Shown here piece after piece: positions 1-64,000 of a DNA stretch of 64,000 bases. Location: assembly GCF_001894865.1 (NCBI RefSeq), contig NZ_BCXA01000011.1:1-64000 (forward strand). Direction: 5' to 3'. Each line of letters starts with the position of its first letter. The first letter of the stretch is position 1. This DNA comes from Rhodococcus maanshanensis NBRC 100610 (lineage in GTDB: Bacteria; Actinomycetota; Actinomycetes; Mycobacteriales; Mycobacteriaceae). The notes under the pieces are model-generated. The model ran no database searches and had not been told where the DNA came from. It saw nothing but the letters and a program-made list of their open reading frames with translations. The translations under genes were made by a program, and so were the position numbers.

Positions 1-717
1 GCCGGCAACCACGCCATCACCGCCACCTTCTCCGGCCACGACAACGTCCTCGGATCCACCACCACCCAGCAGGTTTCGGTGACCGCAGCCGACGTCGCCT
101 CCACCACCACCCTCGCCCCGGTCACCGGAGCGAAGGAGGGCACCGCCACCACCCTGACGGCGACGGTCAACCCCGCAGCAGCCGGCGGCACCATCGAATT
201 CAAGGACGGTGACACCGTCCTCGGCACCGCACAGGTCGCCGCCAACGGCGAAGCCACCCACCAGTGGACCCCCACCGCGGCCGGTCAGCGCACCATCACC
301 GCCACCTTCTCCGGCCACGACAACGTCCTCGGATCCACCACCACCCAGCAAGTCACGGTGACCGCGGCCAACAGCAACTCCACCGTGACCATCACCCCCG
401 TCACCGGAGCCAAGGTCGGCACCGCGATCACGCTGACGGCCACCGTCAACCCCGCAGCAGCGGGCGGCACCGTCACCTTCAAGGACGGCACCACCGTCCT
501 CGGCACCGGACAGGTCGCCGCCAACGGCAAGGCCACCTACCAGTGGACCCCCACCACCACCGGCCAGCGCACCATCACCGCCGACTTCTCCGGCCACGGC
601 ACCACGAACGCCTCCACCACCCACACCACCGTCACCGTCGCACCCAGCGGCGGCACGAACCCCGGCGGCAACGGCAGCCTCGGCTCCCTGTCCGGCGGCT
701 TCGGCTCCAGCAACTAG
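1..717 (+). CDS. Secreted Ig-like repeat protein, 5' end outside window
   Basis: The frame is open from base 1, so the start lies outside the window; 238 residues are visible. They form about two and a third Ig-like repeats of 92 residues (Big_3-type bacterial Ig fold), each containing the segments VTGAK, TLTATVNPAAAGG and FKDG, followed by a Gly/Ser-rich tail ending GSLSGGFGSSN. The same repeat occurs once in the secreted protein at 40546-41457, so this is very likely its larger paralogue, exported and cell-surface associated. Such repeats usually serve as spacers or in adhesion; no catalytic domain is visible. The signal peptide is expected upstream and cannot be checked. A strong terminator follows directly. 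Confidence 0.8.
   Translation, partial: AGNHAITATFSGHDNVLGSTTTQQVSVTAADVASTTTLAPVTGAKEGTATTLTATVNPAAAGGTIEFKDGDTVLGTAQVAANGEATHQWTPTAAGQRTITATFSGHDNVLGSTTTQQVTVTAANSNSTVTITPVTGAKVGTAITLTATVNPAAAGGTVTFKDGTTVLGTGQVAANGKATYQWTPTTTGQRTITADFSGHGTTNASTTHTTVTVAPSGGTNPGGNGSLGSLSGGFGSSN
25..650 (+). repeat. Tandem 276-bp coding repeats (Ig-like units)
   Basis: The repeat period is 276 bp (92 codons): the segments beginning at 25, 301 and 577 align. The first about 49 bases from 25 and from 301 are identical, while the third copy is more diverged. This suggests recent unit duplication or recombination between the first two visible units. Confidence 0.8.
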
Positions 718-729
718 CGCTGGACAAAA

Positions 730-774
730 GCGGGGGTCTGTTCGCGGCGACACCGGACAAGAACAGACCCCCGC
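730..774 (+). terminator. Terminator of Ig-like repeat gene
   Basis: Perfect inverted repeat with 14-nt arms (GCGGGGGTCTGTTC, 730-743, and its complement at 761-774) around a 17-nt loop, 13 nt after the stop codon. There is no long T-run, as is usual for GC-rich actinobacterial terminators. Confidence 0.75.
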
Positions 775-867
775 CCCGCCCAGCGGCACCGGCTCCGCGA
801 CACCCGTTCAACCCGGGGAGCCGGCCCGCCGCACCTTTTGTTCATACCCAGTGAAGAGCGTCTCGAA

Positions 868-1212
868 ATGATCAACACACTTCGCCATACCCACCAGTCC
901 GCCTACGACGCACCCGAAGACTGGAGCGCCAGCGCGCTCTGCCGCACCATCCCCGACCCTGACCGGATGTTCGTCCGGGGCTCGGCGCAGCAACGAAAGG
1001 CCGCCGCACTCTGCCGGCACTGCCCTGTCGTCCAGCAGTGCGGCGCCGAAGCACTGGACAACCGGGTCGAGTCCGGTATCTGGGGCGGCATGACCGAGAT
1101 CGAACGCCGCAACCTGCTCATGCTGTATCCCCACATCCGCTCCTGGGCCGCCTTCATCGCACGCGCACACGGTGCAGCCCGGTCCCGAACCATCTTTGAC
1201 GCCATGGCCTGA
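868..1212 (+). CDS. WhiB family Fe-S transcriptional regulator
   Basis: A 114-residue WhiB-like protein. The four cluster ligands are C25, C49, C52 and C58 (C-x23-C-x2-C-x5-C), followed by the turn G70-I-W-G-G of the family and a basic C-terminal region for DNA or sigma-factor contact. WhiB proteins bind a 4Fe-4S cluster and act with the primary sigma factor in redox or developmental control. ATG 868 is chosen because GAAGAG lies about 10 nt upstream; an in-frame TTG at 838 would add ten residues without a better ribosome site. The gene is monocistronic, bounded by terminators. The WhiB subclass cannot be assigned by eye. Confidence 0.88.
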   Translation: MINTLRHTHQSAYDAPEDWSASALCRTIPDPDRMFVRGSAQQRKAAALCRHCPVVQQCGAEALDNRVESGIWGGMTEIERRNLLMLYPHIRSWAAFIARAHGAARSRTIFDAMA

Positions 1213-1213
1213 G

Positions 1214-1264
1214 CCCGGTTCACCGAACGCCGCGACCACGGGCCTCGGCGTTCGGTGAACCGGG
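1214..1264. terminator. Bidirectional terminator between whiB and ABC operon
   Basis: Perfect 18-nt inverted repeat (1214-1231 and 1247-1264, arm starting CCCGGTTCACCG) with a 15-nt loop between two convergent genes. It abuts the whiB stop and lies 7 nt beyond the ABC ATPase stop, so it probably serves both. Confidence 0.8.
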
Positions 1265-1271
1265 TGTCCGG

Positions 1272-2924
1272 TCAGCCGGCCGCGACCAACCCTGCCTCGG
1301 TCCGCTCGCCGCGCCGCCGCCGCCGCTGCTCGACGGGATCCGGCACCGGCACCGCGTCCAGCAGCCCCCGGGTGTAGTCGCGCTGCGGATCACCGAACAC
1401 GCTTGCCGTGGAGCCGATCTCGACCAGCTCGCCACCGCGGAGCACGGCGACCCGGTCCGCCACCCGGTTCACCACCGCGAGGTCGTGGCTGATGAAGAGG
1501 CAGGCGAAGCGGAACTCCTCGCGCAGGTCCGCGAACAGGTCGAGGATCTCCGCCTGCACGGACACGTCGAGCGCACTGGTCGGCTCGTCCGCGACGAGCA
1601 GCCGCGGCGCCAGCACCAGGGCCCTCGCGAGCGCCACCCGCTGTCGCTGCCCGCCGGACAGTTCGGCCGGCCGTCGGTCCGCGAAGGAGCGCGAGAGCCG
1701 CACCGATTCGAGCAGATCGCCCACCCGGGCGCGCAGCAGTGCGCCGGACGCCGCTCGATGCACCACCAGCGGCTCCGCGACGGAATCCCCGACGCTCCGG
1801 CGCGGGTCCAGCGAGGCCGCCGGGTCCTGGTGCACGAGCGCCACACCCTTCCGCAGGCCGCGGAGGTCCCGGCGCGAGACCGTCGCCAGATCCGTTCCGT
1901 CGAACACGACCGACCCCGAGGTCGCCCGCACCACGCCGAGCGCCGCGCGTCCCAGGGTCGTCTTGCCGGAGCCCGACTCCCCGACCAGGCCCAGCACCTC
2001 ACCCGCGCCGACGTCGAAGCCCACACCGCGCAGCGCGTGGAACTCCTTGTTACCCAGCCTCGCCGGATAGACCACGTCCAACTCGCGGACCACCAGGACC
2101 GCCTCGGACTGCGCCGGGGCGACCTGGCTCGCGGCGCTGCCGAGCCGCGGCACCGCCGTGAGCAGCTGCGTGGTGTACTTCTCCCGCGGCGCCGAGAACA
2201 GCTCGTGCACGGCGCGCTCCTCGACCAGTGCGCCGCGGCGCATCACCGCCACCCGATCCGCGATGTCGGCGACCACCCCCATGTTGTGGGTGATGAGCAG
2301 GATCGCGGTATCCCGCTCGGTCCGCAGGCCGCGCAGCAGGTCCAGGATCTCCGCCTGCACCGTCACGTCCAGCGCCGTCGTCGGCTCGTCCGCGATCAAC
2401 AGGTCCGGGTCACCGGACAGCGCAAGGGCGATCACGACCCGCTGCTTCTGTCCGCCGGACAGCTGGTGCGGGTACCAGTCCACCCGCCGTTCCGGATCCG
2501 GGATCTCCACCAGGCGCAGCAGTTCGACGGCCCGCGCCCTGGCCTCCGCGCGGCCGATCTTCGCGTGCGCACGCAGGGCCTGCGCGATCTGCCAGCCGAC
2601 CTTCTGCACCGGGTTCAGCGCGGTCTGCGGCTCCTGGAACACCATCGCCGCCCTGGTCCCGCGCAGCCGGGCGAGGGCGTCTTCCCCCGCCCCGACCACC
2701 TGGTCGCCGCCGAGCCGGATCGACCCGCTCACCAGGGCGGCGTCGGGCAGCAGCCCGAGCACCGCCTTGGCGGTCATCGACTTTCCGGAGCCGGATTCGC
2801 CGACCAGCGCGAGGATCTCGCCGCGGTGGACGGTCAGGCTCAGCCCGTCCACCACTGGGTCACCGGTCGCGCCGAAGCGGATGCTCAGGTCCTCGATCTC
2901 GAGGATCGGGTCTGTCTGGGTCAT
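1272..2924 (-). CDS. Fused dual ATP-binding subunit of peptide-type ABC importer
   Basis: A 550-residue protein with two complete ABC ATPase domains, equivalent to DppD and DppF joined in one chain. The first half has Walker A GESGSGKS, signature LSGGQKQR and Walker B LLIADEP; the second has GESGSGKT, LSGGQRQR and LLVADEP. It energises uptake through the two permeases encoded upstream (2952-4789) with the binding lipoprotein at 4817-6421. It is the last gene of a five-gene minus-strand operon starting with the ROK regulator, 27 nt after the preceding permease. The cargo is not visible from sequence; the divergent sulfatase/dioxygenase pair suggests a sulfur-containing organic compound. Confidence 0.88.
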   Translation of the reverse strand: MTQTDPILEIEDLSIRFGATGDPVVDGLSLTVHRGEILALVGESGSGKSMTAKAVLGLLPDAALVSGSIRLGGDQVVGAGEDALARLRGTRAAMVFQEPQTALNPVQKVGWQIAQALRAHAKIGRAEARARAVELLRLVEIPDPERRVDWYPHQLSGGQKQRVVIALALSGDPDLLIADEPTTALDVTVQAEILDLLRGLRTERDTAILLITHNMGVVADIADRVAVMRRGALVEERAVHELFSAPREKYTTQLLTAVPRLGSAASQVAPAQSEAVLVVRELDVVYPARLGNKEFHALRGVGFDVGAGEVLGLVGESGSGKTTLGRAALGVVRATSGSVVFDGTDLATVSRRDLRGLRKGVALVHQDPAASLDPRRSVGDSVAEPLVVHRAASGALLRARVGDLLESVRLSRSFADRRPAELSGGQRQRVALARALVLAPRLLVADEPTSALDVSVQAEILDLFADLREEFRFACLFISHDLAVVNRVADRVAVLRGGELVEIGSTASVFGDPQRDYTRGLLDAVPVPDPVEQRRRRRGERTEAGLVAAG

Positions 2925-2951
2925 CGTCTACTCCTGAGATGTCGTGGCGCG

Positions 2952-3833
2952 TCAGGCCCGGCGCGCGGATCCGAGCGCCTGGGCGATGAGCAGGAACCCG
3001 AGCACCAGCGCCGCCACCACCACCAGCGGACCGATGGCGAAGGCCGGATTGGCGTCGAGGTTGGGGACGGCGTCGGCAATGATCGAACCGAGCGAGGGTT
3101 CCGGGGGCCGGACACCGATGCCGATGAAGCTCATCGCGGACTCGACGAACACCGCCACCGACATGGACAGCGCGACCTGTACGCCCAACGGCTCCAGGGT
3201 GTTCGGCAACACGTGGGTGCGCAACACCCACCACCGACCGGCCCCGATGACCTCCGCCGACTCGACATACGGCAACTCCCGGATCCGCAGCACCTGGGTG
3301 CGGGTCATCCGGCCGAAGATCGGGATCTCCGCGACCACGATCACCACGATCACCGTCACCGCGCCGGATCCCACGATCGCGGCGAGCGCGATCGCCAGGA
3401 TCAGCGCGGGGAACGCGAGGACCACGTCGAAGGCGCGCTGGGCGATCACGTCGGTCACCGGGTGCAGGCTCGACACCAGACCCAGCAGTGCTCCGATCGC
3501 GGCCCCGATCGGCACCGCGATCGCGATGATCTCGAGGTTGATCCGGATGCCGTGCAGCACCCGTGAGTAGACGTCCCGATTCACCTCGTCGGTGCCGAAC
3601 CAGTGCTCGGCACCGGGGCCGAGCAGGTTCGCGCCCGCGATCTGCTCGTTCGGACCGAAGGGCGCGATCCAGTGGGCCAGCAGTCCCGCCGTGGCCACCG
3701 CGACCACCAGCACCACGCCGAGCAGCCCCTGCCCGCGGGTGAGCGCGGCGAGCGCCTGGTGTCGGCGCGCGGGGGCCGGCTCGGGCAGTGCCCTGTCGGC
3801 GACCGCGGGGTCCTCGATCTGGGTGACACTCAT
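2952..3833 (-). CDS. ABC importer permease, DppC-like
   Basis: A 293-residue integral membrane protein of the DppC/OppC class with about six hydrophobic segments. The first lies near residues 36-56 and is followed by the periplasmic stretch with WFGTDEVNRD typical of this subfamily. The cytoplasmic coupling loop contains GAGRWWVLRTHVLPN, which contacts the ATPase. Its ATG overlaps the stop of the DppB-like gene by 4 nt (3830-3833), showing translational coupling. It acts in the cytoplasmic membrane with that partner. Confidence 0.88.
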   Translation of the reverse strand: MSVTQIEDPAVADRALPEPAPARRHQALAALTRGQGLLGVVLVVAVATAGLLAHWIAPFGPNEQIAGANLLGPGAEHWFGTDEVNRDVYSRVLHGIRINLEIIAIAVPIGAAIGALLGLVSSLHPVTDVIAQRAFDVVLAFPALILAIALAAIVGSGAVTVIVVIVVAEIPIFGRMTRTQVLRIRELPYVESAEVIGAGRWWVLRTHVLPNTLEPLGVQVALSMSVAVFVESAMSFIGIGVRPPEPSLGSIIADAVPNLDANPAFAIGPLVVVAALVLGFLLIAQALGSARRA

Positions 3834-4789
3834 GAGGTTCCCCCGATCCGGATCCGCGGATCCAGGTAGGCGTGCACGACGTCGGTGACGAGCTGGACGA
3901 GCACGAACACCGAAACCGAGAGCAGCAGCAGGACCTGGACCACGGGGTAGTCACGGCGGCTGATGCCCTGCTCGATGAGCTGTCCGATCCCTGGCCAGGC
4001 AAAGATCGCCTCGACCAGCACCGCCCCGCCGAGCAGCTGCCCGGTGTGCAGGCCCAGCGCGGTCACCATGGTGGGCAGCGCGTTGCGCAACGCGCTGCGG
4101 GTCACGAGATTCCACCGCGAGACGCCGAGTGCCCGCGCGGTCAGCACGTACGGCTGGCTCAGCTCGGTGCGCAGCGACTCGGTGAGGAACCGGGTCAGCG
4201 CGGCGGCCACCGGCAGGGCAAGGCACACGGCGGGCAGGAGCAGGTACTGCGCCGAGATATCGGGCCTGACCCAGAAACCCTGCGGGGGAACCCCGCCCGA
4301 GGGGAGCACAGGTACGAGCACCGCGAACACCAGGACAAGCAGCACTCCGCTGACGAACGGCGGCAGCGCCACGGCAAGGGTGTTGAACCCGGCGACCGCG
4401 CTCGTCAGCCACCGCTTCGGCCAGACCACCGCCGCGACGCTGAGGGCCAGGCTGACCAGCACGGCGAGCACCAGCGCGGTCACCGCGAGCACGACGGTGT
4501 TGACCAGACCGGAGACGACCAGATCGGAGATCTGACCACCGATCACGTACGAGCGGCCCAGGTCGAAGGTCAGCACCGAGCCGATCCAGGACACGTACTG
4601 GGCCGGGATCGACCGGTCCAGTCCGAGCGAATGCCTGATCGCGGCGATGGATTCCGCGGAGGCATCCGGCCCGGCCAGGCTGCTCGCCGGATCGCCGGGG
4701 ACCAGCCGCAGCACGAAGAAGATCAGCAGCGAGGCCAGCAGCAGCACCGCCACGGCCGACGGCAGCCGGCGTGCGAGGTATCGCACCAT
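3830..4789 (-). CDS. ABC importer permease, DppB-like
   Basis: A 319-residue membrane permease of the DppB/OppB class. The N-terminus is MVRYLARRLPSAVAVLL, followed by the usual PGDPA segment. The ATPase-coupling loop ARALGVSRWNLV lies in the C-terminal half, with about six membrane spans in all. It forms the translocation pore with the DppC-like subunit, whose start it overlaps by 4 nt. It follows the binding-protein gene after 27 nt. Confidence 0.88.
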   Translation of the reverse strand: MVRYLARRLPSAVAVLLLASLLIFFVLRLVPGDPASSLAGPDASAESIAAIRHSLGLDRSIPAQYVSWIGSVLTFDLGRSYVIGGQISDLVVSGLVNTVVLAVTALVLAVLVSLALSVAAVVWPKRWLTSAVAGFNTLAVALPPFVSGVLLVLVFAVLVPVLPSGGVPPQGFWVRPDISAQYLLLPAVCLALPVAAALTRFLTESLRTELSQPYVLTARALGVSRWNLVTRSALRNALPTMVTALGLHTGQLLGGAVLVEAIFAWPGIGQLIEQGISRRDYPVVQVLLLLSVSVFVLVQLVTDVVHAYLDPRIRIGGTS

Positions 4790-4816
4790 GATGCGAGCTC
4801 CTCTCGGTCGGGGCCG

Positions 4817-6421
4817 TCAGGCCAGATAGGTGTCCGTGTAGACGATCTCGGAGCGCTTGGTCCAGTCGATGCCGTGGACCTTCTGGGCCGCGGCGAGCTG
4901 GTTGAGCACCACGCCGATCTCCACCAGGAACAGTCCCTCGAGCAACTGGTTGCTGACGGCCCGGTACCTGTCCTTCGCCTCCTCGCCTGTGCCGTCCGCG
5001 ACCCGCCACGCCGCGCCCGCGGCATCGACGTAGGCCGGGTTCTCGTAGTGCGAGGAGTTCTTGAGCGCGTTGAACGGGTAGGCACTGACGGTGAGCGTGG
5101 ACGGGACGTACTGGGCCCACGAATGGAACGTCACCCACAGGGCCGGGATGGTGCCGCCGATCAGTGCCTTGACGAAGGTCGCGTTCTCCTGCGGGTCGAG
5201 TTCGACCGGGATGCCGACCTCGGCGAGGTTCGCCTGCACGATCTGCGCGGTCGCCTCGTAGAAGGGGTTCCCGGCCTGGTAGGTCAGCGGCAGGGTCGGG
5301 ACCGCGATCCCGGACTCGGCCAGGATCGCCCGCGCCTTGGTCGCGTCCCGGGTGAAGGTCTTGTTCCTCGCCTCGTCGTAGGCGGGCGAGCTCTTGGGCC
5401 ACGGCAGGTTCACCGGGTAGCCCGAGCCGCGGAACACCTCCGAGATCACCCGGTCCCGGTCAAGCGCGTGCGCGATCGCCTGCCGCACCCGGACATCGGC
5501 GAGCGCCGGATGGGTGACGTTCGCACCCACGTAGACCTGCAGCTCGGCTCCCTCAAGCGATACAGCCTGGAATCCCGCTGTCTTGCCGAGGGTTTCGGTG
5601 TCGCGGTAGTTCAGCCCACCCGCCACCGCGACCTGACCGGACTTGAGCGAGCTGAGCAGCGCCTGCGAGTCGGGGATGACCGAGACCTCCACCCGGTCCA
5701 GGAACGGGCGGTCCGGGATCCAGTAGTGCTCGTTGCGCTCGAACACCAGCGCGCTGTTGGGAGTGCGCGAGACCAGCTTGAACGGCCCGGTGCCGATGAA
5801 GGCGTCACCGGCGGCGAGCTTGTCGATGGATTCGCTGTCGAGGATCGGCACGGTGTCGAGCAGGTCGAAGATGTTCCCGAGCGGATGCGCGAGGGTCAGC
5901 ACCAGGCGGTGCGGATCGCTGGTGTCGAACGCCGTGATCGCGGCCGCGGTGCTGCGCAGCTGTGCGGTCCACTTGGGGTCCGCGTAGGTGCGGAGGGCGA
6001 ATTCCGCGTCCTTCGAGGTGAACGGGCGCCCGCTGTGGAAGGTGACGTCGTCGCGCAGGTCCAGGCTCAGCGACAGCCCGTCGGCGGCGAGCTGCCACGA
6101 CTTCGCCAGCCGTGGTTGCGGCTCCACCTTGTCGTGCGGATAGCGGACGAGGGTGTCGTACGCCAGTCCGATCACGGTGGTGGCGCCGCTGGTGTTGGTC
6201 AGGAACGTCGCCGGGATCACGTCCGTGGTGATGCCCGTCTTGAGGGTGCCGCCGCGCACCGGCGTGCCGGACGCGCCGGTGGCCGCCCCCGCCCGCTGCT
6301 CGTCGACCGCGGAGGAGCAGGCCCCGAGCAGACCGGTCCCGAAGATGGCGGCGGCGGTCAGACCCGCGCCGCGGAAGAAGGTGCGACGGTCGACGGACGA
6401 CCGGATGACGGAGGAGCTCAC
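4817..6421 (-). CDS. Peptide-type substrate-binding lipoprotein (SBP family 5)
   Basis: A 534-residue extracytoplasmic solute-binding protein. It begins with a twin-arginine signal (DRRTFFRGAG) and a lipobox LLGAC with the acylated cysteine near residue 35, so it is probably exported folded by Tat and lipid-anchored. The SBP_bac_5 features follow: GGTLKTGITTDV, the segment LAKSWQLAADGLSLS and GTGPFKLVS. It delivers cargo to the two permeases. Its start overlaps the stop of the ROK regulator by 4 nt (6418-6421). Family members bind peptides, nickel or other small organics; the neighbours suggest a sulfonate or sulfate ester, which is inference. Confidence 0.87.
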   Translation of the reverse strand: MSSSVIRSSVDRRTFFRGAGLTAAAIFGTGLLGACSSAVDEQRAGAATGASGTPVRGGTLKTGITTDVIPATFLTNTSGATTVIGLAYDTLVRYPHDKVEPQPRLAKSWQLAADGLSLSLDLRDDVTFHSGRPFTSKDAEFALRTYADPKWTAQLRSTAAAITAFDTSDPHRLVLTLAHPLGNIFDLLDTVPILDSESIDKLAAGDAFIGTGPFKLVSRTPNSALVFERNEHYWIPDRPFLDRVEVSVIPDSQALLSSLKSGQVAVAGGLNYRDTETLGKTAGFQAVSLEGAELQVYVGANVTHPALADVRVRQAIAHALDRDRVISEVFRGSGYPVNLPWPKSSPAYDEARNKTFTRDATKARAILAESGIAVPTLPLTYQAGNPFYEATAQIVQANLAEVGIPVELDPQENATFVKALIGGTIPALWVTFHSWAQYVPSTLTVSAYPFNALKNSSHYENPAYVDAAGAAWRVADGTGEEAKDRYRAVSNQLLEGLFLVEIGVVLNQLAAAQKVHGIDWTKRSEIVYTDTYLA

Positions 6422-7683
6422 TGGGAGAAGACCCTTCGGATGGAGGTGAGTGGATCTGAGTAGAGGGTGCTGAGCGAGACCACGCTCGCGGCGAACTCCT
6501 GGACACGGTTGCCGAAACCGGTGATCCGGATGTCCTTGCGGGCCAGGCTCGACGTGCGCGCGAACGCCTCGGCGACGTGCGGGATGCCCGCGGGGTACTC
6601 GGTGAAGGCCTGGCCGCCGAGAATCACCCGGTCCGGGTTGAACAGGTCACGCAGCATCGCAACGGTGCGGCCGAGCACCCGGGCGCGCTCGACCAGGAGT
6701 TCGTGCGCCGGAATGGATCCCGCGGCCGCCGCCCGGTAGACGGCGGCGATGGCTGGCCGTTCGTCGGTCTCGGTGAGGATGCCTGCCTCCCTGGCCGCGG
6801 CGATGGTCGCGCGGTCGCTGACCGTGGCCTCGAGGCATCCGCGGGCACCGCAGGAGCACAGCGCCGACGAGCCGGTGGACAGGTGCACGATCGAACCGGG
6901 GCCGGACGAGGGCGTGTGCACCCGGCCGTCGATGGTGACGGCGACACCCGCCGTCTCGCGGGCGTAGAAGTAGAGGCTGGTCCCGTCCGATCCGTTGTCG
7001 CCGGGACGCTGCGGGGCGAGCAACAGCTCCGACGCCGCCATCGCCTCGACGTGCGCTGCGACCGATACCGGCAGTCCCAACCCCTCTCCGATGATCGAGC
7101 CGACGGGTGCGCCCAGCCAGCCGAGGCGCGGGTGGTCGACCCGGCCCGTCGTCGCGTCCACCCGGCCACCGAGCGCCACCCCAACCCACAGGGGCCTGCG
7201 ACGATGCCATCGCGAGGCGAAAAGCTTTGCACTGCGCGCGATCTGGGATAGCGCCTGGTTCTGCGGGAGGGCCGGTGTCGGGACCTCGACGGCGCCGAGG
7301 ACCTTACCCCGGAGGTCGCTGGCCACGATCCCGGTGACCACCGCACCGATGTGGATGCCGATGGTGAGGTAGGGCTCGTGGTTGACCTCGAACGGGACCC
7401 GGGGTCGGCCCACCGCACCGGACGCGGTGAGATCCCCCCGTTCGCGGAGCAGACCCTCGGCGAGCAGCGCCGAGACCTGGCGGTTCACCGTGGCCGTGGA
7501 CAGCCCGGTGGTCTTGGCCGCGATGTCACGGGCGATCGGCCCACGGGCGCAGGCCACCCGGAACACCGCGGCGGCGGGGGTGTCGGCCACCCGCAGTTCC
7601 GGCGGGACGATCTGGGCGCGGGTGGGAGGACGGACGATCGGCCGGGTGAGGGCGGCCGCGGACGACAAAGTGGTGATGGACAC
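6418..7683 (-). CDS. ROK family transcriptional regulator of the ABC operon
   Basis: A 421-residue ROK protein. A winged-helix domain (about residues 40-95, with TTGLSTATVNRQVSALL) precedes the ROK sugar-kinase-like fold. The zinc-binding motif C-S-C-G-A-R-G-C-L-E is present, as is the preceding histidine in GSIVHLS. It lies first in the operon, overlaps the binding-protein gene by 4 nt, and probably regulates the operon and perhaps the divergent dioxygenase-sulfatase genes. Most studied ROK repressors sense sugars; the ligand here is unknown. The 5' region holds a possible Cys-ending leader peptide and a hairpin. Confidence 0.83.
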   Translation of the reverse strand: MSITTLSSAAALTRPIVRPPTRAQIVPPELRVADTPAAAVFRVACARGPIARDIAAKTTGLSTATVNRQVSALLAEGLLRERGDLTASGAVGRPRVPFEVNHEPYLTIGIHIGAVVTGIVASDLRGKVLGAVEVPTPALPQNQALSQIARSAKLFASRWHRRRPLWVGVALGGRVDATTGRVDHPRLGWLGAPVGSIIGEGLGLPVSVAAHVEAMAASELLLAPQRPGDNGSDGTSLYFYARETAGVAVTIDGRVHTPSSGPGSIVHLSTGSSALCSCGARGCLEATVSDRATIAAAREAGILTETDERPAIAAVYRAAAAGSIPAHELLVERARVLGRTVAMLRDLFNPDRVILGGQAFTEYPAGIPHVAEAFARTSSLARKDIRITGFGNRVQEFAASVVSLSTLYSDPLTSIRRVFSQ

Positions 7684-7774
7684 GCGAGTTCCTTGCGCTT
7701 CGTCCCTGACGGGACAGACCTACACGGCGTGGGCGAGCGCTGACCTGGGAGAACGACGCGACATCAGCCGCCGA

Positions 7775-7792
7775 GACGCCCGCAGGGGCGTC
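7775..7792 (-). promoter_or_regulatory. Hairpin between leader peptide and ROK gene
   Basis: Perfect inverted repeat GACGCCC-N4-GGGCGTC in the untranslated stretch between the putative leader peptide (stop at 7835) and the ROK start (7683). The position suits an attenuator or a structure that hides the downstream start; this is inference. Confidence 0.4.
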
Positions 7793-7834
7793 CGGAGGTC
7801 AGGGAGGTCGACGTACGAGGAGTGGCAGCGCGGA

Positions 7835-7948
7835 CTAGCGACAGATACCGCGGGGGGAACAACAGAGTTCCCGCGCCAGGGGCAGGCGTGAACCCAGTGC
7901 GGCGGTCACATAGGTGACCCGCAAGGGGTGAGGCCGGCCGGAGTTCAT
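7835..7948 (-). CDS. Putative Cys-ending leader peptide (uORF) of ROK-ABC operon
   Basis: A 37-codon reading frame in the 441-nt gap between the divergent ROK and dioxygenase genes. It starts at an ATG preceded by TAGCTT and 6 nt, the leaderless arrangement seen at other genes in this window. Its C-terminus reads ELCCSPRGICR, so three of the last nine residues are Cys, two of them adjacent. Actinobacterial sulfur genes are known to be preceded by short peptides, and Cys-rich uORFs mediate cysteine-responsive attenuation in mycobacteria. Placement before an apparent sulfur-acquisition operon fits that idea. The stop lies about 150 nt before the ROK start, with a hairpin between. No experimental support is available; a chance ORF remains possible. 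Confidence 0.45.
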   Translation of the reverse strand: MNSGRPHPLRVTYVTAALGSRLPLARELCCSPRGICR

Positions 7949-7954
7949 GGCGCC

Positions 7955-7960
7955 AAGCTA
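7955..7960 (-). promoter_or_regulatory. -10 box TAGCTT, leaderless start of leader peptide
   Basis: TAGCTT on the minus strand followed by 6 nt and the ATG at 7948. It is the best promoter candidate for the ROK-ABC operon; no clear -35 box is visible. Confidence 0.4.
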
Positions 7961-8124
7961 ACACCCCGCCGAATTCTCCACCAGCCGAGGGGAAATACCC
8001 GCCGACGGTGACGATCCGGGGGCGGTTGCGATCAGCATGACGGAAACCCTTGGCCGCCACAGCCGTCGCTGGTTGCCTGACACACGTACCGCAGCGAGCC
8101 AGCACAGACTACGAAAGGCTAGTC

Positions 8125-9066
8125 ATGTCAATCGATTTCGATACCCGGACCACCGCGACGGGAGCCTCCGTCGTGAAGCTCGGCGCCCACATCGGCGCCC
8201 GCGTCGACGGCGTCACTCTCGGCGGCGACCTCGATCCGGCGACCGTCTCCCTGATCCGCCAGGCCCTGCTCGAGCACAAGGTGATCTTCTTCCGCGGCCA
8301 GCAGCACCTGGACGAGGACTCCCAGTACGCGTTCGCCCAGCTGCTCGGCGAGCCGACCACCGCGCACCCCACCGTCACCTCCCGCGGCGAGCGGATCCTG
8401 CCGATCGACTCTGAGTACGGCTCTGCCAGCAGCTGGCACACCGACGTCACCTTCGTCGACCGCATCCCGAAGGCCTCGATCCTGCGAGCCGAGGTGCTGC
8501 CCTCCTACGGGGGCTCGACCACCTGGGCGTCCACCGTCGCCGCCTACGACACCCTGCCCGAGCCGCTCAGGGCCCTGGTGGAGAACCTCTGGGCGACGCA
8601 CACCAACCTCTTCGACTACGCCGCGAGCACCGCAGCGTCCGTCGACAGCAAGGGCGAGGAGTACATCAAGGAGTTCCAGTCCACCTACTACGAGACCCAG
8701 CACCCGGTGGTGCGCGTGCACCCCGAGACCGGTGAGCGGTCGCTGCTGCTCGGCCACTTCGTCAAGGGCTTCGTCGGCCTCGGCACCGCCGAGTCGCAGG
8801 CGCTGTTCCAGCTGCTGCAGGCGCGCGTCACCAAGCTCGAGAACACCACCCGCTGGAACTGGGAGGACGGCGACGTCGCGATCTGGGACAACCGCGCCAC
8901 CCAGCACTACGCCGTCGGCGACTACGACGGTCAGCGCCGCCGCCTCACCCGGATCACCCTCGCGGGCGACGTCCCGGTCAACGTCCACGGCGAACGCAGC
9001 CGCATCGTCACCGGTGACGCCTCGCACTACTCGACCATCGATCAGCCGGTGCGGGTCGCGAGCTGA
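8125..9066 (+). CDS. TauD/AtsK-like Fe(II)/2-oxoglutarate dioxygenase
   Basis: A 313-residue member of the taurine/alkylsulfate dioxygenase family. Iron ligands are H105 and D107 (WHTDVTF) and H261 (ATQHYAV); R276 in RRRLTRITL should hold 2-oxoglutarate. Family members hydroxylate taurine or alkyl sulfates at the carbon next to sulfur, releasing sulfite or sulfate. ATG 8125 starts the conserved domain; upstream in-frame sequence back to 8050 lacks family character. The stop overlaps the start of the sulfatase by 1 nt (TGATG), so the two are coupled. Pairing with a sulfatase favours an alkyl-sulfatase (AtsK-like) role over taurine, but the substrate is inferred. Confidence 0.87.
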
Positions 9067-11381
9067 TGACCATCCCGCCGCACGCCAGGGGCTATGAGGG
9101 GTTCACCGGCCGCATCGGCCGCACCACCGACGACTCGACCCCGTCCTGGGCGCCCGCACCCGCGGCCGCCCCGGGTTCGCCGAACGTCGTCGTCGTGTTG
9201 ATCGACGACATGGGCTACAGCGACATCGGGCCGTTCGGCTCCGAGATCGACACGCCCAACCTCGATCGCCTCGCCGCCTCGGGCGTGCGGCTGACGAACT
9301 ATCACACCACCCCGCTGTGCTCACCGTCGCGCGCGGCGCTGCTCACCGGGCTCAACCCGCACCGGGCCGGCTACGGCTTCGTCGCCAACGCCGACCCCGG
9401 CTACCCCGGTCTGCGCCTCGAACTGGCCGACGACGTGCTCACGTTGCCCGAGATCCTGCGGGCCGGTGGCTACGCCACCTACGCCGTCGGCAAGTGGCAC
9501 CTGGTGCGCGACGCCAACATGCGCCCCGGCGCGAATCGCGATTCCTGGCCGACCCAGCGGGGGTTCGACCGGTATTACGGTTCCCTCGAGGGCCTCAATT
9601 CCTTCTACTATCCGAACCAGCTGGTCTCGGACAACTCCGCGGTCGACGTCGATCAGTACCCCGAGAACTATTACCTCACAGACGATCTGACCGACAGGGC
9701 GATCGGCTACCTCAAGGACCTGCGCGCCCACGACGCCGACAGGCCGTTCTTCCTCTACTTCGCACACGTCGCCATGCACGGACCACTGCAGGCCAAGCCT
9801 GCGGATGTCGCGAAGTACCGCGGCCGCTACGCGGAGGGCTGGGACGTCCTCCGCGAGAGCCGGTTCGCCTCCCAACTGGCGCAGGGATTGTTCCCCGAGG
9901 GCACCGAGCAGGCGCCACGTAACAGCGAGGCCGGATTCGATGTGCCCGAATGGGACTCGTTGACGGCGGCGCAGCAGCGCCGCTTCGCCCGGTACATGGA
10001 GGTGTACGCGGGCATGGTCGACAGCGTCGATCAGAGCATCGGACGGATCCTCGACACCATCGAGGAATTCGGTGAGCTCGACAACACCATCGTCGTGTTC
10101 ACCTCCGACAACGGCGGCACCGCGGAGGGCGGGCCGGAGGGCACCCGGTCCTACTTCTCCCAGTTCGCACACGTCACCGACCCGGACTGGGTGGGCGACG
10201 TGCCGCACGACGAGGAACTCATCGGGACCGCGAAGCTCGGCGTGCACTATCCGCGGGGCTGGGGTCAGGCGTCGAACACCCCGTTCCGCTTCTACAAGGG
10301 GCAGTCCTTCGCCGGTGGCGTGCGGGTGCCGTTCGTGCTCTCGTGGCCGGACGGACTGCGAAAGCAAGACGGCGACAACGGCATCCGCGAGCAATTCACC
10401 TATGTCACCGACCTCGCGCCAACCCTGCTCGCCCTCGTCGGCATCGATCCACCGACCGTGCGGGCCGGACTGCCGGCCAAGGAGTTCGACGGGGTGGACG
10501 CCTCCTCGGTGCTGCGCGACGGGGCCGCAGCGTCCGCGCACACCGAGCAGTACACAGAGATGACCGGCAACCGCGGCTACTACCGCGACGGCTGGAAGCT
10601 GCTCGCGCTGCACCCGGGCCAGGACGTGGACGCCCCGCGGTGGCAGCTGTTCGACGTCCGGAACGACCCGACCGAGCTGCGCGACCTGGCGGACCGGTTC
10701 CCGGAGAAGGTCGAGGAGTTGGCGGCGGCCTGGGACGAGGCGGCATGGGCGAACACGGTGTTCCCCTTGGTGACCGGCGGCGCGCTCGCCGTCAGGAGGC
10801 CCGCGGAGCAGGCGCTGTCGCGGCCGGTGCGGCTCCTGCCCGGTACCCCGACCCTGGAACGCTATCGGTCCTCGAAGTTGATCGCGTTCCGCGACTTCGA
10901 GATCGCCGTCGAGTTGGGCGGATCCGGATACGCCGAGGGCGACGAGGGCGTGCTGGTGGCGCACGGCGACCCGCAGGGCGGCTACCTGCTCTACATCGAG
11001 GAGGGGCACCTGGTGTTCGGGCTGAACAGCTACGGCCGCTATGCCGCCGTCGACGCGGGCCCGGTACCGCCGGGCGCCCGCCGGATCGAGGTCTCCGCGA
11101 CGGTTGCGCCGCGGCTGCGCTGGGACTTCGCCGTCCGGGTCGACGGAACCCCCGCCGGGGCGCTGCTCGGGCAGGTGCAGCTGGTCGGTATGGCCCCGTG
11201 GACCGGCATCTCGGTCGGGGTGGACGCCCGCGGCCCGGTGTCGTGGGATCTGCGCGAGCGCCGCGGGCCGTTCCGCTACACCGGCGCGCTGCGCGCGGTC
11301 ACCTACACACCGGGTCCCGTCAAGGTTCCCGGCGGGGACATCGAGCGGATCGAACGCGAGGCCGAATACGCGGCGGATTAG
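9066..11381 (+). CDS. Type I arylsulfatase
   Basis: A 771-residue sulfatase of the long mycobacterial AtsA/AtsD type. The signature C85-S-P-S-R supplies the cysteine converted to formylglycine, and D47-D48 (LIDDMG) begin the calcium site. GKWHLVRD and SDNGGTAEGG supply further active-site elements. The sulfatase domain runs to about residue 560; the last 200 residues form a beta-rich C-terminal domain common in this subgroup. There is no signal peptide, so it probably acts in the cytoplasm on imported sulfate esters. It is translationally coupled to the dioxygenase. The sulfatase-modifying enzyme is not in this window. Confidence 0.9.
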   Translation: MTIPPHARGYEGFTGRIGRTTDDSTPSWAPAPAAAPGSPNVVVVLIDDMGYSDIGPFGSEIDTPNLDRLAASGVRLTNYHTTPLCSPSRAALLTGLNPHRAGYGFVANADPGYPGLRLELADDVLTLPEILRAGGYATYAVGKWHLVRDANMRPGANRDSWPTQRGFDRYYGSLEGLNSFYYPNQLVSDNSAVDVDQYPENYYLTDDLTDRAIGYLKDLRAHDADRPFFLYFAHVAMHGPLQAKPADVAKYRGRYAEGWDVLRESRFASQLAQGLFPEGTEQAPRNSEAGFDVPEWDSLTAAQQRRFARYMEVYAGMVDSVDQSIGRILDTIEEFGELDNTIVVFTSDNGGTAEGGPEGTRSYFSQFAHVTDPDWVGDVPHDEELIGTAKLGVHYPRGWGQASNTPFRFYKGQSFAGGVRVPFVLSWPDGLRKQDGDNGIREQFTYVTDLAPTLLALVGIDPPTVRAGLPAKEFDGVDASSVLRDGAAASAHTEQYTEMTGNRGYYRDGWKLLALHPGQDVDAPRWQLFDVRNDPTELRDLADRFPEKVEELAAAWDEAAWANTVFPLVTGGALAVRRPAEQALSRPVRLLPGTPTLERYRSSKLIAFRDFEIAVELGGSGYAEGDEGVLVAHGDPQGGYLLYIEEGHLVFGLNSYGRYAAVDAGPVPPGARRIEVSATVAPRLRWDFAVRVDGTPAGALLGQVQLVGMAPWTGISVGVDARGPVSWDLRERRGPFRYTGALRAVTYTPGPVKVPGGDIERIEREAEYAAD

Positions 11382-11392
11382 GCGGCTTCGCC

Positions 11393-11440
11393 GCCCGTGC
11401 GCGGTTGACGAGTGCAGGGACCCGTCAACCACGCACGGGC
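11393..11440. terminator. Terminator / dispersed palindrome copy 1
   Basis: Inverted repeat with 18-nt arms (11393-11410 and 11423-11440, one mismatch) and a 12-nt loop, 12 nt after the sulfatase stop. The outer part CGCCCGTGCGC and the flanks CTTCG and GCCGGAGGCGCC recur at 58036-58087 and partly at 30008-30049. Confidence 0.7.
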
Positions 11441-11452
11441 GCCGGAGGCGCC

Positions 11453-11458
11453 TAGGCT
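11453..11458 (+). promoter_or_regulatory. -10 box TAGGCT, leaderless start of SDR gene
   Basis: TAGGCT followed by 6 nt and ATG 11465, directly after the sulfatase terminator. Confidence 0.45.
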
Positions 11459-11464
11459 GAGGCC

Positions 11465-12208
11465 ATGACCATTTCGCCTGATGAAAACGTCGCCGTCGTC
11501 ACCGGCGCCAGCTCCGGGATCGGGGAGGCCACCGCGCGAACCCTCGCCGCGCAGGGGTTTCACGTGGTTGTCGGCGCGCGCCGGATCGACCGCCTGGAGA
11601 AGCTGGCCGAGGACATCGGCGGCACCGCGCTCGAGCTCGACGTCACCGATGAGGACTCGGTTGACGCCTTCGCGGCGGTCCTGCCGCGGGTCGACGTCCT
11701 GGTCAACAACGCGGGCGGCGCCAAGGGCCTGGCCCCGGTGCTAGAGGCGGACCTGGACGACTGGCGCTGGATGTGGGAGACCAACGTCCTCGGCACCCTG
11801 CGGATCACCAAGGCGCTGCTGCCGAAACTGATCGACTCCGGCGACGGCCTCATCGTCACCATCACCTCGGTGGCCGCGTTCGAGGCCTACGACAACGGAT
11901 CCGGCTACACCTCGGCCAAGCACGCCCAGGCGGTGCTGCACCGGACGCTGCGCGGCGAGCTGCTCGGCAAGCCGGTGCGGCTCACCGAGATCGCCCCCGG
12001 CGCGGTGGAGACCGAGTTCTCCCTTGTCCGCTTCCACGGCGACGAGGAGCGCGCGAAGAAGGTCTACGAGGGCATCACGCCCCTGGTCGCCGCGGACGTG
12101 GCGGAGGTGATCGGGTTCGTCGCGTCCCGCCCGTCGCACGTGAACCTCGACCAGATCATCATCAAACCCCGCGATCAGGCCAGCCCCGGACGCTTCTCGC
12201 GGACCTAG
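11465..12208 (+). CDS. Short-chain dehydrogenase/reductase
   Basis: A 247-residue classical SDR. The nucleotide-binding motif TGASSGIG lies at residues 13-20, NNAG at 81-84, and the catalytic residues are S135, Y148 and K152 (YTSAK). The set resembles the serine-3-dehydrogenase/NADP-dependent group and the M. tuberculosis Rv0484c type, which also lies near murB; substrate unknown. The gene probably starts leaderless at ATG 11465. The DUF2804 gene follows after 2 nt and is probably cotranscribed. Confidence 0.87.
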   Translation: MTISPDENVAVVTGASSGIGEATARTLAAQGFHVVVGARRIDRLEKLAEDIGGTALELDVTDEDSVDAFAAVLPRVDVLVNNAGGAKGLAPVLEADLDDWRWMWETNVLGTLRITKALLPKLIDSGDGLIVTITSVAAFEAYDNGSGYTSAKHAQAVLHRTLRGELLGKPVRLTEIAPGAVETEFSLVRFHGDEERAKKVYEGITPLVAADVAEVIGFVASRPSHVNLDQIIIKPRDQASPGRFSRT

Positions 12209-12210
12209 CC

Positions 12211-13263
12211 GTGCAGCACCGGCTGACCGCGGGCCCGCTGCTCGACGACCGCGGCCGGCTCGCGGAAGCGGGCTGGGCGACGTCGGAGGTCCGCCGTTAC
12301 GACCGGCGGGCCGTCGCCTCGCCCCGGTTCCGGATCAAGGAGTGGGACTACTACTGCGTCCTCACGCAGGAGGTCGGCCTCGCACTGACGGTCGCGGACA
12401 ACGGCTACATGGGCCTGCTCGGCGTGTCGTGGCTCGACCTCGGGGCTCGCGCCGAGGTGACCGAGAACGTGATGCTGCCCTTCCCGATGGGCTCGATGGC
12501 GTTGCCCGCCAGTGCCGACGCCGGCGACGTGGTGGCCTCCCACAGGGGCCTGCGGATCGCGTTCCGGCACACCGAGGATGGCCGGTTGCTCGAGATCGAC
12601 CACCCGGGGTTCGACGACGGTCGCGGGTTGAGCGGTGAGCTCCTGCTCGCGCAGCCGCCAGCCGTGTCCTCCGGTCGCTCCGCGGGCTCCGCTCCCGACC
12701 GGATGGTCGTCGCCACGCCGTTCCACAAGGCGCCCAAGGCCTTCTACTACAACCAGAAGATCAACTGCCTGTCCGCGAGCGGTGAGATCGTGGTCGGCGG
12801 GCGGCCGTTCGCCTTCGACCCGGGGTCGGCGTTCGGCGTGTTCGACTGGGGCCGCGGCGTCTGGACCTACGACAACACCTGGTACTGGGGCTCGGCGTCT
12901 GGTCTCGTCGACGGAAAGCCGTTCGGGTTCAACATCGGCCACGGTTTCGGCGACACCTCCGCCGCCACCGAGAACATGGTGTTCGTCGACGGTCGCGCGC
13001 ACAAGCTGGACGAGGTGACCTTCCACCTCCCGCGGGGCACCTTCGATGGCGCGCCGTGGACCTTCACCAGCAACGACGGCCGGTTCGACATGACCTTCGA
13101 GCCGATCCTCGACCGTGCGGCCAGCACCGATCTCCTGGTGCTGCGCTCCATCCAGCACCAGGTGTTCGGGCGGTTCAGTGGTCACGTCGTCCTCGACGAC
13201 GGCAGCAGGATCGAGATCGCGAACCTGCTCGGCTTCGCGGAGGAGGTCCGCAACCGCTGGTGA
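12211..13263 (+). CDS. DUF2804 family protein
   Basis: A 350-residue protein of the DUF2804 family, recognised by the Trp/Tyr-rich core (KEWDYYCVLT, VFDWGRGVWTYDNTWYWG) and the segment FNIGHGFGDTSAATEN. The function is unknown; the fold is beta-rich and resembles lipid- or carotenoid-handling lipocalin-like proteins such as the AttH family, which is a weak analogy. The GTG start at 12211 lies 2 nt after the SDR stop, so the pair forms a small operon. It ends 2 nt from the convergent gene at 13266. No signal peptide is seen. Confidence 0.75.
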   Translation: MQHRLTAGPLLDDRGRLAEAGWATSEVRRYDRRAVASPRFRIKEWDYYCVLTQEVGLALTVADNGYMGLLGVSWLDLGARAEVTENVMLPFPMGSMALPASADAGDVVASHRGLRIAFRHTEDGRLLEIDHPGFDDGRGLSGELLLAQPPAVSSGRSAGSAPDRMVVATPFHKAPKAFYYNQKINCLSASGEIVVGGRPFAFDPGSAFGVFDWGRGVWTYDNTWYWGSASGLVDGKPFGFNIGHGFGDTSAATENMVFVDGRAHKLDEVTFHLPRGTFDGAPWTFTSNDGRFDMTFEPILDRAASTDLLVLRSIQHQVFGRFSGHVVLDDGSRIEIANLLGFAEEVRNRW

Positions 13264-13265
13264 GC

Positions 13266-13574
13266 TCAGGCGCCGCCGGCAGGCCCCGGGTCGAGGATCA
13301 GCAGGGCGTCCAGTTCCCGGTTCCTGCAGCGGCGGATGAACTCGGCCGCTGACCCCGGGTCCGCGGCAAAACGCTCGTGCGTCCGCGCGTCGATCTCGTA
13401 GAACTCCTCCGCCTCCGCGACGCCGTTTGCCGCGGGGATGGCCAGGTAGTGGCGCCCGGTGGTCTCCTCGATTCCCAGCGAGAAGCGCAGTTCGAGGCAG
13501 ATGAACCGGTCCCGGAAGCTCGGTGGCGCGTCGGCCGCCTCGGTCCGGTCCTGTTCGCGCCGTGTCGGTCTCAT
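13266..13574 (-). CDS. Hypothetical protein, third gene of ESX substrate operon
   Basis: A 102-residue soluble, acidic protein I do not recognise. It contains the segments DRFICLELRFSLGIEETTG and FYEIDARTHERF and no membrane span or signal. Its start overlaps the espG stop by 4 nt (13571-13574), so it is translationally coupled to the ESX chaperone gene and probably works with it. It could be an extra accessory chaperone or regulator; nothing more can be said. Confidence 0.65.
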   Translation of the reverse strand: MRPTRREQDRTEAADAPPSFRDRFICLELRFSLGIEETTGRHYLAIPAANGVAEAEEFYEIDARTHERFAADPGSAAEFIRRCRNRELDALLILDPGPAGGA

Positions 13575-14329
13575 CGGCCGACCGCCCCTGCGCTCACGAC
13601 GCCGACGAGTCGCTGAACCTCGGCGGCGATGTCCTCACCGCGGGCGGGCAGCGCACTGACGATGTCCGAACCCCGGACGAGGTAGCGCCCGTCCTCGGCG
13701 AAGTCCATCCAGTGGAAGCCCTGGCCGTCACCGGTCGGCCGGTTGTCGTAGGCGGGGCCCGCGAAGACCGTGATCTCGCCCAGCCCCGTGCGCGGACGCC
13801 GGAAGAACTCGTCCCGCTCCGCGCTTCCGCGGGCCCCGCTCGCCGGCTGCATGACGGAGCCACCGCTCACCGGCGCCACCACCCTCGGCACCGACACTCC
13901 CCGGCGCCGTCCCGGAACGACCGGCGGAATCGATTGGGCCACAAATGTTCCCAGCTGCGCGACGGGAGCGGATGCCAGCAGGACATCGGCACCGGCGTGC
14001 AGGTCGGGGCCCGGCAGCTGAACGGCCACGGCCGCGACGGACTGCCTGATCCCGGCGTGCATCCTGATCATCGACTCGAGCCCGGTGCCGCGGAATCCGC
14101 ACAGCTCGATCCGGACCGCGGGCTCGGCCAAGGCGACCAGCGCCTCGTACAGGCCCTCGTCGAGCATCGACACGACCTTCTGCGCGGCCGCCCGTCGGTC
14201 TGCCAGGAACTCCTCGTCCGTGGCCGCGGTGCCGCGGAACTGGAACGGGTACGGCAGGCGGTCCCGGCCGAATCGCTCCCACAGGACCGTGAACTCGAGG
14301 GCCGTCAGGCGCCACCGACCGTCGCTCAT
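13571..14329 (-). CDS. espG: ESX secretion-associated chaperone, EspG-like
   Basis: A 252-residue EspG-family protein. It starts with the typical MSDGRWRLTALEFTVLW and contains the family segments YPFQFRGTAATDEEF and ELCGFRGTG; the C-terminal GRYLVRGSDIVSALPARG also matches the family pattern. EspG proteins are cytoplasmic chaperones that bind the tip of PE/PPE-type substrates and guide them to a type VII system. It overlaps the substrate gene upstream (14326-14329) and the small gene downstream by 4 nt each. No ESX core genes (eccB-E, mycP) or esx pair lie in the window, so the module is detached from its machine. Confidence 0.8.
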   Translation of the reverse strand: MSDGRWRLTALEFTVLWERFGRDRLPYPFQFRGTAATDEEFLADRRAAAQKVVSMLDEGLYEALVALAEPAVRIELCGFRGTGLESMIRMHAGIRQSVAAVAVQLPGPDLHAGADVLLASAPVAQLGTFVAQSIPPVVPGRRRGVSVPRVVAPVSGGSVMQPASGARGSAERDEFFRRPRTGLGEITVFAGPAYDNRPTGDGQGFHWMDFAEDGRYLVRGSDIVSALPARGEDIAAEVQRLVGVVSAGAVGR

Positions 14330-15816
14330 CCGCCGATCACCGGCGGCGCGACCTTCGGGAGCCTGCCCACCAGCTCGTTGCCGTTGTCGACGTTGACCAG
14401 GTAGCTCGGCGTCTTGTGCTCGGTGTCGTCATCGCCGTTCGCGCGGGCGCCGCCCGGCGCCATGCCACCGCCCATCGCGCCGGGACGGCCCGCGGCGCCC
14501 GCGGCACCACCGCCGGCTCCGCCCGCACCCGGCGCACCACCGGCCGCTCCCGGCATCCCCATCCCGCCGCCCGGTCCGCGCCCGGCGCCGCCCAGGCCGC
14601 CCGCGGTGCCAAGACCTCCGCCCGCGCCATATGACGCGCCGGATCCACCGCCCGCGGCGAGCCCCGACGCGGAACCCGCCGCGCCGTGCCCTCCCGATCC
14701 GGTGCCGGCACCACTGCCGGTACCTGTGCCGGTACCGGGCCCACTGCCCGTCCCGTCGGCACCGCCCGCGGCCGCAGGAGCGGTCCACGCGGAGGACGGA
14801 TCGGTCTGCGCGAATGGCGAATTCGAGCCGTCGGCGCCGGAGCCGTCCGGCGACAGCGGGTTCGCGCCCGCGTTCGGGTCGGAGGGGTCGGCGCCGGGCG
14901 ACCCGGCCGCGGGATCGTTCCCGACGCCCTGCCGCGTCGGGGCGACCGGCGCATCCCCCGGTCCGGTATAGCCGGAGGGGTTGTAGCCGGACGGTCCCCC
15001 GATACCCGGCCCGCCGGACGTCGAGTCGGGCGTCAGGTGCGGTGGCGGTGTGTGGTCCCCCGGCCGGGGGAAGATCGGGACGTTGGTGTCGGCCTGCTGA
15101 ATCACCGGCATGTAGACGGTCTTCATGATCTGGATCGCCTGCTGACGGGCCTCGTCCGAACCGTGCACCAGCTGCTTGACCATCCCGACGGAGGGAAGCG
15201 CGACGTTGACGAGGCTCTCGAGCGCGGAGGTCGCCTCGACGGCCGGCATGGTCGCCTTGACCTGCGAGATACCGGTCGCCGCCTCCGCGACCTTCGTCCC
15301 CACGAGTCTGCCCGCCACCGCGAGCTCGTCGGAATCGGCGACGTAGGCCGCGGTAGCCGCCACCGCGGCGTCGGCGGCGACGCCCTCCCACTTGCCCGTG
15401 ATCTCGTTCGAGATGAATTGATTGAACTCGGCGAGGCCCTCGCCGAGCGAGGATCCGATCTTCGCCCAGCCCTCGGCGCTCGCCCGGATCGGGTCCGCGC
15501 TCATCGCGTCGACGGCGGACTTGATGGCCTCGTGCGACATCGAATCGAAGCTGTCGGGCACCACGGACGGCGGTTCGTACCCGCCACCGAACTCGGCCCT
15601 GAGACCGTCCTGCCGTCCGTAGAGCGCGGAACGCTCGGCGTTGCCGGCCTCCTGCCGGTCCTCGACGCGGTTGCCCTCGGCGATGTCGTAGCCGGACACC
15701 ACGTCGATGATCTTGTTGCCTGGGTCGCGTGTCAGATCACTCAGGTCGTCGAGGGCGCCCGAGGCCAGGTCGCCCATCGACCCCTTCAGTTCGTCCAGGC
15801 TCGGCAAAAACGACAT
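14326..15816 (-). CDS. PPE/EspB-like type VII secretion substrate, Gly-rich
   Basis: A 496-residue predicted ESX substrate. Residues 1 to about 230 are a helical domain with a W-E-G turn (NEITGKWEGVAADAAVA) like WXG/PPE proteins. A long Gly/Ala/Pro/Ser low-complexity region follows (about 260-460), then a conserved tail HKTPSYLVNVDNGNEL ending LPKVAPPVIGG, which I associate with corynebacterial ESX-linked proteins. ATG 15816 is chosen because of the purine-rich GGGGGAT before it; upstream in-frame starts at 15831 and 15924 exist. It overlaps espG, as expected for substrate and chaperone. Export signal YxxxD/E was not clearly located. Confidence 0.68.
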   Translation of the reverse strand: MSFLPSLDELKGSMGDLASGALDDLSDLTRDPGNKIIDVVSGYDIAEGNRVEDRQEAGNAERSALYGRQDGLRAEFGGGYEPPSVVPDSFDSMSHEAIKSAVDAMSADPIRASAEGWAKIGSSLGEGLAEFNQFISNEITGKWEGVAADAAVAATAAYVADSDELAVAGRLVGTKVAEAATGISQVKATMPAVEATSALESLVNVALPSVGMVKQLVHGSDEARQQAIQIMKTVYMPVIQQADTNVPIFPRPGDHTPPPHLTPDSTSGGPGIGGPSGYNPSGYTGPGDAPVAPTRQGVGNDPAAGSPGADPSDPNAGANPLSPDGSGADGSNSPFAQTDPSSAWTAPAAAGGADGTGSGPGTGTGTGSGAGTGSGGHGAAGSASGLAAGGGSGASYGAGGGLGTAGGLGGAGRGPGGGMGMPGAAGGAPGAGGAGGGAAGAAGRPGAMGGGMAPGGARANGDDDTEHKTPSYLVNVDNGNELVGRLPKVAPPVIGG

Positions 15817-16168
15817 CTCAGATCCCCCCATCGGCCCCGACCGATACCGGTCCACCCTAGATAGACGCAGCATCTCCCCGATCGGTTCCATCCGGGTCAC
15901 GAGAAACCCGGCGGGGCAGCTCACCCCTCCACAGCTGCCCCGCCGGCCACCGCCTCGAAGCTGTCCCGAGCAGCATCAATGCGCCACAGGCTGCACCTCG
16001 GCAACCTGCGTCCACCCCCGTGTGCGCGATACTCCCCGCCGGGCCCAGTTCTGACGGCTTACCTTCAATAGACGCGCCGCCGAGCCGTCAGGTTCCGTGC
16101 AAATTCGGCCGACTCGCAGAATTGTGTGGTTCTGGACGGCGGGAGCCACGAGGAGTAGAGAGGCTGTC
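15817..16168. other. Divergent intergenic region, ESX operon / methyltransferase
   Basis: 352 nt without a convincing gene. On the minus strand TAGGGT near 15857-15862 could be a -10 box for the ESX operon. On the plus side an inverted repeat at 16051-16091 precedes the methyltransferase. No small ORF with a ribosome site was found. Confidence 0.5.
16051..16091 (+). promoter_or_regulatory. Inverted repeat upstream of methyltransferase
   Basis: CTGACGGCT (16051-16059) and AGCCGTCAG (16083-16091) are perfect 9-nt arms 23 nt apart, about 80 nt before the ATG. It could be an operator or a 5'-UTR stem. Confidence 0.35.
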
Positions 16169-16792
16169 ATGGGGTTCTACGGGGATCAGATCGTCCCACG
16201 GCTGGTGGACATCACGTGCGGGATGTCGCTCACCGAAGCGTCACGGCAGCGGGTGTGCGCCGGCCTGCACGGCCGTGTCGTGGAGATCGGGTTCGGGTCC
16301 GGACTCAATGTCCCGTTCTACCCGGCAACCGTGGATTCCGTCAGCGCCGTCGAACCAGCCGACCTCGGCTGGAAGCTCGCAGGCAAACGACTCGCTACCT
16401 CCCGCGTGCCCGTCGAACGCTCCGGCCTGGACGGACAATCACTTCCATTTCCCGACAACACCTTCGACAGCGCGCTGTCCACCTGGACGATGTGCACGAT
16501 CCCCGATGTGGACGCCGCGTTGCGCGAGGTGCGCCGGGTTCTCAAGCCCGGCGGCACGCTGCACTTCGTCGAACACGGGCTCGCCCCGCACGAGAAGGTC
16601 CGACGCTGGCAGTACCGCTTCGAACCGATCCAGAAGGTCGTCGCGGGCGGCTGTCATCTCACCCGTGAGATCCCCGCCCTCGTGCGCGCCGCCGGATTCG
16701 ATATCCGCGACCTGGACATGTTCTACGAGAAGGGAGCCCCGAAGATCATGGGCGCCCTCTCGCTAGGGGTCACCGCGCCCCTCGAGGATTGA
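16169..16792 (+). CDS. Class I SAM-dependent methyltransferase
   Basis: A 207-residue UbiE/Methyltransf_11-type enzyme. SAM motif I is V38-E-I-G-F-G-S-G; motif II-like VDSVSAVEPADLG follows, then TWTMCTIPDVDAALREVRRVLKPGG with the usual post-motif. Substrate unknown, possibly a small molecule or lipid. ATG 16169 is chosen as the start of the family-like MGFYGDQIVPRLVD segment with GAGAG upstream. The gene is single and converges on the dapA-like gene. Confidence 0.82.
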   Translation: MGFYGDQIVPRLVDITCGMSLTEASRQRVCAGLHGRVVEIGFGSGLNVPFYPATVDSVSAVEPADLGWKLAGKRLATSRVPVERSGLDGQSLPFPDNTFDSALSTWTMCTIPDVDAALREVRRVLKPGGTLHFVEHGLAPHEKVRRWQYRFEPIQKVVAGGCHLTREIPALVRAAGFDIRDLDMFYEKGAPKIMGALSLGVTAPLED

Positions 16793-16904
16793 GCGCCTCA
16801 GGTCTGGGCCGCCGCACCGGGCTGCCCACAGCCTCACCAGGCCGCAGCTTCAGCCGGTCACCCCTTCTCGACACGGCCCGGGCCGATTCGGTTCCAACTC
16901 GAAT

Positions 16905-17801
16905 TCAGACCTCCGCGAGCGCTGTTCGGAGTCTGGCGAGGTCCGGCGCAGGCGATTCGAGCAGGGGCATGCGGACCGTCGCGTGCTCGATGATGCCCAG
17001 TTCGGCCAGCGCCGCCTTGGCCATGATGGCGCCCTGCGAGGTCCGCATCACGGCCGCGGTCAGGCCGAGCAGGGACCGCTGGATGGCCAGGGCGGAGTCG
17101 AGATCCGCGCCTCGGACGGCCCGGATCAGGTCCGCGTTCCGGTCGGCGACGATGTTCCCCACGACACTGACCACCCCGCAGGCCCCGATCGACAGGTAGG
17201 GCAGGTTGAGTTCGTCGCTACCGCAGTAATAGGCGAGCGACGTGGCGGCCATGACGGTCATGGCGTCGAAGAGGTCCTCCTTGGCGTCCTTGACCGCAAG
17301 GATCCGCGGGTGCCTGGCGAGCTCGATCAGCGTGTCGGTCTCCATGGAGATGCCGGTCCGCGCCGGGACGTCGTAGAGCATCACGGGCAGGTCGGTCGCA
17401 TCGGCTACCGCCAGGCAGTGGCCAACGACCCCGGCCTGGGTCGGCCGGGAGTAGTAGGGACACACGACGAGCAGGGCATCGGCGCCCGCGGCCTCGGCCC
17501 GCCGCGCCCGCTCCACGCTCGCGGCCGTGTCGTAGGTGCCGACGCCCGCGATCACCCGTGCCCGGCCCCGCGCCCTGCCCGCCACCGCCGACACCAGTTC
17601 GACCATCTCGGCCGCGGTCAACGTGGGCGCCTCGCCTGCGGTGCCGCCCACCACGATCCCGTCGCATCGGGTGGTCAGGAGGTGGTCGACCAGGCTCGCC
17701 GCCCCCTTGGGGTCGACGGAGCCGTCGGCCCCCATCGGGGTCACCATCGCGACCAGGTTCGAGCCGAACAACGTCTGCGCTGTCTCACGGGAATCGGTCA
17801 T
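16905..17801 (-). CDS. DapA-like aldolase (dihydrodipicolinate synthase family)
   Basis: A 298-residue class I aldolase of the DapA/NAL superfamily. K171 in ILAVKDAK should form the Schiff base, Y143 and R148 lie in LYDVPARTG, and Y116-Y117 in CPYYSRPTQAG. The DapA motif GTTGE reads G53-T54-A55-G56-E57, so the second Thr of the triad environment is Ala. This and the divergent LysR suggest a catabolic or specialised paralogue, not the housekeeping lysine enzyme. Housekeeping DapA cannot be excluded without seeing the rest of the genome. Confidence 0.75.
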   Translation of the reverse strand: MTDSRETAQTLFGSNLVAMVTPMGADGSVDPKGAASLVDHLLTTRCDGIVVGGTAGEAPTLTAAEMVELVSAVAGRARGRARVIAGVGTYDTAASVERARRAEAAGADALLVVCPYYSRPTQAGVVGHCLAVADATDLPVMLYDVPARTGISMETDTLIELARHPRILAVKDAKEDLFDAMTVMAATSLAYYCGSDELNLPYLSIGACGVVSVVGNIVADRNADLIRAVRGADLDSALAIQRSLLGLTAAVMRTSQGAIMAKAALAELGIIEHATVRMPLLESPAPDLARLRTALAEV

Positions 17802-17861
17802 GGGGCGATCCTGCCCATCCCGTTCACATCGGTCCAGCGATGCTTTTTTGCCAATAATGCG

Positions 17862-17867
17862 TAGCCT
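17862..17867 (+). promoter_or_regulatory. -10 box TAGCCT, leaderless start of LysR
   Basis: TAGCCT followed by 6 nt and ATG 17874 in the 72-nt divergent region between the dapA-like and LysR genes. Confidence 0.45.
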
Positions 17868-17873
17868 GACTTC

Positions 17874-18779
17874 ATGATCGATGTCGGGTCCCTGAGCGCG
17901 CTGCGGTCGGTTGCCGCCCTCGGGACCATCGCCCGGGCAGCGGACGAGCTCGGATTCACCGCCTCGGCCGTCTCCCAGCAGATCAAACGGCTCGAACGTC
18001 AGATCGGCGTCGCGCTGCTCGCGCCCGCCGGGCGCGGTGTCGTCCTGACCCCGTCCGGTCAGGCGCTACTCGACGCCGCCCCCGACGTCTTCCAGTCCTT
18101 GGAGCGCTGCGCCGAGGCGGCCCGGTCCGTCGCCGACGGCACCCCGAGCGGGGTGCTGCGGGTGGCCGCCTTCTCCACCGCCATCCGGGGACTGCTGGCC
18201 CCGCACCTGCCGAGCCTGGCGACCGCCTGCCCCGACCTGCGCCTGCAGGTCACCGAGCAGGATCCCGACCAGGCGCTGCACTCGGTCGCGGCGGGCACGG
18301 CGGACCTGGCGATCATCCACGACGCCGACGGGCTCTCGCCCCGGCTGCCCGCATCGCTGGTCCACCGACACCTGCACACCGATCTCGGCGACCTGGTGAT
18401 GCACCGTTCCCACCCGCTCGCCGCCGCCGGACAACCGCTGACCAGTGCGGACGTCGCAGGCCTTGCCTGGGTGACGAGTCCACCCGGCACGGTCTGTCAC
18501 CAGTGGTTCCGACGCCTGGTCTCGGACCAGCCAGGCGAACCCGATGTCCGTCACCTCGTCGACGACTTCGCGACCCAGCTGTCACTCGTCGCCACGAGCG
18601 CGGTCATCGCCCTGGTTCCCCGCCTCGCCAGGCCCGCCCTCGGCGACGACCTCGTCACCCGCGCCCTTACACCCCCGCCCATGCGTGAGGTCTCGGCAGC
18701 GTGGAGACGCAGCGCCGACGCCAGCCCGGCCATCCGAGCCGTGGTCGCGGAACTGCTCTCCGGCGCCGACGTCAGCTGA
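17874..18779 (+). CDS. LysR family regulator, divergent to dapA-like gene
   Basis: A 301-residue LysR-type regulator. The N-terminal winged helix (residues 1-60) contains the recognition segment [16 protein letters not shown]; the rest is the periplasmic-binding-like ligand domain. Its divergent placement only 72 nt from the dapA-like gene makes that gene the likely target. The 3' end overlaps the convergent L,D-transpeptidase gene by 8 nt (18772-18779). Confidence 0.87.
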
Positions 18780-19992
18780 CCGGAACCGCCGCGCCACCGG
18801 CGGGCAGCGCCGACATCTCCTGCCACGCGGCCCAGTCGATCGCCCAGTCGTAGATGTCGCCGTCCGCCGCGGACAGCTCGATCCGGGTCCCGGTGACCTC
18901 GACCGGGTCGCCGTACAGCGCGGTGCCGAAGTACTCCTGGGCGTCGCTCAGGGAGAGGTTGATGCAGCCGTTGGTCACATTGGCCGCGCCCTGCACGCCG
19001 GTGGTCTCGGGGTTGGCGTGGATGAACTCACCGTTGTTGGAGATGCGCACCGCCCACCGCTCGCGGACGTTCTCGTAGAAGGGTGGGTTCGACATGAGGA
19101 AGTCCTCGTGCTTCTCGCTGACCACGTGGACGCCGCTGCGGGTCACGTTGCGGTCCTCGTTGCCCTCGCCGTAACTGACCGGGAGGTCCATCACCGTCGC
19201 GCCGTCCCGCACCACCTGCATGCGGTGGCTCGGGGCGTCCGCCTTGACGATCTGGCTGCGCCCGATGGTGAAGTTCAGGCTCAGGTCCTCGGCGCCGTAC
19301 GCCCCGTCCCCGTAGTCGACGCCGTACAGGTTGGCCGCGAGGTTCACCGTGGTGCCGGGCGCCCAGTAGTTCTGCGGACGCCAGTGCGCGCGAGACCCGT
19401 TGTCGTCGGGCAGCCAGGCCCACGACCCGGGGGTCGGCGGGTTGGTGGTCACGGTGAGTGCCTTCTCCACCGCCGCCTTGTCCTCGACGTGGTCGCTGAA
19501 CTTGAGGATGATCGGGGCCGCGACACCGACCTGCTGACCGTCGGCGATGTTCGTGTTCGCGGAGATCGTCGACTGCGGGGCCACCGTCGTGAACGACCCC
19601 TGCACCGGCACGGTCTTGCCGTCGGCACCGACCGCCCCGCCGGACCAGGTGTAGCGCGCGCCGTAGCCGAGCGGTTCGGAGACCGTGAAGGTGGCCTTGT
19701 CCGGGGACAGCACGCCCTGCACGGGCCTGCCCGCCTCGTTGGTGAGCGCGATCCCCTGCAGCGTGCCGCGCGTCGCGGTCACGGAGACCGGCGCCGTCGG
19801 GCTGACGTCCTCGGCGCCCGCCGCGGGCACCTGGGTGACCGCCGCGACCGGTCCGCTCGCCGCCACCGGCTTCCCGTCCCCGCCGCCGATGGTGCAGCCC
19901 GCGAGCACCGCGACCGCCGCGAGCAACACGACGATCGACGAGAATCCGCGGACCTTACTTGTCCGAACACGCTGGATTACCACGCAGGCCAC
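18772..19992 (-). CDS. L,D-transpeptidase lipoprotein, LdtMt5/LprQ-like
   Basis: A peptidoglycan 3-3 cross-linking enzyme of up to 406 residues. A signal peptide ends in lipobox LAGC ([12 protein letters not shown]), so it is lipid-anchored outside the membrane. Two Ig-like domains precede the YkuD catalytic domain, whose active site reads [10 protein letters not shown] followed by [10 protein letters not shown]. The Asn before Gly-Cys replaces the His of the usual S/T-H-G-C motif, as in M. tuberculosis LdtMt5. Its position downstream of murB matches Rv0482-Rv0483. The GTG at 19992 is uncertain; a start inside the next 15 codons, just before the hydrophobic segment, is possible. Confidence 0.85.
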
Positions 19993-20054
19993 GGTACCTG
20001 CGCGGACGATGTGGCCCGCGCCTCAGCCGACTGCTCGACCTGCGGAAGACCAGG

Positions 20055-21143
20055 TCAGATCGCGCAGCCGACGGTGACGGGCTCCGGCTCGAGCCTGACA
20101 CCGAAGGCGTCCTGCACCCCGTCCCGAACCTCCCTGGCCAGCGCCAACAGGTCCGCGGTCGACGCGCTCCCCCGGTTCGTCAGGGCCAGCGTGTGCTTGG
20201 TGGACAGCCGCGCCGCCGCGTCCGGCCCCGGGTGCCCCTTGGTGAACCCGGCCCGCTCGATCAGCCAGCCGGCCGACAGCTTGGTTCCCGCGTCGCCAGG
20301 GAACTGCGGCACCCGCACGTCGTCGCCGAGCCGGGCGGCGATGGCCGCCAGGACCGTCGGCAGCCGATCGCCGGGGAGCACCGGGTTGGTGAAGAAGGAC
20401 CCGGCGCTCCAGGTGTCGTGGTCGGCGGCATCGAGGACCATGCCCTTGCCGGCGCGCAGCCCGAGGACCACCTCCCGGACCTTCGCCGCCGGGCGGCGCT
20501 CGCCCTCCTCGGCCCCCATGGCATTCGCCAGCTCGCGGTACCGCAGGGGCTCGCTCAGGCCGTCGGGGCGCAGGTCCAGCTCCACCGCCAGCACCAGCGC
20601 CGCGTCCGAGTGCTTGAGCACGCTGGTCCGGTAGCCGAGGCCGAGCCGGTCGGGCGTCACCCAGCGCACCTCACCGGTCCCGCGGTCCAGTAACTGCACC
20701 CGCCGCAGCAGGGTGCCGACCTCCACCCCGTAGGCCCCGACGTTCTGCACCGGCGTCGCGCCGGCGGACCCGGGGATCCCGGACAGGCACTCGAGGCCAC
20801 CGAGGCCGGCCTCGACGGTCCGCGCGACGACGTCGTCCCACACCGCGCCCGCCTCGGCCAGCACAGAGTCGGGGCCGAGCCGGATCGCGTCGTTGGCCAC
20901 CCGCACCACCACCGCGTCGACGCCCTCGTCGGCGATCACCAGGTTGGATCCGCCGCCGAGGACGAGCGTGCGGGTGCCAGCCGCGTCGAGCGCGCGCACC
21001 ACGCCGACCAGCGCGTCGGTGTCGCGGCAGGTGAGCATCGCCCGTCCGGGCCCACCGAGCCGCAGCGTGGTGAACCGCGACAGCGGCACGCCCTCACTCA
21101 GCTCGGCCCCGAAATCCGCCGCGATAACACTCAATGCCTGCAC
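20055..21143 (-). CDS. murB: UDP-N-acetylenolpyruvoylglucosamine reductase
   Basis: FAD enzyme that reduces UDP-GlcNAc-enolpyruvate to UDP-MurNAc in peptidoglycan synthesis. FAD segments VLGGGSNLVIAD and GIPGSAGATPVQNVGAYG are present, as are YRTSVLKH and the catalytic serine in GSFFTNP; the C-terminus EPVTVGCAI matches the mycobacterial protein. The GTG at 21143 gives 362 residues, close to the roughly 370 of M. tuberculosis, and is preceded by TACCGT and 8 nt. ATGs at 21170 and 21182 would overlap the divergent DUF2505 gene and its promoter. The L,D-transpeptidase gene follows on the same strand. Confidence 0.92.
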   Translation of the reverse strand: MQALSVIAADFGAELSEGVPLSRFTTLRLGGPGRAMLTCRDTDALVGVVRALDAAGTRTLVLGGGSNLVIADEGVDAVVVRVANDAIRLGPDSVLAEAGAVWDDVVARTVEAGLGGLECLSGIPGSAGATPVQNVGAYGVEVGTLLRRVQLLDRGTGEVRWVTPDRLGLGYRTSVLKHSDAALVLAVELDLRPDGLSEPLRYRELANAMGAEEGERRPAAKVREVVLGLRAGKGMVLDAADHDTWSAGSFFTNPVLPGDRLPTVLAAIAARLGDDVRVPQFPGDAGTKLSAGWLIERAGFTKGHPGPDAAARLSTKHTLALTNRGSASTADLLALAREVRDGVQDAFGVRLEPEPVTVGCAI

Positions 21144-21151
21144 GGGGTCAA

Positions 21152-21161
21152 ACGGTAGCCT
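21152..21161. promoter_or_regulatory. Overlapping divergent -10 boxes, murB / DUF2505
   Basis: On the minus strand TACCGT (21152-21157) precedes the murB GTG by 8 nt; on the plus strand TAGCCT (21156-21161) precedes the DUF2505 ATG by 7 nt. The two boxes share two bases, so polymerase could not occupy both at once. Confidence 0.45.
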
Positions 21162-21168
21162 GCCGAAC

Positions 21169-21672
21169 ATGGCCCGCAGCATTCCGCATTCCGCGTCCTA
21201 CCCTCAACCCGTCGATCGGGTGCACCGGGCCCTGACCAGCGAGCGGTACTGGCGCGACCGCCTGGCCGAGGTGGGCGGCGAGGGGGCCGAGCTCGGCCAT
21301 GCGGTCACCGGCGAGGGCACCATCGACGTGGAGATGGCGCAGGCCATCCCCGCCGAGCACCTCCCGCCGATCGTGTCCAAGATCCGCCCCGGTGACCTGA
21401 CCATCACCAGGACCGAGACCTGGGGCGCCCTGGTCGGCGGGCGTGCAACCGGCACCTTCAGCGCGCGGGTCGAGGGCCTGCCCGGCGAGGTCACCGGCAC
21501 GCTCACCCTGGCTCCCGAGGGCACCGGCTCCGCCATCACGCTCGACGGCCGGGTCGAGGTGAAGCTGCCGCTGATCGGCGGCAAGATCGAGGCCGTCATC
21601 GCCGAGCAGGTCGTCGAACTCCTCGACGCCGAGCACGGGTTCACCGAGGGCTGGATCGCCGCCAACGGCTGA
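21169..21672 (+). CDS. DUF2505 family protein, copy 1
   Basis: A 167-residue protein of the DUF2505 family, first of three tandem paralogues. Typical features are the start MARSIPHSASYPQPVDRVHR, the Trp in SERYWRDR, the core GEGTIDVEMAQAIPAEHLPP and the C-terminal EGWIAANG. The family has a START/Bet v1-like fold and may bind a lipid or hydrophobic ligand; the function is unproven. It is divergent from murB, as Rv0481c is to Rv0482 in M. tuberculosis. The leaderless -10 box TAGCCT lies 7 nt upstream. Confidence 0.8.
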   Translation: MARSIPHSASYPQPVDRVHRALTSERYWRDRLAEVGGEGAELGHAVTGEGTIDVEMAQAIPAEHLPPIVSKIRPGDLTITRTETWGALVGGRATGTFSARVEGLPGEVTGTLTLAPEGTGSAITLDGRVEVKLPLIGGKIEAVIAEQVVELLDAEHGFTEGWIAANG

Positions 21673-21709
21673 TCCGGATGGGGCAGGTGTGACAAGCGTG
21701 GCACCAATG

Positions 21710-21715
21710 TAAATT
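21710..21715 (+). promoter_or_regulatory. -10 box TAAATT, leaderless start of DUF2505 copy 2
   Basis: TAAATT followed by 7 nt and ATG 21723, in the 50-nt gap between the first two DUF2505 genes. Confidence 0.45.
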
Positions 21716-21722
21716 GCGGTGC

Positions 21723-22226
21723 ATGTCACGCCGAATTGAGTTCACCGCCAACTACTCACTGCCCGCCGAGATCGTGCACCGCACGCTCGTCGACGGACGC
21801 TTCTGGAACCAGCGTGCCGAGAACGGCGCCGACAAGGGCCTCACCCTCGACCACCTCACCACCGGTGAGGGCACCATCGACGTGGGGCTGGCGCAGGCCA
21901 TCGACACCAGCCAGCTCCCCTCCCTGGTCACCAAGGTCATCAAGGGCGACGTGTCGATCGTGCGCAGCGAGGCGTGGGGTCCCCTGGTCGACGGTAAGGC
22001 CGAGGGCACCTTCAGCGCGGTCGCCACCGGCATCCCGATCAACGCCACCGGCACCGCGAGCCTGGTCGACACCCCCGAGGGCTCCACCCTCCGCATCGAG
22101 GGCGACGTCGACGTGAACGTCAAGCTCATCGGTGGCGCCATCGAGGGCATGGTCGCCGACCAGATCCTGGGCATCCTCGGCCGCGACCAGGAAGTTGTCG
22201 AAGAGTGGGTCGCCGCCAACGCCTGA
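21723..22226 (+). CDS. DUF2505 family protein, copy 2
   Basis: A 167-residue paralogue of the preceding gene with the same length and shared segments: GEGTIDVGLAQAID versus GEGTIDVEMAQAIP, EAWGPLVDGKAEGTFSA versus ETWGALVGGRATGTFSA, and the C-terminal EEWVAANA. It has its own probable leaderless promoter, so the copies may be expressed separately. The predicted Bet v1-like ligand-binding fold is inferred from the family. Confidence 0.8.
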   Translation: MSRRIEFTANYSLPAEIVHRTLVDGRFWNQRAENGADKGLTLDHLTTGEGTIDVGLAQAIDTSQLPSLVTKVIKGDVSIVRSEAWGPLVDGKAEGTFSAVATGIPINATGTASLVDTPEGSTLRIEGDVDVNVKLIGGAIEGMVADQILGILGRDQEVVEEWVAANA

Positions 22227-22271
22227 CCGCGGTGATCCCGGGCGGATGAGCCCGGCGATGCGGCGAGCCGG

Positions 22272-22277
22272 TACCCT
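22272..22277 (+). promoter_or_regulatory. -10 box TACCCT, leaderless start of DUF2505 copy 3
   Basis: TACCCT followed by 8 nt and ATG 22286. Confidence 0.4.
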
Positions 22278-22285
22278 TGCCGGTC

Positions 22286-22786
22286 ATGGCTCGCCGCATC
22301 GACTACTCCGCCCGCTACACCCATCCCGCCGAGAAGGTGTACTCCGCCCTGACGAACCGGGACTACTGGGAAGCGCGGATGGTCGAGCTCCGCAAGTTCT
22401 CCGACAATCACGTCGAGAGCTTCGAGGTCGGCGACGACGGCATCGACCTCGTCTTCCACCACATCATCCCGCGCGACACCCTGCCCGACATCGCGCAGAC
22501 CGTGATGAAGAAGGACATGGTGATCACCCGCAAGGAGCACTACAGCGCCTTCGGCGACGAAGTCACCGGCACCTACTCGGCATCCATCCCGGCGGGCCCG
22601 GGCAGCCTCAGCGGCACCATGGCGCTGTTCGGCACCGACACCGGCTCCACGCTGCGGACCTCGTCCGAGGCGAAGGTGTTCATCCCCTTCGTCGGCGGCA
22701 AGCTCGAGCAGCTGATGCTGGTCAACCTCGTCGACCTGTTCCGCACAGAAGCCCAGGTCACCGCGGACTGGCTCGCCGAGCAGTAA
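22286..22786 (+). CDS. DUF2505 family protein, copy 3 (diverged)
   Basis: A 166-residue third paralogue. It keeps the start MARRIDYSARYTHPAEKVY, the Trp in NRDYWEAR and the terminal DWLAEQ, but the central segment is diverged (HHIIPRDTLPDIAQTVMKKD in place of the GEGTIDV block). It may therefore bind a different ligand. A methyltransferase gene begins 10 nt after its stop and is probably cotranscribed. Confidence 0.78.
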   Translation: MARRIDYSARYTHPAEKVYSALTNRDYWEARMVELRKFSDNHVESFEVGDDGIDLVFHHIIPRDTLPDIAQTVMKKDMVITRKEHYSAFGDEVTGTYSASIPAGPGSLSGTMALFGTDTGSTLRTSSEAKVFIPFVGGKLEQLMLVNLVDLFRTEAQVTADWLAEQ

Positions 22787-22796
22787 ACCGAACGTC

Positions 22797-23609
22797 GTGT
22801 CCCGCCCGAGCGGAACCCGCGGAGCGAGCCCGGGTTCCACCAAACCGGACGGCGTCATCACCCGCGGCACCACCGGCATCAACCGGCTGCGCCGCAGCGA
22901 CCGCTGGCTGATGCACCGGGCCGCGGTCGCCGACACGCTGCACTCGGCCGCCGACCCGCTCGTCGTCGACCTCGGCTACGGCGCCCGCCCCCACACCACC
23001 TTCGAGCTGGCATCCCGGCTGCGCACCGTCCGCCGCGACATCCGGGTGGTCGGGCTGGAGATCGATCCCGCACGGGTGGTCGAGGCCCGCGACGGCGTCA
23101 GCTTCGCGCGCGGCGGCTTCGAGCTGGCCGGGCTGAACCCGGTGCTCATCCGCGCGTTCAACGTGTTGCGCCAGTACCCCGAGGACGCCGTCGCGGGCGC
23201 ATGGGCCAAGCTGCAGTCAGGGCTGGCCCCCGGCGGACTGCTGGTCGACGGCACCTGCGACGAGCTGGGCAGGCGCTGCGCCTGGGTCCTGCTCGATGCG
23301 GACCGTCCGCTGTCGCTGACCCTCGCCTGGGACCCGTTCGACGTCGAGCGGCCGAGCGACATCGCCGAACGGCTGCCGAAGGCCCTGATCCACCGCAACG
23401 TGCCGGGGGAACCGGTGTACGAGCTGCTGCAGTCGGCCGACCGGGCGTGGGCGACGGCGGCCCCGCACGCCCCGTTCGGTCCGAGGGTGCGCTGGCGGGC
23501 CGCCGCCCAGCTGCTGCGGCAGCAGGGCGTGCCCCTCGAGGTCCCGCGCAGGCGCCTCCGCGACTGCGTGCTGACGGTCCCGTGGTCGCTGGTCGCCCCG
23601 GCGATCTAG
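22797..23609 (+). CDS. Class I SAM-dependent methyltransferase-like protein
   Basis: A 270-residue protein with a Rossmann-type SAM motif (PLVVDLGYGARPHTTFEL) and an acidic second strand (VVGLEIDPARVVEA). The GTG start at 22797 follows the DUF2505 stop by 10 nt. This is a conserved actinobacterial protein of unknown substrate. The post-motif region (LQSGLAPGGLLVDGTCDELG) supports a methyltransferase fold, though activity is not certain. The acyl-CoA dehydrogenase gene follows after 41 nt. Confidence 0.7.
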   Translation: MSRPSGTRGASPGSTKPDGVITRGTTGINRLRRSDRWLMHRAAVADTLHSAADPLVVDLGYGARPHTTFELASRLRTVRRDIRVVGLEIDPARVVEARDGVSFARGGFELAGLNPVLIRAFNVLRQYPEDAVAGAWAKLQSGLAPGGLLVDGTCDELGRRCAWVLLDADRPLSLTLAWDPFDVERPSDIAERLPKALIHRNVPGEPVYELLQSADRAWATAAPHAPFGPRVRWRAAAQLLRQQGVPLEVPRRRLRDCVLTVPWSLVAPAI

Positions 23610-23650
23610 CCTTGTCGGTGACCGAAGCACCTGCGAAGGGACCTGTGAGA

Positions 23651-25447
23651 ATGCGTTCGACCCTGCTGTCGCGGAGAGACCTCGACTTCCTGCTCTACGA
23701 ATGGCTCGACGTCGAGGCGCTGACGGACGATCCCCGTTACCAGGAGCATTCCCGCGACACCTTCGACGCGGTGCTCGATCTCAGCGAGCAGCTCGCCACC
23801 CGGCATTTCGCCACCCACAACAAGAAGGGCGACGAACAGGAGCCGAGCTTCGACGGCACCCAGGTCACCATCATCCCGGAGGCCAAACAGGCCCTCGACG
23901 CGTTCGTGAAGGCGGACCTGATGGGCGCGGGCATGGCGTACGAGGCCGGCGGGCTGCAGCTTCCCGCGACGGTCACCGGCGCCTGTTTCGCCTGGTTCCA
24001 GGCCGCGAACGTCGGCACCGCCGCCTACCCGATGCTGACCATCGGGAACGCGAACCTGCTGCTCGCGCACGGCTCCCAGGAGCAGATCGAGACCTACGCC
24101 AAGCCGCTCGTCGCGGGCCGGTTCTTCGGCACCATGTGCCTGTCGGAGCCGCAGGCGGGGTCCTCGCTCGGCGACATCGTGACCCGCGCCGAGGCGCAGC
24201 CCGACGGCAGCTACCGCCTGTTCGGCAACAAGATGTGGATCTCCGGCGGCGAGCACGATCTGGCCGAGAACATCGTCCACCTGGTGCTGGCCAAGATTCC
24301 TGGCTCGCCCGAGGGCACCAAGGGCATCTCGCTGTTCATCGTCCCCAAGCTGCTGGTGGAGTCCGACGGCAGCCTCGGCGAGCGCAACGACGTGACGCTG
24401 GCCGGGCTGAACCACAAGATGGGCTACCGCGGCACCACGAACACCGTGCTGAACTTCGGCGACGGCACCCACACCCCCGGCGGCCAGGCGGGCGCCGTCG
24501 GGTACCTGGTCGGCGAGGCCAACCGGGGCCTGTCCTACATGTTCCACATGATGAACGAGGCCAGGATCGGCGTCGGCCTCGGTGCGACCGCGCTCGGCTA
24601 CACCGGCTACCTCAAGTCGCTCGACTACGCCCGGCTGCGCGAACAGGGCAGGCCGGTCGCGGCGAAAGACCCTGGCGCCAAGCCGGTCCCGATCATCGAG
24701 CACGCCGACGTGAAGCGGATGCTGCTGGCCCAGAAGTCGTACGTGGAGGGCGCGCTGGCGCTGGAGATGTTCTGCATGCGGATGGTCGACGAGCAGCGCA
24801 TCGCGGCCAACGAGTCCGCGCGCAACCGGATCGGGCTGCTGCTCGACATCCTCACCCCGATCGCGAAGAGCTGGCCGTCGCAGTGGTGCCTCGAGGCGAA
24901 CAACCTCGCGATCCAGGTGCACGGCGGGTACGGCTACACCCGCGAGTACGACGTCGAGCAGCACTACCGCGACAACCGGCTCAACCCGATCCACGAGGGC
25001 ACCCACGGCATCCAGGGCCTTGACCTGCTGGGCCGCAAGGTGACCCAGCAGGGCGGCATCAGCCTGCGGCTGCTGAGCGAGTCCGTCGGCCGCACCATCG
25101 CGGACGCCGCGGAGACCGGCGGCGAGCTCGCGGAGCTGGCGGAGCAGCTCGACGAGGTGCTCGGCCAGGTCGGCAAGGTCACCGCGGGACTGTTCGCGTC
25201 GGGCGACGTCGACGCGGCCCTTGCCAACAGCTCGGTCTACCTGGAGGCGGTCGGGCACCTGGTTGTCGCGTGGATCTGGCTCGAGCAGATGCTCGCCTGC
25301 GAGGGCAAGACCGGCGACTTCTACGACGGCAAGCGGCAGGCAGGCCGGTACTTCTTCCGGTACGAGCTGCCAAGGACCGGCCCGCAGCTGGCGCTGCTCG
25401 CCTCGCTCGACCGGACCACCCTGGAGATGCGGGACGCCTGGTTCTGA
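23651..25447 (+). CDS. Acyl-CoA dehydrogenase, DmdC-like long form
   Basis: A 598-residue flavoprotein of the long acyl-CoA dehydrogenase class (DmdC/AidB side of the family). Features are CLSEPQAGSSLGDI and NKMWISGGEHD for FAD/substrate binding, and IHEGTHGIQGLDLLGRK, where the Glu corresponds to the catalytic base of DmdC-type enzymes. About 150 extra C-terminal residues are typical of this group. It oxidises an acyl-CoA to the enoyl-CoA; the acyl group is unknown. ATG 23651 has GAAGGGA 10 nt upstream; an in-frame GTG at 23645 is the alternative. Confidence 0.85.
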   Translation: MRSTLLSRRDLDFLLYEWLDVEALTDDPRYQEHSRDTFDAVLDLSEQLATRHFATHNKKGDEQEPSFDGTQVTIIPEAKQALDAFVKADLMGAGMAYEAGGLQLPATVTGACFAWFQAANVGTAAYPMLTIGNANLLLAHGSQEQIETYAKPLVAGRFFGTMCLSEPQAGSSLGDIVTRAEAQPDGSYRLFGNKMWISGGEHDLAENIVHLVLAKIPGSPEGTKGISLFIVPKLLVESDGSLGERNDVTLAGLNHKMGYRGTTNTVLNFGDGTHTPGGQAGAVGYLVGEANRGLSYMFHMMNEARIGVGLGATALGYTGYLKSLDYARLREQGRPVAAKDPGAKPVPIIEHADVKRMLLAQKSYVEGALALEMFCMRMVDEQRIAANESARNRIGLLLDILTPIAKSWPSQWCLEANNLAIQVHGGYGYTREYDVEQHYRDNRLNPIHEGTHGIQGLDLLGRKVTQQGGISLRLLSESVGRTIADAAETGGELAELAEQLDEVLGQVGKVTAGLFASGDVDAALANSSVYLEAVGHLVVAWIWLEQMLACEGKTGDFYDGKRQAGRYFFRYELPRTGPQLALLASLDRTTLEMRDAWF

Positions 25448-25449
25448 TC

Positions 25450-25469
25450 TGACCCGGCGGGCCGGGTCA
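25450..25469. terminator. Terminator after acyl-CoA dehydrogenase
   Basis: TGACCCGGC-GG-GCCGGGTCA, 9-nt perfect arms, between two convergent genes and overlapping the stop codon of the minus-strand gene. Confidence 0.6.
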
Positions 25470-26066
25470 GGCCCAGGCGGCCAGCGCCCGGCCGACCCGG
25501 CGTTCGACCCGGACCGTCTGCCCCGCCGCGCCTGCCTCCAGCGCCGCGCGGTCGAGCCGGCCGATGGCCAGCGCGTCGCCGACCACCTCGTCGAGCACCC
25601 ATTGGGAGACCCCGCCCTCGGCCAGGTCGAGCACCGTCCGCAGCGGGGTGGTGATCAGGAAGGCGCCGGTGTGTTCGCAGTCGGCAGGCCCCAGGTCGGC
25701 GCGGTGCACCGCAACCCGGTCCGTCCGGACGTGCACGGACGCGCTCGCGGTCACGTGCAGGAACTGCGGGTGCACGTGACCGAGCCCGTACAGCTCGGCC
25801 GCGCTCTGATGCGAGACGACGGCGCCATGGAACTGGACGCACCGCCGCGCCACGTCCTCCAGGTCGCTGTGCGGCCACGGCGACAACCGGAACAGGTCCC
25901 TGTCGACGCGTTCCCACGCGCCCGCGCCGAGCGCGCGGCCGATCTCCCCCGGCGAAAAGCCGAGCGCGCGCGCCTGTCCGGCGGTGAAATACCCGGCCTG
26001 TTCGCGCGCGCACTCGAACAGGCCCCGCTCGCGCTCCCTATGGCGCCGCACGACCCCGTCGTCCAT
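25467..26066 (-). CDS. AbiEi-like antitoxin-domain protein, orphan
   Basis: A 199-residue protein resembling type IV antitoxins of the AbiEi class. The N-terminal winged helix contains AGYFTAGQARALGFSPGEIG, followed by GAWERVDRDLFRL and HQSAAELYGLG, and a C-terminal TTPLRTVLDLAEGG segment of the family. Such proteins often occur without a toxin in actinobacteria; no AbiEii nucleotidyltransferase is adjacent here. It may act as a stand-alone DNA-binding protein. The start ATG 26066 leads directly into the domain. Confidence 0.65.
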   Translation of the reverse strand: MDDGVVRRHRERERGLFECAREQAGYFTAGQARALGFSPGEIGRALGAGAWERVDRDLFRLSPWPHSDLEDVARRCVQFHGAVVSHQSAAELYGLGHVHPQFLHVTASASVHVRTDRVAVHRADLGPADCEHTGAFLITTPLRTVLDLAEGGVSQWVLDEVVGDALAIGRLDRAALEAGAAGQTVRVERRVGRALAAWA

Positions 26067-26161
26067 GACGCCACAGTACGTGCGACTGTGGCGTGGATCA
26101 CAGGGAATTCTCGCAGCGCGTTCTCAGATCCCCCACAGACTTCTGGGGAAGAATCCGTGTA

Positions 26162-26929
26162 ATGGCCTCCCCCGCGAACACTTCGTACCGGTCCACGAGT
26201 CCCGGATCGAAAAACAACCGCGTCCTGCTGATCGTCCTCATCGTGATCGCCGCGCTGGTCGCGGCCCTGATCGCCGCCGAGCTCTTCGTGCGGCACAACA
26301 TCAAGCAGTGCATGGCCGACCAGTTCTCGAGCGAGCTCGGCTCCCAGGTCGACGTCGATCTGAGCTGGAAGCCCGTGCTGCTGCAGGCGGTCGACAAGAA
26401 CGTCCCGTACATCAAGATCACCAGCGACGACTCCAGCTTCGGCCCCGCCAAGGACATGCACGTCACGGCGAAGGTCAACGACATCAAGCTGACCGACACC
26501 GGCGGCACGATCGGCAGCTCCACCGCCGACGTGGACTGGTCAACCGCAGGCATCCTCGCGACCATCCAGGCCCAGCCCTTCGGGCAGCTGGTCTCCGGGG
26601 TGACCTCCGACCCGACCCGGGGCACGCTGTCGTTCCAGGTCATCGGGCTCGCGGAGCTGACCGTCCGGCCACAGGTCGTGGACGGAAAGGTCGACATCGA
26701 GACCGTCGAGGCCTCGGTCCTCGGGCTCGGGCTGCCCACCGACCTGGTCAGCGGCATCGTCGACGTGCTCGGCGCCAGCCTGCAGACGCTCCCGCTCGGG
26801 ATGTCGCCGACGTCGCTGACCATCACCGACGACGGACTGCAGATGTCGATGGCAGGCGGCGCCTACACGATGCCGGAGGCCTCCCCCGAGGCGCAGGCCA
26901 CCGGCGGCGGCTGCTCCCTGCTGAGCTGA
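26162..26929 (+). CDS. DUF2993 membrane-anchored protein
   Basis: A 255-residue protein with one N-terminal membrane span (about residues 20-42, VLLIVLIVIAALVAALIAA) and an outward DUF2993 domain, ending in GGGCSLLS. The family includes the mannan-related factor LmeA of mycobacteria, and the position next to deoC matches Rv0479c. A role at the cell envelope, perhaps lipid binding, is inferred from the family. ATG 26162 has GGGGAA about 11 nt upstream. It converges on deoC with a hairpin between them. Confidence 0.78.
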   Translation: MASPANTSYRSTSPGSKNNRVLLIVLIVIAALVAALIAAELFVRHNIKQCMADQFSSELGSQVDVDLSWKPVLLQAVDKNVPYIKITSDDSSFGPAKDMHVTAKVNDIKLTDTGGTIGSSTADVDWSTAGILATIQAQPFGQLVSGVTSDPTRGTLSFQVIGLAELTVRPQVVDGKVDIETVEASVLGLGLPTDLVSGIVDVLGASLQTLPLGMSPTSLTITDDGLQMSMAGGAYTMPEASPEAQATGGGCSLLS

Positions 26930-26943
26930 GCCGCGTTCGCGAC

Positions 26944-26971
26944 GGCCGGGTGGCGGGCGCGCTACCCGGCC
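26944..26971. terminator. Terminator between DUF2993 gene and deoC
   Basis: GGCCGGGT (26944-26951) and ACCCGGCC (26964-26971) pair around a 12-nt loop between convergent genes; the second arm covers the end of deoC. Confidence 0.55.
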
Positions 26972-27633
26972 GGCGCGAACCCGTCCAGCACGGCCCGGGT
27001 ACCTGACAGGCCCAGCCTGGTCGCGCCCGCCTCGATCATCTCCCGCGCGGCGTCCGCGGTCCTGATCCCGCCGCTCGCCTTGACGCCGAGCCTGCCACCG
27101 ACGGTGCCTGCCATCAGCCGCACCGCGGCCGCGGTGGCCCCGCCGGCCGGGTGGAAGCCCGTCGAGGTCTTGACGAAGTTCGCCCCCGCCAGCTCGGCGG
27201 CCCGGCAGCACTCGACGATCGCCTCGTCGGACAGCGCCGCGGACTCGAGGATCACCTTCAGCACGGTCGCCTCCCCGATCCCCTCTCGAACGGTGAGGAT
27301 GTCCGCGAGCACCGCGTTGTAGTCACCCGCGACCGCCGCACCCACGTCGATCACCATGTCGATCTCGCGCGCGCCCTGCTCCACCGCGAGCCGTGCCTCC
27401 GCCCCCTTGATCAGGGAGTGGTGCTTGCCCGACGGGAACCCCGCGACGGCGGCGACGGTCAGCCCCTCGGCCCGCACCGGCAGCATCGACGGCGACACAC
27501 AGACCGCGTACACGCCGAGGTCGCGGGCCTCCGCGATCAGCGCGTCGACATCGGCGGGCGTGGCCTCGGGCTTGAGCAGGGTGTGGTCGACCATCTGGGC
27601 GACCCGGTCTCGGGTCAGCGGGGCGTCAGGCAT
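26962..27633 (-). CDS. deoC: Deoxyribose-phosphate aldolase
   Basis: A 223-residue class I aldolase that splits 2-deoxyribose 5-phosphate into glyceraldehyde 3-phosphate and acetaldehyde in deoxynucleoside breakdown. K155 (FVKTSTGF) is the Schiff-base lysine, K185 (VKASGG) and D92 (IDMVIDVG) complete the active site. Length equals the mycobacterial enzyme. The start at 27633 is chosen because [21 protein letters not shown] matches the family N-terminus; upstream in-frame sequence to 27693 is unlikely to be translated. It is divergent from the GNAT gene. Confidence 0.92.
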
Positions 27634-27697
27634 ACCGAAGAGCTTGGCACAGCGACAAATCCGGTTGCGCTGCCACCGCGCCGCCCGCCACACTGCC

Positions 27698-28222
27698 GTG
27701 GTGCTGATCCGACGCGAACTCCCCGCCGATGTCGACGCGATCGCGGCGGTGCACCGCGCCGCCTTCGCCGATCAGATCCCGCCCGGCGCCGACGAACCGA
27801 TGGAGGCCGGTCTGGTCGCGCGGTTGCGGGCGTCCGGGGCGTGGCTGCCAGCGCTGTCCGTGGTCGCCGAGATCGACGGCGAGGTCCGCGGGCACGTCTG
27901 CCTGACCAGGGCAACCGTCGCAGGCCGCCCGGCACTCGCCCTCGGGCCGATCGGGGTACCGCCGCAGCACCAGGGCCACGGGATCGGGGCGGCACTGATG
28001 CACGCCGTCCTCGGGGCGGCCGACGCACTCGACGAACCGCTGGTCGCCCTGCTCGGGCACCTCGACTACTACCCGCGGTTCGGGTTCGTGCCCGGGTCGA
28101 CGCTGGCCATCGACCCCGGCATCCCGGACTGGGTCTCGCACTTCCAGGTTCGGCCGCTGTCCGCCTACACCACGGACCTCGCGGGCGAATTCCGTTACGC
28201 GGAGCCGTTCTACGAGGAGTGA
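27698..28222 (+). CDS. GNAT family N-acetyltransferase
   Basis: A 174-residue GNAT protein. The acetyl-CoA site is [15 protein letters not shown] (Q/R-x-x-G-x-G/A), preceded by ALGPIGV. The C-terminal [10 protein letters not shown] is typical of the YhbS-like subgroup. Substrate unknown. GTG 27698 is taken as start because the domain ([15 protein letters not shown]) begins there; GTG 27701 is equally possible. The gene is divergent from deoC by 64 nt. Confidence 0.8.
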
Positions 28223-28246
28223 ACGCGCGGTGACGGGATCCGCGGC

Positions 28247-28252
28247 TACCGT
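28247..28252 (+). promoter_or_regulatory. -10 box TACCGT, leaderless start of methyltransferase
   Basis: TACCGT followed by 6 nt and ATG 28259. Confidence 0.45.
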
Positions 28253-28258
28253 GTCCGT

Positions 28259-29089
28259 ATGAGCGCCGAGGAGCTTGCCGCCGTGTTCAACGCCGGTGCG
28301 GCCGAGTTCACCTGGCTGACCCCGCAGATCTGGGGTCCGGCCGGGCAGGCGCTGACCTTCCAGTTGCGGCTGCGGCCGGGCGACGCGGTGCTCGACGTGT
28401 GTTGCGGCGCAGGCGCCTCGGCGCTGCCCGCGGCCGCCGCGGTCGGGCCGGACGGCCTGGTGCACGCCGTCGACCTCGCGGACGACCTGCTGGAGGAGGG
28501 CAGGCTGCTCGCGTCCGACCGCGCCATGCACAACATCGACTTCGTGCATGCCGACGCCACCGAATGGGAGCCGCCGAGCACGGTCCCCGAGGCCGGCTAC
28601 GACGCGCTGGCCAGCTCCTACGGGGTGTTCTTCCTCCCGCACATGGACGAGTCGGTTAACCGGCTGGTGAACCTGGTCCGCCCTGGCGGCAAGGTCGGCG
28701 TCACGTCGTGGCGCCGCGGCGCCCTCGAGGACTACGCCGGGGCCTACTTCGACGCGGTCGGCCGGCACGTGCCCGGCTTCGACGCCGGTTCCCGGGACAA
28801 CCGAGGCAACCCACTCGACAAGCTCGACACCGTCGACAGCCTGAGCAGCTGGCTCGCCGGATTCGGCACCTCCGCCATCGAGATCAACGAGCTGTCCAAC
28901 TGGCTGCCCGCGACCCCCGAACTGGTCTGGGGACTGGTGCTGGGCAGCGTGCTGCGCGGCACCCTCGCCGGCCTCGACCCCGGCACCGTCGAATCGATCC
29001 GGCTCGAGTTCCTTGCGCTGCTGACCGAGCGCGACATCGAGACGCTCGACCTCGGCACCCTCGTGGCCACGGCAGTCGTCGACCGCTGA
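28259..29089 (+). CDS. Class I SAM-dependent methyltransferase (UbiE-like)
   Basis: A 276-residue methyltransferase with SAM motif VLDVCCGAGASALPAA, acidic loop VHAVDLADDLLEEG, and motif VRPGGKVGVTSWRRG. It resembles quinone or small-molecule C/O-methyltransferases; the substrate is not visible. It has its own leaderless -10 box. purU starts 23 nt after its stop on the same strand and may be read from the same transcript. Confidence 0.82.
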   Translation: MSAEELAAVFNAGAAEFTWLTPQIWGPAGQALTFQLRLRPGDAVLDVCCGAGASALPAAAAVGPDGLVHAVDLADDLLEEGRLLASDRAMHNIDFVHADATEWEPPSTVPEAGYDALASSYGVFFLPHMDESVNRLVNLVRPGGKVGVTSWRRGALEDYAGAYFDAVGRHVPGFDAGSRDNRGNPLDKLDTVDSLSSWLAGFGTSAIEINELSNWLPATPELVWGLVLGSVLRGTLAGLDPGTVESIRLEFLALLTERDIETLDLGTLVATAVVDR

Positions 29090-29112
29090 CCGGCACCTGC
29101 GACACTGAGTCC

Positions 29113-30000
29113 ATGAGCTCGCCTGCCACCGAAGACGACCGTCGTTTCGTGCTCTCGCTGGGCACCCCGGACCGCACCGGCATCGTTGCCCGGATCTCCA
29201 CGTTCCTCGCCGAGGTCGGCGGATCCATCGTCGAGGCCGCGTACCACGCCGACGCCGACAGCGGCTGGTTCTTCACCAGGCAGGCCGTGAGCGCCTCCTC
29301 GATCGACATGAGCATCGACGAACTCCGCACCGCGTTCACCGCGGTCGCCGCCGAGCTCGGCCCCGAGACCGAATGGACGCTGCAGGATTCGTCCGAACGC
29401 AAGCGCGTGGTGCTGCTGGTGAGCAAGGAAGCACACTGCCTGCACGACCTGCTGGGCCGTGCCGCCGGCGGCGAGCTGCCCGCGGACATCTGCGCGGTCA
29501 TCGGCAACCACATGGACCTGGCGCCGGTCGTGGAAGCGCACGGGCTGACCTTCCACTACGTGCCGTTCCCGAAGGACCCGGCCGAGCGCGGCCCCGCGTT
29601 CCACCGGGTTCGCGAACTGGTCGACGCCCACGATCCGCACGCGGTGGTGCTGGCCCGCTTCATGCAGGTGCTGCCCGCCGAGCTGTGCGAGCACTGGGCG
29701 GGCCGCGCGCTCAACATCCACCACAGCTTCCTGCCGTCCTTCGTCGGCGCCCGGCCCTACCACCAGGCCTTCGCGCGGGGCGTGAAGCTGATCGGCGCGA
29801 CCTGCCACTACGTGACCGCCGAACTGGACGCCGGGCCGATCATCGAGCAGGACGTGATCCGGGTCGACCACGCCGACGAGGTCCGCGACATGGTGCGCCA
29901 GGGCCGCGACATCGAGAAGCTCGTGCTCGCGCGCGGCCTGCGCTGGCACCTGGAGGACCGGGTGCTCGTGCACGGGCGCAAGACCGTCGTCTTCAGCTAG
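29113..30000 (+). CDS. purU: Formyltetrahydrofolate deformylase
   Basis: A 295-residue enzyme hydrolysing 10-formyl-THF to formate and THF, balancing one-carbon pools and feeding formate to purine synthesis. An N-terminal ACT domain (about residues 10-92) precedes the formyltransferase fold; the catalytic region is H203-H-S-F-L-P-S-F with D239-A-G-P. ATG 29113 begins the ACT domain. A perfect palindromic terminator follows 17 nt after the stop. Confidence 0.93.
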   Translation: MSSPATEDDRRFVLSLGTPDRTGIVARISTFLAEVGGSIVEAAYHADADSGWFFTRQAVSASSIDMSIDELRTAFTAVAAELGPETEWTLQDSSERKRVVLLVSKEAHCLHDLLGRAAGGELPADICAVIGNHMDLAPVVEAHGLTFHYVPFPKDPAERGPAFHRVRELVDAHDPHAVVLARFMQVLPAELCEHWAGRALNIHHSFLPSFVGARPYHQAFARGVKLIGATCHYVTAELDAGPIIEQDVIRVDHADEVRDMVRQGRDIEKLVLARGLRWHLEDRVLVHGRKTVVFS

Positions 30001-30017
30001 GCGCCCCGCGCCCGTGC

Positions 30018-30049
30018 GCGATCTGCACCCCGGTCGGGGTGCAGATCGC
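30018..30049. terminator. Bidirectional terminator / dispersed palindrome copy 2
   Basis: Perfect hairpin: arms GCGATCTGCACCCC and its complement with a 4-nt loop, between convergent purU and hydrolase genes and touching the hydrolase stop. Preceded by CGCGCCCGTGC, the element also found at 11393 and 58036. Confidence 0.8.
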
Positions 30050-31078
30050 TCACAGTCGGGCGAGGCGGCGGATCTCGTCGTTGACAGGGGCGGGGGCCTC
30101 GACGGTGCTCATGTGACCGATCGCGGGCAGCCGGATCAGCCGCTGCAGGTGGCCTGCCTCGTCCAGGACCTCCGAGATCCGCCGCGAATGCGACTGCGGG
30201 GTGAGCCGATCGGCGGTCCCGACCAGCACGGTGGTCGGCACCGTCAGGTTCTCCAGCGCGGCGCGGATGTCGAGCATGCTCAGCGCGGCACCCCAGCCGC
30301 CGCGGGTGCGGCCGTGACAGTCGAGCACGATGCGGGTGCAGAACTCGACCTCCTCGCGCGTCGACCCTGGCGCCATCGCCGCGTACTGGATGACTCGGCG
30401 GGTGGCGGGCGTGTCGACCCGCATCGAGCTGCGCCAGCCGAGCAGCACCCGGCCAACCGGCGGCGGGATCGTCGGCAGCCGCTGCGAGAGCGGGATCAGC
30501 GTGGACTCGGCGACCAGGCTGTCGGTGGCGGTGCTGGCCAGCATCACCGCGCTTGCCTTCGCCCGCACCTGCTCCGGGTACCTGCCGGCCCACGACATGA
30601 TGCTCATGCCACCCATGCTGTGGCCGACCACGACGGCCTTCTTGTCGCCGGTCACGGCGGCGTCGAGCACCGCGGCCAGGTCGTCGGCCAGCAGGTCGGT
30701 GCTGAGCGGATGGCGGCCGAGCTCGGTGTGCCCGTGCCCGCGCTGGTCGTAGGTGATGACGCGGAAGTCGTCGGCGAGCGCGTTGATCTGCGGGTGCCAG
30801 AAGGCGGTCGAGCAGGTCCAGCCGTGGCTGAGCACGATGGGCTGCGCCTCGGGATCGCCGTAGGCGACCACGTGGATCGGGTGCCCGTCCGCCGAGGTCG
30901 CGGTGATGGTCTCGGGCCGGTGCACGGGATCGCTCAGCGCGGGGTTCGGCTCGGCCACGAACGATGCGCTCGACCTGTTCCGACGGGAGCGCACGGCCGC
31001 GCCGACCCCGATGATCGCCGCTCCGGCCGCCGCTCCGACGAGGATCCGTCGCTTCGAACCCCGTGACTGTGCCGTCAC
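30050..31078 (-). CDS. Alpha/beta hydrolase, membrane-anchored
   Basis: A 342-residue alpha/beta hydrolase. An N-terminal basic segment and hydrophobic stretch (about residues 11-30) may anchor it in the membrane. The nucleophile is S154 in GHSMGG, the acid lies in GTADRLTP and the His in IGHMSTVE; oxyanion motif LSHGWTCS. It is probably an esterase or lipase-like enzyme of unknown substrate. It lies 99 nt downstream of the AurF-like gene on the same strand and may share its promoter. Confidence 0.85.
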   Translation of the reverse strand: MTAQSRGSKRRILVGAAAGAAIIGVGAAVRSRRNRSSASFVAEPNPALSDPVHRPETITATSADGHPIHVVAYGDPEAQPIVLSHGWTCSTAFWHPQINALADDFRVITYDQRGHGHTELGRHPLSTDLLADDLAAVLDAAVTGDKKAVVVGHSMGGMSIMSWAGRYPEQVRAKASAVMLASTATDSLVAESTLIPLSQRLPTIPPPVGRVLLGWRSSMRVDTPATRRVIQYAAMAPGSTREEVEFCTRIVLDCHGRTRGGWGAALSMLDIRAALENLTVPTTVLVGTADRLTPQSHSRRISEVLDEAGHLQRLIRLPAIGHMSTVEAPAPVNDEIRRLARL

Positions 31079-31177
31079 CTGTCCACCTCCGTGGTCTCTT
31101 GTGTGTTCTCGATTGGGGAACCGCCGGTGCCCCGGGACGGCGCGCGGTGCGCCGCGTCGCGCCGGGTCTCGGCGGGG

Positions 31178-32113
31178 CTAGATGATGTGCGCCCTGCGCA
31201 GCAGGAGCTTCGACGGCCCGCCGACCAACCCGACCTCGCTCAGGAATTCGACGGTCTTCGCGCTGCCCTCGCGGAGCATGTCGTGGTAGTGCTTGTTGGC
31301 CTTCGCCGCGGCGCGGGCTCGCTTGGGGTCCAGGCCCGCGGCCTCGTACACCTTGTCGTTGACCAGGCTGGTGACGATGAAGTAGGCGGTCACGCCGAGC
31401 AGCAACCGGATCCGTGCCCTGGTGAACCGGGAGATGCCGTCGACGCGCCTGACGGTTTCCTCTCGGGCGAACTTGATGTGCCGCGCCTCCTCGAGGACGT
31501 GGATCTTGCTCACCGTCCTGGTGATCGGCTGCACCCGCTCGTCCTTCATGAAGTCGCGCTGCATCATGTCGAGGATCTCCTCGGCGAACAACGTGCCGCC
31601 GTAGGCGAGCGAGCCGGTGGCCGTCGCCTTGAAGGCGCGCGCCGACTCGCGGATCCACCGCTTGGGCCGGTACGACGGGACGCCGAAACGCTGCGCCGAC
31701 CTGGCGAACATCGTCGAGTGCCTGCACTCGTCGGCGATCTCGGTGAGCGCGAACTGCACGTGCGGCTCGGACGGGTCGTGCGAGTAGATGTCGCGGACCA
31801 GCATCTGCATGAGGATCATCTCGAACCAGATCCCGGTGCCCGCGACGCTCGCGGCCTCGTGCGTGGTGAGCGTGATCCGCTGGTCCTCGGTCATCGACTC
31901 CCACAGGTCGGTGCCGTAGAGGCTGGACCATTCCGGTGTCATGCCGTAGAGGCCCGCCGGAATGGGCGCCTCCCAGTCGATCTCGACGAGGGGGTCGTAG
32001 GACTTCCTGGCCGCCGAGGCGAGCAGACGGCTCGCCGTATCCTGCCGCTCTCCCGCCCTGGCCAGGCGTGATCCGGACCTGTTCACGGCCTTGCGTTCGT
32101 GAATGATCGACAT
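31178..32113 (-). CDS. AurF-like non-heme diiron oxygenase
   Basis: A 311-residue protein of the AurF/p-aminobenzoate N-oxygenase family. Diiron ligands are visible as E129-x-x-H132 (DECRHS) and E209-x-x-H212 (EEARHIKF), with further acidic residues at E178/E179. Family members oxidise aryl amines, but actinobacterial versions beside lipases are of unknown function. ATG 32113 is chosen because GAGGAG lies 5 nt upstream; the GTG at 32119 would overlap that site. The upstream region has a TTGACA-like box and a palindrome. Confidence 0.8.
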   Translation of the reverse strand: MSIIHERKAVNRSGSRLARAGERQDTASRLLASAARKSYDPLVEIDWEAPIPAGLYGMTPEWSSLYGTDLWESMTEDQRITLTTHEAASVAGTGIWFEMILMQMLVRDIYSHDPSEPHVQFALTEIADECRHSTMFARSAQRFGVPSYRPKRWIRESARAFKATATGSLAYGGTLFAEEILDMMQRDFMKDERVQPITRTVSKIHVLEEARHIKFAREETVRRVDGISRFTRARIRLLLGVTAYFIVTSLVNDKVYEAAGLDPKRARAAAKANKHYHDMLREGSAKTVEFLSEVGLVGGPSKLLLRRAHII

Positions 32114-32190
32114 CGCCACTCCTCGGCATCGGATCCGGCGACGCGCGCCGGTATCGCCTCACCTCAAGGATGCGTGGCGGGAATGACTGT

Positions 32191-32210
32191 TGTCAAGGGT
32201 TATATGTAAC
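32191..32210 (-). promoter_or_regulatory. Promoter region of AurF-like gene with palindrome
   Basis: On the minus strand TTGACA (complement of 32191-32196) could be a -35 box. Beside it GTTATATGTAAC (32199-32210) is a near-perfect palindrome of the kind bound by TetR-type repressors. No convincing -10 box was found. Confidence 0.35.
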
Positions 32211-32258
32211 TGATATTCGCAGACAATTTTCCCTGCGATCGGCCTGTCGCGGCGGCGA

Positions 32259-32549
32259 CTACCAGCGCGGTCCGCGCTGGACCTCGTCCACCCGCGGCCG
32301 CACGTCGACCAGGTACACGCAGATCGCCACGACCGCGATCATCCAGAAGAGCATCCCGAAGGGCAGCAGCAGCACCAGCAGCGCGACCAGCAGGATGCCA
32401 AGCCAGATCGGCTTGCTCAGCTTGTCGACGGCAGTGAAGGCGTCAGTACGCTGCCGGATCGCGTGGAAGACCGCGAAGACGCCCGCCGCGATGGCGGCGA
32501 GCTGGAGCGCGAGCATGATCAGGCCGGTGAGGCCGTTGACGGTCGGCAT
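32259..32549 (-). CDS. DUF2516 membrane protein
   Basis: A 96-residue membrane protein of the DUF2516 family with three hydrophobic segments (about residues 8-28, 47-65 and 65-80), equivalent in place to Rv0476 next to hbhA. Function unknown. It is separated from hbhA by a strong terminator, so it needs its own promoter. Confidence 0.82.
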   Translation of the reverse strand: MPTVNGLTGLIMLALQLAAIAAGVFAVFHAIRQRTDAFTAVDKLSKPIWLGILLVALLVLLLPFGMLFWMIAVVAICVYLVDVRPRVDEVQRGPRW

Positions 32550-32561
32550 GTATCCATCCTA

Positions 32562-32605
32562 CGAGTTCGGCCCCCGCACACCGTGATGTGCGGGGGCCGA
32601 ACTCG
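32562..32605 (-). terminator. hbhA terminator
   Basis: Perfect 19-nt arms (32562-32580 and 32587-32605) around a 6-nt loop, 18 nt after the hbhA stop and 12 nt before the DUF2516 start. It is the strongest hairpin in this part of the window. Confidence 0.85.
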
Positions 32606-32623
32606 ATTCAGCTGTGCGAACCG

Positions 32624-33424
32624 TCAGCTGGTGGCCTTCTTGGCCGGGGCCTTCTTGGCCGGAGCCTTGGCCGCGGTCGCGGTCGCGGCGGGCTTCGCGG
32701 CGGCGGGCTTGGCCGGAGCCTTCTTGGCCGGGGCCTTCTTCACGGGCGCCTTGGTGGCGGCCGTGTCGACCTTGGCCGCGGCCGTCTTGGTGGTGGACTC
32801 GGCCTTCTCGCCCGCGCCGACGAAGCGGCTGGCGACGCTCTCGCCCGCCTCGGTCACGGCGTCGCTGACCTCGTCGGCGACATCGCTGATGCGCTCCGCG
32901 GCGCGGCCGGCCAGCTTCGCGGCCTGCTCGCCGACGGCCCGGGTCTGACGGGCCACGGTGCCGAGGGCCTCCTCGGTGAGGGTGGCGGCATCGCCGAGCA
33001 CCGACTCGGCACGCTCGATGCCCTCTTCGACGGCGGGCTGCTTGCGCAGGCGCTCGACGGTCTCCTCGCCACGCTCGGCGAGCGAGGTGTAGATGTCGGT
33101 CGCGACCTTCAGGTACGCCTCGGCGACCTTGCGCAGCTCCTCGGCGGTGAACTTCTCGCGCAGCTCGGCGAGCTCCTCGGGCAGCTCGGACGGCAGGCCC
33201 GCCAGCCGCTCACGGAGGCTCTCGACGCCCTCGGTGAGGTCGCCGGTCAGCTTCTCGAAGCGTTCGCGGGCGGCGTCGACCGTGAGGGCCTCCTCGCCGT
33301 TCGCGGTGGCGCGCGAACGCACCTGCGCGACGACGTCGGCGACGGCCTGGACGACCACGTCGCCCGCGCCGACGGCGGCGTACAACGGGGTCTTCACGCT
33401 GTCGAGACCTTTGAGTTCAGTCAT
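32624..33424 (-). CDS. hbhA: Heparin-binding hemagglutinin HbhA-like protein
   Basis: A 266-residue HbhA homologue. Residues 1-200 are mostly charged helices that should form a coiled coil (LTGDLTEGVESLRERL, ERGEETVERLRKQ). The C-terminal 50 residues are Lys/Ala/Pro repeats (KKAPAKKAPAK), the heparan-sulfate-binding type of tail. In mycobacteria HbhA is a surface adhesin also linked to lipid bodies; here an environmental role is equally possible. It overlaps the preceding HTH gene by 4 nt, as in the Rv0474-Rv0475 order. Confidence 0.87.
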   Translation of the reverse strand: MTELKGLDSVKTPLYAAVGAGDVVVQAVADVVAQVRSRATANGEEALTVDAARERFEKLTGDLTEGVESLRERLAGLPSELPEELAELREKFTAEELRKVAEAYLKVATDIYTSLAERGEETVERLRKQPAVEEGIERAESVLGDAATLTEEALGTVARQTRAVGEQAAKLAGRAAERISDVADEVSDAVTEAGESVASRFVGAGEKAESTTKTAAAKVDTAATKAPVKKAPAKKAPAKPAAAKPAATATAAKAPAKKAPAKKATS

Positions 33425-33849
33425 TCTTGGTTCTCCTTTTCGGGCTGGGGGTCGAGACGCGGGTTGTTCTCGCGCCGAAACGATTCGTAGATTTCAAGGA
33501 GGACCTGCTTCTGTCGCTCCGTGACGGAGGTATCGGAGAGCAGGGCGTCCCGCACCGGACTGGCTGGGCGATCTTCGAGAAATCCAGCCCGCATGTAGAG
33601 CACCTCCGCGGACACGCGGAGTCCCTTCGCGATCTGCCCTAGCACCTCTGCCGAGGGCTTGCGCAACCCACGCTCGATCTGACTCAGGTAGGGGTTGCTG
33701 ACGCCGGCGAGCTGCGAGAGCTGCCGCAACGACACCTGCGCGGCCTCCCGTTGCGACTTGATGAAGCTGCCGATGTCCTGTGCCGCGGAGCTGACCACCC
33801 TGGCGGCCACGTCACCGGCACTGTCGCCGGCGGGCGTTTCGTCGGACAT
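33421..33849 (-). CDS. XRE-family HTH regulator upstream of hbhA
   Basis: A 142-residue protein with an HTH_3 domain (about residues 28-85: KSQREAAQVSLRQLSQLAGV, NPYLSQIERGLRKPSAEVLG) and a C-terminal helical tail. It corresponds to Rv0474. Its stop overlaps the hbhA start by 4 nt, so both are made from one transcript. The start is set at ATG 33849, giving MSDETPAGDS. An inverted repeat at 33891-33920 just upstream is a candidate self-operator. Confidence 0.85.
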   Translation of the reverse strand: MSDETPAGDSAGDVAARVVSSAAQDIGSFIKSQREAAQVSLRQLSQLAGVSNPYLSQIERGLRKPSAEVLGQIAKGLRVSAEVLYMRAGFLEDRPASPVRDALLSDTSVTERQKQVLLEIYESFRRENNPRLDPQPEKENQE

Positions 33850-33890
33850 CACACTCCCTACCTGGTGGGTGATTCCCACGGTACGGGAGC

Positions 33891-33920
33891 GTGCTAACTA
33901 TTGCAAGCACTCTTGTTAGC
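33891..33920 (-). promoter_or_regulatory. Nested inverted repeats upstream of HTH gene
   Basis: GCTAAC (33893-33898) pairs with GTTAGC (33915-33920), and GTGCT (33891-33895) with AGCAC (33906-33910). They lie 40-70 nt before the HTH start, in a locally AT-richer stretch, and may be its operator. The position also follows the DUF445 stop. Confidence 0.4.
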
Positions 33921-33932
33921 AGCGGGCTACGG

Positions 33933-35204
33933 TCAGGTGAACAGCAGCTGCGAGACGGTGTGGATGGTCAACCCGGCGAGCGCGCCGACCACGGTGCCGT
34001 TGATCCGGATGAACTGCAGATCCCGCCCGACCTGCAGCTCGATCTTGCGGCTGGCCTCCTCCGCGTCCCAGCGCGCAACCGTGTCGGTGATGACACCGGT
34101 GATCTCCTCCGTGTAGTTCGCGGCGATGTACCGCACCCCGCTGTCGAGCCAGCCGTCGACCTTGGTGCGCAGCTCGGCATCGTCGCGCAGCCGCTCGCCC
34201 AGCCGCATGACGGTGTCGCGGGTCTTGGCCCGCAACGTGCTGTTCGGGTCGTCGACGGACTCGAGGATCATCCGCTTGGCCACCTTCCACGCCGCCTCGG
34301 CGGCACCGGTGACCTCCTTGCGCCCCATGATCTCCGCCTTGACCTTCTCGGCCTTGGCCATGGTCGCCGGGTCGTTCTGCAGGTCGTTCGCGAAGTCGAC
34401 GAGGAAGCGGTTGGCGGCCAGCCGAACCTCGTGCTCCGGGTTCGAGCGCACCTTCCAGGTGAACTCCACGAGTTCCTTGTATATCTTCTCGCCGAGCAGC
34501 GCGTCGACGAACTTCGGCGACCAGGCCGGACTGTCCCGATCGATGATCCGGTCGATCGTGTCCTGGCTGCCGAGCGCCCACTGGTGGGCCCGCTCCGCGA
34601 GCAGGTCGAGCAGCGGCAGCTGGCGGTTCTCCTTGATCAACTCCGCGAGCACCTTGCCGATCGGCGGCCCCCAGGCCGGCTCGGCGAGCCTGCGGACGAT
34701 CGTGCTGTCGATGATCTGCTGGACGTCCTCGTCGCGGAGCACCGAGACGAATCCGCGCAGGATCGTCGCCGTCTCCGCGGCCACCCGCGTCGCGTGGGCA
34801 GGCTCGGCCAACCAGGTGCCGACCCGCAGCGGGACCTGCGCGGCCTCCACCTTCTGCGACACCACGTCGGGCGCGAGGAAGTTCTGCCCGACGAAGCTGC
34901 TCAGGTTCGAACCGAGCTGGTCCTTCTTCTTCTTGATGATCGCGGTGTGCGGGATCGGCAGCCCGAGCGGATGCCGGAACAGCGCGGTCACGGCGAACCA
35001 GTCCGCCAGCGCGCCGACCATGCCTGCCTCGGACGCGGCCCGCACGTAGCCGACCCATTCCGGGGCACCCTTGGTCTCCTGCCAACGGGACACCAGGTAC
35101 ACCACGGTGGCCAGGACGAGGAACCCCGTGGCGAGGGCCTTCATCCGGCGGAGGTCCCGCTTCTTCGCGGCGTCATCGACGGTGAGCAACTGCACCATGC
35201 CCAT
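33933..35204 (-). CDS. DUF445 membrane protein
   Basis: A 423-residue DUF445 protein with a membrane span near residues 22-40, the conserved ADWFAVTALFRHPLGLPIPHT segment split around it, and a second hydrophobic end (GALAGLTIHTVSQLLF). The long middle is helical. In M. tuberculosis Rv0473 is the equivalent. Function unknown, probably envelope-related. ATG 35204 is selected because GGAG lies about 10 nt upstream. The divergent TetR gene is 90-odd nt away. Confidence 0.8.
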   Translation of the reverse strand: MGMVQLLTVDDAAKKRDLRRMKALATGFLVLATVVYLVSRWQETKGAPEWVGYVRAASEAGMVGALADWFAVTALFRHPLGLPIPHTAIIKKKKDQLGSNLSSFVGQNFLAPDVVSQKVEAAQVPLRVGTWLAEPAHATRVAAETATILRGFVSVLRDEDVQQIIDSTIVRRLAEPAWGPPIGKVLAELIKENRQLPLLDLLAERAHQWALGSQDTIDRIIDRDSPAWSPKFVDALLGEKIYKELVEFTWKVRSNPEHEVRLAANRFLVDFANDLQNDPATMAKAEKVKAEIMGRKEVTGAAEAAWKVAKRMILESVDDPNSTLRAKTRDTVMRLGERLRDDAELRTKVDGWLDSGVRYIAANYTEEITGVITDTVARWDAEEASRKIELQVGRDLQFIRINGTVVGALAGLTIHTVSQLLFT

Positions 35205-35292
35205 TGTGCCGAATCTCCGGGCCACGCCGGGGCAATCGTCGGTCCTCTCCCTACCCCCCGCCTAAACTGTGCAGGAGATCAACCGAACGGAT

Positions 35293-36045
35293 GTGGCGAA
35301 CCCAGTGCCCAAGAACTCAGTGCCAACAGCACAGGACCCCGATCAGACCGAGACCGAGGCCAAGACCGAGAAGCCGGACGGCCGCAAGCGGCGGTGGCGC
35401 GAACACAAGATCGCGCGCCGCGAGGAACTGGTCGACGGGACCATCGCGGCCATCCGGGTGCGCGGGCGTGACATCGGCATGGACGAGATCGCGTCCGAGA
35501 TCGGCGTCTCCAAGACCGTCCTGTACCGGTACTTCAACGACAAGAACGACCTGACCAGCGCCACCATGATGCGCTACGTCGAGACCGTGCTCGCGCCGCG
35601 GATGTACGCCGCGATCGGCAGCGACATGGACGAGTACGAGCTGGCGCGGATGGCGATCACCGCGTACGTCGAGACGGTCGCCTCCGATCCGGAGGTGTAC
35701 CTCTACGTGATGGCGAACAGCGCGGGCGGCAACCGCGACGTCGTCGCCGAATCGGAGCGGATGATCGCCGAGCTGCTCTCCGCCGTCCTCGGCGAGCGGC
35801 TGCGCCTGATGGAGATGGATTCCGGCGGGTCGCTGCCGTGGGCCTACGGGATCGTCGGCGCCGTTCAGCTCGCCACCCACTGGTGGATCTCCAACAAGTC
35901 GATGACCGCCGAGAACCTGATCGACTACCTGACGATGATGACCTGGGGCGGCATCACCGGGATCGCGGAGGTCGCCGGCTCCCCCGCCCGCTTCAACGCC
36001 AATCCGCACCCGCTGCTCCGCGGGGACGCACCCGAGGGCCTCTGA
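35293..36045 (+). CDS. TetR family regulator, divergent to DUF445
   Basis: A TetR regulator with HTH at about residues 60-85 (GMDEIASEIGVSKTVLYRYF) and a charged N-terminal extension. Equivalent in position to Rv0472c. The GTG at 35293 is taken as start (250 residues) because TAAACT at 35263-35268 looks like a -10 box, placing transcription start after the alternative GTG at 35269. A palindrome just after the gene (36058-36077), at the promoter of the DUF4873 gene, may be one of its targets. Confidence 0.82.
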   Translation: MANPVPKNSVPTAQDPDQTETEAKTEKPDGRKRRWREHKIARREELVDGTIAAIRVRGRDIGMDEIASEIGVSKTVLYRYFNDKNDLTSATMMRYVETVLAPRMYAAIGSDMDEYELARMAITAYVETVASDPEVYLYVMANSAGGNRDVVAESERMIAELLSAVLGERLRLMEMDSGGSLPWAYGIVGAVQLATHWWISNKSMTAENLIDYLTMMTWGGITGIAEVAGSPARFNANPHPLLRGDAPEGL

Positions 36046-36057
36046 CACAGTCTTGTG

Positions 36058-36080
36058 TTACCTGAAGTAACAGGTAATCT
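36058..36080 (+). promoter_or_regulatory. Operator palindrome over DUF4873 promoter
   Basis: TTACCTG-N6-CAGGTAA (36058-36077, perfect 7-nt arms) overlaps TAATCT (36075-36080), a -10 box followed by 6 nt and the GTG start at 36087. A repressor bound here would block a leaderless promoter. Confidence 0.5.
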
Positions 36081-36086
36081 GGTGGG

Positions 36087-36437
36087 GTGAGCGACTTCAG
36101 CGCCGACACCGGCGAGGACCACGGCGAACCGGACGGCTACTCCGGCAGGGCACTGGTCACCGTCGGCGCGCACCCCACCCTCGCGCTCGACGTCCAGCTG
36201 GTCGGCCATTTCGAGCCGATCAGCGGTCGCTACCTCTGGCAGGGTCGGGTCCGCAAGCTCGCGGAGTCGATGCCCGACGGCGTGAGGGTCGGGCCAGGCG
36301 CTGAGCTGGAGATCGAGACCCCCGAGGGCTCGGGCATCGCGACGGTGTCCTCCATCGACCTGTGGGGCAGCCACATGATCGAGGGCAGGTCGGGTCGGCC
36401 GTTCGCCGCGATGGAGGACACCGAGGGCCTGCTCTGA
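36087..36437 (+). CDS. DUF4873 protein
   Basis: A 116-residue protein of the DUF4873 family (GRALVTVGAHPTLALDVQL, ISGRYLWQGRVR). The domain is often found near or fused to flavin monooxygenases; no monooxygenase is adjacent here. Function unknown. It starts at GTG 36087, very likely leaderless, under an operator palindrome. Confidence 0.72.
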   Translation: MSDFSADTGEDHGEPDGYSGRALVTVGAHPTLALDVQLVGHFEPISGRYLWQGRVRKLAESMPDGVRVGPGAELEIETPEGSGIATVSSIDLWGSHMIEGRSGRPFAAMEDTEGLL

Positions 36438-36469
36438 TCGTTCGCGCCTGCTCCCCGGCCCGGCCGACC

Positions 36470-36475
36470 TACACT
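36470..36475 (+). promoter_or_regulatory. -10 box TACACT, leaderless start of LysR
   Basis: TACACT followed by 8 nt and ATG 36484. Confidence 0.4.
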
Positions 36476-36483
36476 CTTGCGCC

Positions 36484-37440
36484 ATGGAGTTGCAGACCCG
36501 TCAGATGAGGTACTTCGTCGCCGTCGCGGAGGAGCTCAGTTTCACCCGCGCCGCACAGAAGCTGCACATCGCACAGCAGGCACTGAGCGCGCAGATCAAA
36601 CAACTGGAACAGAGCCTGGGCGTGGTGCTGCTGACCCGGACCACGCGCAGCGTGACCCTGACCGCGGCCGGAGCGGCGTTCTTCGAGGACGCGGCCGCGA
36701 CGCTGGCGGCGATGGATGCCGCGGCCGAGCGCGCGCGCTCGATGCAGCGCACCGAGAACGAGCGCCTGGTGCTGGGGTTCGGCGAGGGCGCGGCGCTGAT
36801 CCTGACCGAGCCGATCCTCTCCGCGTTCCGCGATCGGCACCCCGGGGTGACGATCGAGATGCGTCAGTTCAACTACGACGACCCCTCGGCGGGACTGAAC
36901 GACAGGTCGGTGGACGTGGCGTTCGTGCGGCGCCCGATCTCCACGGACGGCATCGATTTCGTCCACCTGTTCAGCGAGCCGCTCATGGTGGCACTCCCGA
37001 CCGACCACGCGCTCGCCAATCGCGCCGCGGTTCGCGCGAGCGAGCTCCTCTGCGAGCCCCTGCTCGGCGCGGCCAACACCGATCCGGCATGGAACGCGTA
37101 CTGGGAACTCGACGAGCATCGAGATGGGACACCCGCGCCGGTTGTCTCCCGCTCGACCACGTTGCTGGAGGAGTATCAGAAGGTCGCGGCCGGCATCGGA
37201 ATCGTCGTGACGACCGCGGCCGCCCGGTGGGTGCCCTATCCCGGGGTGACGGCGGTGCCGATCGCCGACGCCGCCCCCAACGAGGTCACGGTGGCCCGTC
37301 ACCGCGACACCGACTCGGCGTTGGTCCACTCGTTCATCGAAACCGCTCGCCGAGTACGCGATGCCCGCCCGGACCTCGTCGCGAGACTGAGCGAGCCGGA
37401 CTTCGACGACCGCACGATGCCGACGCTCATCCCGTACTGA
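36484..37440 (+). CDS. LysR family transcriptional regulator
   Basis: A 318-residue LysR regulator; HTH within residues 1-60 (LSFTRAAQKLHIAQQALSAQ), ligand domain from about 90. It is close to the BenM/CatM-like group by its N-terminus MELQTRQMRYFVAVAEE, which is a general impression. It precedes the GH5 gene on the same strand by 103 nt and might control it, though a short hairpin at its stop separates them. Confidence 0.85.
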   Translation: MELQTRQMRYFVAVAEELSFTRAAQKLHIAQQALSAQIKQLEQSLGVVLLTRTTRSVTLTAAGAAFFEDAAATLAAMDAAAERARSMQRTENERLVLGFGEGAALILTEPILSAFRDRHPGVTIEMRQFNYDDPSAGLNDRSVDVAFVRRPISTDGIDFVHLFSEPLMVALPTDHALANRAAVRASELLCEPLLGAANTDPAWNAYWELDEHRDGTPAPVVSRSTTLLEEYQKVAAGIGIVVTTAAARWVPYPGVTAVPIADAAPNEVTVARHRDTDSALVHSFIETARRVRDARPDLVARLSEPDFDDRTMPTLIPY

Positions 37441-37455
37441 CAAGCACAGCTTGTC
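37439..37455 (+). terminator. Short hairpin at LysR stop codon
   Basis: GACAAGC-ACA-GCTTGTC, perfect 7-nt arms overlapping the stop codon. It could be a weak terminator or an operator for the GH5 gene downstream. Confidence 0.35.
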
Positions 37456-37543
37456 GATTCACCGAAATTGGTTGTTTCTGTCCGGCGCACCTCGCCCCTA
37501 GGATTCCGTGGACGTGCAAATATCGCACGATGGAGGGTGAAGG

Positions 37544-39034
37544 ATGAGCTGGTCACGCGGTCGCGCTCTCCTGCGCATCGTGGCGGCGCCCGTGCTCGTC
37601 GCCGCCACCGTGGCGCTACAGATGCCCGCTCAGGCCGCCGCCACGCCCGCGAGTGACTGGACGCTCCCCCGTGTGACGGTGACCGACGGCACCATCACCG
37701 ACGTGACCGGGCGGACCGTGCTGCTGCGCGGGGCGAACGTCAACCAACTCAACGACTACGCCCAGAACGACCCCTCGCTCCCCGCCACCGCGCCGCTCGA
37801 ACGCGCCGACTTCACCCGGATGGCGTCGCTCGGCTTCAATGTCGCGCGGCTGACCGTGGCGTGGTCCGCCCTCGAACCCACGCCAGGCGCGTTCGACGAG
37901 GCCTACGTGGCCCGGATTCGCGAGGCCGTCCGCGAGGCCGCGGACCACGGCATCTACACCGTGCTCGACATGCACCAGGACGCCTGGGGCAAGGCGGTCG
38001 GCACGCCCGAGGGCGTGGCCTGCCCGTCGCCGCTCAAGCCCGGTGTCGGATGGGACGGCGCCCCGGCCTGGGCCACCCTCACCGACGGCTGGAGCACCTG
38101 CACCCTCGGCGGGATCCGCGAGACCTCGCCCGCCGTCGCCCGCTCATTCCAGAACTTCTACGACGACGCCAAGGGCATCCAGGGCCACCTCGTCAACACC
38201 TGGGCGCGACTGGCCGCCCGGTTCGCGGACGAACCCGCGGTCGCAGGCTACGACCTGCTGAACGAGCCCAACCCAGGACTGCGGGACCCCGTCACCGCCG
38301 CCGACCAGATCGGCCGGTACTACCAGCGCGCAATCGCGGCGATCCGGCAGGCTGAGCAGGGCGGTTTCCCGCACCTGGTGTTCTTCGAACCGAGCGCGAT
38401 CTGGTCCGCATTCGGCGTCGACGCGCTGCCGCCTCCGCGGTACCTCGACGATCCGCTCGTGGTGTTCTCGCCCCACCTCTACAGCGGCTCGATCAACGTC
38501 AGCAGCGACATCCCCTCGATCGAGGACGGCTTCCGGCTGGCGCTCGACGGTGCCGCGCGCTACGGGGCCCCGCTGTGGACCGGCGAGTGGGGCTGGTTCG
38601 GCGACCCGAGCGCCGACGCCGACCAGGTCGACCGTTTCGTCGATGCGATGAACAAACACCGGATCGGCGGGGCCTGGTGGTCCTGGACCCAAGCCTGCGG
38701 TGATCCGCACGCCGTCCGCGACGGCAACACCCATAAACCTCAGGGCAACCTGAACAAGATCGACTGTCCCTCGGGCCTGCAGCTCGGCCTGGTCGACGGC
38801 TTCGCCCGCCCGCTCTCGCGCGCCTACCCGCGGGCCGCCCCCGGCGCTCTTGCCGAGGTGACCTCGAACGGGTTCGCGGGCACCGGCACCGGACGCCTCG
38901 AAGCCTGGTACCCGGGCACCGAACAACCAGACCTCGACACCAGCGGAGTCGCAGATCTCGACCTGACCCGGGTCGACGGTGGGTGGCGGCTGACCGGGAA
39001 CACCACGGGGGCCTATCGCGTGACCCAGCACTGA
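37544..39034 (+). CDS. Secreted GH5 glycosidase, endoglycoceramidase-like (copy A)
   Basis: A 496-residue GH5 enzyme with a signal peptide (hydrophobic residues 9-26, cleavage near AQAAA). E241 in LLNEPNPG is the predicted acid/base and E348 in WTGEWGWFG the nucleophile. LRGANVNQLNDY, VLDMHQDAWG and the C-terminal beta domain resemble rhodococcal endoglycoceramidases, which release the whole glycan from glycosphingolipids. A cellulase or other beta-glycosidase is the alternative. GGAGGG and AAGG precede ATG 37544. The lower-GC stretch after it is unusual for the region. Confidence 0.78.
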   Translation: MSWSRGRALLRIVAAPVLVAATVALQMPAQAAATPASDWTLPRVTVTDGTITDVTGRTVLLRGANVNQLNDYAQNDPSLPATAPLERADFTRMASLGFNVARLTVAWSALEPTPGAFDEAYVARIREAVREAADHGIYTVLDMHQDAWGKAVGTPEGVACPSPLKPGVGWDGAPAWATLTDGWSTCTLGGIRETSPAVARSFQNFYDDAKGIQGHLVNTWARLAARFADEPAVAGYDLLNEPNPGLRDPVTAADQIGRYYQRAIAAIRQAEQGGFPHLVFFEPSAIWSAFGVDALPPPRYLDDPLVVFSPHLYSGSINVSSDIPSIEDGFRLALDGAARYGAPLWTGEWGWFGDPSADADQVDRFVDAMNKHRIGGAWWSWTQACGDPHAVRDGNTHKPQGNLNKIDCPSGLQLGLVDGFARPLSRAYPRAAPGALAEVTSNGFAGTGTGRLEAWYPGTEQPDLDTSGVADLDLTRVDGGWRLTGNTTGAYRVTQH

Positions 39035-39071
39035 AACCCGCCGTACGGAAACCGGCATACGAAACTGTCAA

Positions 39072-39093
39072 TTTTATCACTCTCGTGATAAAA
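39072..39093. terminator. AT-rich hairpin after GH5 copy A
   Basis: TTTTATCAC-TCTC-GTGATAAAA, perfect 9-nt arms, 38 nt after the GH5 stop. The composition is unlike all other hairpins in the window; it may be a terminator or an operator. Confidence 0.5.
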
Positions 39094-39477
39094 GGCCGTC
39101 CGCAATCCCCCCTTCACAGAAGGGTAGATCCGCCAAATCAACGGCCGCGAGAACACTTGATGAATTCCGGAACCGGCACCGAAAACAATGCCTGGTCCGC
39201 TTTTATCTGATGAGCCGCGCCGCCAATACCGAGAATCACCCCAACCCGGCGTCCCAGCCGCAGAGCCGAACGGCAGCGACGCCGAGATCGAGGACGTTCG
39301 AACGGCCCTGAACTGGTCAGATGCAAGTTGTAGGGATTGCTGACGGCACCATCTCCACACGCCCCAGACTTCAGCTGCGCGAGCCCCCGATGAGCTCTCG
39401 ACCAAGCGAGTTGAACCCGCTTGATTTGTTTGGCGTTTCACCGCCGCAACAATGATCGACATGGTAGAAATTGTCAC

Positions 39478-39504
39478 GGTCGCAACCGCACCCTGGTTGC
39501 GACC
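39478..39504 (+). promoter_or_regulatory. Hairpin upstream of 25-residue peptide gene
   Basis: GGTCGCAACC-N7-GGTTGCGACC, perfect 10-nt arms, ending 22 nt before the ribosome site of the small gene. It could regulate translation, stabilise the mRNA or act as an operator. Confidence 0.5.
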
Positions 39505-39538
39505 GCGTCAATTCAGGGTCATTTTCAAGGAGAAGTCG

Positions 39539-39616
39539 ATGGGAACCATCCTCACGGTCCTCGGTGCAATCGGGAGCGCCATCTCGATCGCGAACTTCAT
39601 GAAATCGCTGAGCTGA
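39539..39616 (+). CDS. 25-residue hydrophobic peptide
   Basis: A short gene encoding a 25-residue peptide that starts MGTILTVLG and ends NFMKSLS. AAGGAGAAG sits 3-12 nt before the ATG, a strong ribosome site. The peptide is mostly Ile/Leu/Val/Ala/Gly with one Lys and could form one amphipathic or membrane helix. It has no signal peptide. It precedes a set of secreted-protein genes and follows a perfect hairpin. Possible roles are a small mycomembrane or porin-like peptide (as PorA/PorH in Corynebacterium), a membrane-active peptide, or a toxin. An in-frame ATG at 39452 would give 54 residues but has no ribosome site. I do not recognise the family. Confidence 0.5.
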   Translation: MGTILTVLGAIGSAISIANFMKSLS

Positions 39617-39733
39617 CGGTTCGCAACTCCGGGGGTGGGCGCAGGTAACTGCGACGCCAGGACAAGCCCTGCGTCGGGCAGAGCGCGCGGCCACCACCCA
39701 GTCATGACCGCATCAGCGAGAAGTAGGGAGAAC

Positions 39734-40444
39734 ATGTCTTCGAACACCGTCCGCCGCGTCGCCGCCCTCGCGGCCGCCACCGCCCTTCCTGCCGGCCTGT
39801 TGATGGCAGGCACCGGTGTCGCGAACGCCGCCCCGACCTGTAACCAGTCGAGCCACACCACCAAGAACGACGCCAGCACGGTGTGGGTGACCCACACCTA
39901 CGACAAGAGCGTCACCGTCAAGGAAGCCGCCGCAGGCACCAACGTCACCTACAAGATCGAGGTCGGCACCACCGGCATCGGCAACCCGTATGTCAACGCC
40001 ATCCGCGACTACCCGCCTGCCGGCTTCGGCAAGCCCGTCTCGGCGAAGGTCACCTCCTACCACTTCCTCCAGGGCCAACAGACCGAGGACGTCAGCCCGG
40101 TGGTGACCGGCGACGGCGGCTGGAGCGTCAACAGCACCGGATGGTTCGTCAACTCGGGCAACTCGGTGACCGCCGAGTTCACCTACAAGGTCCCGAATGG
40201 CGCCGCAACCGGCGTCCAGATCACCAGCGGCGGCATCGATGTCGGCGGCACCGTCGGCGTCGGCATCCGACGGGACAACCTCAACGCCTGCTTCACCGTC
40301 CGCGAGAAGAACGCAGGCGAGGCCGCCCTCGGCAGCACGGACGGCGCCGGCCTCGGCTCCAGCGAGGGCCAGCTCAGCTCCACCGGCTCGGTCAGCGACG
40401 TCCTCGGCGACACCATCACCCGAGTCATCCAGAACGGCAGCTAG
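39734..40444 (+). CDS. Secreted protein of unknown function
   Basis: A 236-residue exported protein. The signal peptide has RRVAALAAATALPAGLL and cleavage near GVANA-AP. The mature part is beta-rich (VWVTHTYDKSVTVKEAAAGT, VTYKIEVGTTGIGNPY) and resembles the N-terminal domain of the two proteins downstream, with two Cys (CNQ..., NACFTV) that may pair. The C-terminus is Gly/Ser-rich (GAGLGSSEGQLSSTGS) and ends IQNGS. AGGGAG precedes ATG 39734. It is the first of three related secreted-protein genes, each with its own terminator. Confidence 0.72.
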   Translation: MSSNTVRRVAALAAATALPAGLLMAGTGVANAAPTCNQSSHTTKNDASTVWVTHTYDKSVTVKEAAAGTNVTYKIEVGTTGIGNPYVNAIRDYPPAGFGKPVSAKVTSYHFLQGQQTEDVSPVVTGDGGWSVNSTGWFVNSGNSVTAEFTYKVPNGAATGVQITSGGIDVGGTVGVGIRRDNLNACFTVREKNAGEAALGSTDGAGLGSSEGQLSSTGSVSDVLGDTITRVIQNGS

Positions 40445-40456
40445 TCCCGGTGTGCT

Positions 40457-40481
40457 CGGCGCCGCGACCGCCGCGGCGCCG
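40457..40481 (+). terminator. Terminator after first secreted-protein gene
   Basis: CGGCGCCGCG (40457-40466) and CGCGGCGCCG (40472-40481), 10-nt perfect arms, 5-nt loop, 12 nt after the stop. Confidence 0.65.
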
Positions 40482-40545
40482 GGTACTCGGCCCCCACCGC
40501 GGCCTCGATGTCGACGGCCGCGCACCAGCGACCCAAGGATCACCC

Positions 40546-41457
40546 ATGACTTCAGGACATATCGCGCGCGGCGTCGCCGCGGGCGCTGCGACCACCATCG
40601 CGCTCGGCGCGCTTGCCTTCCTCGGTGCAGGCACTGCCGGCGCCGCCCCCGGATCGATCACCTGGGACGACGGCAGCTCCCACTTCACCCGCACCGTCAG
40701 CAACACCACCCCCGACGCGGGCGAAACCATCACGGTCACAACCAAGTTCGAGCGGACGAGCTGGGTCGACGAGTTCATCTACAACGTCAAGGACCGGCAC
40801 CCGTCCTGCCTGACCTACGTCCCCGGCTCGGCCAAGATGATCGGCGAGAACGAGTACCCCGTCCTCGACCCCGAGGTCGTGGTCGACGAGGGCAACGGCA
40901 CCGGCTTTGTCCGCGCCTCGTGGGGCATCACCGACTGGGTCGTCCAGAACCGCCCCGGCTTCCACCGATCCCCCACCTTCAGCGTCCGCTACAAGGTCGG
41001 CAACGACTGCGCCCGCGGCACCGCCCTGAACACGGGCATGGACTACGGCGGATCACTCGGCAGCGGCAACTACGGCACCAAGGGCCCCGCGGTCACCGTC
41101 AGCGCGAACACGGTGTCGACCACCACCGTCAACCCGGTCACCGGAGCCACCGTCGGCAAGGCCACCACCCTCACCGCCAAGGTCGACCCCGCGGCGGCCG
41201 GTGGCACCGTCACGTTCAAGGACGGCGGCGCCACGATCGGGACCGCCCAGGTCGGCGCCGACGGCACCGCCGCCCTGCAATGGACGCCCAACGCCGCAGG
41301 AGAACGCACCATCACCGCCGACTACTCCGGCAACGGCACCGTCAACGCCTCCTCCGGCTACGCGTCCGTGACCGTCGCACCCGGCGACGGTGGCGGTGGC
41401 AACGGCAGCCTCGACACCGGCAGCCTCGGCTCCCTCCTCGGCGGCTTCGGCTCCTGA
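40546..41457 (+). CDS. Secreted protein with one Ig-like domain
   Basis: A 303-residue exported protein. Signal peptide (about residues 1-32, cleavage near AGA-APG), an N-terminal domain of about 150 residues shared with the next gene (SHFTRTVSNTTPDAGETITV, YNVKDRHPSCLTYVPGSAK, two Cys), one Ig-like repeat (TTVNPVTGATVGKATTLTAK) and a tail ending GSLGSLLGGFGS. The Ig repeat is of the same type as those at 1-717. Probably surface-exposed; a structural or adhesive role is inferred. A strong terminator follows. Confidence 0.78.
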   Translation: MTSGHIARGVAAGAATTIALGALAFLGAGTAGAAPGSITWDDGSSHFTRTVSNTTPDAGETITVTTKFERTSWVDEFIYNVKDRHPSCLTYVPGSAKMIGENEYPVLDPEVVVDEGNGTGFVRASWGITDWVVQNRPGFHRSPTFSVRYKVGNDCARGTALNTGMDYGGSLGSGNYGTKGPAVTVSANTVSTTTVNPVTGATVGKATTLTAKVDPAAAGGTVTFKDGGATIGTAQVGADGTAALQWTPNAAGERTITADYSGNGTVNASSGYASVTVAPGDGGGGNGSLDTGSLGSLLGGFGS

Positions 41458-41483
41458 CAACCGGCACACGCTGACCCGAGGTC

Positions 41484-41519
41484 GGGCTCCGGCGCCACGC
41501 CAACACGGCGCCGGAGCCC
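41484..41519 (+). terminator. Terminator after Ig-domain gene
   Basis: GGGCTCCGGCGCC (41484-41496) and its complement (41507-41519), perfect 13-nt arms, 10-nt loop. Confidence 0.75.
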
Positions 41520-41550
41520 AGCCTCACACACCGACCACAAGGACATCACC

Positions 41551-42153
41551 ATGGCCCCTCGAACCACCCGGCGCGGCGTCGCCGTCGGCGCGGCGACCAC
41601 CGCCGCGCTCGGAGTACTGTCCCTCCTCGGCTCCGGCGTCGCAGGCGCAGCCCCCGCGACGGTCGCCTGGGACGACTGGTACTCCCACTTCACCCGCACC
41701 GTCACCAACTCCACCCCCAACCCGGGCGAGATCATCACGATCACCACAAAGTTCGAACGCACCAACTCGACCGAGGAACACCTCTACAACATCAAGGACC
41801 GGCACGCGGCCTGCCTGAAGTACGTCCCCGGCTCCGCCAAGATGAACAACACCCCGCTCGACCCACAGGTCGACGACGGCTCGGTGCCCGGCCGCGACCC
41901 CCTCGTCAGCGTCGACTTCGCCCCCAACGACTGGATCGTCCGGAACCAGCCCGGCTCCTCCCCCGTCTTCAGCGTCAGCTACAAGGTCGGCGACGACTGC
42001 TCCCGCGGCAACACCCTGACCACGGGCATGGACTACAACGGCTCCCTCGGATCCGGCGGCTACTACACCAAGGGCCCCGGGATCGTCGTCAGCTATCTCG
42101 GCGCCGGCGGCGACGGCTCCAGCGGAAGCGTCGGCTCTCTCTTCGGCTCCTGA
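41551..42153 (+). CDS. Secreted protein, Ig-less paralogue
   Basis: A 200-residue exported protein, paralogue of the preceding gene over its first about 180 residues (SHFTRTVTNSTPNPGEIITI, YNIKDRHAACLKYVPGSAK, LTTGMDYNGSLGSGGYYTKG). It lacks the Ig-like domain and ends SGSVGSLFGS. The signal peptide has TTRRGVAVGAATTAALGVL and cleavage near AGA-AP. The two Cys are kept. This shows that the N-terminal domain is an independent unit to which Ig repeats can be added. Confidence 0.75.
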   Translation: MAPRTTRRGVAVGAATTAALGVLSLLGSGVAGAAPATVAWDDWYSHFTRTVTNSTPNPGEIITITTKFERTNSTEEHLYNIKDRHAACLKYVPGSAKMNNTPLDPQVDDGSVPGRDPLVSVDFAPNDWIVRNQPGSSPVFSVSYKVGDDCSRGNTLTTGMDYNGSLGSGGYYTKGPGIVVSYLGAGGDGSSGSVGSLFGS

Positions 42154-42175
42154 CAACCGGCACTCGATGACGGGT

Positions 42176-42204
42176 CTGTTCCCGGCCAGCACGGCCGGGA
42201 ACAG
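42176..42204. terminator. Terminator between secreted-protein and TetR genes
   Basis: CTGTTCCCGGCC (42176-42187) and its complement (42193-42204), perfect 12-nt arms, 5-nt loop, between convergent genes. Confidence 0.75.
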
Positions 42205-42219
42205 GCCTCGTCTCGCGGC

Positions 42220-42861
42220 CTAATGCTCGGCCCCAACCGGCCCGCCGATGCCCGAACGCAGGAAGTCGACGAGCGGCGCCGCCAGGTCCTCTGCCGTTGC
42301 GGGCCCGTGCAGCGGGAACACCGCGGAGGCGAGCAGGATCGAGCCGATCGCCTCGCCCGCCACCTCGAGGTCGACGGCGCCGGGCAGGTCTCCGCGGCGC
42401 ACCCCGGACGCGAGGAACTCCGCGGCGACGTCGCCGAACTGCCCGAACACCCCGAGCAACCGGTCGATGAGCACCGGATCGATCGACGGCGCCTCGAACA
42501 CCACGAAGCGGATCAGTTCCGGTTCCTGCCGTACCAGCTCGTGCAGCCGATCGACGATGCGCCGGTACCGGTCGAAGAACTCGTCGAGGTCCGCCGACCG
42601 CCCGAGCGCGTCATCGACGATCCGCTCCCTGATCAGTTCGAAACCGCGGTCCACCACCGCGTCCAGGACGTCTCGCTTGCTGGTGAAGTAGTTGTAGAAG
42701 GTGCCGTGGCCGACGCCGAGCGCGGCCACGATGTCGGCGACACCGCAGTTCGCATAGCCATCCGCCACGAACACCTGCGCGGCCGCACGGATCAGCTCGC
42801 GGCGTCTCTCCGCACTGCGGCCGCCCGCGGCCCTGTCGTCGGCACCAACGCCGTCGGTCAC
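42220..42861 (-). CDS. TetR family regulator (first of pair)
   Basis: A 213-residue TetR regulator; HTH GVADIVAALGVGHGTFYNYF at about residues 40-60. The GTG at 42861 overlaps the stop of the upstream TetR gene by 4 nt (GTGA), indicating coupling. The ligand-binding part is typical in length. It lies third in a run BVMO-TetR-TetR. Confidence 0.83.
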   Translation of the reverse strand: MTDGVGADDRAAGGRSAERRRELIRAAAQVFVADGYANCGVADIVAALGVGHGTFYNYFTSKRDVLDAVVDRGFELIRERIVDDALGRSADLDEFFDRYRRIVDRLHELVRQEPELIRFVVFEAPSIDPVLIDRLLGVFGQFGDVAAEFLASGVRRGDLPGAVDLEVAGEAIGSILLASAVFPLHGPATAEDLAAPLVDFLRSGIGGPVGAEH

Positions 42862-43580
42862 CTCGCCTGCCCGTCCGCACCCGGTCGGCACAGACCGAAC
42901 GACACCAGCGCGACGATCGTGTCGGTGTACCGCGCCCGGTCCGCGGCACACTGGCCCACCCGCAATCCGCGCAGCAGACCGGGCCAGGTCATGGCGATGA
43001 TGGAATGCCCGACCGCGTTCGTGTCGAGGTCCTTGCGCAGCCAGCCGCCCAGTATCCCGTGCTCGAGCACCTCCGCGACCAGCCCGGCCAACACCTGCTC
43101 ACCACGCATCACCCGGCGGCCGAACTCGTCCTCGATCGCGCTGGCCTCGACCATCAGGAGCTTGAGGACGTTCGGGGAGTCCTCGACCAACCCGAACAGC
43201 GCGTCGGCAAGGGCCCGAATCCGGCCGATCAGCGATTCCAGCGTCTCCGGCGGCTCCAGCAGCGCAGGCGCGTCGACGACGTCGATCAGTTCCCGCAGGC
43301 AGCGGTCCATCACCTGGTCGAGGATCTCGCGCTTGCTGTCGAAGTACCGGTACACGGTGCCGAGGCCGACGCCCGCGCGCTTGGCCACCTGCGCGGCGGT
43401 CGTGGCCTCGTAGCCACGCTCGGCGAACTCCTCGATCGCCGAGGACACGATCTGATCGCGCCTGGACTCGGACAACCCCGGCTGCGGCGGCCGTCCACGC
43501 CGAGCGGGCGCCTCCTCGAGCACCGCGACGAGCGGCTCCGCTTCGCTGGGCGTCGACGGCAAGCCTGGCTCCTTCGGCAT
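42858..43580 (-). CDS. TetR family regulator (second of pair)
   Basis: A 240-residue TetR regulator; HTH TTAAQVAKRAGVGLGTVYRY. The N-terminus has a disordered Pro/Glu-rich lead. ATG 43580 is chosen; a GTG at 43604 would add eight residues. It overlaps the following TetR gene by 4 nt and follows the BVMO gene after 102 nt, so the two repressors may control the monooxygenase, possibly as heteromers; that is inference. Confidence 0.82.
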   Translation of the reverse strand: MPKEPGLPSTPSEAEPLVAVLEEAPARRGRPPQPGLSESRRDQIVSSAIEEFAERGYEATTAAQVAKRAGVGLGTVYRYFDSKREILDQVMDRCLRELIDVVDAPALLEPPETLESLIGRIRALADALFGLVEDSPNVLKLLMVEASAIEDEFGRRVMRGEQVLAGLVAEVLEHGILGGWLRKDLDTNAVGHSIIAMTWPGLLRGLRVGQCAADRARYTDTIVALVSFGLCRPGADGQAR

Positions 43581-43637
43581 CGCGGACTCGGGAACGCACG
43601 ACAATGCGCCCGCATCGGCGGGCGCATATCCGGATTC

Positions 43638-43674
43638 GGTTGGTTACCGATCCATGATCAGGATATTACCAACC
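43638..43674. promoter_or_regulatory. Inverted repeat upstream of tandem TetR genes
   Basis: GGTTGGT (43638-43644) and ACCAACC (43668-43674) pair perfectly, 23 nt apart, in the gap between BVMO stop and TetR start, a locally AT-richer stretch. Candidate autoregulatory operator. Confidence 0.4.
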
Positions 43675-43682
43675 GTCGGACC

Positions 43683-45230
43683 TCAGCCGGTGGTCTCGAC
43701 GACTGCAGCGGCGGTCTCCGCGACGGTCCCGACCAACTCGAAATCGGACGGGTCGAGCCTGCGGGTGCGCAGCCAGTACTGCCAGGTGAACCCGGGCCAG
43801 ATGGTGCGGTTGACGCCCTTGGCGTCGAGGTACCAGCTGACGCAGCCGCCGTTGGTCCACACGCCCTTCGACAGCTTGGCCTGGATGTCCTCGTTGAACC
43901 GGTCCTGCACCTCCGGCCGCACCGCGATCGCCTCCGCGCCGCTGCGGTCGACGAGCGCCATCGCCGCCAGCACGTAGCGGATCTGCTGCTCGATCATGAA
44001 CACCACCGAGTTGTGCCCGAGGGCGGTGTTGGGGCCGAGCAGGAAGAAGGCATTCGGGTAGCCGGCCACGGTGATCCCCAGGTGCGTCTGGATGCCGTGC
44101 TCGTTCCAGTGCGGCACCAGTTCCCGCCCGCCTACGCCCGCGAGGTTCACGCTGTCGAACCCGTCGGTCACGTGGAAGCCGGTCGCGAAGATGATGGCGT
44201 CCGCCTCGCGAACCCGGCCGTCGCCTGCCACGATGCCAGACCCGGTGACCCGCTCGATGCCCTCGCTGATGATCTCGACGTTGGGCTTGGCCAGCGCCGG
44301 GTAGTAGTCGCTTGACCCCAGGATTCGCTTGCACCCGATCCGGTAGTCGGGCGTGAGCTTCCGTTGCAGCGCCGGATCGGCGATGCTGCGCGCGATGTTC
44401 TTCTTCGCGATCCGCTCCAGCGGCCGCATCAGATTCGAGTGGCCGTTGAGTCCGATCGCCAACGCTTCCGACACCCAGTAGATGCCGTCGCGGAATGCCC
44501 TCCGGACCGGCGGCACCAGGCCGAAGACCCGCCGCATCCGTGTGCCGATCGTGAGGTTCTTACGGGGCACCACCCACGCCGGGGTGCGCTGGTAGAGCTG
44601 CAGGTCGGCCACCGCGTCGACGATCTCGGGCACGAACTGGACGGCGCTGGCGCCGGTGCCGATCACCGCCACCCGCTTGCCTGCGAGGTCGTAGCCGTGG
44701 TCCCACCGGGCGGAGTGGAACGCGACACCGCCGAAGTCCGCCATCCCCGGCAGGTCGGGGACGTTCGGGACGTGCAGCGCGCCGACGCCGGCGACGAGGT
44801 ACTGCGCGACGTAGTCGTCGCCCTCCTCGGTCCGGACGTGCCAGCGGTTCTCCGTCTCGTCCCAGTACCCTCCGTCGACGGTGCGCCCGAAATGGGTCTT
44901 GGCCCGCAGCCCGTACTTGTCGGCGAGACCGCGGAGGTAGGCGAAGATCTCCTCCTGTCCGGACCACAGCTCGGACCAGCCGGGGTTCGGCTCGAAGGAG
45001 AACGAGTACATGTGCGACGGCACGTCGCAGGCGCAGCCGGGATAGGTGTTCTCCCGCCAGGTGCCGCCGACCTCGTCGGCCTTCTCGAGGATGACGAAGT
45101 CCGAGCGGCCCGCCTTGAGCAGCTGGATCGCCATGCCCATCCCGGAGAAGCCCGCGCCGATGATGAGCACCCGGGACCGGTGCGGCGTCCTGGCCGCACC
45201 GCCGCGTGTGTCCGCCGTCTGTGATGCCAT
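43683..45230 (-). CDS. Baeyer-Villiger-type flavin monooxygenase
   Basis: A 515-residue class B flavoprotein monooxygenase. FAD motif GAGFSG at residues 25-30, NADPH motif VIGTGASA near 189-196, and the BVMO fingerprint F166-G-G-V-A-F-H-S-A-R-W176, which fits FxGxxxHxxxW exactly. Such enzymes insert oxygen into ketones (to esters) using NADPH and O2; substrate unknown. Actinobacterial relatives are often controlled by TetR proteins, and two follow on the same strand. Confidence 0.9.
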   Translation of the reverse strand: MASQTADTRGGAARTPHRSRVLIIGAGFSGMGMAIQLLKAGRSDFVILEKADEVGGTWRENTYPGCACDVPSHMYSFSFEPNPGWSELWSGQEEIFAYLRGLADKYGLRAKTHFGRTVDGGYWDETENRWHVRTEEGDDYVAQYLVAGVGALHVPNVPDLPGMADFGGVAFHSARWDHGYDLAGKRVAVIGTGASAVQFVPEIVDAVADLQLYQRTPAWVVPRKNLTIGTRMRRVFGLVPPVRRAFRDGIYWVSEALAIGLNGHSNLMRPLERIAKKNIARSIADPALQRKLTPDYRIGCKRILGSSDYYPALAKPNVEIISEGIERVTGSGIVAGDGRVREADAIIFATGFHVTDGFDSVNLAGVGGRELVPHWNEHGIQTHLGITVAGYPNAFFLLGPNTALGHNSVVFMIEQQIRYVLAAMALVDRSGAEAIAVRPEVQDRFNEDIQAKLSKGVWTNGGCVSWYLDAKGVNRTIWPGFTWQYWLRTRRLDPSDFELVGTVAETAAAVVETTG

Positions 45231-45342
45231 GTCCGACCTCGACTATCCGGTACCTACCGTCAGACTAACCCGGCGTGACGGCGCCCACTATTGCGTCGCC
45301 GGGCCGAAACGCCGCAGGCAGAGCGGCCCGATCCCGCCGCGC

Positions 45343-45358
45343 CGTGACTACAGTCACG
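45343..45358 (+). promoter_or_regulatory. Palindrome covering -10 box of ppk2 gene
   Basis: CGTGACT-AC-AGTCACG, perfect 7-nt arms, contains TACAGT (45349-45354), the -10 box 6 nt before ATG 45361. An operator directly over a leaderless promoter. Confidence 0.5.
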
Positions 45359-45360
45359 AC

Positions 45361-46230
45361 ATGGCCAAGCTTCCGAAGAATCCAGTCGAAAACTGGGAGA
45401 TCCCCGCGGTCGAGGCGCTGCGGGCGACGCCGGACACCCGAGTTGCCGACATCCAGACCAAGGGCACCCCGGGCTTCGTCGGCGACAAGGCGCTCGGCGA
45501 GCGATTGCTCGAGGAACGCGGCGCCCGACTGTCCGCCCTCCAGGAGCTGCTGTACGCCAACGGAAGGTCCGGCGACACCCGCTCGGTGCTGCTGGTGCTG
45601 CAGGGCATGGACACCGCGGGCAAGGGCGGAATGCTCCGGCACGTGATCGGCCACGTGGACCCGCAGGGTGTCGACCACGCCTCCTTCGGCGTCCCGACCG
45701 CCGAGGAGAAGCGTCACGACTACCTGTGGCGTATCCGCAAGGCCCTGCCGAGGAAGGGACAGCTCGGCGTCTTCGACCGGTCCCACTACGAGGACGTGCT
45801 GGTGGTGCGGGTGCACAACCTGGTGCCACCGGATGTGTGGGAGCCGCGCTACGAGGAGATCAACACGTTCGAGCGGGAACTGGTCGAATCCGGTACGACG
45901 ATCGTCAAGGTGGCGATGTTCGTGTCGCTGGACGAGCAGAAGGCCCGCCTGGCGGAACGGCTCGAGCGGCCCGACAAGTACTGGAAGTTCAACCCGGGTG
46001 ACATCACCGAGCGCGGCTTCTGGCCGGAGTATCAGAAGGCGTACCAGGCCATGCTCGACCGGACCTCCACCGAGCACGCGCCCTGGCACGTGGTGCCCTG
46101 CGACCGCAAGTGGTACAGCAGGCTGGCCGTCACCGAACTGCTCATCGACGCACTGGAGAATCTCGACCTCGACTGGCCACCGGCCGATTTCGACATCGAG
46201 GTGGAGAAGGCCCGGCTCGCCGAGTCCTAG
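45361..46230 (+). CDS. ppk2: Polyphosphate kinase 2 family protein
   Basis: A 289-residue PPK2-family kinase that transfers phosphate between polyphosphate and nucleotides. Walker A G82-M-D-T-A-G-K-G-G, Walker B F138-D-R-S-H-Y-E-D, and the lid region with KYWKFNPGD and Arg residues. Members of this length (class I/III single-domain) usually make NDP or NTP from polyP; direction and nucleotide are not visible. It starts leaderless under a palindrome that could bind a regulator. Confidence 0.88.
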   Translation: MAKLPKNPVENWEIPAVEALRATPDTRVADIQTKGTPGFVGDKALGERLLEERGARLSALQELLYANGRSGDTRSVLLVLQGMDTAGKGGMLRHVIGHVDPQGVDHASFGVPTAEEKRHDYLWRIRKALPRKGQLGVFDRSHYEDVLVVRVHNLVPPDVWEPRYEEINTFERELVESGTTIVKVAMFVSLDEQKARLAERLERPDKYWKFNPGDITERGFWPEYQKAYQAMLDRTSTEHAPWHVVPCDRKWYSRLAVTELLIDALENLDLDWPPADFDIEVEKARLAES

Positions 46231-46243
46231 GGGCTCGCGAGTT

Positions 46244-46465
46244 CTAAGGGAAGTGCGGCGTGTCCCGGCCCAGCTTGTGATCGTGATGAATGGTGCCGCC
46301 GACCACGACGACGGCCGTCGTGATCACCAGCACCAGTGCTGACCCCGCGACGATGGCCCAGCCTGGGTGCCCGGACCCAGCCGCCACCAGGAACATCCCC
46401 AGGGTGAGCGCGGTGAGCAGGACGCCGCCGAAGCCGACCCACCCGGCGAAAATGTTCAGACTCAT
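46244..46465 (-). CDS. Small membrane protein, paralogue 1
   Basis: A 73-residue protein with two membrane spans (about 7-28 and 34-56) and a C-terminal HDHKLGRDTPHFP. The spans GWAIVAGSALVLV and tail resemble those of the neighbouring gene at 46503-46841, so the two are paralogues. Function unknown. Purine-rich GAGGAG precedes ATG 46465 on the minus strand. Confidence 0.65.
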   Translation of the reverse strand: MSLNIFAGWVGFGGVLLTALTLGMFLVAAGSGHPGWAIVAGSALVLVITTAVVVVGGTIHHDHKLGRDTPHFP

Positions 46466-46502
46466 CGCTGACTCCTCTCGACCGGTGGCGTCCCCTTTGT
46501 CG

Positions 46503-46841
46503 TCATCGCACGGGCCAGCGGTCGCCGCCTGGCAGCGGGAACCGAGGGGTGTGCTGGTGCACTCGTCGATCGTGGACCACGGCGCTGCTGACGATGCTCG
46601 AACCGATCAGCACACAGCCCACGCAGACCAGGGCCGCAACGATCGCCCAGCCGGTGAAGCCCGATGCCGCCGCTACCACGCTCAGCGCGAACGTGAGGAG
46701 GGCGACGAGTCCGAGGGCGTAGCCGATCCACTCGGAGAACAGGCTCAGTTTCTCGGGGAATCGACGCACCCGCCCCGGGAACTGTCGCATCTGATCAGAG
46801 AACATATTCAGCCTCATGTCGGCGAACAGATTCTGGAACAT
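46503..46841 (-). CDS. Small membrane protein, paralogue 2
   Basis: A 112-residue protein: a charged N-terminal part (MFQNLFADMRLNMFSDQMR), two membrane spans (about 41-60 and 65-88, the latter GWAIVAALVCVGCVL) and the tail HDRRVHQHTPRFP. GAGGAGGAG precedes ATG 46841. The shared GWAIVA span and TP-x-FP tail with the next gene suggest tandem duplication. Function unknown. Confidence 0.68.
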   Translation of the reverse strand: MFQNLFADMRLNMFSDQMRQFPGRVRRFPEKLSLFSEWIGYALGLVALLTFALSVVAAASGFTGWAIVAALVCVGCVLIGSSIVSSAVVHDRRVHQHTPRFPLPGGDRWPVR

Positions 46842-46915
46842 GCTCACTCCTCCTCGACTCGAGGATCGACCTTTGTGTTCGACGCTACGCCCGGTGCTCG
46901 AGCCTCGACAAGGCG

Positions 46916-47482
46916 TCAGAAGGGCTCGACCGGTTGCGGCATCTGGGTGAACTTGCCGACGATCGCAGCGCAGAACCAGTGCAGGTCCGCCGGTCCGCGA
47001 CTGGTGACCAGGTTCCGATCCACCACGACCTTCTCGTTCACGTGGCTCCCGCCCGCGTTGATGATGTCGGTGCGCAGGCTCGGCCAGCTGGTCAGGGTCC
47101 GACCGCCGACCACGTCCGCATCGAGCAAAATCCACGGACCGTGTCCGATCGCGCCGACCGGCTTGCCCACGTGCACGAAGTGCCGGACGAACGCGACCGC
47201 GTGGTCATCGACCCGGAGCCGGTCCGGGTTCATCGTGCCGCCGGGCAGGATCAGGCCGTCGAAATCGTCGACGCTCGCGCGCGAGACCACCAGATCGACC
47301 GGAAACCGGTCGGCGGGCTGCACGTCTCCTCGGAACGCCTGGATCTCCCCCGGCTCGAGGGAGATCAGCGTCACCGCGGCGCCCGCCTCCTCGACCGCGC
47401 GCCGCGGCTCGATCAGCTCGTCCTGTTCGACCCCGTCTGTTGCCAGGATCGCCACCCGGTGACCCTCGAGTTGCCTAGACAT
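46916..47482 (-). CDS. PfpI/DJ-1 family protein lacking nucleophile Cys
   Basis: A 188-residue member of the PfpI (type 1 glutamine amidotransferase-like) family: GHRVAILATDGVEQDEL at the N-terminus, the general acid Glu region, and FDGLILPGGTMNPDRLR. The nucleophile elbow, normally A-I-C-H-G-P-W, reads A-I-G-H-G-P-W, so the catalytic Cys is Gly. The only Cys is near the C-terminus (HWFCAAIVG). Protease or deglycase activity is therefore unlikely by the usual mechanism. AAGGAG precedes ATG 47482. Confidence 0.8.
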   Translation of the reverse strand: MSRQLEGHRVAILATDGVEQDELIEPRRAVEEAGAAVTLISLEPGEIQAFRGDVQPADRFPVDLVVSRASVDDFDGLILPGGTMNPDRLRVDDHAVAFVRHFVHVGKPVGAIGHGPWILLDADVVGGRTLTSWPSLRTDIINAGGSHVNEKVVVDRNLVTSRGPADLHWFCAAIVGKFTQMPQPVEPF

Positions 47483-47612
47483 GGCCCCGACTCCTTCTGC
47501 GCTCGCCTGCCGCGCCCGGATCTCCCCGGGCACCCGCCACCGCAGCGAACGCACCCGGGCATGCACCGAGTATGGCGCTCGATCGGGACGACGACCAGGG
47601 GTGGTCCCGGCG

Positions 47613-48671
47613 TCAGCTCACCAGCAGGACACCCACCAGCGCGATCGACGCCACCCAGACGGTCGACACGCTCGCCAGCACGAAGGGACGAGGGCCGACC
47701 TCGCGGATGACCGCCAGGCGCACCCCGGCACCGAGGGCGAACATCGCGGCGGTGAGCAGCGCCGTCTGTGCCAGCCCGGCAACGGCCAGGACGGAACCGG
47801 GCAACAGTCCGGTCGACCGAAGGCCCACACAGGCGATGAAGGCCAGCACGAACAGCGGCACCAGTGGCGGACGCTGCGCCGAGTCGGCGGCACCGGCAGG
47901 CCTGCGCCTGCTGCGCACGCTCAGGTAGGCCATCACCGGGGCGAGCATCAGCACCCGGGCGAGCTTGACGACGGTTGCGACGGCCAGCGCGGCGCCTCCG
48001 ATCGCCCCTCCGGCGGCGACCACCTGCGCGACCTCGTGGATGGCGCCGCCCGCCCACATCCCCGCGGCCCGGTCGCTGAGCCCCATCACGCCCGACAGCA
48101 GCGGGATCGCCGGGATCATCAGGGTGCCGAAGATGACCACGAGGGCGACCGCGGTGAGCAGTTCCTCCTCGCGGGCGTCGACGACCCCGTCCGCGGCCGC
48201 GACCGCCGCCGCGCCGCAGATCGAGAATCCGCAGGCGATCAGCACCCGCTGGGTCCACGACAGTCCGAGCAGCTTGCCCGCGTACATCGTCCCGGCCATG
48301 CCGAGGCACACGATCGCGACGACAACCGCGATGACGCCCCAGCCGAGCCCGAGGATGTCACTGAACATGAGCTGCAGCCCGAGCAGCGCGATACCGACCC
48401 GGAGCAGGCGCTTGGACGAGAAGGCCAACCCAGGGCGAAACCTCGGCGCGATCGTGAACAGGTTCGCCACCAGCGCCCCAGCCACGATCGCGATCAGCAT
48501 CGGGCTCACCGTCGGCACCAGCCGCCCGACCCCCATCGCGACCAGCGTGCCGACGACACTGAGCGCGATGCCGGGAAGGACCTCGGTCAGCTCGTTGCCC
48601 GGCCGCACGGGCGGCATCTCCGCTGCTGCCCGGTCGCGAACGAGATTCGACCCGCTCAGTTCTCTGCTCAT
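47613..48671 (-). CDS. YeiH-family putative sulfate/anion exporter
   Basis: A 352-residue membrane protein of the UPF0324/YeiH family with about ten spans. Family segments are LRVGIALLGLQL, the ACGFSICGAAAVAAADGVV loop and GAIHEVAQVVAAG. It has been linked to sulfite/taurine-type sulfur flux in some bacteria, but the substrate is not proven. It is divergent from a LysR gene, an arrangement common for this family. Confidence 0.85.
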   Translation of the reverse strand: MSRELSGSNLVRDRAAAEMPPVRPGNELTEVLPGIALSVVGTLVAMGVGRLVPTVSPMLIAIVAGALVANLFTIAPRFRPGLAFSSKRLLRVGIALLGLQLMFSDILGLGWGVIAVVVAIVCLGMAGTMYAGKLLGLSWTQRVLIACGFSICGAAAVAAADGVVDAREEELLTAVALVVIFGTLMIPAIPLLSGVMGLSDRAAGMWAGGAIHEVAQVVAAGGAIGGAALAVATVVKLARVLMLAPVMAYLSVRSRRRPAGAADSAQRPPLVPLFVLAFIACVGLRSTGLLPGSVLAVAGLAQTALLTAAMFALGAGVRLAVIREVGPRPFVLASVSTVWVASIALVGVLLVS

Positions 48672-48727
48672 GCATCGACTGTCCGTTACCCGAGCTAAGT
48701 ACGGTAGCCGTCAATCCGCCAACACCT

Positions 48728-48744
48728 CATATCGATGCGATATG
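48728..48744. promoter_or_regulatory. LysR-type operator between yeiH-like and LysR genes
   Basis: CATATC-N5-GATATG, perfect 6-nt arms containing a T-N11-A pattern, in the 101-nt divergent region; GCAATTGC follows directly. Candidate site for the LysR product. Confidence 0.5.
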
Positions 48745-48772
48745 GCAATTGCAATGGGCATACCATGCGCGT

Positions 48773-49684
48773 ATGACCCGACGTTGGCCCGAGATGGGCG
48801 TCCTCGAACTGCTCGTCGGTGTCGACGACCACGGGAGCCTCAGCGCCGCCAGCCGGATCGCCGGTATCGCGCAGCCGAACGCCAGCCGTTCCATGAAGCA
48901 ACTCGAGCGACAGTTCGGAATGCCCCTGCTGCAGCGCAAGCCGACCGGTTCGACGCTGACGCCCCAGGGGACGGTCATCGCGCACTGGGCACGCCAGGTC
49001 CTCGCGGACGCAAGCCAAATGCTCGACGTGGCCGAGGGGATGCGCGCCGAGCGCTCGGCGGAGCTGACCATCGGCGCCAGCATGACCGTTGCCGAGCACC
49101 TGATGCCGGGCTGGCTGGGCCGGTTTCGGGGCTTGAATCCCGATGTGACGATCCATCTGCAGGTCCGGAACTCGGCCCAGGTGTTCGACTGTGTCACCGA
49201 TGGCACCTGCGACGTCGGGTTCGTCGAATCCCCCTCGGTCCCGTCCTCGCTGCACAGCATCACCGTCGCGCGCGATCAGCTGGTCGTGGTCGTCCCCCCC
49301 GACCATCCATGGACCCGCAGGCGTCGGCCGCTGACCATCGCCGAGCTCGCCGCCACCTCGCTCCTGGTCCGCGAGCCCGGCTCGGGCACGAGAACCACGC
49401 TCGACCTGGCCCTGCAGGAGTACGAGCGCGCGTCGCCGATCCTCGAACTGGGCAGTGCCGCCGCCATCCGGACGAGCGTGCTCGGCGGGGTTGGTCCCGC
49501 CGTCCTCAGCACGCTCGCGGTCGAGGAGCAGGTGAGATCCGGTGAGCTGCGAGTGATCCACGTCGACGGCCTCGAACTCGGCCGTACCCTCCGGGCCGTG
49601 TGGCGCCCTCCCCGTCAACTCGACGGGCCCGCAGGCGATCTCGTGCGACTGGTGCGGCGGACCGCGCAGCAGCGAACCGACTGA
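48773..49684 (+). CDS. LysR family regulator, divergent to exporter
   Basis: A 303-residue LysR regulator; HTH LSAASRIAGIAQPNASRSMK at about residues 23-42, ligand domain from about 92. ATG 48773 is used, since the eight extra codons from 48749 precede the domain and would run over the operator region. It likely controls the divergent YeiH-type exporter. Confidence 0.87.
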   Translation: MTRRWPEMGVLELLVGVDDHGSLSAASRIAGIAQPNASRSMKQLERQFGMPLLQRKPTGSTLTPQGTVIAHWARQVLADASQMLDVAEGMRAERSAELTIGASMTVAEHLMPGWLGRFRGLNPDVTIHLQVRNSAQVFDCVTDGTCDVGFVESPSVPSSLHSITVARDQLVVVVPPDHPWTRRRRPLTIAELAATSLLVREPGSGTRTTLDLALQEYERASPILELGSAAAIRTSVLGGVGPAVLSTLAVEEQVRSGELRVIHVDGLELGRTLRAVWRPPRQLDGPAGDLVRLVRRTAQQRTD

Positions 49685-49818
49685 GTCTCCCACTGAGCGC
49701 CACCCACCCCAGGGGTCGAGGTGTTCCCCCTCGGGTGCAGGAAGGTCACCCCAAGGGTCCTGGTCCGGTTCGGATTCGCGGACGAGTGTGGGGGTGTCCG
49801 GTATTCGGGAGTATCACC

Positions 49819-51168
49819 ATGAATCGCCACACAAACGCCGTCGTCATCGGCGGCAGCATCGCCGGCCTGCTCGCGTCCCGCGTCCTGGCGGACCACTTCG
49901 ACACGGTCACGATCTTCGAGAAGGATCGCCTGGTCGACAACGCCGAGCCGCGTATCGGGGTCCCCCAGGGCCGCCACGTCCACAGCATCTGGAAACGGGG
50001 CCTGACCCTGATGGAGGAGTCCTTCCCCGGCCTCACCTCCGAACTGGTCGAGGGCGGATCGGCCGAGGTCGAGATGACGAAGGACTTCGCCTGGTACCAC
50101 CGCGGCGTGTGGAAGCTGCGGGTACCGAGCGGCATCCGCATCACCTGTCAGACGCGACCGTTCCTCGAATGGCACATCCGCAGGCGGGTTCGCCAGATCT
50201 CCAACGTCAGTCTCGTCGATCGGTGCACCGTCAAACGATTCGCCGCCGATACCGGACGGGTCACAGGGGTGGTGATCCAGTCGCACCGGGCCGGCGCCGC
50301 CGAGGAGACTGTCGCCGCCGACCTGGTGGTCGACGCGAGCGGTCGCGGTTCCCGGACGCCGCACTGGCTCGAGGAAATGGGGTACGAACGACCGGCGATG
50401 TCGGTCATCGACGTCGATGTCGGCTATGCGACGCGGTTCTACGCCCGACCGCCGCTCGAGGAGCACCCGTGGAATGCACTGATCATCGCGCCGACGCCCC
50501 CACACGGAACCCGCTTGGGCGTCGTGTTCCCCGTGGAAGGTCAGCGATGGATCGTCATGCTCGGAGGCTGGAACGGGGACCACCCGCCGCGCGACGATGA
50601 CGGACTTCTCGAGTTCGCGCGCAGCCTCGAAGCACCCGACATCTACACGTTCATGCGTGACGCGGAGCCCTTGACGCCGAGCGTTGGGTACAGGTTTCGC
50701 GCCAACACCCGGCGGTATTACGAACGGATGCACCGCTTCCCGGGAGGTCTGATCGTGCTCGGCGACAGCCTGTGCAGCTTCAACCCGATCTACGGCCAGG
50801 GAATGACGACCAGCGCCCTTGACGCGATGACGTTGCGAGAATGCCTCGAACGGGGAGCCCACAAGGGTGACAGCCTCGATGCAATCGCCAACCGCTTCCG
50901 GAAGAAGGTGCCGCGCAGGCTCGAAGCGCCGTGGCGGATGGCCGCCGGGGAGGACATGAACTGGCCTGGGACACACGGCGATGCGCCGTTCGGCACCCCC
51001 TTGATGAACTGGTACTTCGGCAGGGTCCATGCCCTCGCTGCGCGCGATCCGCAGGTGCTGGTCCGATTCGTGCGTGTGGCCAACATGATCGATTCGCCGG
51101 TCCGGATTTTCCACCCGAGGGTCCTGGCGCCGGTCCTCACCCGTTCAGCGCGGGTCGGTCGCGCCTGA
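49819..51168 (+). CDS. FAD-dependent oxidoreductase / hydroxylase-like
   Basis: A 449-residue flavoprotein. GGSIAG (residues 11-16) with downstream Glu (TIFEKDRL) binds FAD; ASGRGSRTPHWL and VLGDSLCSFNPIYGQGM are the second and third FAD motifs of the p-hydroxybenzoate hydroxylase/geranylgeranyl reductase superfamily. The substrate is unknown. Upstream, 134 nt contain several C/G-rich short palindromes but no clear promoter. It converges on the alcohol dehydrogenase gene. Confidence 0.82.
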   Translation: MNRHTNAVVIGGSIAGLLASRVLADHFDTVTIFEKDRLVDNAEPRIGVPQGRHVHSIWKRGLTLMEESFPGLTSELVEGGSAEVEMTKDFAWYHRGVWKLRVPSGIRITCQTRPFLEWHIRRRVRQISNVSLVDRCTVKRFAADTGRVTGVVIQSHRAGAAEETVAADLVVDASGRGSRTPHWLEEMGYERPAMSVIDVDVGYATRFYARPPLEEHPWNALIIAPTPPHGTRLGVVFPVEGQRWIVMLGGWNGDHPPRDDDGLLEFARSLEAPDIYTFMRDAEPLTPSVGYRFRANTRRYYERMHRFPGGLIVLGDSLCSFNPIYGQGMTTSALDAMTLRECLERGAHKGDSLDAIANRFRKKVPRRLEAPWRMAAGEDMNWPGTHGDAPFGTPLMNWYFGRVHALAARDPQVLVRFVRVANMIDSPVRIFHPRVLAPVLTRSARVGRA

Positions 51169-51196
51169 CCGGTCTGACGCTCCCGACGGTGCCCGG

Positions 51197-52237
51197 TCAG
51201 AAGGTCCCGGCGTCGATCACGAAGCGGTAGCGCACATCGCTGCGCACCACCCGGTCGTAGGCCTCGTTGATCCGGTCCGCGGAGATCACCTCGATCTCCG
51301 CGCCGATCCCGCGCTCGGCGCAGAAGTTCAGCATCTCCTGCGTCTCGGCGATCCCGCCGACCATCGATCCGGCCAGGCTGCGCCGGTTCGCCGCGAGCGA
51401 GAATCCGCTGACCCGGATCGGCTTCTCGGGCAGACCGAGCTCCACCAGCGCCCCGTTGACGGCGAGCGTCGACATGTACAGGTCCATGTCGAGGTTCACC
51501 GAGACGGTGTTGAGGATCAGGTCGAACCGCGACCTCAGCGCCTTGAAGGTCGCCGGGTCGCTCGTCGCGTGGTAGTGGTGGGCACCGAAGCGCAGGCCGT
51601 CGTCCTGCTTGCTCAGCGTCTGGCTCAACACGGTCACCTCCGCGCCGAGTGCGGCGGCGATCTTCACCCCGACGTGTCCGAGCCCGCCCATGCCGATGAT
51701 CGCGACCTGCTTGCCCGGGCCCGCACCCCAGTGCCGCAGCGGCGAGTACAGCGTGATGCCGGCGCAGAGCAGTGGCGCGGCGACGTCGAGTGCGAGACCG
51801 TCCGGGATGCTGAGCACGAACCCCTCGGTGACCACGATGTGGGTGGAGTACCCGCCCATCGTGTACTCACCGTCACCGATACGCGAGTTGTAGGTCTGCA
51901 CAACGCGTTTGGTGCAGTACTGCTCGTCCCCGGACGCGCAGGCACCGCATGCGCCGCAGGAGTCGACAAAGCAGCCGACACCGACGCGGTCCCCGACCCG
52001 ATGCCGGGTGACCTCGGAGCCAACGGCCGTGACGACGCCAGCGATCTCATGGCCCGGCACCACCGGATAGTGGGTGCCGCCCCACTCGTTGCGCGCGGTG
52101 TGGATGTCGGAGTGGCAGATGCCCGAGTACTTGATCTCGATGAGCACATCGAGCGGGCCGAGATCCCTGCGCTCGATGCCGACCTTCTCGAGCGGTCCGT
52201 CGGCACTGGTCGCGGCGTAGGCGGAAACGGTGAGCAT
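51197..52237 (-). CDS. Zinc-dependent NAD(P) alcohol dehydrogenase, AdhC/CAD-like
   Basis: A 346-residue medium-chain dehydrogenase of the cinnamyl-alcohol dehydrogenase/YahK group. The catalytic zinc is held by C41, H63-E64 and C158; the structural zinc by C94, C97, C100 and C108; nucleotide motif GMGGLGHVG. It reduces aldehydes or oxidises alcohols, probably with NADPH. It resembles mycobacterial AdhC. AGGTAGG precedes ATG 52237. It is divergent from GH5 copy B. Confidence 0.9.
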
Positions 52238-52337
52238 GCCTACCTGTCTACAGGTCCATTGGCAGATCCCGAGCCACGCAACGCCGGACGAAGGTGCCGG
52301 ACCGAGTTTTCCAAAAGCCATTGTGCGACTCCGGACG

Positions 52338-52372
52338 CCTCCCTACCATCTCCGCGATCTGGACAAACGTCC
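52338..52372 (+). promoter_or_regulatory. Shared upstream element of GH5 copy B
   Basis: CCTCCCTAC (52338-52346) and GGACAAACGTCC (52361-52372) lie 62 and 39 nt before the ATG. The same pair, CCTCCCTAC and GGACATGTGTCC, occurs at 54049-54082 before copy C with one-base difference in spacing. Probably a common promoter/operator. Confidence 0.45.
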
Positions 52373-52399
52373 TGGTTCGACGTTCCCTGGAGGAAACAG

Positions 52400-53875
52400 A
52401 TGCGTAGATTGCTGGCGATAGGCGTCGCCACACTCGGAATCGCGGCGGCGTGCATACCCGCGGTCGCCGCCGCCGACCCACCGCAGCGGACGCCGGTCAG
52501 TCAGGTGCGCGTCGAGGGCCGCACCCTCGTCGACGGACACGGCCGCGCGCTGCTTCTGCACGGAGTCAACAACGTCGACAAGGAGGCCCCGTACCTCACC
52601 TGGGACACGCTCAAAGCGGCCGATGCCGACGTTCTCGCCCGACACGGGTTCAACAGCGTCCGACTTGGCGTGTCCTTCGACGCACTGATGCCCGAGCGCG
52701 ATCGTATCGACACCGACTACCTGGATCGACTCTCGGGCGTTGTCGACCTGCTCGGCAGCCGCGGCATCTACGTCCTGCTGGACAACCACCAGGACTCCCT
52801 CGGCAGCCCGTGGGGCGGCAACGGGTTCCCGGCGTGGTCCATCGAGGCGAGGCCCGCCCCGGGCGAGAACAACCCCGGATTCCCGATGAACTACCTGATG
52901 CCGAGCATGAACAAGGGCTGGGACGAGGTCTGGAACAACACCAACGGGGTGCTCGACAAGCTCGGCACCGCCCTCGCCGCCCTGGCCGCGAAGGTCAACG
53001 GCAAGCCGGCGGTCCTCGGCATCGAAGTGCTGAACGAACCGTGGCCGGGATCGCCATACCTGAGCTGCTTCCCCCTCGGCTGCTCGGACTTCGACAAGAA
53101 GTACCAGGCGGCACTGGAGAAGGTGACCACCTACATCCGGGATGCGAACGCGGCGGTTCCCGTCTTCTGGGAGCCGAATGTGACGTGGAACCAGCTGATG
53201 CCGAGCAACCTTGGCAAGCAGCCCATCTCCGATCCCAACGTGGCGTTCTCCGTGCACGACTACTGCATCCCCAGCCAGCTGAGCATCTACAGCGGGCTGC
53301 CGGGGTGGGTGGCGGCCCTGTGCCCGGCACAGCACGACCGCACCTGGGGGAACATCGAGGCCCTGCAAGCCCGCACCAACCGACCCGCGCTGGTCACCGA
53401 GTTCGGCGACGTCGACCCCGACACCCTGAAGGCCACGGTGTCACGGGCCGACGGCCGGAACATCGGATGGCAGTACTGGCACTACAACGGCGGCGACCCG
53501 TTCCAGGGTGAGGTGGGCACGCAACTCGTTCGCACCTACCCGCAGGCCACCGCCGGTGTCCCCGGAAAGCTCCGGTTCAACCCGACCGGTGGCGATTTCG
53601 AGTACACCTACCAGCCGCGCCCGTCCGCCAAGCCCACTGAGATCTACGTCTCCGACCTGCACTACCCCGGCGGATACGTCAGCGAAGTCAAGGGCGGCCG
53701 GGTGACGTCCGCGGCGGGCGCTCGCATCGTGACCGTCCAGGCCGACGGCACGGCGCCCGTCACCGTCCGGATCCACCGCCCCGACTCCAACGGCAACGAC
53801 CTCCCGACGTCCGGTTCCGCCGACGCCGGTTCGGGTGAGAGCGGCTCGGGCGGGACGGGGAGCCTCGGTTCCTGA
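52400..53875 (+). CDS. Secreted GH5 glycosidase, endoglycoceramidase-like (copy B)
   Basis: A 491-residue GH5 enzyme. Signal peptide about residues 1-25 (cleavage near AVAAA-DP). E213 in VLNEPWPG is the acid/base and E335 in LVTEFGD the nucleophile. LHGVNNVDK, LLDNHQDSLG and the C-terminal beta-sandwich with PTEIYVSDLHYPGGYVSEV match rhodococcal endoglycoceramidase/endogalactosylceramidase architecture, so it probably cuts glycosphingolipids outside the cell. The tail is Gly/Ser-rich and ends GSLGS. GGAGGA precedes ATG 52400. It is a tandem paralogue of copy C. Confidence 0.82.
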   Translation: MRRLLAIGVATLGIAAACIPAVAAADPPQRTPVSQVRVEGRTLVDGHGRALLLHGVNNVDKEAPYLTWDTLKAADADVLARHGFNSVRLGVSFDALMPERDRIDTDYLDRLSGVVDLLGSRGIYVLLDNHQDSLGSPWGGNGFPAWSIEARPAPGENNPGFPMNYLMPSMNKGWDEVWNNTNGVLDKLGTALAALAAKVNGKPAVLGIEVLNEPWPGSPYLSCFPLGCSDFDKKYQAALEKVTTYIRDANAAVPVFWEPNVTWNQLMPSNLGKQPISDPNVAFSVHDYCIPSQLSIYSGLPGWVAALCPAQHDRTWGNIEALQARTNRPALVTEFGDVDPDTLKATVSRADGRNIGWQYWHYNGGDPFQGEVGTQLVRTYPQATAGVPGKLRFNPTGGDFEYTYQPRPSAKPTEIYVSDLHYPGGYVSEVKGGRVTSAAGARIVTVQADGTAPVTVRIHRPDSNGNDLPTSGSADAGSGESGSGGTGSLGS

Positions 53876-53887
53876 CACCCCCACAGC

Positions 53888-53929
53888 ACGACAAGGGCTC
53901 CGGACCTGATGGTCCGGAGCCCTTGTCGT
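53888..53929 (+). terminator. Terminator of GH5 copy B
   Basis: Perfect 19-nt arms (53888-53906 and 53911-53929) with a TGAT loop, 12 nt after the stop. The central 13 bp and loop recur after copy C at 55671-55700. Confidence 0.85.
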
Positions 53930-53935
53930 TCACCA

Positions 53936-54018
53936 CCGAACGGCTCTCGTACACACCGGACCCAACGCCGTGGGTGAGCGTGCGGTCCTTGATGGCGTCG
54001 AGCGCTCCGGTGATCGAG
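53936..54018 (-). pseudogene. metE 3'-region remnant between GH5 copies B and C
   Basis: 83 bp that align without gaps to 55913-55995 inside metE, about 75 of 83 bases equal by hand count. Read on the minus strand it still encodes LDAIKDRTLTHGVG and GVYESRS, against LDAIKERKLTHGVG and GVYESRS in metE. No start, stop or flanking metE sequence remains. It begins 6 nt after the copy B terminator, where metE would lie if a GH5-terminator-metE unit had been duplicated. Confidence 0.8.
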
Positions 54019-54048
54019 ATCCCCGAAACCGCGGCGCGACGGGCGGGC

Positions 54049-54082
54049 CCTCCCTACGATCACATCACTTGGACATGTGTCC
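54049..54082 (+). promoter_or_regulatory. Shared upstream element of GH5 copy C
   Basis: CCTCCCTAC (54049-54057) and GGACATGTGTCC (54071-54082), the counterpart of the element before copy B; GGACA and TGTCC are inverted. Confidence 0.45.
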
Positions 54083-54113
54083 ATATGGCTGTACGAATCC
54101 ACGGAGGCGATAC

Positions 54114-55652
54114 ATGCACAGACTGCTGACGATTGGTTTCTCCGCCGTACTACTCGCGATCACGGTCGTCTCGACCCCCGCGATTGCCACCGCCGACGAA
54201 GTCGCGCGACAACCCGCAAGCCTGCTCCATACCGAAGGCCGTTCGCTGGTCGACGACTTCGGACGCACGGTTCTGCTACACGGGGTGAACAACGTCGACA
54301 AGAGCGCGCCGTACCTCAACCCCGGTGACGGTCTCACTGTCACCGATCGGGATGCAGACCTGCTCGCCCAACACGGGTTCAACACCGTCCGGCTCGGGGT
54401 CTCGTTCGACGGGCTGATGCCCGAACGCGACCGGATCGACGACGCATACCTCGAGCGAATCGCCGGCACCGTCGACGTGCTCGCCGCACGGGGCATCCAC
54501 GTCCTGCTCGACAACCATCAGGATGGGCTCTCGAGCATATGGGGCGGCAACGGTTTTCCCGCCTGGTCCATCGAGGCGCGCCCCCTACCCGGCGAGCCGA
54601 ACCCCGGTTTCCCGATGAACTACCTGATGCCGACGATGAACCTCGGCTGGGACGAGGTCTGGAACAACTCGCACGGCGTGCTCGACCACCTCGGCGTCGC
54701 CCTCGGCGCACTCGCGGCGAAGGTGAACGGCAAACCGGGCGTGATGGGCATCGAGCTGCTGAACGAGCCGTGGCCCGGATCGCCGTTCCTGACCTGTTTC
54801 CCGAACGGCTGCCCGGACTTCGACCGGAAGTACCAGGCTGCGATGCAGAAGCTCACCGATCACGTCCGCGCCGCGAATCCGACGGTTCCTGTGTTCTGGG
54901 AGCCAAATGTCACCTGGAACCAGATGATGCCGACGAACCTCGCCAACCCGCCCGCGACACCCGCGATCGGCGACCCGAACATCGTCTTCGCCCCGCACGA
55001 CTACTGCATCCCCAGCCAGCTCGCCATCTACCTCGACCTGCCGGAGGCACTGCGCGCCGGCTGCGACCTGCAGCAGATCAACACCTGGCGCAACATCGAC
55101 GTACTCACCGAGCGCGCCGACATCCCGACCGTGGTGACCGAGTTCGGCGACGGCGACCCCACCGTGCTCGCCAGCACCCTCGCCAGCGCCGACGAGCGCT
55201 TCATCGGGTGGCAGTACTGGCACTACAGCAGCATTTTCGGGCCGACCGACCGCCCCGATCCGTTCCTCGGTGAGGTGGGCCGCAAGTTGGTGCGGACCTA
55301 TCCACAGGCCACCGCGGGGACACCGGTCTCGCTCCGGTTCAACTCGGAGGGAGGCGATTTCGAGTACACGTATCGACCGCGGGCCGCCGCCCGGCCCACT
55401 GAGATCTACGTCTCCGACCTGCACTACCCCGGCGGATACGTCAGCGAGGTCACCGGCGGCCAGGTGACGTCCGCGGCGGGTGCTCGCGTCGTGACCGTCG
55501 AGGCCGACGGCACGGCGCCCGTCACCGTCCGGATCCACCGCCCCGACTCCGACGGCAACGACCTCCCGACCTCGGGTTCCGCCGATGCCGGTTCGGGCGA
55601 GAGCGGTTCGGGCGGGAGCGGTTCGCTCGGGACCGGGAGCCTCGGTTCCTGA
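54114..55652 (+). CDS. Secreted GH5 glycosidase, endoglycoceramidase-like (copy C)
   Basis: A 512-residue GH5 enzyme, paralogue of copy B along its full length. Signal peptide about residues 1-28 (cleavage near TPAIATA-DE); acid/base E218 in LLNEPWPG, nucleophile E343 in VVTEFGD. Differences from B include a longer loop (ANPPATPAIGDP) near residues 278-288 and an added segment before the WQYWHY-S-S-I-F-G region, near the active site, so specificity may differ. The last about 75 codons are almost identical in DNA to copy B. The tail ends GSLGTGSLGS. GGAGG precedes ATG 54114. Confidence 0.82.
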   Translation: MHRLLTIGFSAVLLAITVVSTPAIATADEVARQPASLLHTEGRSLVDDFGRTVLLHGVNNVDKSAPYLNPGDGLTVTDRDADLLAQHGFNTVRLGVSFDGLMPERDRIDDAYLERIAGTVDVLAARGIHVLLDNHQDGLSSIWGGNGFPAWSIEARPLPGEPNPGFPMNYLMPTMNLGWDEVWNNSHGVLDHLGVALGALAAKVNGKPGVMGIELLNEPWPGSPFLTCFPNGCPDFDRKYQAAMQKLTDHVRAANPTVPVFWEPNVTWNQMMPTNLANPPATPAIGDPNIVFAPHDYCIPSQLAIYLDLPEALRAGCDLQQINTWRNIDVLTERADIPTVVTEFGDGDPTVLASTLASADERFIGWQYWHYSSIFGPTDRPDPFLGEVGRKLVRTYPQATAGTPVSLRFNSEGGDFEYTYRPRAAARPTEIYVSDLHYPGGYVSEVTGGQVTSAAGARVVTVEADGTAPVTVRIHRPDSDGNDLPTSGSADAGSGESGSGGSGSLGTGSLGS

Positions 55653-55670
55653 CACCCCATCCGCATGACG

Positions 55671-55700
55671 AGGGCTCCGGACCTGATGGTCCGGAGCCCT
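55671..55700. terminator. Terminator between GH5 copy C and metE
   Basis: AGGGCTCCGGACC-TGAT-GGTCCGGAGCCCT, perfect 13-nt arms, between convergent genes; nearly the same sequence as the copy B terminator. Confidence 0.8.
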
Positions 55701-55712
55701 TGTCGTGCAACG

Positions 55713-58007
55713 CTACTCGGCCGAGGCCACCTTCTCGGCCCTGCGGCGCAGGCGGCGCGCCGCGGCCACGAGGTTCCGCAGCGACGGCTCGAGCTGCCAG
55801 TAGTGCCTGGTCTTGAGGCCGCCGTCCGGGTTGGCCCACAGTCGGTCCAGCTCCACGGACTCCGCCGCCTCGGTGAGCAGCTCGTCGAGCTCGTCGATGT
55901 CCGGGATCCGGGCCGAACGGCTCTCGTACACGCCGGGTCCAACGCCGTGGGTGAGCTTGCGCTCCTTGATGGCGTCGAGCACCCAGGTGATCGAGCGGGT
56001 CGCCACGATCGCTGTCACGTCGCAGTCCATCCGCTCGATCGCGTCCACCACCGACTTCTGGGTCGTGTAGGTCAGGTGGGTGTGGATCTGCGTCTCCGGC
56101 TTGGCACCGCCGGTCGCCAGCTTGAACGCGTCGACCGCCCAGTCCAGGTACTCCTTGCGACCGCCGGCCCGCAGCGGCAACAACTCCCGGATCGCCGGCT
56201 CGTCGACCTGGATGATCGAGATGCCCGCGGCCTCCAGATCGGCCACCTCGTCACGGATCGCCAGCGCCAACTGATCCGCGGTCTCGTGCAGCGGCTGGTC
56301 CTGCCGGACGAACGAGCGCGCCAGCATGGTGATCGGACCGGTGAGCATGCCCTTGACCGGCTTGTCGGTCAGCGACTGCGCGTAACCGATCCACTCAACG
56401 CTCATCGGCCCCCGCCTGCGGACGTCGCCGTAGAGGATCGGCGGCCGCACGCAGCGCGATCCGTATGCCTGCACCCAGCCGTTGTGGGTGGACGCGAATC
56501 CGTCCATCAGCTCGGCGAAGTACTGGATCATGTCGTTGCGCTCGTGCTCACCGTGCACCAGGACGTCGAGGCCGATGTCCTCCTGCAGCCGGATCGTGCT
56601 CTCGATCTCGGCCTGGATCCGCTTGACGTAGTCCTCCCACTCGAGGCGACCCTGTCCGAGCTCGTAGCGTGCCTGGCGGATCGCGTCGGTCTGCGGGAAC
56701 GAACCGAGGGTCGTCGCAGGCACCTTCGGCAGGTTCAGCTTCTCCTGCTGCGCCCGCAGGCGGACCTCGTACGGCGCCCGGATGCGGTCCTCGGCCTTGA
56801 TGGCGTAGACCCGTTGGCGCACTTCGTGCTTCTGCTTGAAATGCACCTTCGTCGGCTTCTTGCGCCAGCGCTCGGACGGACCCTCGGTGAGCGCCTTGGC
56901 CAGCGAGACCACCTCGCCGACCTTCTGCTTGGCGAAGGCGAGCCGGTCCGCGACGTCGCCGTCGAGGTCCCACTCGGCCAGCACGTCGTAGGGCACGTGC
57001 ATCAGCGAACAGGACGTCGAGACCACGAGATCCGGGATCACGTCCTTGAGCGAGGACAGATAGGTGAGCGTGACGAAGCTGTCTGCCCGCCAGACGTTTC
57101 GGCCGTTCACGACGCCCGCGTAGAGGCGCTTGCGCTTCAGACCCGGGATCTTCGCCAGCTCTTCGGCCGCGACCTTGCCGTAGACCAGGTCGAGCCCGAG
57201 CGCCTCGACCTTGGTGGCGGCCAGGATCGGAAGTGCCTCACCGAGATTCCCATACGGGCCGGTGACCAGGATCCGCGGTCGCAGCGGCGCATGGGACAGC
57301 GTGGTGTACGCCCGCTCGAGCGCGGCCAGTTCCTCGGGGGTGCGGTCCTGGGTGAAGGCGGGCTCGTCGAGCTGGACGCAGGTGGCCCCGGCCTTGGCGA
57401 GCAATTCGAACAGCGCCTCGTACTGCGGCAGCAGCGAATCCAGCAGGTCGAGCACCGAGAAGTCGTCCACCGCATCGGCGCTCGCCTTCGACAGCAGCAA
57501 CAGCGAGACCGGGCCGAGGATGACCGGGCGCAGCTCGATGCCGCGTGCCTTGGCCCGTTCGAACTCGTCCATCAGCGCGTCGGCACGCAGGGAGAACACG
57601 GTGCGCTCGTCGAGCTCGGGCTGGCGGTAGTAGTAGTTGGTGTCGATGAACCGCACCAGCTCCAGCGGCGGGAAGTCGGGCCGGCCGCGGGCCATGGTGA
57701 AGTAGAAGTCGAGTTCGTTCAGCTCACCCTCGAGCGGGGCGAACCGGCCGGGCACGGCGCCGAAGAGCAGCGCGTTGTCCAGCACGTGGTCGTAGTAGGA
57801 GAAGGTGTTGCCTGGCACCTGCGTCAGGCCGGTCGCGGCCAGCTCGCTCCAGGTCTGCTCCTGGAGCTCCCGGCCGACGGCGATCAGCTCGGCCTGGCTG
57901 GACTTCCCGTGCCAATACGCTTCGAGTGCCCGCTTGAGTTCGCGTCGTGGCCCGATCCTCGGGTACCCCAGGACGCTGGAGCCGTAGGTGGCGGCGCTGT
58001 TGGACAT
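55713..58007 (-). CDS. metE: MetE-like cobalamin-independent methionine synthase lacking zinc ligands
   Basis: A 764-residue full-length MetE homologue: LGYPRIGPRRELKRA at the N-terminus, the two barrels in normal order, and IIQVDEPAIRE in the C-terminal barrel. Canonical MetE binds catalytic zinc with His641, Cys643, Glu665 and Cys726 (E. coli). Here the aligned residues are H644, T646 (HLTY for HMCY), V668 (AIVATRS for TIETSRS) and G729 (NPDGGLKTR for NPDCGLKTR), so three of four ligands are gone. Homocysteine activation as known is not expected. It could use another mechanism or substrate. The gene converges on GH5 copy C; only about 105 nt separate it from fadB2, too short for a riboswitch. 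Confidence 0.85.
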   Translation of the reverse strand: MSNSAATYGSSVLGYPRIGPRRELKRALEAYWHGKSSQAELIAVGRELQEQTWSELAATGLTQVPGNTFSYYDHVLDNALLFGAVPGRFAPLEGELNELDFYFTMARGRPDFPPLELVRFIDTNYYYRQPELDERTVFSLRADALMDEFERAKARGIELRPVILGPVSLLLLSKASADAVDDFSVLDLLDSLLPQYEALFELLAKAGATCVQLDEPAFTQDRTPEELAALERAYTTLSHAPLRPRILVTGPYGNLGEALPILAATKVEALGLDLVYGKVAAEELAKIPGLKRKRLYAGVVNGRNVWRADSFVTLTYLSSLKDVIPDLVVSTSCSLMHVPYDVLAEWDLDGDVADRLAFAKQKVGEVVSLAKALTEGPSERWRKKPTKVHFKQKHEVRQRVYAIKAEDRIRAPYEVRLRAQQEKLNLPKVPATTLGSFPQTDAIRQARYELGQGRLEWEDYVKRIQAEIESTIRLQEDIGLDVLVHGEHERNDMIQYFAELMDGFASTHNGWVQAYGSRCVRPPILYGDVRRRGPMSVEWIGYAQSLTDKPVKGMLTGPITMLARSFVRQDQPLHETADQLALAIRDEVADLEAAGISIIQVDEPAIRELLPLRAGGRKEYLDWAVDAFKLATGGAKPETQIHTHLTYTTQKSVVDAIERMDCDVTAIVATRSITWVLDAIKERKLTHGVGPGVYESRSARIPDIDELDELLTEAAESVELDRLWANPDGGLKTRHYWQLEPSLRNLVAAARRLRRRAEKVASAE

Positions 58008-58035
58008 CGTGTCGACCTCTCCCTCGATGCGCTTC

Positions 58036-58087
58036 GCGCCCGTGCGCGATCGGTACCCCGGCAGGGGTGAAAATCGCGCACGGGCGC
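58036..58087 (-). terminator. fadB2 terminator / dispersed palindrome copy 3
   Basis: GCGCCCGTGCGCGAT (58036-58050) and its exact complement (58073-58087), with ACCCC and GGGGT pairing inside the loop. Located between fadB2 stop and metE start on the same strand. Same outer sequence and flanks as at 11393-11440. Confidence 0.75.
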
Positions 58088-58112
58088 CGAAGGTGCGTAC
58101 TGGTGAAGCTAC

Positions 58113-59009
58113 CTAGCTTGCTTTCTTCGTGCTCCGACCGTTCTCGCCGTACTCGTAGAAGCCCGCGCCGGACTTCTTGCCGACGAGTCCGGCCTCGACC
58201 ATGCGCAGCAGCAGCGGCGGAGCCGAGTAGAGCGGCTCCTTGAACTCCTCGTACATCGAGTCCGCGATCGACTTGACGGTGTCGAGGCCGACCAGGTCCG
58301 TCAGGGCCAGCGGGCCCATCGGGTGGTTACAGCCGAGCACCATCGCGCGGTCCACGTCCTCCTTGGTCGCGAATCCGGACTCGACCATCCGGATCGCCGA
58401 CAGCAGGTACGGCACGAGCAGCGCGTTGACGACGAACCCGGAGCGGTCGGCGCTGCGGACGACCTGCTTGCCGAGGACCTCGCTCGCGAAGGCCTCGGCC
58501 CGCTCGGAGACCGCGGAGCTGGTCTTGAGGGTGGTGACGAGCTCGACGAGCGGGAGCACGGGCACCGGGTTGAAGAAGTGCATGCCGATCACACGCTCGG
58601 GCGCCTTGGTGGCGATGCCCAGCTTCATGATCGGGATGGAGGAGGTGTTGGAGGCCAGCACCGCATTCGGGTCCGTGACCACCTGGTCGAGCTCGGCGAA
58701 GATCGCGCTCTTGACCTTCTCGTCCTCGAGGACGGCCTCCACGACGAGCTGCCGATCGGCGAAGTCGCCGAGGTCGGAGGTGAAGCGCAGCCGCCAGGCG
58801 GCCTGCTCCCGCTCACGCTCGGTGATCTTGCCGCTGCTCACACCGCGGTCCAGCGACCGCAGGATGCGGGCACGGCCGGCCGCCGCGAGCTCGCGGGTCT
58901 GCTCGAACACCAGAACATCGACATGTGCGCGGGCGCACACCTCGGCGATTCCGGCGCCCATGATGCCTGCGCCGATCACGCCGACGCGCTGAATCTTTTC
59001 GCTGGTCAC
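58113..59009 (-). CDS. fadB2: 3-hydroxybutyryl-CoA dehydrogenase
   Basis: A 298-residue 3-hydroxyacyl-CoA dehydrogenase. NAD motif GAGIMGAG (13-20), catalytic H144 in HFFNPV with E156, S122 in NTSS and N195 in GFVVN; C-terminal helical domain with GPLALTDLVGLD. It interconverts acetoacetyl-CoA and 3-hydroxybutyryl-CoA in fatty acid or PHB metabolism. Placement after aceA equals the icl1-fadB2 order of M. tuberculosis. A terminator in the gap suggests partly separate expression. Confidence 0.92.
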   Translation of the reverse strand: MTSEKIQRVGVIGAGIMGAGIAEVCARAHVDVLVFEQTRELAAAGRARILRSLDRGVSSGKITEREREQAAWRLRFTSDLGDFADRQLVVEAVLEDEKVKSAIFAELDQVVTDPNAVLASNTSSIPIMKLGIATKAPERVIGMHFFNPVPVLPLVELVTTLKTSSAVSERAEAFASEVLGKQVVRSADRSGFVVNALLVPYLLSAIRMVESGFATKEDVDRAMVLGCNHPMGPLALTDLVGLDTVKSIADSMYEEFKEPLYSAPPLLLRMVEAGLVGKKSGAGFYEYGENGRSTKKAS

Positions 59010-59042
59010 GTCAGCTCCTCATCGTCTAGTGGAGTCGTCCGC

Positions 59043-59073
59043 ACCGCGGGGCCCGGGCTGTGGGCCCCGCGGT
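59043..59073 (-). terminator. Terminator between aceA and fadB2
   Basis: ACCGCGGGGCCC (59043-59054) and its complement (59062-59073), perfect 12-nt arms, 7-nt loop, 36 nt after the aceA stop. Confidence 0.75.
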
Positions 59074-59108
59074 GGGTGGGACGGGTCGTGCAGGTGAAGC
59101 GGGGGTTC

Positions 59109-60398
59109 CTAGTGGAACTGGCCCTCTTCGGTGGAGCCCTTCAGCGCCGCGGTGGACGTGTTGGGGTCGACCGTGGTGGCGATGCTGTCGAAGTAGCCGG
59201 CGCCGACCTCACGCTGGTGCTTGATGGCGGTGAAGCCACGCTCCTCGGCGGCCTTGAACTCGCGCTCCTGCAGGTCGACGAAGGCGGTCATGCCCTCGCG
59301 GGCGTAGCCGTGCGCCAGGTCGAACATGCCGTAGTTGAGCGAGTGGAAGCCGGCGAGGGTGATGAACTGGAACTTGAAGCCCATCGCGCCGAGCTCCTTC
59401 TGGAACTTCGCGATGGTCGCGTCGTCCAGGTGCTGCTTCCAGTTGAAGGACGGGGAGCAGTTGTAGGCCAGCAGCTGGTCCGGGAACTCGCTGCGGACGG
59501 CCTCGGCGAACTGCTTGGCGACCTCGAGGTCCGGCACGCCGGTCTCCATCCAGATGAGGTCGGAGTACGGGGCGTAGGCCTTGGCACGCGCGATGCAGGG
59601 CTCGATGCCGTTCTTGATGCCGTAGAAGCCCTCGGCGGTGCGGGTGCCGTCGAGGAACGGGCGGTCACGCTCGTCCACATCGGAGGTGATGAGGGTGGCG
59701 GCCTCGGCGTCGGTGCGCGCGATGACGACGGTGGGGACGTCCGCGACGTCGGCCGCGAGACGCGCCGAGGTCAGGGTGCGGATGTGCTGCTGGGTCGGGA
59801 TGAGCACCTTGCCACCGAGGTGGCCGCACTTCTTCTCCGACGCGAGCTGGTCCTCCCAGTGCGAACCGGCGACGCCGGCCGCGATCATGGCCTTCTGCAG
59901 CTCGTAGACGTTCAGCGCGCCGCCGAAGCCGGCCTCGCCGTCCGCGACGATCGGGGCGAGCCAGTTCTCGACGGAGGTGTCGCCCTCGACCTTGGCGATC
60001 TCGTCGGCGCGCAGCAGCGCGTTGTTGATGCGACGGACGACCTGCGGCACCGAGTTGGCCGGGTAGAGGCTCTGGTCCGGGTAGGTGTGACCCGAGAGGT
60101 TCGCGTCACCGGCGACCTGCCAGCCGGAGAGGTAGATGGCCTTGAGGCCGGCGCGCACCTGCTGCACGGCCTGGTTGCCGGTGAGGGCACCGAGGGAGTT
60201 GATGTAGTCCTCGTTGTTCACGAGGTCCCACAGGATCTCGGAGCCACGGCGGGCGAGGGTGGCCTCCTCGACGACGGAGCCCTGGAGCTTGACGACCTGC
60301 TCGGCCGTGTAGTTACGGGTCAGTCCCTTCCAGCGGGGATTGGTGTCCCAATCCTGCTGGATCTCAGCTGCGGTCTTCGGGGTGCCGGTGGTCGACAT
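59109..60398 (-). CDS. aceA: Isocitrate lyase
   Basis: A 429-residue glyoxylate-shunt enzyme cleaving isocitrate to succinate and glyoxylate for growth on acetate and fatty acids. The active-site loop K189-K-C-G-H193 has the catalytic C191 at the same number as in M. tuberculosis Icl1, whose length is also near 428. GGAGCC precedes ATG 60398. The 444-nt upstream region carries a RamB-type palindrome and direct repeats, consistent with carbon-source control. Confidence 0.96.
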
Positions 60399-60557
60399 CG
60401 AGGCTCCACTCTCTTGTATCTGCTGGTCCGGTACGGATGTACTGCTTCACATCCTTGCCAGGCCCTTCGTATGTACTTAACGAGAGTGGCATACGCAAAA
60501 ACTGCCGTCTACCTGTTGCTAATGCCAATCTTGGCTAGGTTTTCAAACAGGGTTGCT

Positions 60558-60571
60558 AACTTTGCAAAGTT
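60558..60571. promoter_or_regulatory. RamB-type palindrome upstream of aceA
   Basis: AACTTTGCAAAGTT, a perfect 14-bp palindrome 160 bp before the aceA start. RamB of corynebacteria and mycobacteria, a known regulator of aceA/icl1, binds sites with the core TTTGCAAA. Confidence 0.65.
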
Positions 60572-60594
60572 CAGACCGGCCAAGCGAGCGCTTG

Positions 60595-60632
60595 GCTACC
60601 GGCAAGTAGCTTGGCGAGCTACCGGCAAGTAG
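60595..60632. repeat. 15-bp direct repeats upstream of aceA
   Basis: GCTACCGGCAAGTAG occurs exactly at 60595-60609 and 60618-60632 (start-to-start 23 bp, about two helical turns). GTAGCT-N5-AGCTAC is inverted across the junction. Likely tandem binding sites of an unidentified regulator. Confidence 0.5.
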
Positions 60633-60829
60633 GTTCCGACCTGCGGATTGTTCGCGACGCGCGAGCGGCGGCGGTCGCGCCGATTCGGCCGCCCGACCGA
60701 GGACCGCGCAGGCACCCGATCACGGTCGACCCGACCCGGCTGTGAGGGCAATCACGTCGCCCGAGGGTCACCGGCATGCTCGTTCACACCCATCGCGGCG
60801 AAGTCCGCGCCGCCTGCAACGCCGCCGGT

Positions 60830-60835
60830 TAGCGT
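60830..60835 (+). promoter_or_regulatory. -10 box TAGCGT, leaderless start of MBL-fold gene
   Basis: TAGCGT followed by 7 nt and ATG 60843. Confidence 0.45.
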
Positions 60836-60842
60836 TTCGGCC

Positions 60843-61757
60843 ATGAGACTGCGGCTCGGGCGCCCCGACATCAACCGGTACGCGGATCGATTCGACCTCA
60901 CCCCGGCACCCGACGGGCTCGCGGTCACGTTTCTCGGCGTCGCGAGCCTGCTCATCGACGACGGCTCGTCGGCGCTCATGACCGACGGGTTCTTCAGCCG
61001 TCCCGGCCTGGCTCGCGTTGCGCTGGGCAGGATCGCGCCCGACGCGGCGCGGATCGATGCGGCGCTGGCGCGGACCGCCGTCACCCGGCTCGAGGCGGTC
61101 ATCCCCGTGCACACCCATTTCGACCACGCGCTCGACTCCCCAGCGGTGGCCGAGAGGACGGGTGCCCGGCTGGTCGGCGGCGAGTCAACGGCCTGGATCG
61201 GGCGCGGCCACGGGCTGCCCGCCGACCGGATCGCGGTCGCGACCCCCGGCGCCGCGATGACGCTCGGCGCGTTCGAGGTGACGATGATCGAGTCGCACCA
61301 CTGCCCGCCGGACCGCTATCCCGGCCAGATCACCGCGCCCGTCGTCCCGCCGGTGAAGACCTCGGCGTATCGCTGCGGCGAGGCCTGGTCGATCATCGTC
61401 GGCCACCCGCCCTCCGGGAGGTCGCTGCTCGTGCAGGGCAGCGCCGGGTACGTCCCCGGCGCGCTGGCGGGCAGGCGGGCCGACGTGGCCTACCTCGGGG
61501 TGGGGCAGCTCGGCATCCAGCCCGAGCGGTATGTCGAGGAGTACTGGCGCGAGACCGTCCGCGAGGTGGGCGCCCGGCGCGCGGTGCTGATCCACTGGGA
61601 CGACTTCTTCCGGCCGCTCACGAAGCCACTGCGCGCGCTCCCCTACGCAGGCGACGACCTCGACCGCACGATGGCCGTGCTCACGCGACTGGCCGACGAG
61701 GACGGCGTGGCGCTGAGCTTCCCGACCGTCTTCGCCCGCGAGAACCCCTGGGCCTGA
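60843..61757 (+). CDS. Metallo-beta-lactamase-fold metal-dependent hydrolase
   Basis: A 304-residue MBL-fold protein with the metal motif H-T-H-F-D-H (VIPVHTHFDHALDS) and later metal ligands in ESHHCPP and IHWDDFF. It resembles the UlaG/NAPE-PLD-like group; substrate unknown. No signal peptide. It is divergent from aceA and converges on the crotonase gene. Confidence 0.83.
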   Translation: MRLRLGRPDINRYADRFDLTPAPDGLAVTFLGVASLLIDDGSSALMTDGFFSRPGLARVALGRIAPDAARIDAALARTAVTRLEAVIPVHTHFDHALDSPAVAERTGARLVGGESTAWIGRGHGLPADRIAVATPGAAMTLGAFEVTMIESHHCPPDRYPGQITAPVVPPVKTSAYRCGEAWSIIVGHPPSGRSLLVQGSAGYVPGALAGRRADVAYLGVGQLGIQPERYVEEYWRETVREVGARRAVLIHWDDFFRPLTKPLRALPYAGDDLDRTMAVLTRLADEDGVALSFPTVFARENPWA

Positions 61758-61778
61758 CCGCGGGTCACCGCTCAGTGG

Positions 61779-62495
61779 TCACCTTTGCGCGGTCACCGCC
61801 GCTTCCTGCGCCTCCAGGCTGGCCGACGGGGTACGGAGAGCGGCAACGGCGCCCGCGTACAGCGAGCTCTTGATCTCGCCGAGTGTGCGCCCGCGGGTGT
61901 GCACCAGGCCCTGTGCACGGCCGACCGCCTTGGCGAGCACGTCGTCCCCTGCCGCGACCTCGTCGACGAGTCCGTCGGCCAGCGCCTCGGTCCCGCCGTA
62001 TCGGCGACCGGTCGTCAGCGCGGCGTGCGCCGCCCGCGCAGGCAGCCGCGCGGTCAGCAATTCGAGCACCCCGGGCGTGTAGCTGATGCCGACCGTGATG
62101 CCGGGCAGGCAGAAGAACCCACGGTCGCCGCGCATCACCTGATGGTCGTGCGCGGTGGCCAGGATCGCTCCGCCGCCGAAGGTGTGGCCCGGCATCGCGG
62201 CGACGGTCGCCATCGGGAAGGTCAGCACGCGCGCGAAGAGCGCGTGCACGCGATCCATGTACGGGTTGAGCTGCCCCAGGTTCTGCGCGACCCAGACGGT
62301 GTCGAGGCCGGTGGAATAGAACTTCCCGACCGCGGTGGTCACCAGGGCGGCCGGCCCCTGACTCGCTTCGACCTCGTCGAGCAGCGCCTCGGTCTCGTCG
62401 AGCCATCGCGGATTGAACGCGTTCTCCTCGTCCCGTTCACCCTCGGTTCCGAGGTAGAGGACGAACACGTCTCCCGAGCGCTCCACGTAAGGCAT
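61779..62495 (-). CDS. Crotonase family enzyme, enoyl-CoA isomerase/hydratase-like
   Basis: A 238-residue crotonase. The oxyanion-hole segment is MPGHTFGGGAILA (about 101-113), and the substrate pocket region is FFCLPGITVGISYTPG. In ECI-type enzymes with this pattern a Glu is expected after LP; here it is G132, so isomerase activity by that residue is doubtful. Hydratase glutamates are not evident either. It probably handles an acyl-CoA, with the reaction uncertain. The downstream end lies 21 nt from the convergent MBL-fold gene. Confidence 0.75.
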   Translation of the reverse strand: MPYVERSGDVFVLYLGTEGERDEENAFNPRWLDETEALLDEVEASQGPAALVTTAVGKFYSTGLDTVWVAQNLGQLNPYMDRVHALFARVLTFPMATVAAMPGHTFGGGAILATAHDHQVMRGDRGFFCLPGITVGISYTPGVLELLTARLPARAAHAALTTGRRYGGTEALADGLVDEVAAGDDVLAKAVGRAQGLVHTRGRTLGEIKSSLYAGAVAALRTPSASLEAQEAAVTAQR

Positions 62496-62549
62496 GGCGA
62501 GACGATAGCGCCGGATGATCGCCTGCGCCGTTCGAGGCCCGAAGTGGGC

Positions 62550-63764
62550 TCATCCCGCCGCGTGAACACCTCGGGCGTCGGGCCGACTCAGCGCGGGCGG
62601 AGCCTGTGCAGACGCCGAGACCAGCACGACACCGACGACCGTGACGGCCGCGCTCACCGCGGCCGCGAGACCCGCTGTCACCGCTGAGCCGAGCGGCGCC
62701 AGCAGCGCGCCTGCGATCATGTAGCCGACCGGCATGCACACATTGGCGAGGGTCGCACCCAATCCCGCTACCCGTCCGAGCATCGCTTCGGGCACTCGCG
62801 TCGCCACGAGGACATCCGCCCAGACGCTGCCCAATCGGATCGCCGCGCCGACGAGCAGTGCCACCACGGCCATGACGGAGAACGGTGGATAGAGGCTCAG
62901 TGCCACGAGGCCGACGCAGATCGCCCCCTGCGCCAGCAACGCCGACTGCGCTGTGCGAGAGGGAATCCGCTTCCCGAGCAGGCTCGTGGCGACGATGCCA
63001 CCGAGCGCGAACAGCGCCATGATGTAACCCTGGGCGCCCGCGAACCATCGCTCGCTCGACCCCGCGTTGACGATCAGGAGCCAGGCAGGGACCGGTAGCG
63101 CCGTTTGTGCCGCGGACACCAGGATCACCGTCCGCAGCCAGTGGGTTTCCCTGAGGTACCGGAAGCCCTCACGCGTGTCGTGGACGAACCCCGTTGGTCG
63201 GTCGGCTCGCATCGGGCTCGGGGTGACCGCGCATGCGCACGTGGCACCGATGGCAACGGCCGCGACGAGCAGGAACGCCGACACCGTTGGTCCGGTGGCC
63301 GAGATCAGCAGCGCCGCCGCCGCGGGCGCAACCACTTGCACGGTGAGGCTCAGCGAATGCCAGACCGCCAGCCGATCGGCCCGATCGTCGCGCGGAACCG
63401 AAAGATAAACCGCAGTCGTCGCGGCCGGCTGCGACAGCCCACTGCACACGCCCAATGCGACCATGACGGGCAGAATGTGAAATCCACCGGCAAGCGCAGG
63501 AAGTATGGCGATCAGCGCACAACGACCGGCATAGGTCGAGAGAATGATCGCCCGTTTGTCGAGCCTGTCCGCCAACGTTCCTGCGACGATCCCCGCTCCG
63601 AGAATTCCGATGCATCGGGCACCGAATGCCAGCGAAAGGAGAGCCGCATCTCCCCCGGCCGATATGACCAGCCCAGCCGTTATCACCACGATGGCGGAAT
63701 CCGCGACGGGGCCGGCGAGGAGGAAGGCGAACCCAAGTCGGGCCCGGAGTTTTCCGTGGATCAT
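62550..63764 (-). CDS. MFS transporter
   Basis: A 404-residue major facilitator protein with about 11-12 hydrophobic segments and the family loop GTLADRLDKRA between spans 2 and 3 (motif A, G-x-x-x-D-R-x-x-x-R). It resembles the MFS_3/enterobactin-exporter group, suggesting efflux of a small molecule or macrolide-like compound. ATG 63764 overlaps the stop of the P450 gene by 4 nt, so the two are coupled and may handle the same compound. Confidence 0.83.
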   Translation of the reverse strand: MIHGKLRARLGFAFLLAGPVADSAIVVITAGLVISAGGDAALLSLAFGARCIGILGAGIVAGTLADRLDKRAIILSTYAGRCALIAILPALAGGFHILPVMVALGVCSGLSQPAATTAVYLSVPRDDRADRLAVWHSLSLTVQVVAPAAAALLISATGPTVSAFLLVAAVAIGATCACAVTPSPMRADRPTGFVHDTREGFRYLRETHWLRTVILVSAAQTALPVPAWLLIVNAGSSERWFAGAQGYIMALFALGGIVATSLLGKRIPSRTAQSALLAQGAICVGLVALSLYPPFSVMAVVALLVGAAIRLGSVWADVLVATRVPEAMLGRVAGLGATLANVCMPVGYMIAGALLAPLGSAVTAGLAAAVSAAVTVVGVVLVSASAQAPPALSRPDARGVHAAG

Positions 63765-64000
63765 GCGCCGACCGGGTCGTAGAACCTCATGGAGAAGCCC
63801 TCGGGGGTGAGCGTTCGGCGCTCGTTCACTTTCAGTTCGGCGCCCGACAGCTGAATTCGCATGGTGGAATTCCGCACGATCTCGCCCAAGACCGTCGACA
63901 GCTCCCGTTCCGCGAACTTCGCGCCAACACACCATCGCGGCCCACCGCCGAACGGTATGAACTCGCCGCGCTGCGGCGCCGCGTCGATCCACCGCTCGGG
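63761..64000 (-). CDS. Cytochrome P450, C-terminal part (5' end outside window)
   Basis: 79 residues of a P450 end the window. PERWIDAAPQRG precedes the heme-binding loop FIPFGGGPRWCVGAKFA, where the Cys is the heme thiolate; AKFAERELSTVLGEI is the L helix. The form P-F-G-G-G-x-R-x-C-x-G resembles CYP class I monooxygenases of the CYP51/CYP120-like or eukaryote-like type more than the usual actinobacterial F-G-x-G-x-H-x-C loop. Its stop overlaps the MFS start by 4 nt (63761-63764). Substrate cannot be judged. Confidence 0.85.
   Translation of the reverse strand, partial: PERWIDAAPQRGEFIPFGGGPRWCVGAKFAERELSTVLGEIVRNSTMRIQLSGAELKVNERRTLTPEGFSMRFYDPVGA

Follow-up and report, generated by a model that had tools for sequence, protein, structure and literature searches.

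The closest described relatives of the protein that we call MetE' are canonical methionine synthase (MetE; E. coli b3829; PDB 1u1h and others) and proteins that share part of its fold. In canonical MetE, which methylates homocysteine to methionine with 5-methyl-THF-polyglutamate as the donor, we take W561 to stack on the pterin of the folate, E605 to be a pterin contact, and H694 to be the loop histidine that has been proposed as the proton donor. UroD has a fold related to that of MetE, is metal-free, and uses arginines for carboxylates. (UroD is a single barrel with another substrate, and its likeness to MetE' is one of general description and not of compared sequence.)

The short core proteins MesA, MesB, MesC, and MesD share the catalytic barrel family with MetE' but have no N-terminal barrel, which MetE' does have (Meth_synt_1, residues 10-323). 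In the available text of PMC7857596, MesB-like proteins of the Chloroflexales are described as having lost the HCEC set of zinc ligands (FSHG, YCDQ, YREQ), and the MesC of MSBL-1 as having lost E665. These losses are reported for short core proteins, and we found no case in a full-length MetE in the same text. Another relevant protein is the MetE of Rhodococcus qingshengii IGTS8 (peg5907), which has as many cysteines and methionines as some MetE' proteins but was published as a working methionine synthase (PMC8557817).

Like canonical MetE, MetE' has the full-length two-barrel architecture and the homocysteine contacts S433, E484, and D599 (E. coli numbering), but three of the four zinc ligands, along with W561 and H694, are replaced. 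By its architecture MetE' is a MetE; its zinc and folate features, as predicted from the sequence, argue against classing it with the functional methionine synthases. Our searches of the open-licence PMC literature gave, among the papers listed, no description of the MetE' clade as zinc-less and nothing relevant about MetE with isocitrate lyase in Rhodococcus. (In the parts available, the subject of PMC7835258 is vesicles of C. glutamicum, and PMC9426449 gives carbon-source data.)

A full-length MetE without its zinc site

The window is the whole stretch of DNA that we analysed, 64,000 nucleotides from Rhodococcus maanshanensis NBRC 100610. The features of metE' are:

55713..58007, minus strand: metE', a full-length MetE paralogue without the zinc site (from the open reading frame, Pfam, and alignment)
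56700..56702, minus strand: S436 (S433 in E. coli), homocysteine carboxyl contact, kept
56547..56549, minus strand: E487 (E484), homocysteine amino contact, kept
56316..56318, minus strand: R564, replaces the folate-site W561
56202..56204, minus strand: D602 (D599), homocysteine amino contact, kept
56184..56186, minus strand: E608 (E605), covaries with R564 in relatives
56070..56078, minus strand: codons from H644 (kept zinc ligand) to T646 (replaces C643)
56004..56006, minus strand: V668, replaces the zinc ligand E665
55917..55919, minus strand: R697, replaces the invariant H694
55821..55823, minus strand: G729, replaces the zinc ligand C726

The open reading frame runs from ATG to TAG on the minus strand (the strand was absent from the initial annotation) and encodes 764 amino acids. 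At E <= 0.001, Pfam identified two MetE domains, Meth_synt_1 (PF08267, residues 10-323) and Meth_synt_2 (PF01717, residues 430-751), and no UroD family profile. In an alignment to MetE from E. coli K-12, H641 is retained as H644 (CAC), while C643 corresponds to T646 (ACC), E665 to V668 (GTG), and C726 to G729 (GGC), with a constant offset of +3 across the zinc-ligand sites. A frameshift or a misalignment is ruled out as the cause of the ligand loss by the codons and the constant offset. The initial annotation had described a full-length MetE, free of frameshifts, that has lost three of its four zinc ligands and kept only the histidine, and the alignment, the codons, and the presence of both barrels bear this out. 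Two more replacements went beyond that description: W561 corresponds to R564 (CGC) and H694 to R697 (CGT). The homocysteine contacts, which bind the carboxyl and amino groups of the substrate (PMC7857596, available text), are kept.

MetE' is treated differently by the two NCBIfam models. It scores 891 against TIGR01371, below the cut-off of 929.95, and 966.7 against NF003556, above the cut-off of 541. The canonical MetE from the same genome is above both cut-offs (1043.6 against TIGR01371).

Conservation across the MetE' clade

We compared 153 distinct MetE' proteins (24 of 177 rows were removed as identical over E. coli positions 20-715; protein rows of 650 or fewer amino acids and the fragmented copies of genome G230 were left out) to 61 canonical MetE rows, including E. 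coli, which have 181 invariant positions. None of the 153 has Cys at 643, Glu at 665, or Cys at 726. H641 is present in all 153. Position 643 is G in 61 proteins, T in 56, A in 12, P in 12, S in 6, N in 4, and E in 2; position 665 is V in 148 and I in 5; and position 726 is G in 152 and F in one. On the folate side, position 561 is R in 146 proteins, L in 3, F in 3, and G in one (W in 61/61 canonical rows), and position 694 is R in 152 and H in one (H in 61/61). S433, E484, and D599 are retained in 153/153. The residues at these positions clearly indicate that MetE' cannot use the known zinc mechanism of MetE and that its predicted amino-acid pocket has been kept.

The initial annotation had asked whether the T/V/G pattern is shared by homologues: the V and the G are nearly always present, but the T position is free. 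In two proteins from genus g8 (L299 and L300), position 643 is a glutamate, which is a potential ligand; V665 and G726 are still non-ligands in these proteins.

Of the 181 canonical invariant positions, 12 carry a replacement in 95% or more of the MetE' variants (169 do not), and five of the six chemistry positions (the four zinc ligands, W561, and H694) are among those 12 (hypergeometric P = 3e-6, which treats the positions as independent and uses six chemistry positions that were named after the first looks at the alignment). Position 605 covaries with position 561: the pairs are R/E in 145 proteins, R/D in one, L/T in 3, F/T in 3, and G/Q in one. All 7 rows without R561 also lack an acid at 605, although these are few lineages and few independent events. 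This covariation fits a putative salt bridge in the former pterin site. The AlphaFold2 model of MetE' (from 40 sequences of at least 71% identity) had a pLDDT of 62.6 and a pTM of 0.48, and was weakest in the catalytic half.

Other residues are fixed in the MetE' clade and are absent or rare in canonical MetE: R128, Q129, R151, C210, Y252, and Y296 in the N-terminal barrel and T670, E695, and R697 in the C-terminal barrel. Eight positions are newly fixed as C, H, D, or E (window E55, D111, E158, C210, D326, D354, D477, and D703). D477 and D703 fall in the catalytic half, and none of the eight lies within the zinc-ligand motifs (641-645, 663-668, and 722-730). We therefore rejected replacement zinc ligands within these motifs, and a rebuilt metal site is without sequence support. 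The earlier suggestion of "another metal site" finds no backing for the same reason, and position 643 varies freely. A second early suggestion, "another methyl acceptor", loses weight through W561R and H694R, since with these the folate side seems to have gone too. The third was that the protein may act with a partner, and the locus does offer two constant neighbours, isocitrate lyase and FadB2.

Distribution and selection

In named genomes, the best 80 of 163 loci have 71-97% identity to MetE' and belong to Rhodococcus, Nocardia, Skermania, Antrihabitans, Aldersonia, Smaragdicoccus, and a few MAGs. Additional relatives from further genomes have identities down to 61%. Among the matches listed, counting by eye, rows with at least 60% identity occur in 24 of the 31 sampled genera of the family. 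Across 394 genomes of the class, and again among the matches listed, there was no full-length hit from outside the family at above 55% identity and one 102-residue piece at 58%. We read 26 canonical loci, 23 of them from other families, and each has all four HCEC ligands as well as W561 and H694; for the remaining hits beyond the family, identity was the sole criterion.

A tree built by a quick method, without bootstrap, from 55 variant and 46 canonical sequences separates the variants from the canonical proteins at a single branch (SH-aLRT 100, length 1.21). Nei-Gojobori dN/dS values for the window's metE' versus five relatives were 0.076, 0.082, 0.170, 0.129, and 0.129. For the same pairs, fadB2 gave 0.11-0.15 and icl 0.03-0.12; a comparison of this genome's canonical metE with one relative gave 0.21. 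MetE' is under purifying selection. A pseudogene reading is ruled out by these values. Judging from the aligned residues, the predicted loss of the zinc site is more than chance or error, given one clade, purifying selection, and 0/153 proteins with the ligands.

Methionine supply in genomes with MetE'

The initial annotation proposed searching the genome for a canonical metE or metH, and both turned up: a canonical MetE whose zinc site is complete (G000:C6:96407-98656, 51% identical to MetE') and a full-length MetH that scores above the curated cut-off. This speaks against a methionine synthase role for MetE'. Within the genus, MetE' is present in 6/6 genomes and canonical MetE in 3/6. We also examined 40 genomes that were chosen for having MetE' and no detected canonical MetE. 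(For most of them, the absence of canonical MetE rests on a scan that scored two candidates per genome; in G025 and G066, the single match was taken to be MetE', as inferred from E = 0.) MetH is present in all 40, in 39 of them over the cut-off, so MetE' is not needed to explain methionine synthesis in these genomes. One genome with MetE' and no detected canonical metE (G008) has metH in two abutting pieces (G008:C1:1747257-1750774), which match profile positions 2-674 and 675-1182.

The icl - fadB2 - metE' locus

Upstream of metE' lie the following features:

58008..58112, minus strand: fadB2-metE' spacer, with a G+C-rich hairpin and no U tract
58113..59009, minus strand: fadB2-like 3-hydroxyacyl-CoA dehydrogenase, a constant neighbour
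59109..60398, minus strand: isocitrate lyase (aceA/icl), a constant neighbour
60561..60568, no strand assigned: TTTGCAAA palindrome, 163 bp upstream of the icl start

The order icl - fadB2 - metE', all on the same strand, was found at all 96 loci with enough flanking sequence. (Another 7 of the 103 loci were left out because of too little upstream flank; fadB2 is in place in 4 of these, and the other 3 do not reach fadB2.) The same order holds at 16/16 loci from more divergent genera, for a total of 112/112, and 108 of these 112 loci differ in their MetE' sequence. The gap between fadB2 and metE' has a median of 144 bp (range 15-594). These results show that MetE' is tied to isocitrate lyase by genomic position. 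The remark in the initial annotation that the protein "seems to be maintained" is thus strongly supported by the single clade, the dN/dS values, and the fixed gene order.

We analysed the region around icl in 13 of 14 genomes without MetE' (the region in L253 was too short). In all 13, icl and fadB2 still adjoin, which implies that MetE' is not needed for isocitrate lyase as such, and that MetE' was either added to, or lost from, an older pair. No gene replaces MetE' throughout these 13 genomes. In two of the genomes without MetE' (L254 and L256, genus g6), an alcohol dehydrogenase is next after fadB2, save for a small gap; in other genomes, the alcohol dehydrogenase often comes after MetE'. 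In L263 and L266 (genus g29), genes that resemble mycolic acid methyltransferases (named by eye) lie beside icl-fadB2, where other genera have MetE'.

In Mycobacterium tuberculosis, PrpR binds a TTTGCAAA site that lies 175 bp before the start of icl1, and icl1 is repressed by RamB on glucose (PMC3420887, available text). Of 96 relatives, 27 have TTTGCAAA in the 400 bp before icl, where mononucleotide shuffles lead one to expect 0.1. In the other 69, it is absent from the 400 bp searched, which counts against our main reading, in which MetE' is co-produced with isocitrate lyase. So does the presence of G+C-rich hairpins in the icl-fadB2 spacer of 71/96 relatives and in the fadB2-metE' spacer of 57/96 (perfect stems of at least 9, with no shuffle control). 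With these spacer hairpins in many relatives, icl, fadB2, and metE' may or may not share a transcript.

In the window itself, hairpins without a U tract follow icl (59010-59108), fadB2 (58008-58112), and metE' (just downstream of 55713), and many relatives have stems that resemble these in sequence between fadB2 and metE'. A scan of 55500-60800 for consensus promoters and terminators found 0 of each. Riboswitch control was also considered and rejected, as nothing within the window matched Rfam at the gathering score.

The induced MetE of R. qingshengii

In R. qingshengii IGTS8, peg5907 was 190-273-fold up with dibenzothiophene versus sulfate, and according to the authors it was among the ten most abundant proteins of the sulfur proteome; they read it as the methionine synthase of a sulfur-sparing response to sulfate limitation (PMC8557817, available text). 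The protein is given as having 2 cysteines and 7 methionines. Canonical MetE proteins have 4-6 cysteines (in all 31 that we read in the large genera g23 and g27; 4-5 in those of g23), while the MetE' proteins of g23 have 1-3, and four MetE' rows (L214, L217, L031, and L038) have 2 cysteines and 7 methionines each. (We infer that genus g23, which contains R. tibetensis, holds the erythropolis group.) Because its counts match MetE' of g23 and not the cysteine counts of canonical MetE, peg5907 is probably a MetE', as identified by residue counts and not by sequence. The MetE' proteins of other genera have up to 6 cysteines and are still without the zinc ligands.

The cultures received dibenzothiophene at 0.5 mM, diluted from a 100 mM ethanolic stock, beside 20 mM glucose (PMC8557817), which by arithmetic comes to about 0.5% ethanol (v/v) in the culture. 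The available text of that paper makes no mention of ethanol in the sulfate cultures. In R. erythropolis N9T-4, the oligotrophy genes aldA and mnoA are strongly induced by ethanol, and aceA is essential for oligotrophic growth (PMC9502362, available text). Given the ethanol in the dibenzothiophene culture, the induction of peg5907 may be a response of the icl locus to ethanol and not to sulfur, although sulfur limitation may still be its cause.

What MetE' might do

We propose that MetE' is probably a repurposed paralogue and not a methionine synthase. Our main reading, in which we have about even confidence, is that it would be a repurposed enzyme of C2/C3 acid metabolism, free of metal and folate, with an amino acid still bound in its pocket. 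In its favour we count the lost and kept positions in the 153 relatives, the single clade, the low dN/dS, the covariation of 561 with 605, the fixed gene order, the TTTGCAAA palindrome before icl as at icl1 of M. tuberculosis, the canonical metE and metH of this genome, metH in the 40 genomes, and the strong induction of the 2-cysteine peg5907 in a culture given ethanol. Against it stand, besides the missing palindromes and the hairpins in relatives, the authors' own reading of that induction, the match of peg5907 by residue counts, and the 13 genomes in which icl and fadB2 adjoin without MetE'. An old and conserved MetE paralogue would have given up zinc- and folate-dependent methyl transfer, and would be co-produced with isocitrate lyase during the use of C2 compounds, fatty acids, or propionate. 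An alpha-amino acid would be held in the old pocket of the metal-free, folate-free protein, and R564 (paired with E608) and R697 would seal off or remodel what was once the folate pocket. The arginines alone suggest that the remodelled pocket might accept an anionic partner, for instance a short oxo acid or a dicarboxylic acid. A bolder version, which we put forward only tentatively, is that MetE' represents a new class of enzyme on the MetE double barrel and performs an unrecognised step of the glyoxylate or methylcitrate pathways, such as one that links an alpha-amino acid to a short oxo acid from isocitrate lyase, or cleaves the two apart; the "MetE" that is induced during biodesulfurisation in Rhodococcus would then be the same enzyme answering ethanol and no methionine synthase.

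MetE' might instead be a pseudoenzyme that binds an amino acid such as homocysteine or methionine and serves as a sensor, a scaffold, or an allosteric partner, with isocitrate lyase and FadB2 as possible targets. The chemistry positions are gone and the amino-acid subsite is untouched, position 643 is free to vary, as if there were no catalysis there, and the neighbours icl and fadB2 are constant, all of which would suit such a role. However, because T670, E695, R697, C210, R128, and R151 have become fixed in the clade, a new function is suggested rather than loss alone, and if peg5907 is a MetE', its reported abundance is much for a sensor, so we think that a pseudoenzyme is rather unlikely. 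We give distinctly less credence to a metal-free methyltransferase whose donor or acceptor requires no zinc-activated thiol. The fold and the amino-acid pocket are kept, and members of the MetE superfamily with other donors exist (PMC7857596, available text), but the folate-side positions are lost, and there is no methyl carrier among the neighbours that resemble genes of the window (icl, fadB2, and a zinc alcohol dehydrogenase).

If peg5907 is a MetE', the published view of it would make MetE' a sulfur-sparing methionine synthase that lacks zinc, has fewer cysteines, and is made when sulfur is short. Its strong induction, its composition (PMC8557817), and the low cysteine counts of MetE' compared to canonical MetE within g23 agree with this. 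We nevertheless consider it improbable: the thiol is activated by zinc in MetE and MetH alike (PMC7857596, available text), the folate positions are lost as well, the MetE' of other genera lack the ligands despite their higher cysteine counts, the dibenzothiophene came with ethanol, and metH was present in every one of the 40 genomes chosen for having MetE' but no canonical metE that we could detect. That MetE' is a decaying, functionless duplicate of metE is hardly credible. A degenerate fragment of the 3' end of metE' does lie nearby, but it is a by-product of the tandem duplication of a neighbouring gene, and dN/dS of 0.076-0.170, intact length across the family, and the fixed gene order all argue against decay.

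Consequences for annotation

Because genes of the MetE' clade pass the curated model NF003556, annotation transfer will probably label them methionine synthase. The metabolic model in the proteome study of R. qingshengii was probably built on such a name (PMC8557817, available text), and it needs re-examination if MetE' is not a methionine synthase. In that case, a gene that keeps its place next to icl throughout the family would also hint at an unrecognised branch of the metabolism of C2 compounds, fatty acids, or propionate. More broadly, MetE' seems to be a clean natural case in which the substrate pocket has been kept and the metal site and, seemingly, the cofactor site have been lost.

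A tandem duplication beside metE'

On the other side of metE', a gene of the GH5 cellulase family has been duplicated in tandem (52400-53875 and 54075-55652, both on the plus strand; 76% DNA identity over about 1.49 kb). The duplication carried along a piece of the 3' end of metE', whose remnant is at about 53934-54035 on the minus strand; within it, 53936-54018 shares 90% identity with 55913-55995. A single GH5 gene of this kind occupies the corresponding place in R. oryzae (L039).
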